From an uncultured Acidobacteriota bacterium (GTDB taxonomy: Bacteria > Acidobacteriota > Vicinamibacteria > Vicinamibacterales > UBA2999): a stretch of 41,416 nucleotides of DNA. Shown here one piece after another: positions 1 through 41,416 of the stretch. Each line of letters opens with the position of its first letter. The first letter of the stretch is position 1. The notes beneath the pieces were generated by a model that worked only from the letters and a program-made list of their open reading frames with translations, was not told the DNA's origin and did no database searches. The stretch covers positions 1 through 41,416 of the forward strand of contig CADEDM010000021.1 in NCBI GenBank assembly GCA_902826065.1. The letters run 5' to 3'. The translations under genes and the position numbers were made by a program.

Positions 1-1
1 T

Positions 2-694
2 TCACTTCTTCGGCTTGTCCTTGTCGTCGCCTTCCTTGTCGGTCTTGCCCTTCTTCATGACCTCGGGCTCGGCCGCCGCGGCAGGCGGTGCCGCCGCGCC
101 GTCGGCCACCGGTTCGGCCACGACCTTCACGTTGACGACGTGCACCAGCATCAGGTCGGCGTCGCTCAGCGGCGACCACGAGGCGTTGGCCGCGAGGTCG
201 CGGACGTAGACCGCCTGGCCCAGCTCGAGCTCGGCGACGTCGATGTCGATGTGCTCGGGAATGGCCGTCGGCAGGCACTCGACCTCGACTTCCTTGTGCA
301 GGAACTCGAGCACGCCGCCCTGCTGCTTCACGCCCTTCGGCTCGCCGTGCAGGACGACCGGCACCTTCACCGCGATCTTCCGCTCGAGGTTGACGCGATA
401 GAAATCCGCATGCAGCAGGTGCTGGGTGATCGGGTCGAGCTGGAACTCGCGCACCAGCACCTTCTGGGTGCCGCCGCCCTCCACGTTCAGCGTGATCAGC
501 GTGTTGACGCCCGACGCCGAATGGAGAATCCGCATCATCTCCTTCGGGTTCACGGCCACCTGCACCGGGGCAATGGCGTCGCCGGCCTTCTGGGCGCCGT
601 AGATCACGGCCGGGACGTGTCCCGCCGCGCGCAGCCGCCGCGCTTCGTTCTTGCCTCTGCCCGTCCGCGTGGTTGCTTCGAGTATCGCTTCCAT
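2..694 (-). CDS. rplY: 50S ribosomal protein L25 (general stress protein Ctc form)
   Basis: L25/Ctc-family ribosomal protein that binds 5S rRNA in the large subunit. The 230-residue product has the long two-domain form: an N-terminal 5S-binding beta-barrel (about residues 1-95, with VREFQ, DPIT and LLHADFYRV at 81-101) and a C-terminal TL5/CTC domain (about 100-195). An Ala/Pro-rich linker and a Lys/Asp-rich tail ending DKPKK follow. I chose the ATG at 694 because the family's N-terminus starts there; the frame is open further upstream but that part is low-complexity and overlaps prs. The gene lies 32 nt downstream of prs on the same strand, and that gap is filled by heptamer repeats. Family assignment is secure; a role beyond the ribosome is not visible. 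Confidence 0.95.
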   Translation of the reverse strand: MEAILEATTRTGRGKNEARRLRAAGHVPAVIYGAQKAGDAIAPVQVAVNPKEMMRILHSASGVNTLITLNVEGGGTQKVLVREFQLDPITQHLLHADFYRVNLERKIAVKVPVVLHGEPKGVKQQGGVLEFLHKEVEVECLPTAIPEHIDIDVAELELGQAVYVRDLAANASWSPLSDADLMLVHVVNVKVVAEPVADGAAAPPAAAAEPEVMKKGKTDKEGDDKDKPKK

Positions 695-699
695 GACTC

Positions 700-727
700 G
701 TTGTCCTGTTCCCTGTTCCCTGGTGCC
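700..727. repeat. degenerate 7-nt tandem repeat between prs and rplY
   Basis: About four copies of a 7-mer close to TGTTCCC on the plus strand (GGGAACA on the coding minus strand). Two exact copies lie at 707-720, flanked by one variant on each side. The array fills nearly the whole prs-rplY gap and touches the prs stop codon. A similar 7-nt array with GGGACCR units occurs at 39762-39796 and, inverted, at 39882-39910. Confidence 0.6.
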
Positions 728-1695
728 TACACGAACAGCGAGGAGACCGAGGTCTCCTCGTGAATGCTGCGAATCGCCTGGCCGAGCAGCCGGGCCACCG
801 ACAGCTCGACGATCTTGTCGCACTTGGCCCGCTTCTCTTCGAGCGGGATGGTGTTGGTGACGATCAGCTTGTCGATCGGCGACTTCTCGATGCGCTCGAT
901 CGCCGGGCCCGACAGCACCCCGTGCACCGCGCAGGCGAGCACGCGCTCGGCGCCGGCGTCCTTCAGGGCCTGGGCCGCCTTCTGGATCGTGCCGGCGGTG
1001 TCGATGATGTCGTCGGCGATGACGCAGGTGCGGCCACGGATGTCGCCGATCACGTTCATGACCTCGGCGGTGCCGTCGTCGGGACTGCGCCGCTTGTCGA
1101 TGACGGCGAGCTCGGCGTTGAGGCGCTTGGCATAGGCGCGGGCGCGCTCGGCGCCGCCGGCGTCGGGCGCCACGATCGTGAGTTTCGGAAAATCCTGCCG
1201 CGAGAGGTGGTCGATGATGACCGGCGCGGCGAAGAGGTGGTCGACCGGGATGTCGAAGAACGCCTGGATCTGCGCCTTGTGCAGGTCCATGGTCAGCACG
1301 CGGTGTGCGCCGGCCGCGGCGATGACGTTGGCGACCAGCTTGGCCGAGATCGGCACGCGCGGCTTGTCCTTGCGATCCTGCCGGGCGTAGCCGTAATACG
1401 GAATCACGGCCGTGATCCGCGCCGCCGACGAGCGGCGGAACGCGTCGATCATGATCAGCATCTCGACCAGGTGCTGATCGACGGGCGCGCAGGTGGGCTG
1501 CACCAGGAAGACGTCGGTGCCGCGGATGTTCTCGTCGATCTGGAACGAGACTTCGGTGTCGGGGAAGCGGCGCAGCCGGGCCTGCCCCATGGGCACGTTC
1601 AGGAACTGGGCGATCTCCTTGGCGAGGCGCAGATGTGCGCTGCCCGAGAAGACCTTCAGGTCGCCGAACCCCGTCTGTGGCATGGCCTGTGGCAT
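727..1695 (-). CDS. prs: Ribose-phosphate pyrophosphokinase (PRPP synthetase)
   Basis: Cytosolic enzyme that transfers pyrophosphate from ATP to ribose 5-phosphate to make PRPP for purine, pyrimidine, histidine and NAD synthesis. The 322-residue length is normal for class I enzymes. Visible motifs are the ATP-site segment RQDRKD (105-110), DLHKAQIQAFFDIP (137-150) with catalytic-region His139, VAPDAGGAERA (175-185), and the PRPP-binding loop VIADDIIDTAGT (225-236). Two ATG codons, at 1695 and 1683, are possible starts; the family N-terminus fits either. It follows tRNA-Gln by 48 nt and precedes rplY, so all three are probably one transcript. purH, a PRPP-pathway gene, is about 8 kb away. Confidence 0.97.
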   Translation of the reverse strand: MPQAMPQTGFGDLKVFSGSAHLRLAKEIAQFLNVPMGQARLRRFPDTEVSFQIDENIRGTDVFLVQPTCAPVDQHLVEMLIMIDAFRRSSAARITAVIPYYGYARQDRKDKPRVPISAKLVANVIAAAGAHRVLTMDLHKAQIQAFFDIPVDHLFAAPVIIDHLSRQDFPKLTIVAPDAGGAERARAYAKRLNAELAVIDKRRSPDDGTAEVMNVIGDIRGRTCVIADDIIDTAGTIQKAAQALKDAGAERVLACAVHGVLSGPAIERIEKSPIDKLIVTNTIPLEEKRAKCDKIVELSVARLLGQAIRSIHEETSVSSLFV

Positions 1696-1743
1696 CGCCC
1701 GTCGTTCCGGTCCGCCCCCGGGGCGGACTGCGCGTTCAAAAGT

Positions 1744-1818
1744 TGGTTGGGGCGGAAGGATTCGAACCTTCGAATACGGGCTCCAAAGGCCCGCGCCTTA
1801 CCGCTTGGCCACGCCCCA
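1744..1818 (-). tRNA. tRNA-Gln (anticodon UUG), CCA encoded
   Basis: The minus strand folds into a full cloverleaf. The acceptor stem is TGGGGCG/CGCCCCA. The D arm runs GCC...GGC with AAGCGGTAA as loop. The anticodon stem CGGGC/GCCCG closes loop CTTTGGA, giving anticodon TTG. The variable loop is TATTC and the T arm is GAAGG-TTCGAAT-CCTTC. Discriminator A is at 1747 and the 3' CCA is genomically encoded at 1744-1746. Total length is 75 nt. It sits between ispE and prs on the same strand. Confidence 0.96.
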
Positions 1819-1919
1819 GCGTCGTGTGGTCGACCGCCGCCACCCCTCCGACCTCGAGTCCGCCAGGACGCACACGCCTCCCGTCGGGCCCGCCCATCAC
1901 GGGTGGCCGAAACCCCAAG

Positions 1920-1947
1920 TGTATACGACCGGTTCAGCCGCCGGCAA
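1920..1947 (-). promoter_or_regulatory. candidate sigma-70 promoter for tRNA-Gln-prs-rplY
   Basis: On the minus strand a -35-like TTGCCG (1942-1947) and a -10-like TATACA (1920-1925) are separated by 16 nt, each matching 4 of 6 consensus bases. The -35 lies inside the last codons of ispE. The predicted start near 1913 would give about 95 nt of leader before the tRNA 5' end. This is a by-eye match. Confidence 0.45.
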
Positions 1948-2842
1948 GGGCGCGGCGGCCCTCGCGCATCACGGCGTCGCGCGAGACGGTGCGGGTCTGC
2001 CAGGCGCGCCAGCCGCGGTCGGCGAGGGCGCCATGGGCCGCGGCCGCCGTCCGGGCGTCCGGAAACAGGCCGAAGATGGCCGATCCGCTGCCCGACATCG
2101 CTGCATAGTCCGCCCCCAGCCGCAGCAGCCGCGCCACCAGCCGGCGGATGTCGGGATGGCGCCTCGCCACCGGCGCCTCGAGGTCGTTCCTGACGCCGAC
2201 CGCCCAGGCCGGCCACGTCGGCGGCAGGCGGCGCACCGTCCGCACCGGCCGCCCCGGGCCGTCGTCGTCGAGCCAGCGATACGCGTCGGCAGTCGGCACA
2301 CCGAACGGCGGTTTCACGACCACGACGTCGGTCGGTGGCGCCTCGGTCAAGGGCGAGACGTCGTCGCCCCGGCCGGTACCGAGCGCGGTGCCACCGGCCA
2401 GGAAGAACGGTACGTCGGCGCCGAGCTGCGCCGCGAGGCGCAGCAGCGACGGCAGGTCCAGGTCGAGTTCCCAGAGGCGCGTGAGCGCCAGCAGCGTCGC
2501 GGCCGCGTCGCTGCTGCCGCCGCCGAGCCCGGCCTCGGAGGGGATGCCCTTGTCGAGGTGCACGGTCACCCCCGACGGCAGGCTGTCGCGACGGCGCACG
2601 GAGCGCTGCAGCAAGGCCGCCGCCTTCCACACCAGGTTTCGCTGATCGACGGGCACGCCCGGTGTCTCGCAGGTGATGACGAACGGCCCGCGGCGCCGGA
2701 CGAACGTCACGCGATCGTGCAGCCGGATCGACTGCAGCACGGTGCGGACGTCGTGATAGCCGTCGGGCAGCAGGCCGCCGATGCGCAGGTCGAGGTTGAT
2801 CTTCGCGAAGGCGCGAACGGTGATCGTCTCGGTCGACGACAT
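1934..2842 (-). CDS. ispE: 4-diphosphocytidyl-2-C-methyl-D-erythritol kinase
   Basis: GHMP-family kinase of the MEP isoprenoid pathway; phosphorylates the 2-hydroxyl of CDP-methylerythritol. The 302-residue product has the N-terminal substrate/catalytic segment AFAKINLDL with Lys14, the glycine-rich ATP loop GLGGGSSDAA (105-114), GADVPFFLAGGTALGTGRGD (141-160) with catalytic-region Asp143, and the C-terminal MSGSGSAIFGLF motif. I took the ATG at 2842 (MSSTETIT); an in-frame extension further upstream runs into the lipoprotein gene and is low-complexity. The gene starts 10 nt after the LolB-like gene and precedes tRNA-Gln. Confidence 0.96.
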   Translation of the reverse strand: MSSTETITVRAFAKINLDLRIGGLLPDGYHDVRTVLQSIRLHDRVTFVRRRGPFVITCETPGVPVDQRNLVWKAAALLQRSVRRRDSLPSGVTVHLDKGIPSEAGLGGGSSDAAATLLALTRLWELDLDLPSLLRLAAQLGADVPFFLAGGTALGTGRGDDVSPLTEAPPTDVVVVKPPFGVPTADAYRWLDDDGPGRPVRTVRRLPPTWPAWAVGVRNDLEAPVARRHPDIRRLVARLLRLGADYAAMSGSGSAIFGLFPDARTAAAAHGALADRGWRAWQTRTVSRDAVMREGRRALAGG

Positions 2843-2852
2843 GCGGGCGCGG

Positions 2853-3620
2853 CTACTTCGGCGCCAGCGGACTGGCGCGTCGCAGATCGTCGAGCGTGAT
2901 GGACGCGGCGTCGGCAGGCACGTCCACGGCAAACGCGCGCGCATCGAGGTCGACGTTGGTCGCGACCTCGCCGAGGGCCGCCGTGAGATCGATGGCGCCC
3001 GCCGCCGTCGTCCGCCGGACCCGCACCTGCCGCGCAATCTGCCCTTGCGGCAGGGCGTAATCGACCTGCCAGCCGCGGACGTCGGCGGCCACCACGACGC
3101 CGCGGCGCAGGAACACCTGCGCATCGCCGGCCTCGACTGACTGCCAGCCGTCGCCCCAGGCGCGGCCGCGGCCGCCCGACTCGATGGCGCAGCCGAACAG
3201 CAACCGCCGCAGGTCATTGGCGTCGAGGCCGAGGCCGGTCATGGCGTCGAGGACGTCGGCCACCGACGCGTCGCGCAGCACCTGCCGCTCGCGCGGGAAG
3301 TACAGCGTCGCTGCCGCGCCGTCCGACGCGAGGATCACCACCGGCCCACCAAATGGCGGCAGGGCTTCGAGCCGCACCGATGCCGGCGCCGCGAAGCCGG
3401 CAATCAGTCGGGCGCGCACGCGCTCGCCGCCGGCGCGGCCGCTGAGCCGAATCTCCGCGGTGGCCGTGCGCAAGGGCCGGCAGTGCGCCGTCACCGCCTC
3501 CAGCGCCGCAACCGCGGCCGGGTCATCGGTGGCGGCGCCGACCGGGCGCGCCGGCACGCGCGTCGCGCAGGCCGCGCCGAGGGCAACCGCCACCAGGGCG
3601 GCGGTGAGCCGTCCGGTCAT
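2853..3620 (-). CDS. LolB-like outer-membrane lipoprotein
   Basis: 255-residue exported protein with a short hydrophobic N-terminus and a lipobox-like ALGAAC, predicting lipidation at Cys18. The rest resembles the LolB/LolA-type half-barrel: an early segment on non-specific lipid binding (RTATAEIRLSGR), a middle segment with ARLIAGFAAPASVRLEALPP and FPRERQVLRDA, and a C-terminal set of beta-strands (VDYALPQGQIARQVRVRR). LolB receives lipoproteins from LolA at the outer membrane. Sequence similarity alone is weak; the strongest support is position, directly upstream of ispE as lolB is in gamma-proteobacteria. It overlaps the end of the TPR gene by 4 nt. It could instead be a DUF4292-type lipoprotein. 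Confidence 0.7.
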   Translation of the reverse strand: MTGRLTAALVAVALGAACATRVPARPVGAATDDPAAVAALEAVTAHCRPLRTATAEIRLSGRAGGERVRARLIAGFAAPASVRLEALPPFGGPVVILASDGAAATLYFPRERQVLRDASVADVLDAMTGLGLDANDLRRLLFGCAIESGGRGRAWGDGWQSVEAGDAQVFLRRGVVVAADVRGWQVDYALPQGQIARQVRVRRTTAAGAIDLTAALGEVATNVDLDARAFAVDVPADAASITLDDLRRASPLAPK

Positions 3621-5620
3621 CGCGGGCGCCGGCGCAGCCCCTGCAGGCGCTTCTCGAGGCCAGCGCGATCGATGTCGACGAGGTCGCCCTTGAGCGCCAG
3701 CTCGAGCCGCTCCGCCGCTTCGTCGCGTTTGCCCAGCGCGGTCAGCACCTCGGCGAAATGCGACTGGATCACCGAACTGCCGCGCAGCGTCGTGGCGGCG
3801 CGGCGCAGCGGCGCTTCGGCATCGGCGGTGCGTCCGAGCTTGAAGAGCGCCCAGCCGCGACTGTCGAGGAACGCCGGATTGTCGGGTTCGGCCACCAGCG
3901 CACGGTCGACCAGCGTCAGAGCCTCCGGCAACTGCTGGCCGCGATTCGCCAGCATGTAGCCGAGGTAGTTGAGCGTGTTCGCGTTGAGCGGATCGCGCGT
4001 CAGGATGCCGCGCAGGGCGCGCTCCGCCTCGGCCGGCCGATCGGCGGCGTCGTAGGCGGCGCCGAGACGGAAGGCGATGGTGTCGTTGTCAGGCTGCGCG
4101 GAAGCCAGTGGCGTCAGCACGCCGATCGCGTCGACGTGTCGCTTCGCTTCCTGGTAGACGTCGGCGAGCGCGAACGCGCCGGGCACGGTGGTGCGCCGGG
4201 CCGCGACGGCGTTCTCGGCGTCGGTGACGCCCTGGGCGGCGCGGCCGCCGCGGATCGATGCCAGCGCTTCGATCCGGATGAGGTCGAGGTCGCCAGTGTT
4301 GCCGGTGTTCCTGGCCCGCGCCTCGCGGGCGGTGCGCGCCGCGTCGCTCGCACGGCCGGCTTGCAGCTGTGCCTGGGCGAGCGCCGCCGAGAACGGAGCG
4401 GCGTCGGGCCGCAACCGGCTGGCGCGTTCGAACGCGCGCACGGCGCCGTCGTGGTCACCGAGCTGCTGACGCGCCCCGCCGAGTTCCGCGAGCAGGCGCA
4501 CGGCATCGGCAGGCCCGAGCGCCTTGACGGCCGCGTCGTCGTCGATCGCGCCGAGTACGCTCACGACCTCCGCGTAGTCGTACTGCTCGCGATAGTGACC
4601 GGCGAGCAGCGACAGCGTCGGGACGTGCCGCGGCTCGATGGCCAGCGCCTGGTCCGCAGCTTTGCGCGCGGCGGCGGCGTCGCCCTTCTGGAACTGCGCG
4701 CGGGCCATGAGGAAATGGGCGACGGCGTCTTTCGGCGTTCGCGCGATCAGGTCCGTGAGCGTGGCGATCGCGCGTTCGGCGCCAGCCCCGTCGGGCAGGC
4801 TGAGCAGCGCGTTGGCGCGGCGCAGCGGCAACTCGCGTCCCGGCGTACGCAGCGCCTTCGCGCCCCGGTCGAAGGCCTCCGCCGCGTCGTCGAACTTCTG
4901 TTGCCGCTCGTAGACGTCGCCGAGCGCGATGTAGTAGCGCGGGTTGGCGGCGGCCGCGGCTTCCAGGACCGTCGCCGCCCGATCGAGCTGGCCGGTCGTG
5001 CGTAGCGCGTCGGCCAGCAGCGACACCGGCTCCCCGGCCGGGCCGGTTTGCGAGACGACGCGCTCGAGGATGGGAACGGCATCGGCGGCACGGTCGGCAC
5101 CGAGCAACTGCCGGGCGAGCGTGAGCTGCAGGCCGAGGTCGGTCGCCATCGATGGCGACGCCTGCACCTTCTGCAGGTGGTCGATGGCGGCCGTCCGCCA
5201 GGCCTTCTCGTTGCCGCCGCTGGGGCCGTCGACGACGCCATCGGCCCAGGCCGCGTTGACGAGGCCGAGGATGCGATGCGCCTCCTCGGACTCGGCGTCG
5301 AGGACCAGCGCGCGCTCGGCGGCCGTGACCGCCTCGTTGGCCTTGTTCTGGCGCGCGAAGAAACCGGCGAGTTCGGCCTGCAGCTCCGACGACGACGGGT
5401 CGAGGGCGACCGCACGCTCGAGCGCGGCCTGCGCGGCCTTGAGGTCTTCGCGGGACTCGGCGCGGCGCGCCAGCAGGAACTCGTACATCGCCGCGGCTGA
5501 CGCGGGCCGCGAGGTCGCAGCGGCCGCCTGCGCAGGCGCCGCGGTCTGCGCCGACGCCGGCGGCGCGGCCACGAGGACGAGCAGGGCGGCAACGGCGCGG
5601 CCGGGCGTCATGCGCAGCAT
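3617..5620 (-). CDS. Exported TPR-repeat protein
   Basis: 667-residue protein with a signal peptide (residues 1-24, cleavage near ASA-QT) followed by tandem tetratricopeptide repeats over most of its length. The repeats show the A-x3-Y/F...A...P spacing, for example in ALERAVALDPSSSELQAELA, AERALRGILTRDPLNANTLN and LVDRALVAEPDNPAFLDSRG. TPR arrays are protein-binding scaffolds; the periplasmic location suggests a role in envelope assembly, but no partner is shown. Start is ATG 5620; a second in-frame ATG at 5611 is possible. It is the first gene of a minus-strand unit and overlaps the LolB-like gene by 4 nt, matching the TPR-lolB-ispE order I recall from Pseudomonas. Confidence 0.85.
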   Translation of the reverse strand: MLRMTPGRAVAALLVLVAAPPASAQTAAPAQAAAATSRPASAAAMYEFLLARRAESREDLKAAQAALERAVALDPSSSELQAELAGFFARQNKANEAVTAAERALVLDAESEEAHRILGLVNAAWADGVVDGPSGGNEKAWRTAAIDHLQKVQASPSMATDLGLQLTLARQLLGADRAADAVPILERVVSQTGPAGEPVSLLADALRTTGQLDRAATVLEAAAAANPRYYIALGDVYERQQKFDDAAEAFDRGAKALRTPGRELPLRRANALLSLPDGAGAERAIATLTDLIARTPKDAVAHFLMARAQFQKGDAAAARKAADQALAIEPRHVPTLSLLAGHYREQYDYAEVVSVLGAIDDDAAVKALGPADAVRLLAELGGARQQLGDHDGAVRAFERASRLRPDAAPFSAALAQAQLQAGRASDAARTAREARARNTGNTGDLDLIRIEALASIRGGRAAQGVTDAENAVAARRTTVPGAFALADVYQEAKRHVDAIGVLTPLASAQPDNDTIAFRLGAAYDAADRPAEAERALRGILTRDPLNANTLNYLGYMLANRGQQLPEALTLVDRALVAEPDNPAFLDSRGWALFKLGRTADAEAPLRRAATTLRGSSVIQSHFAEVLTALGKRDEAAERLELALKGDLVDIDRAGLEKRLQGLRRRPR

Positions 5621-5675
5621 CTTTTCACATTTCCCCCGCGGCGGCGGACGCCCCGGATCGGCCGCCCGGCCGCGC

Positions 5676-5681
5676 TATACT
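5676..5681 (+). promoter_or_regulatory. -10 element of the LPS cluster
   Basis: TATACT lies 17 nt before the ATG of the UPF0434 gene, in the 78-nt divergent gap. A GGAG Shine-Dalgarno at 5689-5692 sits 6 nt from the start. No convincing -35 is visible. Confidence 0.45.
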
Positions 5682-5698
5682 CGCAGCCGGAGTTCCGG

Positions 5699-5869
5699 AT
5701 GCCCATCGACGCGGAGTTGCTCGAAATCCTGGCGTGCCCGGCCTGCAAGACCCCGGTCGTGCCGGTGAAAGACGGCGCCGCCCTGAAGTGCGAGGCCTGC
5801 CGGCGCGTCTACCCGATCAAGGACGACATCCCGGTGATGCTCCTCGACGAGGCCACGGTCGAGCCCTGA
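5699..5869 (+). CDS. UPF0434/Trm112-family zinc protein (YcaR-like)
   Basis: 56-residue protein, MPIDAELLEILACPAC at its start, with two zinc-type Cys pairs: C13-x2-C16 and C31-x2-C34. The C-terminal YPIKDDIPVML motif is typical of the Trm112/UPF0434 fold. Eukaryotic and archaeal Trm112 activates methyltransferases; the bacterial role is unsettled. In E. coli the relative ycaR sits between LPS genes (near lpxK and kdsB), and here it also opens an LPS cluster. The ATG has a GGAG ribosome site 6 nt upstream. The stop TGA overlaps the presumed CTG start of the next gene. Confidence 0.9.
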   Translation: MPIDAELLEILACPACKTPVVPVKDGAALKCEACRRVYPIKDDIPVMLLDEATVEP

Positions 5870-6933
5870 AGGTCCTGGTCGCACGCCTGCGCCTCGTGGG
5901 CGATGTGGTGTTCACGACGCCAGCGGTGCACGCCCTGCGGCGGCAGTTCCCCGAGGCCCGGCTCGACTACCTGGTGGAGGCCGCGGCCGCGCCCATCGTG
6001 CGCCACTCCCCCGATCTCGATCGCGTCATCGAAGTGGACCGGCCGCGCGGCCTCGCACGCCTGCGCTACGACGTCGCACTCGCGGCGCGGCTGCGGCGGG
6101 AGCGCTATGACGTGGCCCTCGATTTCCACGGCGGCCCGCGGTCGGCGTGGCTGGTGTGGGCGACTCGGGCGCCGCGTCGCATCGGCTACGACATCCCCGG
6201 CCGACGCTTCTGCTACACGACACGCATGCCATGGCATCCGGATCTGCTGCCGCCACGGCACTCGGTGCTCAACCAGTGGGATCTGCTGGGCGCGCTGGGC
6301 GTGCCGGCGCCGACGCCGGGCGCAGATCCGGTGCGAATGACCGCCGGCGACGAGGCCCGGCAGGCCGCCGACGCGCGACTGGCCGCAGCTGGCGTGTCCA
6401 CCGGTGCAACGCTGGTCGTCATACACGTCAGCGCGAGCAATCCGTTCCGCCGCTGGCCGCGCGAGGCCTTCGCCCGCGTCGCCGGCGCACTGGCGGCTGA
6501 CGACCCGGGCCGCCGCATTATGATCACGGCCGGGCCCTCGGAAGCCGGCGCCGCCGATGCCGTGGCCGACCTCGCCGCTCGCGAGGCCGGTGCCAACGCG
6601 GCCGGCATCGTCCGCTGCGGCGAGCCGTCGCTCGAGGAACTGCACGTCATCATGTCGCGCGCACAGCTCTTCATCGGAGGGGACTCGGGCCCGCTGCACG
6701 TCGCGGCGACGACCGCCGTGCCGGTGGTCGCGCTGTTCGGGCCCACGCTGGCCGCCCGCTCGATGCCATGGCGCGATCCGGCCGTGCCCGCGATCGCCAT
6801 CGAGCCGGCTCCGCTGCCCTGCCGGCCGTGCCACCAGCGCACCTGCGTGCCCGGCGATTTCCGCTGTCTCACGGCGACGCCACCCGAACGCGTCCTGGCC
6901 GCCGCGCGACGGCTGCTCGGGGGTGGCGCGTGA
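5866..6933 (+). CDS. GT9 heptosyltransferase (LPS core), presumed CTG start
   Basis: ADP-heptose:LPS heptosyltransferase family (GT9; WaaF/WaaC/RfaQ group), which adds heptose to the inner core at the cytoplasmic face. N-terminal Rossmann start KVLVARLRLVGDVVFTTPA matches the family. The C-terminal sugar-nucleotide motif GGDSGPLHVAATTAVPVVALFGPT is clear, and four Cys lie near the end (CRPCHQRTC and FRC). Family proteins begin M-K-[IV]-L; here the codon before Lys is CTG at 5866, inside the upstream TGA as CTGA. The next in-frame start-type codon, GTG at 5896, would delete the first beta-strand. The product from CTG would be 355 residues. Donor and exact step are inferred. Confidence 0.88.
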   Translation: MKVLVARLRLVGDVVFTTPAVHALRRQFPEARLDYLVEAAAAPIVRHSPDLDRVIEVDRPRGLARLRYDVALAARLRRERYDVALDFHGGPRSAWLVWATRAPRRIGYDIPGRRFCYTTRMPWHPDLLPPRHSVLNQWDLLGALGVPAPTPGADPVRMTAGDEARQAADARLAAAGVSTGATLVVIHVSASNPFRRWPREAFARVAGALAADDPGRRIMITAGPSEAGAADAVADLAAREAGANAAGIVRCGEPSLEELHVIMSRAQLFIGGDSGPLHVAATTAVPVVALFGPTLAARSMPWRDPAVPAIAIEPAPLPCRPCHQRTCVPGDFRCLTATPPERVLAAARRLLGGGA

Positions 6934-8108
6934 GCGTCGCCGCGGCGATCGACGTGCCCCGCCTCGATGCCGGCGAACGGCTCGATCGCCTGGGCTGGTG
7001 GGCGCTCGTCGTCGCCGTCGCGGCGCTGCAGCTGTCGATCGCGGTCGCCCAGATCGGCATCGCCGTGGCCGGTCTCGCGTGGGCGGCGCGTGCCATCCGC
7101 GTCGGCGTGCCGGCGCTGCCTCGCTTCGCGCTGCCGCTCGGCCTCTACGCGGCGCTGACGCTGCTCTCCGCGGGTCTGTCGCGGGATCCGGCGGTGAGCG
7201 TGCCGGACACGAAGCAGCTGCTGCTGCTCGTGCTGGTGCCCCTCGTCTTCGACTTCGCCCGCGGCGCGCGCGCCCGCACGCTCATCACGATCGCGCTCAC
7301 GATCGGCGCCGCCAGCGCGCTGGTCGGCATCGTGCAGTACGGCGTCCTGCACTACGGCGGGCTCGGCCGCCGTCCGCAGGGCACGTTGTCGCATTGGATG
7401 ACCTACTCGGGCACGCTGATGCTGGTCATCTGCGCCGCGGTCGCGCGCCTGCTCTTCGATGCGCGTGATCGCGCCTGGGCCGCGGTGGCGATGCCGGCGC
7501 TCGTCACCAGCCTGGCGCTCACCCTGACGCGCAGCGCGTGGGTCGGGGTGTTCGCCGGGGTCGGCACCGTGTTCCTGCTCAAGGACCGGCGCCTCGTAGG
7601 GATCCTGCCGCTGGTCGTCGCGCTGGGTGTCGGCATCGCGCCGGCCAGCGTGACCGACCGGGTCTACTCGATGTTCGACCGCAACGACCCGACCAGCCGC
7701 GATCGCATGGCGATGCTCGAAGCCGGCCGGGCGATGGTGCGCGACTATCCGCTCACCGGCGTCGGGCCCGACATGGTCTCGCACGTCTATGGGCGCTATC
7801 GAGTGCCGTGGGCCGTCCAGGCATCGAACCCCCACCTGCACAACGTGCCGATGCAGATCGCCGCCGAGCGCGGACTGCCGGCCCTGGCCGCGTGGCTGTG
7901 GTTCATCGTCGCCGCGGCACGCGGCCTGTGGGGCCGGCTGGGAAGGTCGCGGCAACCGGCGCTGGCCGCCGGCGGACTCGCGGCCGTCGCCGCGATGCTG
8001 GCCGCCGGTCTGTTCGAATACAACTTCGGCGACTCGGAGTTCCTGATGCTCTTCCTGGTGCTGGTCACGGCCCCGTTCGCGGCCGATCGCGACGGGGGCC
8101 TGCCGTGA
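6930..8108 (+). CDS. O-antigen ligase / Wzy_C family membrane protein
   Basis: 392-residue polytopic membrane protein with about ten hydrophobic segments. It has the O-antigen ligase (Wzy_C) domain: the periplasmic loop carries SRDRMAMLEAGRAMVRDYPL, GVGPD and NPHLHNVPMQIAAERG, corresponding to the family's conserved Arg and His region. WaaL enzymes move O-antigen from undecaprenyl pyrophosphate to lipid A-core; relatives polymerise O-antigen or glycosylate proteins, so the substrate is open. Start GTG at 6930 overlaps the preceding TGA (GTGA), and its own stop overlaps the next gene the same way. The overlaps indicate translational coupling in the LPS cluster. Confidence 0.85.
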   Translation: MSVAAAIDVPRLDAGERLDRLGWWALVVAVAALQLSIAVAQIGIAVAGLAWAARAIRVGVPALPRFALPLGLYAALTLLSAGLSRDPAVSVPDTKQLLLLVLVPLVFDFARGARARTLITIALTIGAASALVGIVQYGVLHYGGLGRRPQGTLSHWMTYSGTLMLVICAAVARLLFDARDRAWAAVAMPALVTSLALTLTRSAWVGVFAGVGTVFLLKDRRLVGILPLVVALGVGIAPASVTDRVYSMFDRNDPTSRDRMAMLEAGRAMVRDYPLTGVGPDMVSHVYGRYRVPWAVQASNPHLHNVPMQIAAERGLPALAAWLWFIVAAARGLWGRLGRSRQPALAAGGLAAVAAMLAAGLFEYNFGDSEFLMLFLVLVTAPFAADRDGGLP

Positions 8109-9106
8109 TCGCTGGACCGCCCCTCGCACCGCTGGACCCGGCGCGTGCACGCGCGCTCCTCGACGCCATCCCCGGGACGCACGTCGTCGTGCTCGGCGAC
8201 GTCATGGTCGATCACTTCGTCATCGGCAAGGTGGGCCGCATCTCGCCGGAAGCGCCCGTCCCGGTCGTGGAATTCGAGCGGGAGTTCTCGCTGCCGGGCG
8301 GCGCGGCCAACGTCGCCCACAACGTCCGGGCGCTGGGCGGGCGCGTCTCGCTCGTCGGCGTCGTCGGCGACGACGCCAGCGCCGCCGAGATGCGCCGCCT
8401 GCTCGCCGACCGCGGCATCGACGGCGGCGGCCTCGTCGCCGATGCGTCGCGGCCGACCACGCGCAAGACCCGGCTGGCGACGACCCGTCATCAGCAGGTG
8501 GCGCGCCTCGACGTCGAGTCGCCGGCCGAGGTCGACGCCGTGGTGGAAGACGCGCTGGTGGCGCGGCTCGAAGAGGCCGCCGAGGCGGCCGACGCCTTCA
8601 TCGTGTCCGACTACCTCAAGGGCGTCGTGACCCGGCGCGTGATGGCGCATGCCGTGGCGCTGGCGACGGGACGCGGCGTGCCGCTGCTCGTCGACCCGAA
8701 GGTGCCGCACATGGCGTACTACGCGGGCGCCACCCTGGTCACGCCGAACCAGAGCGAGGCCGAGCAGGCCAGCCAGGTGCGTCTGCGCAGCGCCGACGAC
8801 GTCCGCCGCGCCGTGAAAGCGCTGCGTGACACGTTCCGCATCGACAACGTCCTCATCACGCTGGGCGAACAGGGGCTGTGGCTCGCCGAAGGCGGCCACG
8901 AGGGCCACCTGGCCGCGACGGCGCGCGAGGTCGCCGACGTCACCGGCGCCGGTGACACGGTGGTCGCGGCGCTGGCGGCGGCGCTGGCCGCGGGGGCCAC
9001 GGCCAGTGAAGCGGCGCGCCTCGCCAACGAGGCCGCCGGCGTGGTGGTGACGCGGTTCGGCACCGCCGTCGCCACCATCGACGACCTGCGCGCGCGCATC
9101 GGCTGA
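8105..9106 (+). CDS. rfaE1: D-glycero-beta-D-manno-heptose-7-phosphate kinase (RfaE1/HldE kinase domain)
   Basis: PfkB-family kinase that makes heptose-1,7-bisphosphate in ADP-L-glycero-D-manno-heptose synthesis. Visible motifs: VVVLGDVMVDHFVIGKVGRI (27-46), the PfkB glycine motif LPGGAANVAHNVRALGG (63-79) and DVTGAGD with catalytic Asp284. At 333 residues it holds only the kinase domain; the C-terminal nucleotidyltransferase domain of bifunctional E. coli HldE is missing, so that step must be encoded elsewhere. GTG start at 8105 overlaps the ligase stop (GTGA). The preceding pathway enzyme, a GmhA-type isomerase, is at 24109-24702 inside the nuo operon. Confidence 0.93.
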   Translation: MIAGPPLAPLDPARARALLDAIPGTHVVVLGDVMVDHFVIGKVGRISPEAPVPVVEFEREFSLPGGAANVAHNVRALGGRVSLVGVVGDDASAAEMRRLLADRGIDGGGLVADASRPTTRKTRLATTRHQQVARLDVESPAEVDAVVEDALVARLEEAAEAADAFIVSDYLKGVVTRRVMAHAVALATGRGVPLLVDPKVPHMAYYAGATLVTPNQSEAEQASQVRLRSADDVRRAVKALRDTFRIDNVLITLGEQGLWLAEGGHEGHLAATAREVADVTGAGDTVVAALAAALAAGATASEAARLANEAAGVVVTRFGTAVATIDDLRARIG

Positions 9107-9110
9107 AGCC

Positions 9111-9129
9111 CGCGGCGTCGATCGCCGCG
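9111..9129. terminator. GC hairpin between convergent rfaE1 and purH
   Basis: Perfect 7-bp stem CGCGGCG/CGCCGCG with loop TCGAT in the 30-nt gap between convergent genes. No T-tract follows on either strand, so it may only weakly terminate or stabilise transcript ends. Confidence 0.35.
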
Positions 9130-9136
9130 CCGCCGG

Positions 9137-10756
9137 TCAGTGCCGGAAGTGCCGCCGGCCGGTGAGCACCATCGCCAGTCCGTGCTCGTCGGCGGCGGCG
9201 ATGACCTCCGCGTCGCGCACCGACCCGCCGGGGTGCACGACCGCGGTCGCACCCGCGGCCGCCACGGCGTCGAGGCCGTCGCGGAACGGGAAGAACGCGT
9301 CGGACGCGGCGACCGTGCCGACCAGTGGACGCGTGCCCGGTTCGACCTTCCAGCCGCTCGCCTTCATCGTCGCCACCTGCACGGCGTCGACGCGGCTCAT
9401 CTGGCCGGCGCCGATGGCGCGCGTACGCTGGCGATCGGTGAAGAGCACGGTGTTCGACTTCACGTGCGCGCAGACACGCCAGGCAAAGCGGAGTGCCTCC
9501 CACTCCTCGGTGGACGGCGCGCGCTTCGTCACGACCTTCACCTCGTCGGACGGCCACGCCGCGCCGGCCTCGGTGACGACGTCGCGCGCCTGCACCAGCA
9601 GCCCGCCCAGCACCGACCGGAACTCACGACGATCGGCGACGCTCGCCGGGGCCCGGAAGGCCGCCGTCTCGGCGACCACGACGCGGAGGTTCACCTTGGT
9701 CGCCAGCACCGGACGCGCGGCGTCGTCGACGCCGGGCGCGATCACCGCCTCGATGAACGTGGCCGTCAACGCCGCGGCCGTCGCCGCGTCGATCGGGCGG
9801 TTGAGCCCGACGATGCCGCCGAACGCCGAGAGCGCGTCCGCATCCCGGGCGCGTTCGTAGGCCTCGACCGCCGACGCGCCGATCGCCACGCCGCAGGGAT
9901 TGGTGTGCTTGATCACGACCGCGGCCGGCACGTCGAACTCGAGGGCGAGCCGCGCCGCCGCGTCGAGGTCGAGCAGGTTCGTGTACGAGAGCTCCTTGCC
10001 CTGCAGCACGGCCGGACGGCCCAGGCCGCGTCCGTCGCCGAGCGCATACCAGCTCGCCGCCTGGTGCGGGTTCTCGCCGTAGCGGAGGTCGCGCACCTTC
10101 GTGGCCTCGACGACGAGCCGCGCGGGCGCGAGCACCGCCGGCGTGCGCATGGGACCGGCATCGCGGTAGTCGATGGTCTCGAGCACCTGCGTGATCGTCG
10201 TGTCGTACTGCGCGGTGTGCGCCAGCGCGCGGCGCGCGAGATCGAAACGGCGCGCGGGTGTCGGACCGCCGCCGTCGAACGCCACGAGTACGTCGGCGTA
10301 GTCCGACGGATCGACCACCACCACCACGTCGCGGAAGTTCTTCGCGGCCGCACGCACCATGCCCGGACCGCCGATGTCGATGTTCTCGATCAGCTCGTCG
10401 AAGGTCGCCTCCGGGTTCGCCGCGGTGCGGGCGAACGGATAGAGGTTCACCACGACGAGATCGATGAGGCCGATGCCGTGCGTCGCGGCCGACGCGAGGT
10501 CCTCGCGCTCGTGCCGGCGCGCCAGGATGCCGCCGTGGATCTTCGGGTGCAGGGTCTTCACGCGGCCGTCCATCATCTCGGGGAACCCGGTGACGTCGGA
10601 CACGTTGATCACCGGCAGGCCGGCGGCGGCGAGGGCCGCGGCGGTGCCGCCGGTCGAGACGAGTTCGAAGTGTCGATCGTGGAGACCGCGGGCGAAATCG
10701 AGGAGTCCGGTCTTGTCGGAAACGCTCAGGAGGGCACGGCGCTGGAGCTCAGGCAT
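9137..10756 (-). CDS. purH: Bifunctional AICAR transformylase/IMP cyclohydrolase
   Basis: Catalyses the last two steps of de novo IMP synthesis. The 539-residue product has an N-terminal MGS-like IMP cyclohydrolase domain (about 1-200) with SVSDKTGLLDFA, GRVKTLHPKIHGGIL (64-78) and DIGGPGMVRAAAKN (127-140). The C-terminal AICAR transformylase domain has RYGENPHQ (225-232) and KHTNPCG with catalytic Lys283-His284. The C-terminal strand ends near VVHPGGSVRDAEVIAAADE and MVLTGRRHFRH, as in full-length enzymes. ATG 10756 is the family start. It is monocistronic here, converging on rfaE1 and diverging from the cold-shock gene. Confidence 0.97.
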   Translation of the reverse strand: MPELQRRALLSVSDKTGLLDFARGLHDRHFELVSTGGTAAALAAAGLPVINVSDVTGFPEMMDGRVKTLHPKIHGGILARRHEREDLASAATHGIGLIDLVVVNLYPFARTAANPEATFDELIENIDIGGPGMVRAAAKNFRDVVVVVDPSDYADVLVAFDGGGPTPARRFDLARRALAHTAQYDTTITQVLETIDYRDAGPMRTPAVLAPARLVVEATKVRDLRYGENPHQAASWYALGDGRGLGRPAVLQGKELSYTNLLDLDAAARLALEFDVPAAVVIKHTNPCGVAIGASAVEAYERARDADALSAFGGIVGLNRPIDAATAAALTATFIEAVIAPGVDDAARPVLATKVNLRVVVAETAAFRAPASVADRREFRSVLGGLLVQARDVVTEAGAAWPSDEVKVVTKRAPSTEEWEALRFAWRVCAHVKSNTVLFTDRQRTRAIGAGQMSRVDAVQVATMKASGWKVEPGTRPLVGTVAASDAFFPFRDGLDAVAAAGATAVVHPGGSVRDAEVIAAADEHGLAMVLTGRRHFRH

Positions 10757-10818
10757 GGGGTATCAGTCGAACCGAGGGCGAAACCGCGCATTCCCCGAAA
10801 GAAACGGCGAGACAGGCA

Positions 10819-10848
10819 TTGACACTTGGAGACACTTGTCGCTATTAT
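10819..10848 (+). promoter_or_regulatory. sigma-70 promoter of the cold-shock gene
   Basis: TTGACA (10819-10824, perfect -35) and TATTAT (10843-10848, 5 of 6 -10) with an 18-nt spacer. This is the best consensus promoter in the window. Predicted start near 10855 gives a leader of about 125 nt before the cold-shock ATG. Confidence 0.8.
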
Positions 10849-10878
10849 CCAGCCGCGGTTCCCCCCGTGGGAACGCGG

Positions 10879-10904
10879 AAGGCCGCAAACGCGCGGCCTT
10901 TTTT
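10879..10904 (+). terminator. intrinsic-terminator-like hairpin in the cold-shock leader
   Basis: Perfect 8-bp stem AAGGCCGC (10879-10886) and GCGGCCTT (10893-10900) with loop AAACGC. The two terminal Ts of the stem run on into four more Ts (10901-10904), making a run of six Ts. It lies about 25-50 nt after the predicted start and 77 nt before the cold-shock ATG. A preceding hairpin pairs GTTCCC (10858-10863) with GGGAAC (10869-10874). Either an attenuator in the leader or the end of a small RNA of about 50 nt. Confidence 0.65.
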
Positions 10905-10980
10905 CATGGCTACGGCGCCCGCGTGGCGGGTCCGGAGTCGGACGTAAGGTGGCGCGAGCCACAAGCTAGGAAGAAGAACG

Positions 10981-11184
10981 ATGCGTATCACAGGCAAGGT
11001 CAAGTGGTTCAACAACGCCAAGGGCTACGGATTCATCGAGCGCGAGGGCGGCAGCGACGTGTTCGTGCACTACTCGGCGATCCAGGGCTCCGGCTTCCGT
11101 TCGCTCGAAGAGGGCCAGGGCGTGGAGTTCGAGATCGTCGACGGTCCGAAGGGGCCGCAGGCGGGCAACGTTCAGATCGTCTGA
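10981..11184 (+). CDS. CspA-family cold-shock protein
   Basis: 67-residue single cold-shock domain; five-stranded OB fold that binds single-stranded RNA/DNA and can melt RNA hairpins. RNP1 is KGYGFIE (15-21 region) and RNP2 is VFVHYSAI. The N-terminus [17 protein letters not shown] is canonical. A purine-rich AGGAAGAAG lies just upstream of the ATG. Transcribed from a strong consensus promoter through a leader that contains a terminator-like hairpin, so expression is probably set in the leader. A GC stem-loop follows at 11201. Confidence 0.97.
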
Positions 11185-11200
11185 GCCACTGATGTCATCC

Positions 11201-11224
11201 GGCGCCGGCCGCGGGGCCGGCGCC
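11201..11224 (+). terminator. GC stem-loop after the cold-shock gene
   Basis: Perfect 10-bp stem GGCGCCGGCC/GGCCGGCGCC with loop GCGG, 16 nt after the cold-shock stop. There is no T-tract, so it may act as a 3'-end stabiliser or a weak terminator. Confidence 0.45.
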
Positions 11225-11233
11225 GTGTCCGCG

Positions 11234-11270
11234 CCCCCTCCCCTGCCCCCGCGCCTCCCGCCGTCCCCCC
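11234..11270 (-). other. G-rich tract with quadruplex potential
   Basis: On the plus strand five C-runs of 3-6 bases lie within 37 nt; on the minus strand these are G-runs directly after the stop codon of the MXAN_5187-like gene. Four or more closely spaced G-runs meet the usual quadruplex pattern. Confidence 0.4.
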
Positions 11271-11927
11271 TCACTCGTCTCCCGCATCCTCCGTCGGCTT
11301 CGCGGTGAACGCCACCCGGCCGTCCTTCACGCTGACGCGGAAGGCGACGCCGGTGCCGTCCTTGGCCAGCTTCGACACCTGCGACTTCACGACGTCGCGG
11401 AACCGGTCGAACGACACCTCGGGCTCCCCCAGCTTGCGCCGTGCGTCGTTGAACTCCTCGTGGAGTGCCTGCACCTTGTGCGCCTCGGCCTCGGGGTCGC
11501 GCACCGACACCGGAGCGGGCCGGCCGGAGGCGGCGGCCGGCGCCGCGCCCGGCGACGGCGGCGGGGCCGCCGGCACCGTGGTATCCGGTGTGCGCGAGCG
11601 CTGCGGGCCGGGGCGGCCCAGCTCGCGATTCTTGAGGTGACGTTCCCACAGCTCGCAGAACGAGTTGAAACGCGACTGCAGGCCCTGGAACCGGAAGCGC
11701 TCCGCCGTGTTCTGGATGTGCATCCGGTCGTACTGCTTCACCAGGCCCTCGACGCGGGCCCGCGTGTCCCACGGCAGCTTCGGCAGGCGGCCGGCGAAGA
11801 ACAGGTTGTATTCGATCTCGAGCCGCTTGATCTCCGACTCGAGCTCGCGGAGCTGCCGATCGAATTCCGTCGTGTGGGGCGGCGGCACGGCTATCGAAGG
11901 AGTTGGAACCAGAGCAGCGGGAGCCAC
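11271..11927 (-). CDS. Coiled-coil protein similar to the MXAN_5187 C-terminal domain family
   Basis: 218 residues. The N-terminal half is a charged helical region (FDRQLRELESEIKRLEIEYN) followed by FFAGRLPKLPWDTRARVEGL and DRMHIQNTAERFRFQGLQSR. These resemble, from memory, the MXAN_5187 C-terminal domain found in myxobacteria and acidobacteria; its function is unknown. A Pro/Ala linker (about 112-140) leads to a C-terminal alpha/beta segment (VSFDRFRDVVKSQVSKL and VAFRVSVKDGRVAFTAKP). No signal peptide or membrane helix is seen. The ATG at 11927 overlaps the upstream gene by 37 nt; a GTG at 11888, just after that gene's stop, is an attractive alternative. The pair is probably co-transcribed. 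Confidence 0.65.
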   Translation of the reverse strand: MAPAALVPTPSIAVPPPHTTEFDRQLRELESEIKRLEIEYNLFFAGRLPKLPWDTRARVEGLVKQYDRMHIQNTAERFRFQGLQSRFNSFCELWERHLKNRELGRPGPQRSRTPDTTVPAAPPPSPGAAPAAASGRPAPVSVRDPEAEAHKVQALHEEFNDARRKLGEPEVSFDRFRDVVKSQVSKLAKDGTGVAFRVSVKDGRVAFTAKPTEDAGDE

Positions 11928-12325
11928 AGCTCGCGCGCGAACGGCACCGGCCGGTCGTCGATCAGCACCTCGGTCTCCGGCAGGTGCCCGACCAGCGCGT
12001 AGAGGTCGCGCAGGGCGGCCGCGTCGCCGCTGAAGAACCGGGCGCGATGACGGCGCGTGGCGGCCGCGCCGACGACACGATACTCCGCCGAGGCCTGCGC
12101 CCGGGCCAGGGCCTCGCCGGCAGCGTCGCCGTCGAAGTCGGGGAACACGATCGTGAACGAGAACGGCAGATCGCGCGGTCCGAACAGCGCCGCGTGCAGA
12201 TCGGGATCGAGCGCGGCGAGTTCATCGACGGACGGGGCCTCGGTGAGCTCGACGTACGGCCAGAAGCGTTCGAGGGGCCGTCGAGTGGGCACCGAAACCG
12301 GCATGGTGGAGGGCGAGTCGGCCAT
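11891..12325 (-). CDS. Hypothetical protein, upstream partner of the MXAN_5187-like gene
   Basis: 144-residue soluble protein I do not recognise. Visible segments: ERFWPYVELTEAPSVDELAA, PFSFTIVFPDFDGDAAGEAL, RARFFSGDAAALRDLYALVG and a hydrophobic C-terminus LWLPLLWFQLL. No Cys pairs, signal peptide or nucleotide motif. ATG 12325 (MADSPST) is preferred because the in-frame upstream extension runs into the divergent selA promoter region. It overlaps the start of the downstream gene, indicating coupling, and diverges from selA with a 79-nt gap. Confidence 0.6.
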   Translation of the reverse strand: MADSPSTMPVSVPTRRPLERFWPYVELTEAPSVDELAALDPDLHAALFGPRDLPFSFTIVFPDFDGDAAGEALARAQASAEYRVVGAAATRRHRARFFSGDAAALRDLYALVGHLPETEVLIDDRPVPFARELWLPLLWFQLLR

Positions 12326-12404
12326 GACAGAAGCGCAGACGCGCGCCGAAACGCGCGGGGCTTCGATGGTATCCTGAACCGTCACCACCCGCAACCCGCG
12401 CGCC

Positions 12405-13793
12405 ATGACCGACTTCCGCGCGATTCCCTCGATTGATCGGCTGTTGCGGCGCGACGACGTCGTCGCGCTTGCACGGAATCATGGCGCGGCCGCGACCGCC
12501 GAGGCCCTGCGCACCGCCGCGGCGGCGCTTCGCTCGTCGCTGGCCGCGGGCGACGCGGGCGCCGCGGGTAGCGAGGCCGAGACGGCCGACACCGGCGACG
12601 CCATCGTCGCCACGGCGGCGCGCCGGCTGGCCGACGCCGCGCTCGGGTCGCTTCGCCGCGTCGTGAACGCCACGGGCGTCGTCATCCACACCAACCTCGG
12701 CCGCGCGCCGCTGGCCGGGCCCGCCCTGCAGCGTCTGCACGAGGTGGCGAGCGGCTACGCCACCCTCGAGTACGACCTCGACGCGGGACGCCGCGGATCG
12801 CGCAGCGTGCACGCCGAAGGGCTGCTGACCGCGCTGACCGGCGCCGAGGCAGCGGTGGTCGTGAACAACAACGCCGCCGCGATGCTGCTGGTGCTGTCGT
12901 CTCTCGCCCGCGGACGCGACGTGCTGATCTCGCGCGGCGAGCTGGTGGAGATCGGCGGCGGGTTCCGCGTACCCGACATCCTCGCGCAGTCCGGCGCCAT
13001 CCTGCGGGAGGTCGGCACGACCAATCGCACCAGGCTTTCGGACTTCACGGCGGCGTTCGGCCCGACCACCGCGCTCGTGCTGCGCGTGCATCCGTCGAAC
13101 TTCCGGATCGAGGGGTTCACCGAACGTCCACCACTGGACGCCGTCGTGGCCGCCGCGCACGCGGCCGGCCTGGTCGTCGTGGAAGACCTGGGCTCCGGCA
13201 ACGTGGACGCCGCGTCGGCGTGGGAGCCGACGGTGCAGGCGTCAGTCGCGGCCGGCGTGGACCTCGTGGCCGTGAGCGGCGACAAGATGCTGGGCGGTCC
13301 GCAGGCCGGGATCATCGTCGGGCGGAAGGCCCTGGTCGATCGGCTGCGGTCACATCCGCTGATGCGGGCCCTGCGCGTCGACAAGCTCACCTACGCCGCG
13401 CTCGAAGGCACGCTGCTCGAACATCGAGCCGGGCGCGCCCACGACACCGTGCCGGTGCTGCGGATGCTGCACGCACCGCGCGCGTCGCTCGTCGCGCGGG
13501 CCCGCTCGCTCGCCGACGCGCTGCGCGGCCGGGGCTGGCGGGCGGACGTGATCGAGGGTGCGTCGGCGATCGGTGGTGGCAGCGCGCCGGGCGTCACGAT
13601 GCCGACGGCTCTCGTCCGCCTCGCCCGCGACGGCTGGAGCGCGGACCGCCTCGAGGCGTGGCTGCGGACCCTCGACCCGCCCGTCATCGCGCGGATTCAG
13701 GACGACGCGGTGGTGCTGGACCTGCGAACGGTCGCGTCCGAGGACGACGCCATCCTCACGAGCTGTCTGGGACCGCCGGCCCCCAGCCGATAG
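12405..13793 (+). CDS. selA: L-seryl-tRNA(Sec) selenium transferase
   Basis: PLP enzyme that converts Ser-tRNA(Sec) to Sec-tRNA(Sec) using selenophosphate. 462 residues, full length. N-terminal tRNA-binding helices (1-75) are followed by RRVVNATGVVIHTNLGRAPL (84-103), VVVNNNAAAMLLVLSSLA, EVGTTNRTRLSDF, and the PLP-lysine motif SGDKMLGGPQAG with Lys294. All key SelA signatures are present. No selB, selC or selD is next to it, and the gene converges on nuoN with only 3 nt between stops. A candidate -10 (TATCCT, 12370-12375) lies 29 nt upstream. Its presence implies that the organism makes selenoproteins. Confidence 0.95.
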   Translation: MTDFRAIPSIDRLLRRDDVVALARNHGAAATAEALRTAAAALRSSLAAGDAGAAGSEAETADTGDAIVATAARRLADAALGSLRRVVNATGVVIHTNLGRAPLAGPALQRLHEVASGYATLEYDLDAGRRGSRSVHAEGLLTALTGAEAAVVVNNNAAAMLLVLSSLARGRDVLISRGELVEIGGGFRVPDILAQSGAILREVGTTNRTRLSDFTAAFGPTTALVLRVHPSNFRIEGFTERPPLDAVVAAAHAAGLVVVEDLGSGNVDAASAWEPTVQASVAAGVDLVAVSGDKMLGGPQAGIIVGRKALVDRLRSHPLMRALRVDKLTYAALEGTLLEHRAGRAHDTVPVLRMLHAPRASLVARARSLADALRGRGWRADVIEGASAIGGGSAPGVTMPTALVRLARDGWSADRLEAWLRTLDPPVIARIQDDAVVLDLRTVASEDDAILTSCLGPPAPSR

Positions 13794-13796
13794 CGC

Positions 13797-15236
13797 CTAG
13801 AAGATCGTCGCGATCGACTGCTCGGCCCAGGAAATGACCTGCGCCGGCAGGACCCCCAGGTAGAGCACGGCGAGCACCGACACGACCAGGCCGGCCATCG
13901 CCAGGCCGCGCACCGGCGGCGGCACCGGCCGCGCGTCGCGCTCGGTCATGTACATCATCACGACGATGCGCAGGTAGAAGTAGACCGAGACGACGCTCGA
14001 CAGGAAGCCGATGACCGCGAGCCAGTAGTAGCCTTCGGTCACCGCGGCGCTGAACGCATACCACTTGGCGATGAAGCCGGCCGTCGGCGGGAACCCGCCC
14101 AGCGACAGCAGGAAGATCGTCATCAGTGCGGCCAGTCCCGGGTGCGTGTGCGCCAGGCCGGCGTAGTCACGCAGTTCGTCGTTGGCGTGCTCCTTCGAGC
14201 CGAGCAGCGCGATGATGCCGAAGGCCCCGACGTTGGTCACTGCATACGACGCCAGGTAGAACAGCAGCGACGCCTTGCCGACGTCGTTGGCCGCGATGAT
14301 CGCCACCAGCAGGTAGCCGGCGTGGGCGATCGACGAGTAGGCCAGCATCCGTTTGATGCTCGTCTGCGACACGCCGACGACGGTGCCGACCACCATGGTC
14401 AGCACCGCGATGACCCACAGCACCGGCGTCCAGTCGTCGACCAGCGGGCCCAGCGCCGACAGGAACACGCGCGCGAACGCCGCCACGGCCGCCGCCTTCA
14501 CGCCGGTCGACATGAAGCCGGTGACCACGGCCGGTGCGCCTTCGTAGGCGTCGGGCGACCACATGTGGAACGGCACTGCCGCGACCTTGAAGGCGAAGCC
14601 GACGATGAGCAGCCCGACGGCGATGAGCAGCATCGGGTTGTCGGTCATCGACTGCGCGGCAATCGCGGCGCCGGCGCGTTCGAGATGGGTGGTGCCGGTG
14701 ACGCCGTAGATGAACGCGATGCCGTAGAGGAAGAACGCGCTGGCGAAGGCGCCGAGCAGGAAGTACTTGAACGCCGCCTCGGTGGCATTGGCCTGGTCGC
14801 GCCGGATGCCGGTGAGGACGTAGACCGCGATCGACATCGTCTCGAGCGCGAGGAACATCAGCAGCAGGTCCGACGACTGCACCATCAGCATCATGCCGAC
14901 GATGGCGAAGAGCATCAGCGCGTAGTACTCGCCGGCCGGGATGCCGTCGCGTTCGATGGTGGCGGCCGAGAACACCACGGTCAGGATGCCCACGGCCACC
15001 AGCACCAGGTTGATGAACAGCGAGAAGTTGTCGGCGGTGACGACGCCGAAGCTCGTCGCCGTGCGGTTCCACAGCAGCACCGAGGCCACGCCGGCGCCGA
15101 CGAGGCCGATCAGCGCCAGGCCGCCGATCGGCATCTTCTCGCCCCTGGCGCGGAACGCCTCGGCCAGCATCGCGAAGAGGCCGGCGAGCGCGACGCAAAT
15201 CACCGGCACGACGGCGTCGAAGTCACTGCTCGTCAT
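13797..15236 (-). CDS. nuoN: NADH-quinone oxidoreductase subunit N
   Basis: Antiporter-like proton-pumping membrane subunit of respiratory complex I. 479 residues with about 14 hydrophobic segments. Characteristic features are the broken-helix regions with VAAVPFHMWSPDAYEGAP, the lysine in FALKVAAVPFH-type context, and SIKRMLAYSSIAHAGYLL. The ATG at 15236 overlaps the nuoM stop (TGATG); the open frame extends upstream inside nuoM but that is a shadow. Last gene of the operon. Confidence 0.95.
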   Translation of the reverse strand: MTSSDFDAVVPVICVALAGLFAMLAEAFRARGEKMPIGGLALIGLVGAGVASVLLWNRTATSFGVVTADNFSLFINLVLVAVGILTVVFSAATIERDGIPAGEYYALMLFAIVGMMLMVQSSDLLLMFLALETMSIAVYVLTGIRRDQANATEAAFKYFLLGAFASAFFLYGIAFIYGVTGTTHLERAGAAIAAQSMTDNPMLLIAVGLLIVGFAFKVAAVPFHMWSPDAYEGAPAVVTGFMSTGVKAAAVAAFARVFLSALGPLVDDWTPVLWVIAVLTMVVGTVVGVSQTSIKRMLAYSSIAHAGYLLVAIIAANDVGKASLLFYLASYAVTNVGAFGIIALLGSKEHANDELRDYAGLAHTHPGLAALMTIFLLSLGGFPPTAGFIAKWYAFSAAVTEGYYWLAVIGFLSSVVSVYFYLRIVVMMYMTERDARPVPPPVRGLAMAGLVVSVLAVLYLGVLPAQVISWAEQSIATIF

Positions 15237-16828
15237 CACTGCCCCTCGCCCGTGCCGACCCGTGCCGTCGCCGCCGCGGCGTCGTGGCTGAACCACCGCC
15301 GCCAGCCGCTGTCGACGTTCATCGGGACGCGCGCTTCCATCCGCTGCACGATCCGCGTGACGGCGGGCTCCATCGGCGCCAGGAACAGGTTCGGTGCCAC
15401 GCCCATGACGATCGCCATGGCGCACAGCGGGCCCACCACCGCCCACTCGCGCAGGCTCAGGTCGGGCAGGTGCCGGTTCTCGGCATTCGTGACTTCGCCG
15501 TAGTAGACGCGCTGGAACATCCACAGCATGTAGACGGCCGAAAGGATCACGCCGAGGCCGGCGACGACCACGAACTTGGGATCCCAGCGGAACGCGCCGA
15601 GCAGGATCAGGAACTCGCCGATGAACCCGTTGGTGCCGGGGAGACCGACCGAGGCGAGCGTGATGATGAGGAACGCGGCCGTCAGCCGTGGCATCACCGC
15701 CTTGAGGCCGCCGAACTCGCTGATGAGGCGGGTGTGCCGGCGATCCGACAGCATGCCGACGATGGCGAAGAGGCCTCCGGTGCTGACCCCGTGCGCCAGC
15801 ATCTGGTAGACCGAGCCCTGCAGGCCCTGGGTGTTCATCGCCGCGATGCCGAGCACGACGAAGCCCATGTGGCTCACCGACGAATAGGCCACCAGCTTCT
15901 TCATGTCGGGCTGCACCATCGCCACGAGCGCGCCGTAGACGATGGCGATCACCGACAGCGTCGCCAGCAGCGGCGCAAAGGCCAGCGCGGCCTCCGGGAA
16001 CAGCGGGAAGGCGAAGCGCACCAGCCCGTAGCTGCCCATCTTCAGCAGCACGCCGGCCAGAATGACCGACCCCGGCGTGGGCGCCTGCACATGGGCGTCG
16101 GGCAGCCAGGTATGGAACGGGAACAGCGGCACCTTGATGGCGAACGCCACCGCGAAGGCGAGGAAGAACCAGTACTGCAGGTGCTCGGGGATACGCAGTT
16201 CGTAGAGGCGCAGCACGTCGAACGAGTAGGCGCCGGTGGCCTGCTGGTGCAGCCACGCCGTGCCGATGATGGCGATCAGCATCAGCACCGAGCCGGCCAT
16301 CGTGTAGAGCATGAACTTGATCGAGGCGTAGAGCCGCTGGTCGTAGCCCCAGATCCCGATCAGGAAGTACATCGGAATCAGCATGAAGTCCCAGAACACG
16401 TAGAACAGGAACAGGTCGAGCGACACGAAGACGCCGATCATGGCGGCCTCGAGCAGCAGCATGAAGACCGAGAACTCCTTCACGCGTTCGTGAATCGACT
16501 CCCACGAGGTCAGCAGCGCGATCGGCGTGAGGAACGTGGTGAGCACCACCAGCATCAGGCTGATGCCGTCGATGCCGAGCGAGTACTCGATGCCGAACGT
16601 GGGAATCCACGCATGCCGCTCGAGGAACTGGAACGGCGCGGCCTCGGCCGAGGCGTCGAACGCCGCCCACAGCGCCAGCGAGAGCACGAACGGCACGAGC
16701 GAGGCGCCCAGGGCCGCCCAGCGGACCAGGCCGTCCTTCGACCCGTCGCGGTTGTTCAACGCGGCCAGCAGCGCGCCCGCCACGAGGGGCAGCGCCACGA
16801 GCAGCGTGAGAATCGGCACACCAGTCAC
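15236..16828 (-). CDS. nuoM: NADH-quinone oxidoreductase subunit M
   Basis: Second antiporter-like proton-pumping subunit of complex I. 530 residues, polytopic. Motifs include LGIDGISLMLVVLTTFLTP, the conserved LLTSWE glutamate on TM5, KVPLFPFHTWLPDAHVQAPT with its broken-helix Pro and Lys, and KKLVAYSSVSHMGFVVLGI. GTG start at 16828, 1 nt after the nuoL stop. Confidence 0.96.
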   Translation of the reverse strand: MTGVPILTLLVALPLVAGALLAALNNRDGSKDGLVRWAALGASLVPFVLSLALWAAFDASAEAAPFQFLERHAWIPTFGIEYSLGIDGISLMLVVLTTFLTPIALLTSWESIHERVKEFSVFMLLLEAAMIGVFVSLDLFLFYVFWDFMLIPMYFLIGIWGYDQRLYASIKFMLYTMAGSVLMLIAIIGTAWLHQQATGAYSFDVLRLYELRIPEHLQYWFFLAFAVAFAIKVPLFPFHTWLPDAHVQAPTPGSVILAGVLLKMGSYGLVRFAFPLFPEAALAFAPLLATLSVIAIVYGALVAMVQPDMKKLVAYSSVSHMGFVVLGIAAMNTQGLQGSVYQMLAHGVSTGGLFAIVGMLSDRRHTRLISEFGGLKAVMPRLTAAFLIITLASVGLPGTNGFIGEFLILLGAFRWDPKFVVVAGLGVILSAVYMLWMFQRVYYGEVTNAENRHLPDLSLREWAVVGPLCAMAIVMGVAPNLFLAPMEPAVTRIVQRMEARVPMNVDSGWRRWFSHDAAAATARVGTGEGQ

Positions 16829-16829
16829 G

Positions 16830-19022
16830 TTATCTCCAGAGGTAGTAGCCGAGCACCAGCACGACGCCCACGAACGTCGACGCGGCGTAGCTGCGCACCG
16901 ACCCGGTCTGGAACAGGCGCAGCACGGCGCTGACGCCCGCCACGACGAGCCCCGTCACGTTGACAGCGCCGTCGATGATCCGCGCATCGGCCACCTTCCA
17001 GAGTCCCTCGCGAGAGGCCGTCTGGATCGGGTGCACGACGGCGGCGTCGTAGATCTCGTCCACGTAGTACTTGTTCAGCAGCAGGCGATGCAGGCCCGGG
17101 AAGCTGGCGGCCATCGCCGCCGGAATCTGCGGGTTCTTCAGCCACAGGAACGCCGCCAGCGCGATGCCGATGATGGCGATGAGCGACGACACCACCATCA
17201 GCGTGCGCTCGAGCGCCGTTTCGTCGTCGTGACTGCCCTCTTCACCGGCCGGTGCCGCGTGCGTCTCGGCCGGCTCCTGCGCCGACGCCGTCAGCGGCCG
17301 CTCCCCCGCCACCTGCGCCGACGAGGCCAGCGCTGGCACCGCATCGCCCGGTGCGCACTCCGCCATCGTCATGCCGGCCGGCGCCCCGGGCAGCGTGACG
17401 GGCACGTCGCACGCCTCGAGCGCCGTCCTCGTCGCGGCGAACGACGGGCGCAACCACTCCGCCAGGCTGTTGTGGCCGCCGAGCGCGTGCGGGATCCCCA
17501 CGTAGCCGGCCAGCACCGACCCCACCGCGAGGACGATGAGGGCCAGCGCCATCGCCGGCGGCGCGTCGTGCAGATGGCCGCCGTGACCGTGACCACCGCC
17601 GTGGCCGTGCGCCGCGTGACCGTGGTCGTCGTGCCCGTGCGCGGCGTGCGCCTGCGCGTGGCCGTGCCCAGCCGCGGCCGGCGCGGCGCGGCGCGCACCG
17701 AAGAACGTCAGGAACACCAGCCGGAACATGTAGGTGGCGGTGAGCAGCGACGTCAGTACGCCGATCACCCACAGCACGGTGTGCCCTTCGCGGAAGGTCT
17801 CGAACAGGATCTCGTCCTTCGAGAAGAAGCCGGCGAGGCCGGGGATGCCGGCGATGGCGACCGAGGCGATCAGGAACGTCCAGAACGTGATCGGCAGGTC
17901 CTTCTTCAGTCCGCCCATGTGGCGGATGTCCTGCTCGCCGTGCAGCGCGTGGATGACCGCGCCGGATCCGAGGAAGAGGCAGGCCTTGAAGAACGCGTGC
18001 GTGTAGAGATGGAAGATGCCGGCGCCGAACGCGCCGACGCCCATGGCCAGGAACATGTAGCCGAGCTGCGACACCGTCGAGTACGCGAGCACCCGCTTGA
18101 TGTCGTTCTGCACCAGGCCGATGGTGCCGGCGAAGAGCGCGGTGGCGGCGCCGATCACGGCGACGATGCCCAGCGTCATCGGGGCGTGCTCGAACAGCAC
18201 GGCATTCCTGCCGATCATGTAGACGCCGGCGGTGACCATGGTCGCCGCGTGGATGAGGGCCGACACCGGCGTCGGGCCTTCCATCGCGTCCGGCAGCCAG
18301 GTGTAGAGCGGAATCTGCGCCGATTTGCCGGTGGCGCCCACGAACAGCAGCAGCGTGATGATGCTGAGGGTGCCGAACGCCGCCGTCTCGGGCGGCATCG
18401 CCGTCGCCTTGGCGGCGATGATCTGGAAGTCGAGCGAGCCGAACGTCTTGAACGCCAGCAGCGCGCCCAGCACGAACGCGTAGTCGCCGATGCGGTTGAC
18501 GATGAACGCCTTCTTGCTGGCGTCGCCCGCCGACTTCTTCACGTAGTAGAAGCCGATCAGCAGATACGAGCACAGGCCCACGCCCTCCCAGCCGACGAAC
18601 ATCACGAGGAAGTTCGAGCCGAGCACCAGCAGGAGCATGAAGAAGACGAACAGGTTCAGGTACGAGAAGAAGCGCGCGAAGTCGGCGTCGGTCTCCTCGT
18701 GCATGTAGGCCGTCGAGTAGATGTGAATCAGCGAGCCGATGCCGGTGATGACCAGGATCATCACGGCCGACAGCGGGTCGAGGCGGAAAGTCAGGTCGAG
18801 CGAGAAGTCGCCGGACTTGATCCAGGTGAAGAGCGTCTGGGCGATCTCGCGGTTGCCCTCGGGCAGTGCGGCCAGCGCGACGACCTGCATGACGGCCACC
18901 GCGAAGGCGGCGACCATCACCGCCGACGCGAGCCCGCCGGAAATCGCCTTCGACAGGCGGCGGCCGGCGCTGGCGTTGACCAGGAAGCCGAGGAACGGGA
19001 GGAGCGGGATCAGCGCGAGCAC
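16830..19022 (-). CDS. nuoL: NADH-quinone oxidoreductase subunit L, with large His-rich insertion
   Basis: Distal antiporter-like pump of complex I, carrying the lateral helix. 730 residues, over 100 longer than E. coli NuoL (about 613). The core is canonical: DPLSAVMILVITGIGSLIHI, FVGWEGVGLCSYLLIGF, ATGKSAQIPLYTWLPDAMEG, and VLAYSTVSQLGYMFLA. The extra length is in two loops. Residues 452-486 hold 13 His in about 35 residues (17565-17669). Residues 530-605 are Ala/Glu-rich with Cys538 and Cys556. GTG start at 19022. The C-terminal lateral-helix segment (LLNKYYVDEIYDAAVVHPIQ) is intact. Confidence 0.96.
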   Translation of the reverse strand: MLALIPLLPFLGFLVNASAGRRLSKAISGGLASAVMVAAFAVAVMQVVALAALPEGNREIAQTLFTWIKSGDFSLDLTFRLDPLSAVMILVITGIGSLIHIYSTAYMHEETDADFARFFSYLNLFVFFMLLLVLGSNFLVMFVGWEGVGLCSYLLIGFYYVKKSAGDASKKAFIVNRIGDYAFVLGALLAFKTFGSLDFQIIAAKATAMPPETAAFGTLSIITLLLFVGATGKSAQIPLYTWLPDAMEGPTPVSALIHAATMVTAGVYMIGRNAVLFEHAPMTLGIVAVIGAATALFAGTIGLVQNDIKRVLAYSTVSQLGYMFLAMGVGAFGAGIFHLYTHAFFKACLFLGSGAVIHALHGEQDIRHMGGLKKDLPITFWTFLIASVAIAGIPGLAGFFSKDEILFETFREGHTVLWVIGVLTSLLTATYMFRLVFLTFFGARRAAPAAAGHGHAQAHAAHGHDDHGHAAHGHGGGHGHGGHLHDAPPAMALALIVLAVGSVLAGYVGIPHALGGHNSLAEWLRPSFAATRTALEACDVPVTLPGAPAGMTMAECAPGDAVPALASSAQVAGERPLTASAQEPAETHAAPAGEEGSHDDETALERTLMVVSSLIAIIGIALAAFLWLKNPQIPAAMAASFPGLHRLLLNKYYVDEIYDAAVVHPIQTASREGLWKVADARIIDGAVNVTGLVVAGVSAVLRLFQTGSVRSYAASTFVGVVLVLGYYLWR

Positions 19023-19026
19023 GGCG

Positions 19027-19329
19027 TCACCACTTGAGATTCGTGAACGCCTCGGGGCTGAGCGATTCCCGATGGCGGAAGAGCGCGATGACGATCGCGA
19101 GACCCACGGCGGCTTCGGCGGCGGCCACCGTCATGACGAAGAACGTGATGATCTGCCCGTCGACGGTGCCGAACTGGCGGCCGAAGGCGACGAACGACAG
19201 GTTCACGGCGTTCAGCATCAGCTCCACCGACAGCAGCAGCGTGATGACGTTCTTGCGCAGGAACACGCCGGCCGTGCCGATCGCGAACAGGATGCCCGAG
19301 AGCACCAGGTAGTAGGTGATGGGAACCAT
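19027..19329 (-). CDS. nuoK: NADH-quinone oxidoreductase subunit K
   Basis: Small complex I membrane subunit of three helices. 100 residues, the normal length. [18 protein letters not shown] carries the conserved membrane Glu of TM2, and [18 protein letters not shown] that of TM3; both are part of the proton channel path. ATG at 19329, 3 nt after nuoJ. Confidence 0.97.
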
Positions 19330-19332
19330 CGC

Positions 19333-19854
19333 TCAGTTCCCCTTCTTTCCGGCCAGCACGACCGCGCCGACCATGCCGGCGATGATCAGGATCGACGTGA
19401 CTTCGAAGGCGAACATGTAGTCGGTGAAGAGCACGCGGCCCAGCAGGCGCACGCTCGAGGCCGCCGGCTGCAGGTCGCCGACACCGGCGCCGCCGATCTT
19501 CGTGACCGCCCAGACCAGCTGCCCGAGCAGCAGCACCGCCAGCACGCCGCCGACGCGCGTCGGTCCGGGCCGGTAGTAGGGATGCGTGCGATCCCACTCC
19601 GCGCCGTCCTCGCGCGAGGCGTTCAGCAGCATGACGGTAAAGAGGAACAGCACCAGGATCGCGCCGGCGTAGATGATGATCTGCACCACCGCGACGAAGG
19701 GCGCCTCGAGCAGCACGTAGAGTCCCGAGAGCCCGCAGAACGAGCCCACGATCGCCATCACGCTGTAGACCGGGTTGCGCTGGGCGATGACCGCCACGGC
19801 ACCGGCCACGGTGATGGCGGCGAAGAGATAGAAGAGCAGGAGCTCAGAGGCCAA
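19333..19854 (-). CDS. nuoJ: NADH-quinone oxidoreductase subunit J
   Basis: Complex I membrane subunit with five predicted helices, 173 residues. RNPVYSVMAIVGSFCGLSGL and YAGAILVLFLFTVMLLN are the family's conserved TM2-TM3 motifs, including the pi-bulge region. The start appears to be TTG at 19854, overlapping nuoH by 11 nt; no ATG or GTG in frame keeps the first helix. nuoI, which normally lies between nuoH and nuoJ, is not there. Confidence 0.95.
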   Translation of the reverse strand: MASELLLFYLFAAITVAGAVAVIAQRNPVYSVMAIVGSFCGLSGLYVLLEAPFVAVVQIIIYAGAILVLFLFTVMLLNASREDGAEWDRTHPYYRPGPTRVGGVLAVLLLGQLVWAVTKIGGAGVGDLQPAASSVRLLGRVLFTDYMFAFEVTSILIIAGMVGAVVLAGKKGN

Positions 19855-20944
19855 AGGCGATCACCCCCGCCGCGACGGCCAGCAGATTCAGCGTGGCCAG
19901 CGGCAGCATGATTTTCCAGCCGAGCGACATGAGCTGGTCGTACCGCACCCGCGGCAGCGTCCAGCGCAGCCACAGGTAGATGAAGAGCAGCACCGCCAGC
20001 TTGATCAGGAACCAGATCCAGCCGTACTCGGGCGGCAGGAACGGGCCGTGCCAGCCGCCCAGGAACAGGTTCACGGCCACCGCCGAGACCGTGACCATGT
20101 TGATGTACTCGGCCATGAAGAACATGGCGAAGCGCATCGAGCTGTACTCGGTGTGGTAGCCGGCGACCAGTTCCTGCTCGGCTTCCGGGAAGTCGAACGG
20201 CGCGCGGTTGGTTTCCGCCACGCCCGCGGTGAAGAACATCAGGAACGCGATCAGACCGAACGGGAACACCGCGAACACGTTCCACTTCGGGATGAAGGCC
20301 GGCAGCGGGATGGTCGGCAACGCGAGGTAGCTGAAGTAGCCGGCCTGCGCGTCGACGATCTCGCGGAACGACATCGACCCGGCCAGCAGCACGACGGTGG
20401 CGAGCGCCATGCCGTAGGCCAGCTCGTAGCTGATCATCTGCGCCGAGCTGCGCAGGCCGCCGAGCAGCGAGTACTTCGAGTTGCTGGCCCAGCCGGCGAC
20501 GACGATGCCGTAGACGCCGAGCGACGCGATCGCGAAGACCACCAGGACGCCGACGTTGACGTCGGCGACCTGCAGCGCGATCGGCTCGTCGAGCCAGCCG
20601 AAGAGCGTGGTCGTGGCGCCGAACGGCACCGGCGCGAACGCGATGAAGCAGGTGGCCACCGAGATGATCGGCGCCAGCGAGAACAGCAGCTTGTCGGCGG
20701 CCTTCGGCTGCAGCTCCTCCTTGAAGAAGAGCTTGACGATGTCGGCGATGGGCTGCAGCGTGCCGGCCGGGCCCACGAGCCACGGACCGTAGCGCTGCTG
20801 CATCCAGGCGGCGACCTTGCGCTCGAAGTAGACCATCACCGCTGCCGAGATCTGCAGGGCGAGGAAGAGCACACCGACGAGCGCCGCGTAGGCGACCCAC
20901 CAGTTGTTCGGCGGCTGGAACAGCGAGGAGACGAAATCGAGCAT
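19844..20944 (-). CDS. nuoH: NADH-quinone oxidoreductase subunit H
   Basis: Complex I membrane subunit forming the quinone-access cavity. 366 residues, eight hydrophobic helices. Conserved signatures are VYFERKVAAWMQQRYGP (32-50 region), FDFPEAEQELVAGYHTEYSS with its acidic funnel residues, and FFMAEYINM. ATG at 20944, 24 nt after nuoEF; nuoG, which would normally sit here, is missing. Confidence 0.97.
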   Translation of the reverse strand: MLDFVSSLFQPPNNWWVAYAALVGVLFLALQISAAVMVYFERKVAAWMQQRYGPWLVGPAGTLQPIADIVKLFFKEELQPKAADKLLFSLAPIISVATCFIAFAPVPFGATTTLFGWLDEPIALQVADVNVGVLVVFAIASLGVYGIVVAGWASNSKYSLLGGLRSSAQMISYELAYGMALATVVLLAGSMSFREIVDAQAGYFSYLALPTIPLPAFIPKWNVFAVFPFGLIAFLMFFTAGVAETNRAPFDFPEAEQELVAGYHTEYSSMRFAMFFMAEYINMVTVSAVAVNLFLGGWHGPFLPPEYGWIWFLIKLAVLLFIYLWLRWTLPRVRYDQLMSLGWKIMLPLATLNLLAVAAGVIAFGL

Positions 20945-20968
20945 GACCTGGTGCCTGGGCTCCGTGTC

Positions 20969-22927
20969 CTAGTGATGCGCGCCGGCGGGCTGGCTGGCGC
21001 GATAGTCGGCCGCCGCGGGCTGCTCGCCCTTCACGTACAGCTCGTACTCGTGCTTGAAGAGCTTCAGCGTGGTGAGCACCGGCGTCGCCGCCGCGTCCCC
21101 GAAGGCGCACAGCGTCTTGCCGTTGATCTGGTTGGCCACGCTCTGCAGCAGCGTGATGTCCTTGGCCGTGCCCTCGCCGTTCAGCATGCGGTGCAGCAGG
21201 CGGTACAGCCAGTCGGTGCCCTCGCGGCACGGCGTGCACTTGCCGCACGACTCGTGGCGGTAGAAGTGCAGCAGGTTCTCGGCCAGCCACACCATGTCGA
21301 CGGTGTCGTCGAGCACCATGATGGCGGCCGACCCGAGCAGCGAGCCGGCCTTCTGCACGTCGTCGAAGCTGGCCGGGATGTCGATCTGGTCCGGCAGCAG
21401 GATCGGCACCGACGAGCCGCCGGGAATGACGGCCTTCATCGTGTGGCCGTCGCGCATGCCGCCGGCGTAGACCTCGATCAGCTCGCGCAGCGAGACCTTC
21501 ATCGGCGCCTCGAAGACGCCCGGGCGCTTGACCTGGCCGCTGACGCAGAACAGCTTCGGGCCGCCGTTCTTCTCGGGGCCGAGTGCCGCGAACCACTCGG
21601 CGCCGCGCGTCAGGATCAGCGGCGCGTTGCACAGCGTCTCGACGTTGTTGACCGCGGTCGGGCAGCCCCACAGGCCGGCGACGGCCGGGAAGGGCGGCTT
21701 GAAGCGCGGCTGGGCACGCTTCCCTTCCAGCGAGTCGAGCAGCGCCGTCTCTTCACCGGCCTCGTAGGCGCCGGCGCCGCGGTGCAGGTAGACCTCGCAG
21801 TCGAACCCGCTGCCCTGGATGTTCGTGCCGATGAAGCCGGCGGCGCGGGCATCGTCGATGGCCTTCTGCAACGCCGGGAACAGGTGGTAGAACTCGCCGC
21901 GGATGTAGATGTAGGCGGCCTTGGCACCGATGGCGTGGCAGCCGATGAGGCAGCCTTCCACCAGCAGATGGGGATTGCGCTCCATCAGCAGGTGGTCCTT
22001 GAACGTGCCCGGCTCGCTCTCGTCGGCGTTGCAGACGATGTACTTCGGCTTCGGCGACTTCTTGTCGACGAACTGCCACTTCAGGCCGGTCGGGAAGCCG
22101 GCGCCGCCGCGGCCGCGCAGGCCCGAGGCCTTGACCATCTCGATGACCTGGTCGGGCGTCATCTGCAGCGCCTTCTTCAGGCCCTCGTAGCCCTGCTGGT
22201 GCTGCACGTAGTGCTCGAAGGTGTTGCCGCCCGGCGTGTAGGCGTACTGCGTGAGCACCGGCTCGTAGTCGGTCGCCGCGGCCGGACGGGCCGGCACCGT
22301 GGTCTTCCCCGCCGCGTCGCTGCGGCGTTCGACGTCGAGATGGCAGCCCGAGAGCGCCTTCAGTCCGTCCTTGCGCATGCCGTCGATGAACGCCGGCACG
22401 TCCTCGGGCGCGAGGCACTCGTGCCAGTGCTCGTTGTTCACCATCACCACGGGGGCCTTGTCGCAGGCGCCCAGGCACTCCATCTTCTGGATGGTGAAGA
22501 GCCCCGACGGATCGGTCTCGCCCTGCTTGACGCCCAGCACCTGCTCCATCCGCTCGATCACGCGTTCCGCGCCGGCCAGCGCGCACGACAGCGTGGTGCA
22601 GACCTGCAGCACGTACTTGCCCACCGGGTTGCGGTGGAACATCACGTAGTAGCTGACGACGTCCTCGACGTCGGCGGTGGTGATGCCGACGACCTCGGCG
22701 ACGTGGCGCGCCGCATTGGCGGTGATGTAGCCCTGCTGATCCTGCGCGAGGTAGAGCGCGTAGAGCACCGACGACCGGCGGTGCTCAGGCGGATACATCG
22801 CCGCCAGGCGCTCGAACTCGGTGCGGCGTTCGGGAGTGAAGACGAAGTCGGGCCCCTCGGGCAGCGTCTGCCGCTCCGAGCGATGCCAGCGCTCGGTGCC
22901 GTACGGCATCGCGGGATGGAAACTCAT
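20969..22927 (-). CDS. nuoEF: NADH-quinone oxidoreductase, fused subunits E and F
   Basis: NADH-dehydrogenase module of complex I as a single 652-residue chain. The NuoE half (about 1-200) has thioredoxin-fold [2Fe-2S] ligands Cys110-x4-Cys115 and Cys151-x3-Cys155 (N1a). A linker of about 35 residues leads to the NuoF half (about 235-640). This has GRGGAGFPTGLKW (272-284, FMN/NADH), ADESEPGTFKDH (301-312) and the N3 [4Fe-4S] ligands Cys561-x2-Cys564-x2-Cys567 plus Cys607. There is no stop or frameshift between the halves. ATG 22927 overlaps the nuoD stop (ATGA). The NuoG partner that would take electrons from N3 is not in the operon. Confidence 0.94.
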   Translation of the reverse strand: MSFHPAMPYGTERWHRSERQTLPEGPDFVFTPERRTEFERLAAMYPPEHRRSSVLYALYLAQDQQGYITANAARHVAEVVGITTADVEDVVSYYVMFHRNPVGKYVLQVCTTLSCALAGAERVIERMEQVLGVKQGETDPSGLFTIQKMECLGACDKAPVVMVNNEHWHECLAPEDVPAFIDGMRKDGLKALSGCHLDVERRSDAAGKTTVPARPAAATDYEPVLTQYAYTPGGNTFEHYVQHQQGYEGLKKALQMTPDQVIEMVKASGLRGRGGAGFPTGLKWQFVDKKSPKPKYIVCNADESEPGTFKDHLLMERNPHLLVEGCLIGCHAIGAKAAYIYIRGEFYHLFPALQKAIDDARAAGFIGTNIQGSGFDCEVYLHRGAGAYEAGEETALLDSLEGKRAQPRFKPPFPAVAGLWGCPTAVNNVETLCNAPLILTRGAEWFAALGPEKNGGPKLFCVSGQVKRPGVFEAPMKVSLRELIEVYAGGMRDGHTMKAVIPGGSSVPILLPDQIDIPASFDDVQKAGSLLGSAAIMVLDDTVDMVWLAENLLHFYRHESCGKCTPCREGTDWLYRLLHRMLNGEGTAKDITLLQSVANQINGKTLCAFGDAAATPVLTTLKLFKHEYELYVKGEQPAAADYRASQPAGAHH

Positions 22928-24105
22928 CGATCCACGTCTCCCATGACCACGTCGAGCGAGCCGATCACCGCGACGACGTCCGCGATCATCCCGCCGACGA
23001 TGAACTTGTGCAGCGCCTGGCTCGCCATCAGCCCCGGCGAGCGCATGTGCACGCGCCACGGCCGGTTGCTGCCGTCGGACACGACGTAGCAGCCGTGCTC
23101 GCCGCGCGGGCCCTCCACCGGCACGTAGGCGTCGCCGGCCGGCACGTTGAAGCCCTGCGAGTAGATCAGGAAGTGCTGAATCAGCGCTTCCATCTCGGTG
23201 TAGACCTCATCCTTCGGCGGCGGCGCGACGCGGCGGTCGGCCACCTGGAAGTCGCCGACGGGGTCGATCCGCTCGAGCGCCTGCAGGCAGATCTTCACGC
23301 TCTCCCGCATCTCGGCGACGCGGGTGATGTAGCGGTCGTAGACGTCGCCGTTGCTGGCGCCGATGACGTCGAACTTGTAGGTCTCGTAGCCGGTATAGGG
23401 GAAGGCGCGGCGGACGTCGAAGTCGCCGCCGGCGGCGCGGGCGATCGGCCCGAACAGCCCCCACTGATAGCAGTCGGCCAGCGTGATGGTGCCGACGCCG
23501 CGGGTCCGATCGAGCCAGATCGGGTTCTTCGTCAGCATCGTCTCGTATTCGTCGAGCTTGCCGGGAAGACGCTCGAGGAACGCCGCCACCGCTTCCTTGA
23601 AGCCGCGCGGCAGGTCGTCGCGCAGGCCGCCGACGCGGATGTAGCTCGGGAAGAACCGGAACCCGGCCAGCATCTCGTTCAGGTTCATCAGGATCTCGCG
23701 CTCACGGAATGCGTAGAGCATGACCGTGATGGCGCCGATCTCCATGCCATGCGTGCCGAACCACACGAGGTGGCTCGAGATGCGCTGCAGCTCCGCGATG
23801 AGGACGCGGATGTCCTTCACGCGCTGCGGCATCTCGAGGCCGAGCAGCTTCTCGACCGAGAGGCTGAAGGCGAGGCTGTTGGACTGGGCGCCCAGGTAGT
23901 CCATGCGCTCGACCAGCGGGATCACCTGCTGCCACTTCTTCTGTTCCGCCGTCTTCTCGATGCCGGTGTGCAGGAAGCCGATCGTCGGCGACACCGACAC
24001 CACCGTCTCGCCGTCGAGCTCGAGCACGAGCCGCAGCACGCCGTGCGTGCTGGGGTGCTGGGGCCCCATGTTGACGGTCATCGTCTCGGTGCGAACTTCA
24101 GCCAT
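22924..24105 (-). CDS. nuoD: NADH-quinone oxidoreductase subunit D
   Basis: 49-kDa-type subunit that forms the quinone pocket with NuoB. 393 residues. MGPQHPSTHGVLRLVLELDG (13-32) carries the conserved quinone-site His residues; GFLHTGIEK, MDYLGAQSNS and ISSHLVWFGTHGMEIGA are all present. The C-terminus ends in the usual DVVMGDVDR. It is a stand-alone NuoD rather than a NuoCD fusion. A GmhA-type gene precedes it by 3 nt where nuoC would be expected. Confidence 0.97.
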   Translation of the reverse strand: MAEVRTETMTVNMGPQHPSTHGVLRLVLELDGETVVSVSPTIGFLHTGIEKTAEQKKWQQVIPLVERMDYLGAQSNSLAFSLSVEKLLGLEMPQRVKDIRVLIAELQRISSHLVWFGTHGMEIGAITVMLYAFREREILMNLNEMLAGFRFFPSYIRVGGLRDDLPRGFKEAVAAFLERLPGKLDEYETMLTKNPIWLDRTRGVGTITLADCYQWGLFGPIARAAGGDFDVRRAFPYTGYETYKFDVIGASNGDVYDRYITRVAEMRESVKICLQALERIDPVGDFQVADRRVAPPPKDEVYTEMEALIQHFLIYSQGFNVPAGDAYVPVEGPRGEHGCYVVSDGSNRPWRVHMRSPGLMASQALHKFIVGGMIADVVAVIGSLDVVMGDVDR

Positions 24106-24108
24106 CCC

Positions 24109-24702
24109 TCAGCCTTCCAAATGCCGGTCGACCATCGCGCACAGCAGGTGCAGCACCGTCGTGTGCGCTTCCTGCACGCGCGCCGTGATCGTCTCCGGGA
24201 CGTTCACGTGCACCTCGGCGAGCTGCCCCGCTCGACCGCCGGCCCGCCCCGTCAGCGCGATCGTCCGCAGCCCGCGGGCCGATGCCGCTTCCAGTCCTCG
24301 CACCACGTTCGGCGAGTCACCGCTCGTCGTGATGCCCACCGCCACGTCGCCCGGCCGTCCGAGCGCCTCCACCTGCCGGGCGAACACCGCCTCGAACCCG
24401 AGGTCGTTCGCCACCGCCGTCACGATGCTCGGGTCGGTCGTGAGCGCGACGGCCGGATAGCCCCGTCGCGTCGTCTCGAACCGTCCCACCAGCTCCGCCA
24501 CGAAGTGCTGCGCGTCGGCGGCGCTGCCGCCGTTGCCGAACGCCAGCACCTGTCCGCCGCCGCCGAGCACGCTCACGAGCAGCGCCCCGGCGCGCTCGAT
24601 CGCCTCCACCGCGGGACCGTCGGCCAGCGCCGCGTGCAGCCGGGCCGTCGCTTGCAGGGTCTCGACCACCAGCGCGCGCCGCGCCGACTCGCCGCCGGTC
24701 AT
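24109..24702 (-). CDS. gmhA: Sedoheptulose-7-phosphate isomerase (GmhA-type SIS protein)
   Basis: Converts sedoheptulose 7-phosphate to D-glycero-D-manno-heptose 7-phosphate, the first step of ADP-heptose synthesis. 197 residues, the usual length. The SIS-domain motif FGNGGSAADAQHFVAELVGR is diagnostic of GmhA. TTSGDSPNVVRGLEAA binds the sugar phosphate, and the C-terminal VPETITARVQEAHTTVLHLL carries catalytic-region Glu and His. It lies between nuoC (4 nt) and nuoD (3 nt) on the same strand, so it is co-transcribed with complex I. The next pathway enzyme (kinase, 8105-9106) is in the LPS cluster. A related SIS isomerase such as DiaA is less likely. Confidence 0.88.
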   Translation of the reverse strand: MTGGESARRALVVETLQATARLHAALADGPAVEAIERAGALLVSVLGGGGQVLAFGNGGSAADAQHFVAELVGRFETTRRGYPAVALTTDPSIVTAVANDLGFEAVFARQVEALGRPGDVAVGITTSGDSPNVVRGLEAASARGLRTIALTGRAGGRAGQLAEVHVNVPETITARVQEAHTTVLHLLCAMVDRHLEG

Positions 24703-24706
24703 CCCC

Positions 24707-25267
24707 TTATCTGGGACGAGACCGCGAATAGCGGTCGCGTTCCATGTTCGCCCTGAATTCCTCGGCGGTGACCTGCAGAGGCATGTACGTCTGGGCGTCC
24801 TTCCGCACCTGCACCGGGTAGTCCTTGCGCAGCGGATGGCCCTCCCAGTCCTCGGTCATCATCAGCCGCCGCAGGTCGGTGTGGCCGTCGAACACGATGC
24901 CGAAGAGGTCGTAGATCTCGCGCTCGCACCAGCCGGCGCCCGGCCACACCGGCGTCACGGACGCGATCGGCTCATCGGGGCCGAGTTGCACCTTCAGGCG
25001 CAGCCGCGTCCGGCGGTGCGGCGAGACCATGTGGTAGACGATGTCGAAGCGCGGCGTGCGGCGCGGATGGTAGTCCACCGCCGTCACATTCGAGAACGCG
25101 AGGTACTCGAGGCCGGCCGCGTCGCGCAGCGCGAAGCACACCGGCAGGATGTGCGCGGCCGAGACCCACAGCGCCGGGGTGACGTCGGTGTCGGCCGACG
25201 GCGCCGGCGCGAGTACCACGCCCGGGACGAGCGTCGACAGCTGATCGATGAGCGGCTGGACGTCCAT
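24707..25267 (-). CDS. nuoC: NADH-quinone oxidoreductase subunit C
   Basis: 30-kDa-type peripheral subunit of complex I, 186 residues. Family motifs are NVTAVDYHPRR, FDIVYHMVSPHRRTRLRLKV, VWPGAGWCEREIYDLFGIVF and GHPLRKDYPVQ. ATG at 25267, 4 nt after nuoB. The gene is separated from nuoD by gmhA. Confidence 0.96.
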   Translation of the reverse strand: MDVQPLIDQLSTLVPGVVLAPAPSADTDVTPALWVSAAHILPVCFALRDAAGLEYLAFSNVTAVDYHPRRTPRFDIVYHMVSPHRRTRLRLKVQLGPDEPIASVTPVWPGAGWCEREIYDLFGIVFDGHTDLRRLMMTEDWEGHPLRKDYPVQVRKDAQTYMPLQVTAEEFRANMERDRYSRSRPR

Positions 25268-25271
25268 GGGC

Positions 25272-25754
25272 CTACGCGGTCGCCGACAGCTTCGTCGCGT
25301 CGATCTTCTTCTGCAGCTGCACGATGCCGTAGATGACCGACTCGGGCCGCGGCGGGCAGCCGGGGATGAACACGTCCACCGGGACCACCTGGTCGGAGCC
25401 CTGCACGATCGAGTAGTTGTCGAACACGCCGCCGCACGAGGCGCAGGCGCCCATCGAGATCACCCACTTGGGCTCGGGCATCTGGTCGTAGATGCGGCGC
25501 AGCGCCGGCGCCATCTTGCGCGACAGCCGGCCCGCGATGATCATCAGGTCGGACTGGCGCGGCGAGCCGCGGAACACCTCGGCGCCGAAGCGCGCGATGT
25601 CGTAGCGGCTGCAGCTCATCGCCATCATCTCGATGGCGCAGCACGCGAGCCCGAAGGTGACGGGCCAGATGGCCGAGCGCCGGCTCCACTGCACCACCTT
25701 TTCCAAGGTGGTCGTGAGCACCGGAATCTCGGGCAGATCAGTTTCGAGTCCCAT
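25272..25754 (-). CDS. nuoB: NADH-quinone oxidoreductase subunit B
   Basis: PSST-type subunit holding the terminal [4Fe-4S] cluster N2 that reduces quinone. 160 residues. N2 ligands are the tandem Cys38-Cys39 in GLACCAIEM, Cys104 in MGACASCGG and Cys133 in [13 protein letters not shown] 25754 ([10 protein letters not shown]) is the family start and overlaps nuoA by 17 nt. The NuoI ferredoxin that normally feeds N2 is not in this operon. Confidence 0.97.
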
Positions 25755-26172
25755 AGTTGTATCGCTTGACGACCGCGGGGCCGGGCTTCGGCGGACGCAC
25801 GTAGTCGGGGTCGCTGTCGGGGCCCCAGTCGAGGACGCCCTTGCGCCACACATAGGCGAAGGCCACGGCGAGAATCGCGAAGAAGACGGCGATCTGGATG
25901 AAGCCGGGCCAGCCGAGATCCCGCAGCGCCATCGCCCACGGGCCGAGGAACGCGACCTCGATGTCGAACAGCAGGAAAATCATGGCAATCAGGTAGAACT
26001 TCACCGACTGCCGCTCGCGCGCATCGCCCACCGGCGGCATGCCGCACTCGTAGGCGGCGAGCTTCTCGGGCGTGGGGTGCCGCGGGCCGAGGAAATAGGA
26101 GAGGATCACGGAGACGACTCCGAATCCCACCCCAATCACGACCATGATGGCGACGCCGCCCCAGCCTTCCAT
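25738..26172 (-). CDS. nuoA: NADH-quinone oxidoreductase subunit A
   Basis: Small complex I membrane subunit with three helices, 144 residues. [20 protein letters not shown] contains the TM1-TM2 loop with the conserved Cys (ECG), and [20 protein letters not shown] has the membrane acidic residues. The C-terminus is somewhat long ([20 protein letters not shown]). An AAGGA ribosome site lies about 9 nt before the ATG. First gene of the operon; its promoter should lie in 26173-26305. Confidence 0.96.
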
Positions 26173-26251
26173 GCGTATCCTTGTCTCAGCCGTCCGTCGA
26201 TCGTGTCGCTGCTTGTGAAGCTTTTCGCAAGAGCGCGTAAATGGTAGTCAA

Positions 26252-26295
26252 CCACGACGGGCACAGTCAAACGCCCAAAACACGATTAGTCGTGG
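26252..26295. repeat. nested inverted repeats upstream of the GT4 gene and nuoA
   Basis: CCACGAC (26252-26258) pairs with GTCGTGG (26289-26295). Inside lie GGGC/GCCC (26259-26262 with 26273-26276) and an alternative short hairpin CACGA-TTAG-TCGTG (26281-26294). The arrangement is in the 133-nt divergent region, 10 nt before the GT4 start. It could be an operator or a pair of alternative RNA folds. Confidence 0.45.
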
Positions 26296-26305
26296 CTTTC
26301 GAGCA

Positions 26306-27679
26306 ATGACCCTCCCACAGATGGTTCAGGCGGCCGCACCACGCCGGCTGGCCTGGTTCAGCCCGATGCCGCCGTCGTCGTCGGGCATCGCCGCCTACTC
26401 CGCCGAGGTCGTCCCGGCGTTGCGGGCTCGCGGGCTGACCGTTGACGTCTTCACCGACGCGCCCACCGCCCAGTCGGCCGGTGCGCACGATCTGCGCGAC
26501 TTCGTGTGGCGGCACCGCCGCGACCGCTACGACCTGACCGCCTTCCACATGGGCAACGCGTCGTGCCACGACACGATGTGGGGCTACGTCTTCCGCTATC
26601 CCGGCCTGCTGGTGCTGCACGACGCCCAGGTGCACCAGGCCCGGGCGCGCGCGCTGCTGCAGCGCTGGACGCCGCGGACCGACGACTACCGCGCCGAGTT
26701 CGTCGCCAATCATCCGGAGGCGCCCCCGGACCTCGCGTCGTTGTTCGCGGCGGGTCTGGGCGGCAGTCTCTACGCGCACTGGCCGCACGTCCGCCTGCTC
26801 GTCGCCGCGGCCCGCCTGGTCGCCGTGCACAGCGAGGCCCTGGCGCAGCAGTTGTCCGCGACTTACGGCGTCGACGTCGACGCGATGCCGATGGGCGTGC
26901 CCGACCCGCTGATCCCACCGCCGGCGCTCGACGCCGCGACGGTGCGGGCGCGTCACGGCGTGCCTGCCGGCGCGCTCCTGATCGGCGCCCTGGGCGGCGT
27001 CACGCCCGAGAAACGTCTGCCGGAGCTGCTGCGTGCCGTGGCCGCGTGCGCGGACACGCATCCCGACGTGCACCTGCTGCTGGTCGGCTCGGCGGCCGCG
27101 CACTACGACGTCGCCACCGACGCGGCGGCCCTGGGCCTGAGCTCGCGTGTGCACGTCACCGGGTTCGTGGCGGAGGCGGAGCTGGGGAGCTACCTGCAGG
27201 CGATGGACGTCTGTGCCTGCCTGCGCTGGCCATCGAATGGCGAGACCTCGGCGTCGTGGTGGCGGGCCATGGCGGCGGGACGCCCGACGATCATCACCGA
27301 CCTGGCGCACCAGCCCGAGTTGCCGGTGGTCGATCCGCGCGACTGGCGCCGGATGGGACCGGCGGGAGACGCGGTGGCGGTGGCGGTGCCGATCCTGGAC
27401 GAGCACGCGGCGCTCGTGGCGGCGATTGCGGCGTTGCACGACGCGCCGGTCAGGCGCGCGCTGGGTGAGGCGGCGCGGGCCTGCTGGGCCGCACGGCACA
27501 CCCTCGAGGCGATGGCCGATGCTTACGTGCCGGTCGTGGAACGGGCGGTGGGGCGTCCGGCGCCGCGCGTGGCGCGGCCCGCCCATCTCGACCGGACGGG
27601 CGACGAATCCCTCACGGCCTTGCTCGCGCCGTTCGACGTGGCGGTGCCGCCCGGCGTCGCCACCGGCCGGCGCAGCTGA
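26306..27679 (+). CDS. GT4-type glycosyltransferase
   Basis: 457-residue protein with a GT-B fold of the family 4 type. The N-terminal domain opens with LAWFSPMPPSSSGIAAYSAE, the usual acceptor-side glycine motif. The C-terminal domain begins near GALGGVTPEKRLPELLRAVA and contains LLLVGSA, VHVTGFVAEAELGSYLQAMD and WPSNGETSASWWRAMAAGRP, where the conserved Glu of the EX7E-like region lies. Donor and acceptor cannot be told; a surface polysaccharide is likely. It is isolated, divergent from nuoA and convergent with the small coiled-coil gene. Confidence 0.85.
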   Translation: MTLPQMVQAAAPRRLAWFSPMPPSSSGIAAYSAEVVPALRARGLTVDVFTDAPTAQSAGAHDLRDFVWRHRRDRYDLTAFHMGNASCHDTMWGYVFRYPGLLVLHDAQVHQARARALLQRWTPRTDDYRAEFVANHPEAPPDLASLFAAGLGGSLYAHWPHVRLLVAAARLVAVHSEALAQQLSATYGVDVDAMPMGVPDPLIPPPALDAATVRARHGVPAGALLIGALGGVTPEKRLPELLRAVAACADTHPDVHLLLVGSAAAHYDVATDAAALGLSSRVHVTGFVAEAELGSYLQAMDVCACLRWPSNGETSASWWRAMAAGRPTIITDLAHQPELPVVDPRDWRRMGPAGDAVAVAVPILDEHAALVAAIAALHDAPVRRALGEAARACWAARHTLEAMADAYVPVVERAVGRPAPRVARPAHLDRTGDESLTALLAPFDVAVPPGVATGRRS

Positions 27680-27688
27680 GCGTGCGGC

Positions 27689-27946
27689 CTAGGCCAGCGC
27701 CTGCATCCGCCGATCGAGCTCGGCCACCGCGGCCGTGATCTGCTCGCGGCGCGCGGGATGCGTGGCGGTCTCGAGCTGCCGGCGCAGCTCGATCTGCGCG
27801 AGGCGGCACGATTCCAGTTCGCGCACCTTGGCGGGATCCTTCGTCGGACCGGCCTTCCGCTGCGCACGACGTTCCTGCTCGAGCTCTTCCATCCGCTCCT
27901 GGATGCGGAGGTCGGCGTCAATCAATCCTTCAGCGGCGTCACCCAT
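27689..27946 (-). CDS. Small coiled-coil protein, unknown function
   Basis: 85-residue, highly charged and almost wholly helical protein (RIQERMEELEQERRAQRK and QLETATHPARREQITAAVAE). No signal peptide, Cys pair or known motif. It is convergent with the GT4 gene (9 nt between stops) and divergent from lhr. Not recognised; a conserved acidobacterial or structural protein is possible. Confidence 0.6.
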   Translation of the reverse strand: MGDAAEGLIDADLRIQERMEELEQERRAQRKAGPTKDPAKVRELESCRLAQIELRRQLETATHPARREQITAAVAELDRRMQALA

Positions 27947-28024
27947 GTTTCTGGTCGATCCTCTGGCCGCCGGTCGACGCCGGTGAGGCCGGCGCGACGA
28001 CGAACATCCAAAGCATTATAGCGG

Positions 28025-32594
<4,570 letters not shown>

Positions 32595-32602
<8 letters not shown>

Positions 32603-33428
32603 AGGCGACACCATCGCGCGAGCGGCGTCGACGCTGCACGAGGCCCTGGCCGGCCGCGTGGTGACGGCCTTCGCGAGCGCGCTCGCGCCGGTGGCCGTGG
32701 TCGCGGAGGATCTCGACGTGCGCGGACGCACCGTCGAGCGCGTGCATGCCGTCGGCAAGCATCTCGTCATGGTCTTCTCGGGCGCCGTCGTGCTGCGGAC
32801 GCACATGCGCATGCACGGCTCGTGGCATCTGTATCGGCCCGGAGAGCGCTGGTGGAAGCCGGCGCACGCCATGCGCCTGCGGCTCGACACCGACGCGTGG
32901 GTCGCGGTGGCCTTCGACGTGCACGATGCCGAGTTCGTCGCCACCGGCGACGCCGCGGCGGTTCCGGCGATCGCGCGCCTCGGGCCCGACCTGCTCGCGC
33001 CCGAGGTCGACGTCGCCGACGTCGCCCGGCGCATCGTCGCCGAGGGCGACCGTCCGCTCGGTGACGTGCTGCTCGATCAACGGGTCCTGGCCGGCCTCGG
33101 CAACGTGTTCCGATCCGAAGTGCTGTTCGTCGAAGGGCTGCATCCGCGCACGCCGGCCGGCACGCTCGATCCGGCACGTGCGGGCGCGCTGGTCAAGCGC
33201 GCGGTGCGGCTGCTGCGCGTGAACGCGCGGACCGGCGCGGGACGCCGCAACACCACCGGCCGACGCGCGCCGGGCGAGTCGCTGTGGGTCTACCAGCGCA
33301 CCGGCCAACCGTGCCGCCGCTGCGGCACGCTGGTGCAGTCGGCCGCCGAGGCGCCGCTGTCCCGCCGCGTCTACTGGTGCGCCACGTGCCAGCCCGCTGG
33401 CGCGACAACTGCGGCCGCGCCGCCGTAG
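32595..33428 (+). CDS. nei: Endonuclease VIII/Fpg-family DNA glycosylase
   Basis: Bifunctional glycosylase/AP lyase that removes oxidised bases. 277 residues starting MPEGDTI; after Met removal Pro1-Glu2 are the catalytic pair, and the GD rather than LP form favours Nei over MutM. A helix-two-turn-helix includes DQRVLAGLGNVFRSEVLF. A C-terminal zinc finger has CRRCG and CATCQ (C-x2-C...C-x2-C) with the DNA-contacting Arg between (LSRRVYWC). The ATG overlaps the lhr stop by 8 nt. An lhr-nei pair also exists in mycobacteria (Rv3296-Rv3297). Confidence 0.93.
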
Positions 33429-33462
33429 CCGTCGCTCGCGCGGTCATGCGAAGCTGTGGCGC

Positions 33463-34194
33463 GTGCGCACGCGGCTCACCCGCATCCTCGAACTCGTCGG
33501 CGTGAACTCGCTGCCCGTCGTCGGGGTGATCGCCGGTGACTGGACGTCGGCGACGGCGCTGGCGCTCTACTGGGCCGAGAACCTGATCGCGGCGGTGCTC
33601 ATCACCGGCCGGCTGTGGCTGCACCGGCGATGGACCGCCGGTCGCGTCGTCGACGGCGCGCCGGCCCCGACCGTCACGGCGCCCGCGGCGTTCCTCACCA
33701 CCGCGCTGCCCTTCACGCTGGCCCACGGCCTGTTCCTCGCCGTCATCTTCGCGATCGTCATGAAGGTCGCGCCCGACTTCGCGACGCTGCGCGGCGCGGT
33801 GCTGGCCCTGGCGGCGTGGCAGGCGCTCGCCTTCGGCGTGGACCTGTGGACCCTCGAGCGCTGGCCGGCCGCGCGCGTCACCGCGCAGGTGGATCACCTC
33901 ATGGGGCGCGTCGTGGTGGTGCATCTCAGCATCATCGCGGGGATGCTGATCTACGCCTGGCTCGACACGGAGTGGGCATTCTTCTCGTTCTTCGCCGGCA
34001 TGAAGCTGCTCATCGACCTCGGGTCGCTCGTGCCACGGGCAGAACCGGGCGCGACGTCGGCGCCTCCGCCGTGGCTGTCGGCGGTGATGCGCAGGGTGCC
34101 CGGCCGCAGCGGCGAGACGTTCGACCAGTACTGGGCCCGCACGTCGCGCAGTGAATCACCGCAGAACGTGTCGCCGCCCGAGGCCGGCCCCTAG
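33463..34194 (+). CDS. DUF6498-like integral membrane protein
   Basis: 243 residues with about six hydrophobic segments: NSLPVVGVIAGDWTSATALA, LYWAENLIAAVLITGRLWL, FTLAHGLFLAVIFAIVM and others. The YWAEN motif with flanking helices matches, from memory, the DUF6498 family of unknown function. GTG start at 33463, 34 nt after nei, possibly in the same transcript. Its TAG stop shares the tetranucleotide CTAG (34191-34194) with the convergent fdhD stop. Confidence 0.7.
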   Translation: MRTRLTRILELVGVNSLPVVGVIAGDWTSATALALYWAENLIAAVLITGRLWLHRRWTAGRVVDGAPAPTVTAPAAFLTTALPFTLAHGLFLAVIFAIVMKVAPDFATLRGAVLALAAWQALAFGVDLWTLERWPAARVTAQVDHLMGRVVVVHLSIIAGMLIYAWLDTEWAFFSFFAGMKLLIDLGSLVPRAEPGATSAPPPWLSAVMRRVPGRSGETFDQYWARTSRSESPQNVSPPEAGP

Positions 34195-35015
34195 CCGGCG
34201 ATGCGCTGCGGGTGCGTGTAGACGTTCATCGTCTGCCCGCGCACGAACCCGCACAGCGTGATGCCGGTCTCGTGCGCGAGTGCAACGGCGAGGCTCGACG
34301 GCGCCGACACGCCGGCGACCAGCGGCACCCCGGCGAGGAGCGCCTTCTGGACCAGCTCGTACGACGACCGTCCGCTCACGACCAGCAGGTGATCGTCGAG
34401 CGGGACGCGGCCATCGAGCAGCGCGCGGCCGACGATCTTGTCGAGCGCGTTGTGGCGGCCGACGTCCTCGGCCATGAGCTGCACGCGGCCGTCGCGGTCG
34501 CAGAGCGCCGACGCATGGATCCCGCCGGTGGCGTCGAAGGCGGCCTGGGTCGCGCGCAACGCCTCGGGCAACCCGAGCACGATCGCCGCCGGCACCGTCC
34601 AGGCCCCGCCGACGCGGGCGACCCGTGTCTGCAGCGACTCGATGGTGCGGCGGCCACACAGGCCGCACGCGGCGGTGGCGATGATCTGGCGGCGCTCGCC
34701 GAGGCGCACGCCGAGGCGCGCCGTGGCCTCTCCGGTCACCGTGACGTTCAGGACGTTGCCGCGGGCCTCGTCTTCGACGTCGTCGCAGCGCTCGATGGCG
34801 CCGATCTCCGCGGCCGTGCGCACGACGTCCTCGGCGAGCAGGAAGCCGGCGGCCAGCGCCAGGTCGTCGCCGGGGGTGCGCATGACGACGGCGAACGCGG
34901 CGCCGTTGACGCGGACCTCGAGCGGCTCCTCGACGGCGACGCGATCCGCGGCCGGCGTGGCGATGCCATCACGCCACCGCCACGCGGTGACGGCGCGCAC
35001 GCCGGCGTCGCTCAT
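34191..35015 (-). CDS. fdhD: Formate dehydrogenase accessory sulfurtransferase FdhD
   Basis: Passes sulfur from IscS to the molybdenum cofactor of formate dehydrogenase. 274 residues, normal length. Contains the Cys pair in ACGLCGRRTIESL (Cys117 and Cys120), MRTPGDDLALAAGFLLAEDV and MAEDVGRHNALDKIVGRALL, all FdhD signatures. ATG at 35015 overlaps the stop of the upstream response regulator (ATGA). No formate dehydrogenase gene is in the window; together with selA this suggests one elsewhere. Confidence 0.95.
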   Translation of the reverse strand: MSDAGVRAVTAWRWRDGIATPAADRVAVEEPLEVRVNGAAFAVVMRTPGDDLALAAGFLLAEDVVRTAAEIGAIERCDDVEDEARGNVLNVTVTGEATARLGVRLGERRQIIATAACGLCGRRTIESLQTRVARVGGAWTVPAAIVLGLPEALRATQAAFDATGGIHASALCDRDGRVQLMAEDVGRHNALDKIVGRALLDGRVPLDDHLLVVSGRSSYELVQKALLAGVPLVAGVSAPSSLAVALAHETGITLCGFVRGQTMNVYTHPQRIAG

Positions 35016-35401
35016 GCCGGCGTTCCGCGGCCGGCAATCAGGCGGGCGATCGCGTCCACGACCGCCTGGGCCGGGCTCGGCTTCACCAGGAACGCGTCGC
35101 AGCCGGCGGCGCGCGCGGTCTCGGCGACGTGCCGTTCGACATGACCGGTGATCGCGATGACCGGCACCCGGGCCGTGCGCGGATCGGCCTTCAGCCGGCG
35201 CGTCGCCTCGAGGCCGTCGAGGCCGGGCAGCGAGAGATCCATCAGGATCGCGGCGGGCGTCTCGGTGCGCACGAACGCGAGCGCCTCACCGGCGGTCGAC
35301 GCCTCCATCACCCGGTAGCCCGACACCTGCAGCCACGCCGCATACATGGCGCGCGCGTCGGCGTAGTCATCCACGACGAGCACCAGCGGTTCGGAGGGCA
35401 C
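35012..35401 (-). CDS. Single-domain response regulator (CheY-like)
   Basis: 129-residue receiver domain with no output domain. Phospho-acceptor Asp55 (ILMDLSLPG), acidic pair Asp11-Asp12 (VVDDYAD), switch Thr85 (AITGH) and Lys107 (LVKPSP) are all present, so it should be phosphorylatable. The GTG at 35401 gives the correct N-terminus; the much longer upstream frame is a shadow of yajQ. A TATACT -10 lies 8 nt before the GTG with no Shine-Dalgarno. It is coupled to fdhD by an ATGA overlap, and no kinase is near. Confidence 0.88.
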   Translation of the reverse strand: MPSEPLVLVVDDYADARAMYAAWLQVSGYRVMEASTAGEALAFVRTETPAAILMDLSLPGLDGLEATRRLKADPRTARVPVIAITGHVERHVAETARAAGCDAFLVKPSPAQAVVDAIARLIAGRGTPA

Positions 35402-35409
35402 TGCCGCGA

Positions 35410-35415
35410 AGTATA
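35410..35415 (-). promoter_or_regulatory. -10 element of the response regulator (leaderless-type)
   Basis: TATACT on the minus strand, 8 nt before the GTG. A CTACGG hexamer sits 17 nt further upstream (35433-35438); the same CTACGG-N17 arrangement precedes the globin gene. Confidence 0.5.
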
Positions 35416-35452
35416 GACCGCGCGCCGCATCGCCGTAGCGCAGTGGATCAGC

Positions 35453-35458
35453 TACGAT
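35453..35458 (+). promoter_or_regulatory. -10 element of the YajQ-family gene (leaderless-type)
   Basis: TACGAT ends 6 nt before the ATG at 35465; no Shine-Dalgarno is present, so transcription would begin at or next to the start codon. Confidence 0.45.
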
Positions 35459-35464
35459 CGCCGG

Positions 35465-35965
35465 ATGGCCCAGACGTATTCGTTCGACATCACCTCGAAC
35501 GTCGACCTCCAGGAAGTGGACAACGCCGTCAACCAGGCGAAGAAGGAACTGAGCCAGCGCTACGATTTCAAGGGCTCGACGGCGGAGATCCTGCTCGACC
35601 AGAAGGCCGGCACCGTCACCCTCACCGCCGAAGACGCCTTCAAGGTCAGCGCGGTGTGGGAGGTGCTGCAGACGCGGCTCGTCCGCCGCAACGTGCCGGT
35701 GAAGAACATGAAGCTCGGCGATCCGGAACACGCCTCCGCCGGCTCGGTGAAACAGGTCATCACGCTGCAGCAGGGCGTGCCCAGCGACGCCGCCCGCGAG
35801 ATCGTGAAGTACCTGAAGGACCAGAAGATGAAGAAGGTCCAGGCCGCGATTCAAGGCGACCAGCTGCGGGTGTCGTCGGCCTCGAAGGACGACCTGCAAG
35901 CGGCCATGACGGCGCTGCGCGGCCACGATTTCGGCGTCGCGCTCCAGTTCGGCAATTACCGCTGA
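35465..35965 (+). CDS. yajQ: YajQ/UPF0234-family nucleotide-binding protein
   Basis: 166 residues starting MAQTYSFDITSNVDLQEVDN, the family signature. Two ferredoxin-like halves follow, with SQRYDFKGSTAEILLDQKAG in the first and QGVPSDAAREIVKYLKDQKM in the second. YajQ proteins bind tRNA and, in Xanthomonas and Pseudomonas, cyclic di-GMP; binding here is inferred from family only. Its stop overlaps the ATG of the pseudouridine synthase gene (TGATG). Confidence 0.95.
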   Translation: MAQTYSFDITSNVDLQEVDNAVNQAKKELSQRYDFKGSTAEILLDQKAGTVTLTAEDAFKVSAVWEVLQTRLVRRNVPVKNMKLGDPEHASAGSVKQVITLQQGVPSDAAREIVKYLKDQKMKKVQAAIQGDQLRVSSASKDDLQAAMTALRGHDFGVALQFGNYR

Positions 35966-36768
35966 TGCGGCGGCGGGCCGACGCGCGCGTCGCCCGGCCG
36001 GCCCCGCGCGGCACCACGACGCTGGCGCGGGCGCTCTCCAAGCGCGGCCTGGCGTCGCGGGCCGAAGCCATCGCGCTGATTGTCGATGGCCGCGTCCGCA
36101 TCGCCGGCCGAGTGGTGCGCGACCCGGGCGTGGCCGTCGTGCCCGAGACGCTCGAGGTCGCGATCGACGGCGAATCGCGTCGCGCCCCCGCGTGGCGCAC
36201 GGTGGCACTGCACAAGCCACGCGGCGTGGTCACCACGCGCCGCGATACCGCGGGACGCCCCACCGTCTACGACCTGCTCGCGCCCCTCGGCCACGGCCTG
36301 GCTCCCGCAGGCCGCCTGGATCTCGCGTCCTCGGGCCTGCTCGTCTGCACCAACGACACGCAGCTCGCGGCGTGGCTCACGGACCCGGCGCACGCGGTCG
36401 AGAAGGAATACGCGGTCACGGTGCGGGGCCGGGTGACGACGTCCACGGTCGAGGCCCTCGACGCCGGTATCGACGACGACGGTGAGCGTCTGCGGGCGGC
36501 GTCGATCGCGGTGCGCAAGGTCTCGGCCCGCGAGACCCACCTCGTGGTCGTGCTGCGTGAAGGACGCAATCGCGAGATCCGGCGGCTCTTCCAGGCGGCG
36601 GGACACGAGGTGACCCGGCTGTTGCGCGTGCGCATCGGCGCGCTCACGCTTGGCACGCTCGCGCCCGGCCACTGGATGGATATTCGACGAGAAATGGTCG
36701 AGCGATATTTCCCGGGGTATTCTGGTGGGCGGTCGCGCGTCTCCCCACGATCGACACCGGCGCGGTGA
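35965..36768 (+). CDS. RsuA/RluB-family 23S or 16S rRNA pseudouridine synthase
   Basis: 267 residues. An N-terminal S4 RNA-binding domain (LARALSKRGLASRAEAIALI, about 20-75) is followed by the catalytic domain. GRLDLASSGLLVCTNDTQLA holds the catalytic Asp; KPRGVVTTRRD and LREGRNREIRRLFQAAGHEV are family motifs. The exact rRNA site cannot be read. ATG at 35965 overlaps yajQ by 1 nt. The upstream in-frame extension is a shadow. It has a Lys/Arg-rich tail. Confidence 0.92.
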   Translation: MRRRADARVARPAPRGTTTLARALSKRGLASRAEAIALIVDGRVRIAGRVVRDPGVAVVPETLEVAIDGESRRAPAWRTVALHKPRGVVTTRRDTAGRPTVYDLLAPLGHGLAPAGRLDLASSGLLVCTNDTQLAAWLTDPAHAVEKEYAVTVRGRVTTSTVEALDAGIDDDGERLRAASIAVRKVSARETHLVVVLREGRNREIRRLFQAAGHEVTRLLRVRIGALTLGTLAPGHWMDIRREMVERYFPGYSGGRSRVSPRSTPAR

Positions 36769-36795
36769 CGCGCGCCCCAACGCAAGGAGTTCCAC

Positions 36796-37950
36796 GTGAG
36801 ACAGGTTCGACTGCTGACGATGGCTGCGCTGCTCGCTGTGGCGGCGGTGGTGACGATCTCGCCGCTCGGCGCGCGCCAGGCGGCGCCCGGCGCGCCCACC
36901 AACCTCGTTATCGTGACCGGTCCGGGCGGTGGCGTCAGCCTGCAGTGGACGCACTCGACCGGCACGTTCACCCACTACATCATCGAAGCCGGCGGCGCGC
37001 CGGCGGCGCCCTTCCTCCGCATCGCCACCGACGCGTTCCGGAACGGCTCCGGGGCAACGCCCGGGTACTACGGCAAGATGCCCGATCTGGTCGCCGCCTT
37101 CTCGGCCGCGGGCATCGGCGCCGGTGACTTCTACGTGCGCATCCGCGGCGCCAACGGCGCCGCCGAGAGCGCGCCGAGCAACGAGGTGGTCGCGCACATC
37201 CGCGCCGGCTGCTATCAGCCTGGCACGCCCACCGACTTCACGGCGATCATGCGCGGCGACTTTGGCATGCTGCAGTGGAACCCCGGCGACGGCGGTGTGC
37301 CCACCACCTACCTGATCTACGCCAGCACGGTCCCGAATCTGCCCTCACCGCAGTTCGTGATTCCCGTGGCCACGCCCAACCTGACGGTGCCGATTCCGGT
37401 GGGGACCTGGTACGTGCGGATCGCGGCGAGCAATGGCTGCGGCACCAGCGCGCCGTCGGCGGAATACACGGTGACCTCGCCCTCCACGTCGCCGGCGCGC
37501 ACGGCCGATCCGGCGCCGGGTGCCCGCCTGCCGCAGCCCAACGTCGAGTACCTGGTGCGGGTGTTCGGCGCAGAAGCCGCGGCGCAAGGCCTTCTGCAGA
37601 CCTCGGTGTCGTGCCCGCAGCGTGCGGGTGGGCCGTTCTTCGATCCGATCGAAGCGCGGAAGACGATCCTGAACCCGTTCATCACCTACATCGTCGACCG
37701 GCTGCGCCTCTACGACACGCGCTTCGGCTACAACGCCAAGCCGACGCGGGCCTGGACGCCGGCGGTGATCGCCGGCGACGAGATCGCGTATCACCACGGG
37801 TCCGACGCCGCGGAAGGCTCGCCCAACGCCTACGCGGTGGACGTGCTGTTCGGCCACTGCACCGGAGCGATCGGCAACCCGCGCGAGGAAGTCGGCTATC
37901 GGGCCTTCTACGACGAGTTCGTGCGCTGGACCGGCGCCGGCCGCTTCTGA
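36796..37950 (+). CDS. Secreted FN3-repeat protein with unassigned C-terminal domain
   Basis: 384 residues; a signal peptide (1-27) is followed by two fibronectin-III-like modules (about 31-135 and 143-228). Each ends in a similar strand, YVRIRGANGAAESAPSNEV (113-131) and YVRIAASNGCGTSAPSAEY (206-224). Residues 244-384 form a domain I do not recognise, shared with the next gene: RLPQPN, Cys273, DTRFGYNAKPTR (307-318), AGDEI (326-330), AVDV...HC (347-355) and a terminal RWTGAGRF. GTG start at 36796 has an AGGAG site 6 nt upstream. It lies 27 nt after the pseudouridine synthase stop and 27 nt before the paralogue. Confidence 0.8.
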   Translation: MRQVRLLTMAALLAVAAVVTISPLGARQAAPGAPTNLVIVTGPGGGVSLQWTHSTGTFTHYIIEAGGAPAAPFLRIATDAFRNGSGATPGYYGKMPDLVAAFSAAGIGAGDFYVRIRGANGAAESAPSNEVVAHIRAGCYQPGTPTDFTAIMRGDFGMLQWNPGDGGVPTTYLIYASTVPNLPSPQFVIPVATPNLTVPIPVGTWYVRIAASNGCGTSAPSAEYTVTSPSTSPARTADPAPGARLPQPNVEYLVRVFGAEAAAQGLLQTSVSCPQRAGGPFFDPIEARKTILNPFITYIVDRLRLYDTRFGYNAKPTRAWTPAVIAGDEIAYHHGSDAAEGSPNAYAVDVLFGHCTGAIGNPREEVGYRAFYDEFVRWTGAGRF

Positions 37951-37977
37951 GCCGACGACCGACGAGGAGACGACCCG

Positions 37978-38907
37978 ATGCGCGTGTGGATGGGATTGGG
38001 CGTGGTGGCGCTCGGGGCCACAATTGCGGCCTGCAGCGGCCAGCCGGGCGGCGTGACGTCGCCGTCGGCGGCCGCCGGCAGCCAGGGCGCTGCGGCTGAC
38101 GGCTCGACGCTGAAGGTGCCGGCGCCGCGGTTGATCGGGCCGGTCGGCAACGCGACGGCGGCGGCGAATGCCACGTTGCTGGTGGAGCCGACGGTGGGAC
38201 GCTATGCCTCCATCACGGCGACCTCGGCACGCTACCAGGTCAGCGAGACGGCGGACTTCGCGGGCTTGACCGACGAAGGCAGCGCGCCGTCGGCGCCGAA
38301 CGTCCCGCTCATCAGCTACCGCATCCAGCGCGCACAACGCGCGGGCATCAAGGTGTTCTGGCGGGCCCGCGCCGAGTACGAGGGCGCGTTCGGTCCCTGG
38401 TCGGCGCCGGCCGAGTTCACGGTGGCCGGCTCGACGCCGCCACCGCCGCCGCCGCCGTCCGGCGGAGTCAATCGCACGCCGAACCCGCCGGCGGGTCAGC
38501 GACTGCCGCTGCCGAACATGGCCGCGCAGATCGCGCAATGGACGTCAGAGCGTCCCGACCTCTTCCCGTCGCAGCAGTGTCCGCTGGGCGTGAAGTACGT
38601 CAACAACCCGTGGCAGGACTACATCGTCGGCAGACTCCGCCAGGTCGACACGCGGTGGGGCTACAACGCCAAGCCCACGCGTGGACCGGTCGACAACGGC
38701 GGCCGTCCCGTGGTCGCCGCCGGCGACGAGATCCTCTACAACTGGGGCTCGAACGCCGACGAGGGCAACACCACCGAGGTCCACGCGGTGGACATCCTGA
38801 CGGCCCACTGCGGCGACAAGGAGCCCCGGCCGATTGCGCCGTCGCTCACGTGGCGGGTGTTCACGGGCGAAGAAGCCGTGCGCTGGACGGGAGCCGGGCG
38901 GTTCTGA
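37978..38907 (+). CDS. Lipoprotein with the same unassigned C-terminal domain
   Basis: 309 residues. The lipobox IAAC predicts lipidation at Cys19. An N-terminal beta-sandwich-like region (about 45-150) resembles FN3/Ig modules. A run of seven prolines (154-160) forms a hinge. Residues 175-309 match the C-terminus of the preceding protein: RLPLPN, Cys201, DTRWGYNAKPTR (224-235), AGDEI (248-252), AVDI...HC (270-278) and terminal RWTGAGRF. A GAGGAG ribosome site lies upstream of the ATG. Tandem arrangement suggests duplication of the C-terminal domain and a shared process. Confidence 0.8.
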   Translation: MRVWMGLGVVALGATIAACSGQPGGVTSPSAAAGSQGAAADGSTLKVPAPRLIGPVGNATAAANATLLVEPTVGRYASITATSARYQVSETADFAGLTDEGSAPSAPNVPLISYRIQRAQRAGIKVFWRARAEYEGAFGPWSAPAEFTVAGSTPPPPPPPSGGVNRTPNPPAGQRLPLPNMAAQIAQWTSERPDLFPSQQCPLGVKYVNNPWQDYIVGRLRQVDTRWGYNAKPTRGPVDNGGRPVVAAGDEILYNWGSNADEGNTTEVHAVDILTAHCGDKEPRPIAPSLTWRVFTGEEAVRWTGAGRF

Positions 38908-38920
38908 CACCCACGCGCGG

Positions 38921-39745
38921 CTAGAGGAAGAAGTCCGGCATCAAGTCCTCCTCCCGCGCGCCGTCCTGCAGGTAGCGTGAGAGGTCGGTGATGCCTTCCG
39001 CGCGCAGCACGTCGTCGTCGATGAAGAACTGCCCCGTGCACTCGCGGCTCGGGCGCGTGACGATGGCGTGGGCGGCCTCGCTCATGATCTCGACCCGCCG
39101 CGTGCGGCGCTGCCGCGTCTCCTCACCGGCGATGTAGCTGATCGCCGCCGTGTCGATGGCCGTGCGCGGCCACAGCGCGTTCACCGCCACACCGCGGTCG
39201 CGGAACTCTTCTGCGATGCCCAGCACGCACAGGCTCATCCCGTACTTGGCCATCGTGTAGGCGAGGTGCGGCGCGAACCACTTTGGATCCAGGTTCAGCG
39301 GCGGCGCCAGCATCAGCACGTGCGGGTTGGCAGCCTGCAACAGGTGCGGCAGGCAGTGCTGCGTGGTCAGGTAGGTGCCGCGCGCGTTCACCTGGTGCAT
39401 CAGATCGTAGCGGCGGATCGGCGTCTCCAGCGTGCCGGTGAGGGAGATGGCCGAGGCGTTGTTGACGACGACGTCGATGCTGCCGAAGCGTTCGACCGCG
39501 GCACGCACCGCCGCCTTCACCTGTGGCTCCTCGCGCACGTCCATCGCCACCGCCAGCGCCCGCCCGCCGGCGCGTTCGACCGCCTCGGCCGCCGTGTGGA
39601 TCGTGCCCGGCAGCTTCGGGTGCGCGTCGACGCTCTTCCCGGTCACCACCACGTTCGCGCCGTCGGCGGCCGCGCGCACCGCGATGGCGAGCCCGATGCC
39701 GCGGCTGGCGCCCGTGATGAACAGTGTGCGGCCCGAGAGGGACAT
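38921..39745 (-). CDS. Short-chain dehydrogenase (HSDL2-like)
   Basis: NAD(P)-dependent SDR of 274 residues. Cofactor motif TGASRGIG (11-18), NNAS, and the catalytic YxxxK as AYTMAKYGMS with the upstream catalytic-Ser region. LNLDPKWFAPHLAYTMAKYG and the C-terminal FFIDDDVLRAEGITDLSRY match hydroxysteroid-dehydrogenase-like protein 2 and its bacterial homologues; the substrate is unknown. ATG at 39745 is preferred: a GACAAT -10-like element ends 7 nt upstream. An ATG at 39754 is the alternative. No Shine-Dalgarno is visible. Confidence 0.9.
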   Translation of the reverse strand: MSLSGRTLFITGASRGIGLAIAVRAAADGANVVVTGKSVDAHPKLPGTIHTAAEAVERAGGRALAVAMDVREEPQVKAAVRAAVERFGSIDVVVNNASAISLTGTLETPIRRYDLMHQVNARGTYLTTQHCLPHLLQAANPHVLMLAPPLNLDPKWFAPHLAYTMAKYGMSLCVLGIAEEFRDRGVAVNALWPRTAIDTAAISYIAGEETRQRRTRRVEIMSEAAHAIVTRPSRECTGQFFIDDDVLRAEGITDLSRYLQDGAREEDLMPDFFL

Positions 39746-39761
39746 GCCGCACATTGTCGTT

Positions 39762-39796
39762 GGGATCAGGGACCGGGGACCAGGTATCGGGGCACA
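39762..39796. repeat. 7-nt tandem array (GGGAYCR units)
   Basis: Five consecutive 7-mers in register: GGGATCA, GGGACCG, GGGACCA, GGTATCG and GGGCACA. The array is just upstream of the SDR gene. The same unit in reverse orientation occurs at 39882-39910 across a terminator hairpin. Confidence 0.6.
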
Positions 39797-39834
39797 CGAC
39801 GCCGCCCGCAGGAAGCGCAGGGCTGAAAACACGA

Positions 39835-39862
39835 AGGGCCCGGTGGATTTCCACCGGGCCCT
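39835..39862 (-). terminator. intrinsic terminator of the Tat zinc-ribbon gene
   Basis: Perfect 12-bp stem AGGGCCCGGTGG/CCACCGGGCCCT with loop ATTT, 58 nt beyond the minus-strand stop at 39920. On the minus strand it is followed by a T-rich stretch (CTTCGTGTTTTC). The stem could work on either strand. Confidence 0.7.
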
Positions 39863-39881
39863 CTGAAGTCTGATCGGCTCC

Positions 39882-39910
39882 TGGTCCCTGGTCCTTCGGT
39901 CCCCGGTCCC
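39882..39910. repeat. 7-nt tandem array, inverse orientation
   Basis: Four 7-mers on the plus strand, TGGTCCC, TGGTCCT, TCGGTCC and CCGGTCC, are the reverse complement of the GGGACCR unit seen at 39762-39796. With the hairpin between them, the two arrays form an imperfect inverted pair. Confidence 0.55.
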
Positions 39911-39919
39911 TACACGGGT

Positions 39920-40228
39920 CTATTCCGCGTAGCTGTAGCCGCAGTTCTCACACACCCACATGCGGCCCTGCTTGTACATGTTGTAGGCGCACTGCGGACA
40001 GATGCGGTACTCGCGGCCGTCGGCGTCGGTGTAGGTCTTCTGGCTGCTGCCGCCACTCGACTTCTCGTCGTTGGCGAACGGGTCCTTCTTCTCTTCCTTC
40101 GGCTTCGGCTTCTGCTGGTCGTCCAGGTCCTGCGCCGCGAGCGGGGCCGCGACCGTGAGACCGATGGCGGCGGCGAACAGCGCCGACCCGCGCAAGAAGC
40201 TACGACGGTTCAGAGAATCTTCGACCAT
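39920..40228 (-). CDS. Tat-exported rubredoxin-like zinc-ribbon protein
   Basis: 102 residues. The N-terminus NRRSFLRG (7-14) with a hydrophobic segment is a twin-arginine signal, cleavage near LAAQ (about residue 33). A Lys/Glu/Ser-rich linker (37-65) follows. The C-terminal ribbon has Cys77-x2-Cys80 and Cys93-x2-Cys96 (CPQC and CENC), a rubredoxin/zinc-ribbon arrangement. Tat export of a folded metal-binding domain makes sense because the metal is loaded in the cytoplasm. Fe or Zn cannot be told. GGGAGG ribosome site is about 8-9 nt before the ATG. Function unknown. Confidence 0.8.
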   Translation of the reverse strand: MVEDSLNRRSFLRGSALFAAAIGLTVAAPLAAQDLDDQQKPKPKEEKKDPFANDEKSSGGSSQKTYTDADGREYRICPQCAYNMYKQGRMWVCENCGYSYAE

Positions 40229-40365
40229 GTGCGCTGCCTCCCCGGGCTACGCCCGAGTCCTGTTCGCAGTGTACGCGAACGCCGCCGGCTCCGGTGTCAG
40301 GCGGTGGCGAATTCTGTCTTCTTTTGTCTTGCGCCGCAAGCACGCGACCGAACAGCCGTTCGGCG

Positions 40366-40749
40366 TCAGTCGACGGACCGAATCTCGACCGTGCCGGTGA
40401 TGCGGCGCGACACGGGGCAGCGGCCGGCAATCTCGCCGAGGCGTTGCCGCTGTTCGTCCGACAGGAGCGCGCCGTAGCTGATGCGCCGTTCGATCACGTA
40501 GACGCCCTGGTCGTCGCGGCCGCTGAGATCGACCTGCAGGTCGCCGAGCTCCCAGCCCTTGCGTCCGGCATACATCTTCAACGTCATCGCCACGCACGCG
40601 CCCACCGACGCCAGCAGCAGCTCGGTGGGACCGGGGCCGCGGTCTTCCCCGCCGACGTCGGTCAGCTCGTCCGAGAGCACTTCGTGATGGCGGATGGTGA
40701 CGGTCTGGGCGAACGGCCCGCCGGCGGAGGCCACGTGCACGCTGGTCAT
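40366..40749 (-). CDS. OsmC-family protein
   Basis: 127-residue OsmC/Ohr-fold protein. Catalytic-type Cys52 lies in SVGACVAMTLKMYA and Cys111 in GRCPVSRRITG, the two-cysteine pattern of peroxiredoxin-like OsmC proteins that reduce organic hydroperoxides. GPTELLLASVGAC (40-52 region) is the family signature. Closest to the YhfA/OsmC subgroup; substrate not known. A TACGCT -10-like element ends 6 nt before the ATG (40756-40761), no Shine-Dalgarno. Confidence 0.92.
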   Translation of the reverse strand: MTSVHVASAGGPFAQTVTIRHHEVLSDELTDVGGEDRGPGPTELLLASVGACVAMTLKMYAGRKGWELGDLQVDLSGRDDQGVYVIERRISYGALLSDEQRQRLGEIAGRCPVSRRITGTVEIRSVD

Positions 40750-40802
40750 GCGCGGAGCGTACCTCAGCCCCCGGCGCCGCGGCCAGCGCGGCGCGCCGCC
40801 GC

Positions 40803-41201
40803 TCAGAGCGAGACCGGCGCGCGGTTGATCATGAAGGTGGCCATGTGCGCGAAGAAGCCGCGCAGCACGGCCGCGGCGTCCTCGGGCAGGGCCGCCTCGT
40901 CGAGGGCGCGCTCCATCAGCGCGACCCAGCGGTTCCGCGCCGTCATGTCGATGGCGAACGGCATGTGCCGCATGCGCAGCCGCGGATGGCCGCGCTGCTC
41001 GATGTAGCGTGGCGGACCGCCGAAGCGGCCGACCAGGAAGTCGCGCAGGCGCACCTCGGCGCCCTCGAGATCGTCAGCGGGATACATCGGGCCCAGGATG
41101 TCGTCGGCGGGCACGTGTGCGTAGAACGCACGCACCAGGCGGGCGAAGCCTTCCTCGCCGATGCGCGCGTACACCTGGCCCTCGTCGAGCGGCGTACTCA
41201 T
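40803..41201 (-). CDS. Truncated haemoglobin (group II type)
   Basis: 132-residue globin of the trHbII class. The proximal haem His is His79 in RGHPRLRMRHMPF, the conserved Trp92 (G8) is in NRWVALM, and FYAHVPADDILGPMY is the A/B-helix region. Members bind O2 or NO and can handle reactive nitrogen or oxygen species. It lies 53 nt from the OsmC-like gene on the same strand, though each has its own -10. A TATCAT element ends 6 nt before the ATG. Confidence 0.93.
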   Translation of the reverse strand: MSTPLDEGQVYARIGEEGFARLVRAFYAHVPADDILGPMYPADDLEGAEVRLRDFLVGRFGGPPRYIEQRGHPRLRMRHMPFAIDMTARNRWVALMERALDEAALPEDAAAVLRGFFAHMATFMINRAPVSL

Positions 41202-41207
41202 GGATCG

Positions 41208-41213
41208 ATGATA
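41208..41213 (-). promoter_or_regulatory. -10 element of the globin gene (leaderless-type)
   Basis: TATCAT on the minus strand, 6 nt before the globin ATG. CTACGG lies exactly 17 nt upstream (41231-41236), as for the response regulator gene. Confidence 0.5.
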
Positions 41214-41246
41214 CCCGTCCGCCTGCGCGGCCGTAGAATGCAGGAG

Positions 41247-41416
41247 ATGAATGACGACGGTCCGAAGAGCGCCTACGAGCTGGCGATGGCGCGCCTGCGC
41301 CGCAAGGATGCCGACGACGGCACGAGCGAGCAGCCGCTCAACGAGGCGCAGAAGGCGGCGATCGCGGAGGTGCGGCAGATCTACGCCGCCCGCAAGGCGC
41401 AGGCCGAGATCATGCA
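41247..41416 (+). CDS. Charged helical protein, truncated at the window end
   Basis: Only the first 56 residues are visible: MNDDGPKSAYELAMARLRRK opens an acidic and helical sequence (SEQPLNEAQKAAIAEVRQIY). Not assignable to a known function. The ATG at 41247 is preferred because TAGAAT (41234-41239) ends 7 nt upstream; an in-frame ATG at 41238 overlaps that element. The AGGAG directly adjoining the ATG is too close to act as a ribosome site. Divergent from the globin gene. Confidence 0.6.
   Translation, partial: MNDDGPKSAYELAMARLRRKDADDGTSEQPLNEAQKAAIAEVRQIYAARKAQAEIM

Follow-up and report, generated by a model that had tools for sequence, protein, structure and literature searches.

The window, by which we mean the whole 41,416-nucleotide stretch of DNA from an uncultured, soil-type Acidobacteriota bacterium analysed here, contains two adjacent genes whose products share a C-terminal domain, and the question is what this domain is and what it does. 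The genes are separated by 27 bases, each is preceded by a purine-rich Shine-Dalgarno-like stretch, and they were read as follows.

36796..37950, + strand: first gene, encoding a 384-residue exported protein (GTG start; predicted signal peptide, two FN3-like modules, C-terminal domain)
36796..36873, + strand: probable Sec signal peptide of the first protein, residues 1-26, read from the sequence
37525..37947, + strand: C-terminal domain of the first protein, residues 244-384 (key residues C273, R309, N313, K315, D328, D349, H354 and C355)
37978..38907, + strand: second gene, encoding a 309-residue predicted lipoprotein (ATG start; lipobox, Ig/FN3-like (beta) module, proline hinge, C-terminal domain)
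37978..38034, + strand: lipoprotein signal peptide of the second protein, up to the lipobox TIAAC (residues 15-19; Cys19, Ser at +2), read from the sequence
38437..38457, + strand: Pro7 hinge of the second protein, between the beta module and the C-terminal domain, read from the sequence
38500..38904, + strand: C-terminal domain of the second protein, residues 175-309 (key residues C201, R226, N230, K232, D250, D272, H277 and C278)

As the initial annotation had proposed for these adjacent reading frames, the two C-terminal domains (~135 residues) align from end to end and are 42% identical (E 3e-27), while the N-termini differ; the motifs that it listed, from RLPxPN through RWTGAGRF, are all present in the same order in both proteins. 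The lipobox, beta module and hinge assigned to the second protein also hold, with TIAAC/Cys19 and seven consecutive prolines legible in the sequence, and the lipobox cysteine makes this protein a predicted lipoprotein, possibly of the outer membrane. For the first protein, the signal-peptide-like start was borne out, and the two FN3 modules are weakly backed: the match to Pfam fn3 (E 3e-5; 24.4 bits, just below the cut-off of 25) spans residues 33-65, part of one module. Export signals (signal peptide and lipobox) were judged by simple patterns here and in the family-wide counts below. Orthologues of the window genes occur in other genera at 46-70% protein identity (about 60% for first-gene orthologues at the same chromosomal site; 46-70% for those of the second gene), and because both are kept as proteins in other genera, both genes are real.

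On sequence comparison, the shared domain is uncatalogued and belongs to no curated family. Searches of Pfam, NCBIfam and PHROGs with the full proteins and the isolated domains gave no above-cut-off profile match to it, in agreement with the earlier statement that no known family has this pattern. The isolated domain matched nothing among PDB sequences, and family profiles gave only short, low PDB matches, to NTF2-like, Wza and Hsp70 chains, which were judged to be chance; the literature yielded nothing on the domain itself. Nor is it peculiar to this genome, which carries four copies, two in the window and two in tandem genes on contig C152. Scanning genome contigs added nine further domain loci, mostly acidobacterial by title, and a systematic survey of cellular genomes, covering the Acidobacteriota, located the domain in 21 of 43 genomes of the same family, 44 of 162 genomes of the order and 17 of 396 genomes spread over the phylum, with only one of these 17 outside the order. 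Each domain-bearing genome has one to six copies, often adjacent.

Among 89 distinct domain reading frames, 41 have a signal-peptide-like start, 38 have a lipobox, six are N-truncated and four, all from phages, show neither pattern; thus 79 of the 85 cellular copies carry a predicted signal peptide or lipobox, the other six being the truncated ones. In all cellular proteins the domain lies at or very near the C-terminus, with at most 23 residues after it, and is preceded by varying modules (fn3, PhoD_N/Rha78A-type Ig, TIG, DUF5719 and He_PIG). The existence of the domain family and its genomic context are well supported. Two loci have other features of note. On contig C152 of the window genome (L101 6789-11763), the tandem domain genes adjoin a protein with matrixin (Peptidase_M10), fn3 and PKD matches. 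In genome G158 (L096 3727-13725), three very large exported proteins lie in a row, each ending in the domain, and the one tested has DUF5719 and TIG; a fourth, adjoining protein has DUF5719 and TIG modules and no domain.

The window locus is chromosomal and old, being flanked in other genera by yajQ, an rluB-like gene and an SDR gene. A prophage origin of the window copies was rejected, as the housekeeping neighbours (yajQ, rluB-like, SDR and fdhD) are conserved across genera. At this site both genes are present in the window genome, L006, L007 and G010, the first alone in G011 and two g24 genomes, and the second alone in L009 and L011. Since each is found alone at the same site, the two are not an obligate pair; tandem pairing is not consistent, and the secreted/anchored pair that the initial annotation had suggested is not supported as a rule. 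A polymorphic-toxin arrangement was also discarded, since these proteins vary at the N-terminus and keep a constant C-terminus, and no immunity-like partner was seen. Elsewhere in the window, the minus-strand gene at 39920-40228 encodes a 102-residue protein with a Tat-type signal (RRSFLRGSALFAAA) and, in its C-terminal part, a CxxC...CxxC motif of the zinc-ribbon or rubredoxin-like kind; L149 and L009 each have a similar Tat protein close to the SDR gene.

A different cluster is common to the genomes of four relatives: two domain genes lie on either side of, or next to, the gene of an exported OmpA-barrel-like protein whose last residue is Phe.

L097 4220-8432: two-domain-gene and barrel cluster
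L100 4482-9904: two-domain-gene and barrel cluster
L106 4654-14865: two-domain-gene and barrel cluster
L008 2801-7538: two-domain-gene and barrel cluster

Through this cluster the family is linked to the envelope and its outer membrane. The cluster neighbours are LPG_synthase_TM-type proteins and a methyltransferase, and the whole resembles an envelope module belonging to this order of Acidobacteria.

Turning to viruses, scans of viral contigs, each seeded by the previous one, led from three copies to L111 and then to about 20 distinct contigs; these are metagenomic, and some may be prophage fragments. Throughout the analysis, gene calls in GC-rich loci came from a simple script. Most phage copies are N-terminal in their proteins and are followed by a proline-rich hinge and often a coiled-coil-like tail, and several have a predicted signal peptide. 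Profile comparison with hhalign aligned a phage-only profile lacking the Cys-bearing copies (A9) with the window-type profile (A2) at E 1.9e-8 and with a wider cellular profile (A4) at E 2e-21, and a genome search with a phage-weighted profile recovered both window copies (E 9e-11 and 1e-5). Judged from these profiles, homology of the cellular and phage domains is sound. In an unrooted tree, 17 phage copies cluster and four Cys-bearing phage copies sit among the cellular ones. A tblastn search of annotated phages and plasmids gave no credible relative; the H6/MT835925 match was set aside as a tape-measure-like protein. PHROG 810 and PHROG 26120 were likewise dropped as phage-side families, being weak leads that do not match other members.

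With 85 cellular and 21 phage domains aligned (n=106; numbering of L008:5424-5831), near-universal residues fall at aromatic 64, G65, N67, K69, D79, aromatic 83 and D100, giving a core of W/F-G-x-N-x-K followed by D79 and D100. C40, R63, H105 and C106 are typical of cellular copies. Both cysteines occur in 83 of the 85 cellular domains, the exceptions being one truncated copy and one with a shifted Cys; among phage domains five have both, 15 neither and one a single Cys. As the two cysteines are kept or lost together, the pair fits a C40-C106 disulfide needed outside the cytoplasm. The initial annotation had offered a disulfide or a metal site: the former is supported, and a metal site resting on His-Cys is unlikely, as these residues are lost in most phage copies. 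The same loss disfavours a catalytic Cys-His common to the whole family.

Structure prediction gave AlphaFold2 models of the second-window domain (38467-38904; pLDDT 82, pTM 0.80) and of a compact relative (pLDDT 86, pTM 0.84), both alpha/beta with two to three helices and then four strands. Structural comparison returned no Foldseek match in the PDB for either model and none among viral models for the first. In a structural second look (VIA) the best score was a weak Z of 3.8, where Z under 4 is not significant. The entries aligned over ~100 residues (Z 2.4-3.8) were menin, peptide:N-glycanase (Png1), arylamine N-acetyltransferase and Pasteurella toxin C3, all of which we take to belong to the papain/transglutaminase-like fold group. 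The modelled domain may resemble these proteins in weak overall topology, a likeness that serves as a lead only; it differs from them in scoring below significance and in that its family has no conserved Cys-His pair, Cys40 and His105 being lost in most phage copies.

Of 20 distinct viral contigs, 12 have a lysin gene at most three genes away from the domain gene or fused with it, and these lysins represent five or more families (GH24, GH108, SLT, SleB-like and M15).

GH24 near the domain gene: L089, L130, L134
GH108 near the domain gene: L111, L115
Peptidase_M15_3 near the domain gene: L113
Hydrolase_2/SleB near the domain gene: L120, L121, L126
SLT near the domain gene: L137
M15_4 (weak match) near the domain gene: L138
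Endolysin PHROG stretch fused to the domain: L117

With one lysin per ~50 genes, about 12% of random phage genes would be expected within three genes of one, a chance level that is an estimate since only the neighbourhood of the domain gene entered the test; against it, 12 of 20 is a large excess. Holin-like small membrane proteins were also noted by eye near phage domain genes. The remaining eight of the 20 contigs have no recognised lysin within three genes. In the L117 fusion (3627-5339), an M15-peptidase-like motif (SPHERGEAIDLT...WLHI; endolysin PHROG E 2e-4) is joined to a divergent domain copy. PHROG 3108, annotated 'unknown function', holds the lysin position ahead of the domain in L114 (296-802) and L140 (1151-2419), sharing one open frame with it in L140; its pattern ESRF...GxWQFE recalls lytic transglycosylases.

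Recurrence in relatives' exported proteins and in phage genes beside cell-wall-cutting enzymes indicates that the domain probably targets the bacterial cell wall. We propose, with a rough probability of 0.45, that it is an envelope domain directed at peptidoglycan, which it more likely binds than cuts, and that it serves in phage lysis modules and on acidobacterial Ig/FN3 stalks. Phage modules already include a lysin, whose chemistry varies, so accessory binding is a more economical assumption than a second enzyme. In phages the domain would be an accessory part of the lysis module, made beside the endolysin and often with its own signal peptide; in Acidobacteria it would have come to cap exported proteins as their terminal head. 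The acidobacterial protein would be directed to the periplasm or outer membrane by its lipid anchor or signal peptide, the Ig/FN3-like modules and proline hinge would act as a spacer, and the domain would grip the wall, forming an outer-membrane-to-wall tether; the C40-C106 disulfide may stabilise this exported form. Peptidoglycan as the ligand, binding instead of cutting, and the tether geometry are parts that we infer. Several observations count against wall binding: eight of the 20 phage copies have no recognised lysin within three genes, the domain gene of L122 follows a phage-tail-repeat protein, and in L088 the domain forms the end of a protein encoded immediately downstream of a large, structural-looking one. 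Near-confinement to one order, among the Acidobacteriota genomes searched, is also odd for a general wall-binding module.

That the domain is instead itself a cell-wall enzyme (for example an amidase, endopeptidase or transferase), providing a second lytic or remodelling activity and, in Acidobacteria, trimming or modifying the envelope, seems to us unlikely. This idea draws on the near-invariance of N67, K69, D79 and D100 over very divergent sequences and is kept alive by that N-K-D-D set, which suits an enzyme equally well; the loop KRGNxxDxSxD is also the best-conserved part in most copies, and the four weak VIA alignments over ~100 residues all fall among papain/transglutaminase-like folds. 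Yet this loop is rebuilt in window-type copies, most phage copies lack the Cys and His required of such an enzyme, the structural scores are not significant and Foldseek found no match, and a lysin already stands beside the phage domain.

An adhesin or lectin-like head, recognising surface or environmental polysaccharides or a receptor on other cells from outward-facing FN3/Ig stalks and from phage virions, we consider rather improbable. It would account for the FN3, Ig, TIG and DUF5719 modules ahead of the domain, for the several paralogues per genome and for the L088 and L122 copies next to structural and tail genes, but most phage copies have lysin genes and not tail-fibre genes in their vicinity, and several bear a predicted signal peptide of their own, for which a virion protein would have no use.

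The reading as a C-terminal signal for sorting or assembly, in which the two window proteins form a secreted/anchored pair, is largely refuted and very improbable: although the domain sits at the extreme C-terminus in all cellular copies and RWTGAGRF ends both window genes, the tail varies, phage proteins carry the domain at either end, mostly N-terminally, with other tails, and either window gene can be present alone at this locus. The RWTGAGRF end, described at the outset as strict, is exact in nine of the 89 family copies, beside RWTGRGRF in eight, RWISRGRF in seven and many unlike endings, and it was because the tail is not strict across the family that the sorting idea was dropped; compared with signals of the LPXTG, PEP-CTERM or T9SS-CTD type, the domain has no strict terminal motif and is not confined to the C-terminus.

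Returning to the cell-wall-directed domain, a wider scenario can be put forward tentatively, at somewhat worse than even odds: an unrecognised wall-acting family in which a phage lysis form was taken up by Acidobacteria (or the reverse), gained a disulfide and expanded as envelope tethers or remodelling enzymes that use a new ligand, or an active site built on N-K-D-D. Two 'hypothetical' proteins become members of a defined, testable family joining acidobacterial envelope proteins and phage lysis modules. The envelope of Acidobacteria, which abound in soils, has received little study; a new module that binds or cuts the wall, if confirmed, would aid the reading of phage lysis cassettes, in which many small genes are unnamed.

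Several known systems offer points of comparison. Pal holds peptidoglycan through its OmpA-like C-terminal domain, and the window proteins resemble it in being a lipoprotein and an exported protein whose C-terminal domain is proposed to do the same; they differ in having other motifs and no Pfam OmpA match in that domain. Surface proteins with FN3/Ig stalks, including those with DUF5719 and TIG, have the same N-terminal module types, the shared C-terminal domain falling outside those families. The nearest published parallel in the literature consulted is a small non-endolysin domain encoded with a lysis cassette: the stand-alone SH3 protein in the Drexlerviridae lysis module of phage KanT1, proposed as an auxiliary component (PMC13164509). 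The two domains differ: SH3b is small and all-beta, whereas the window-type domain is alpha+beta by model and is also borne on chromosomally encoded exported bacterial proteins.
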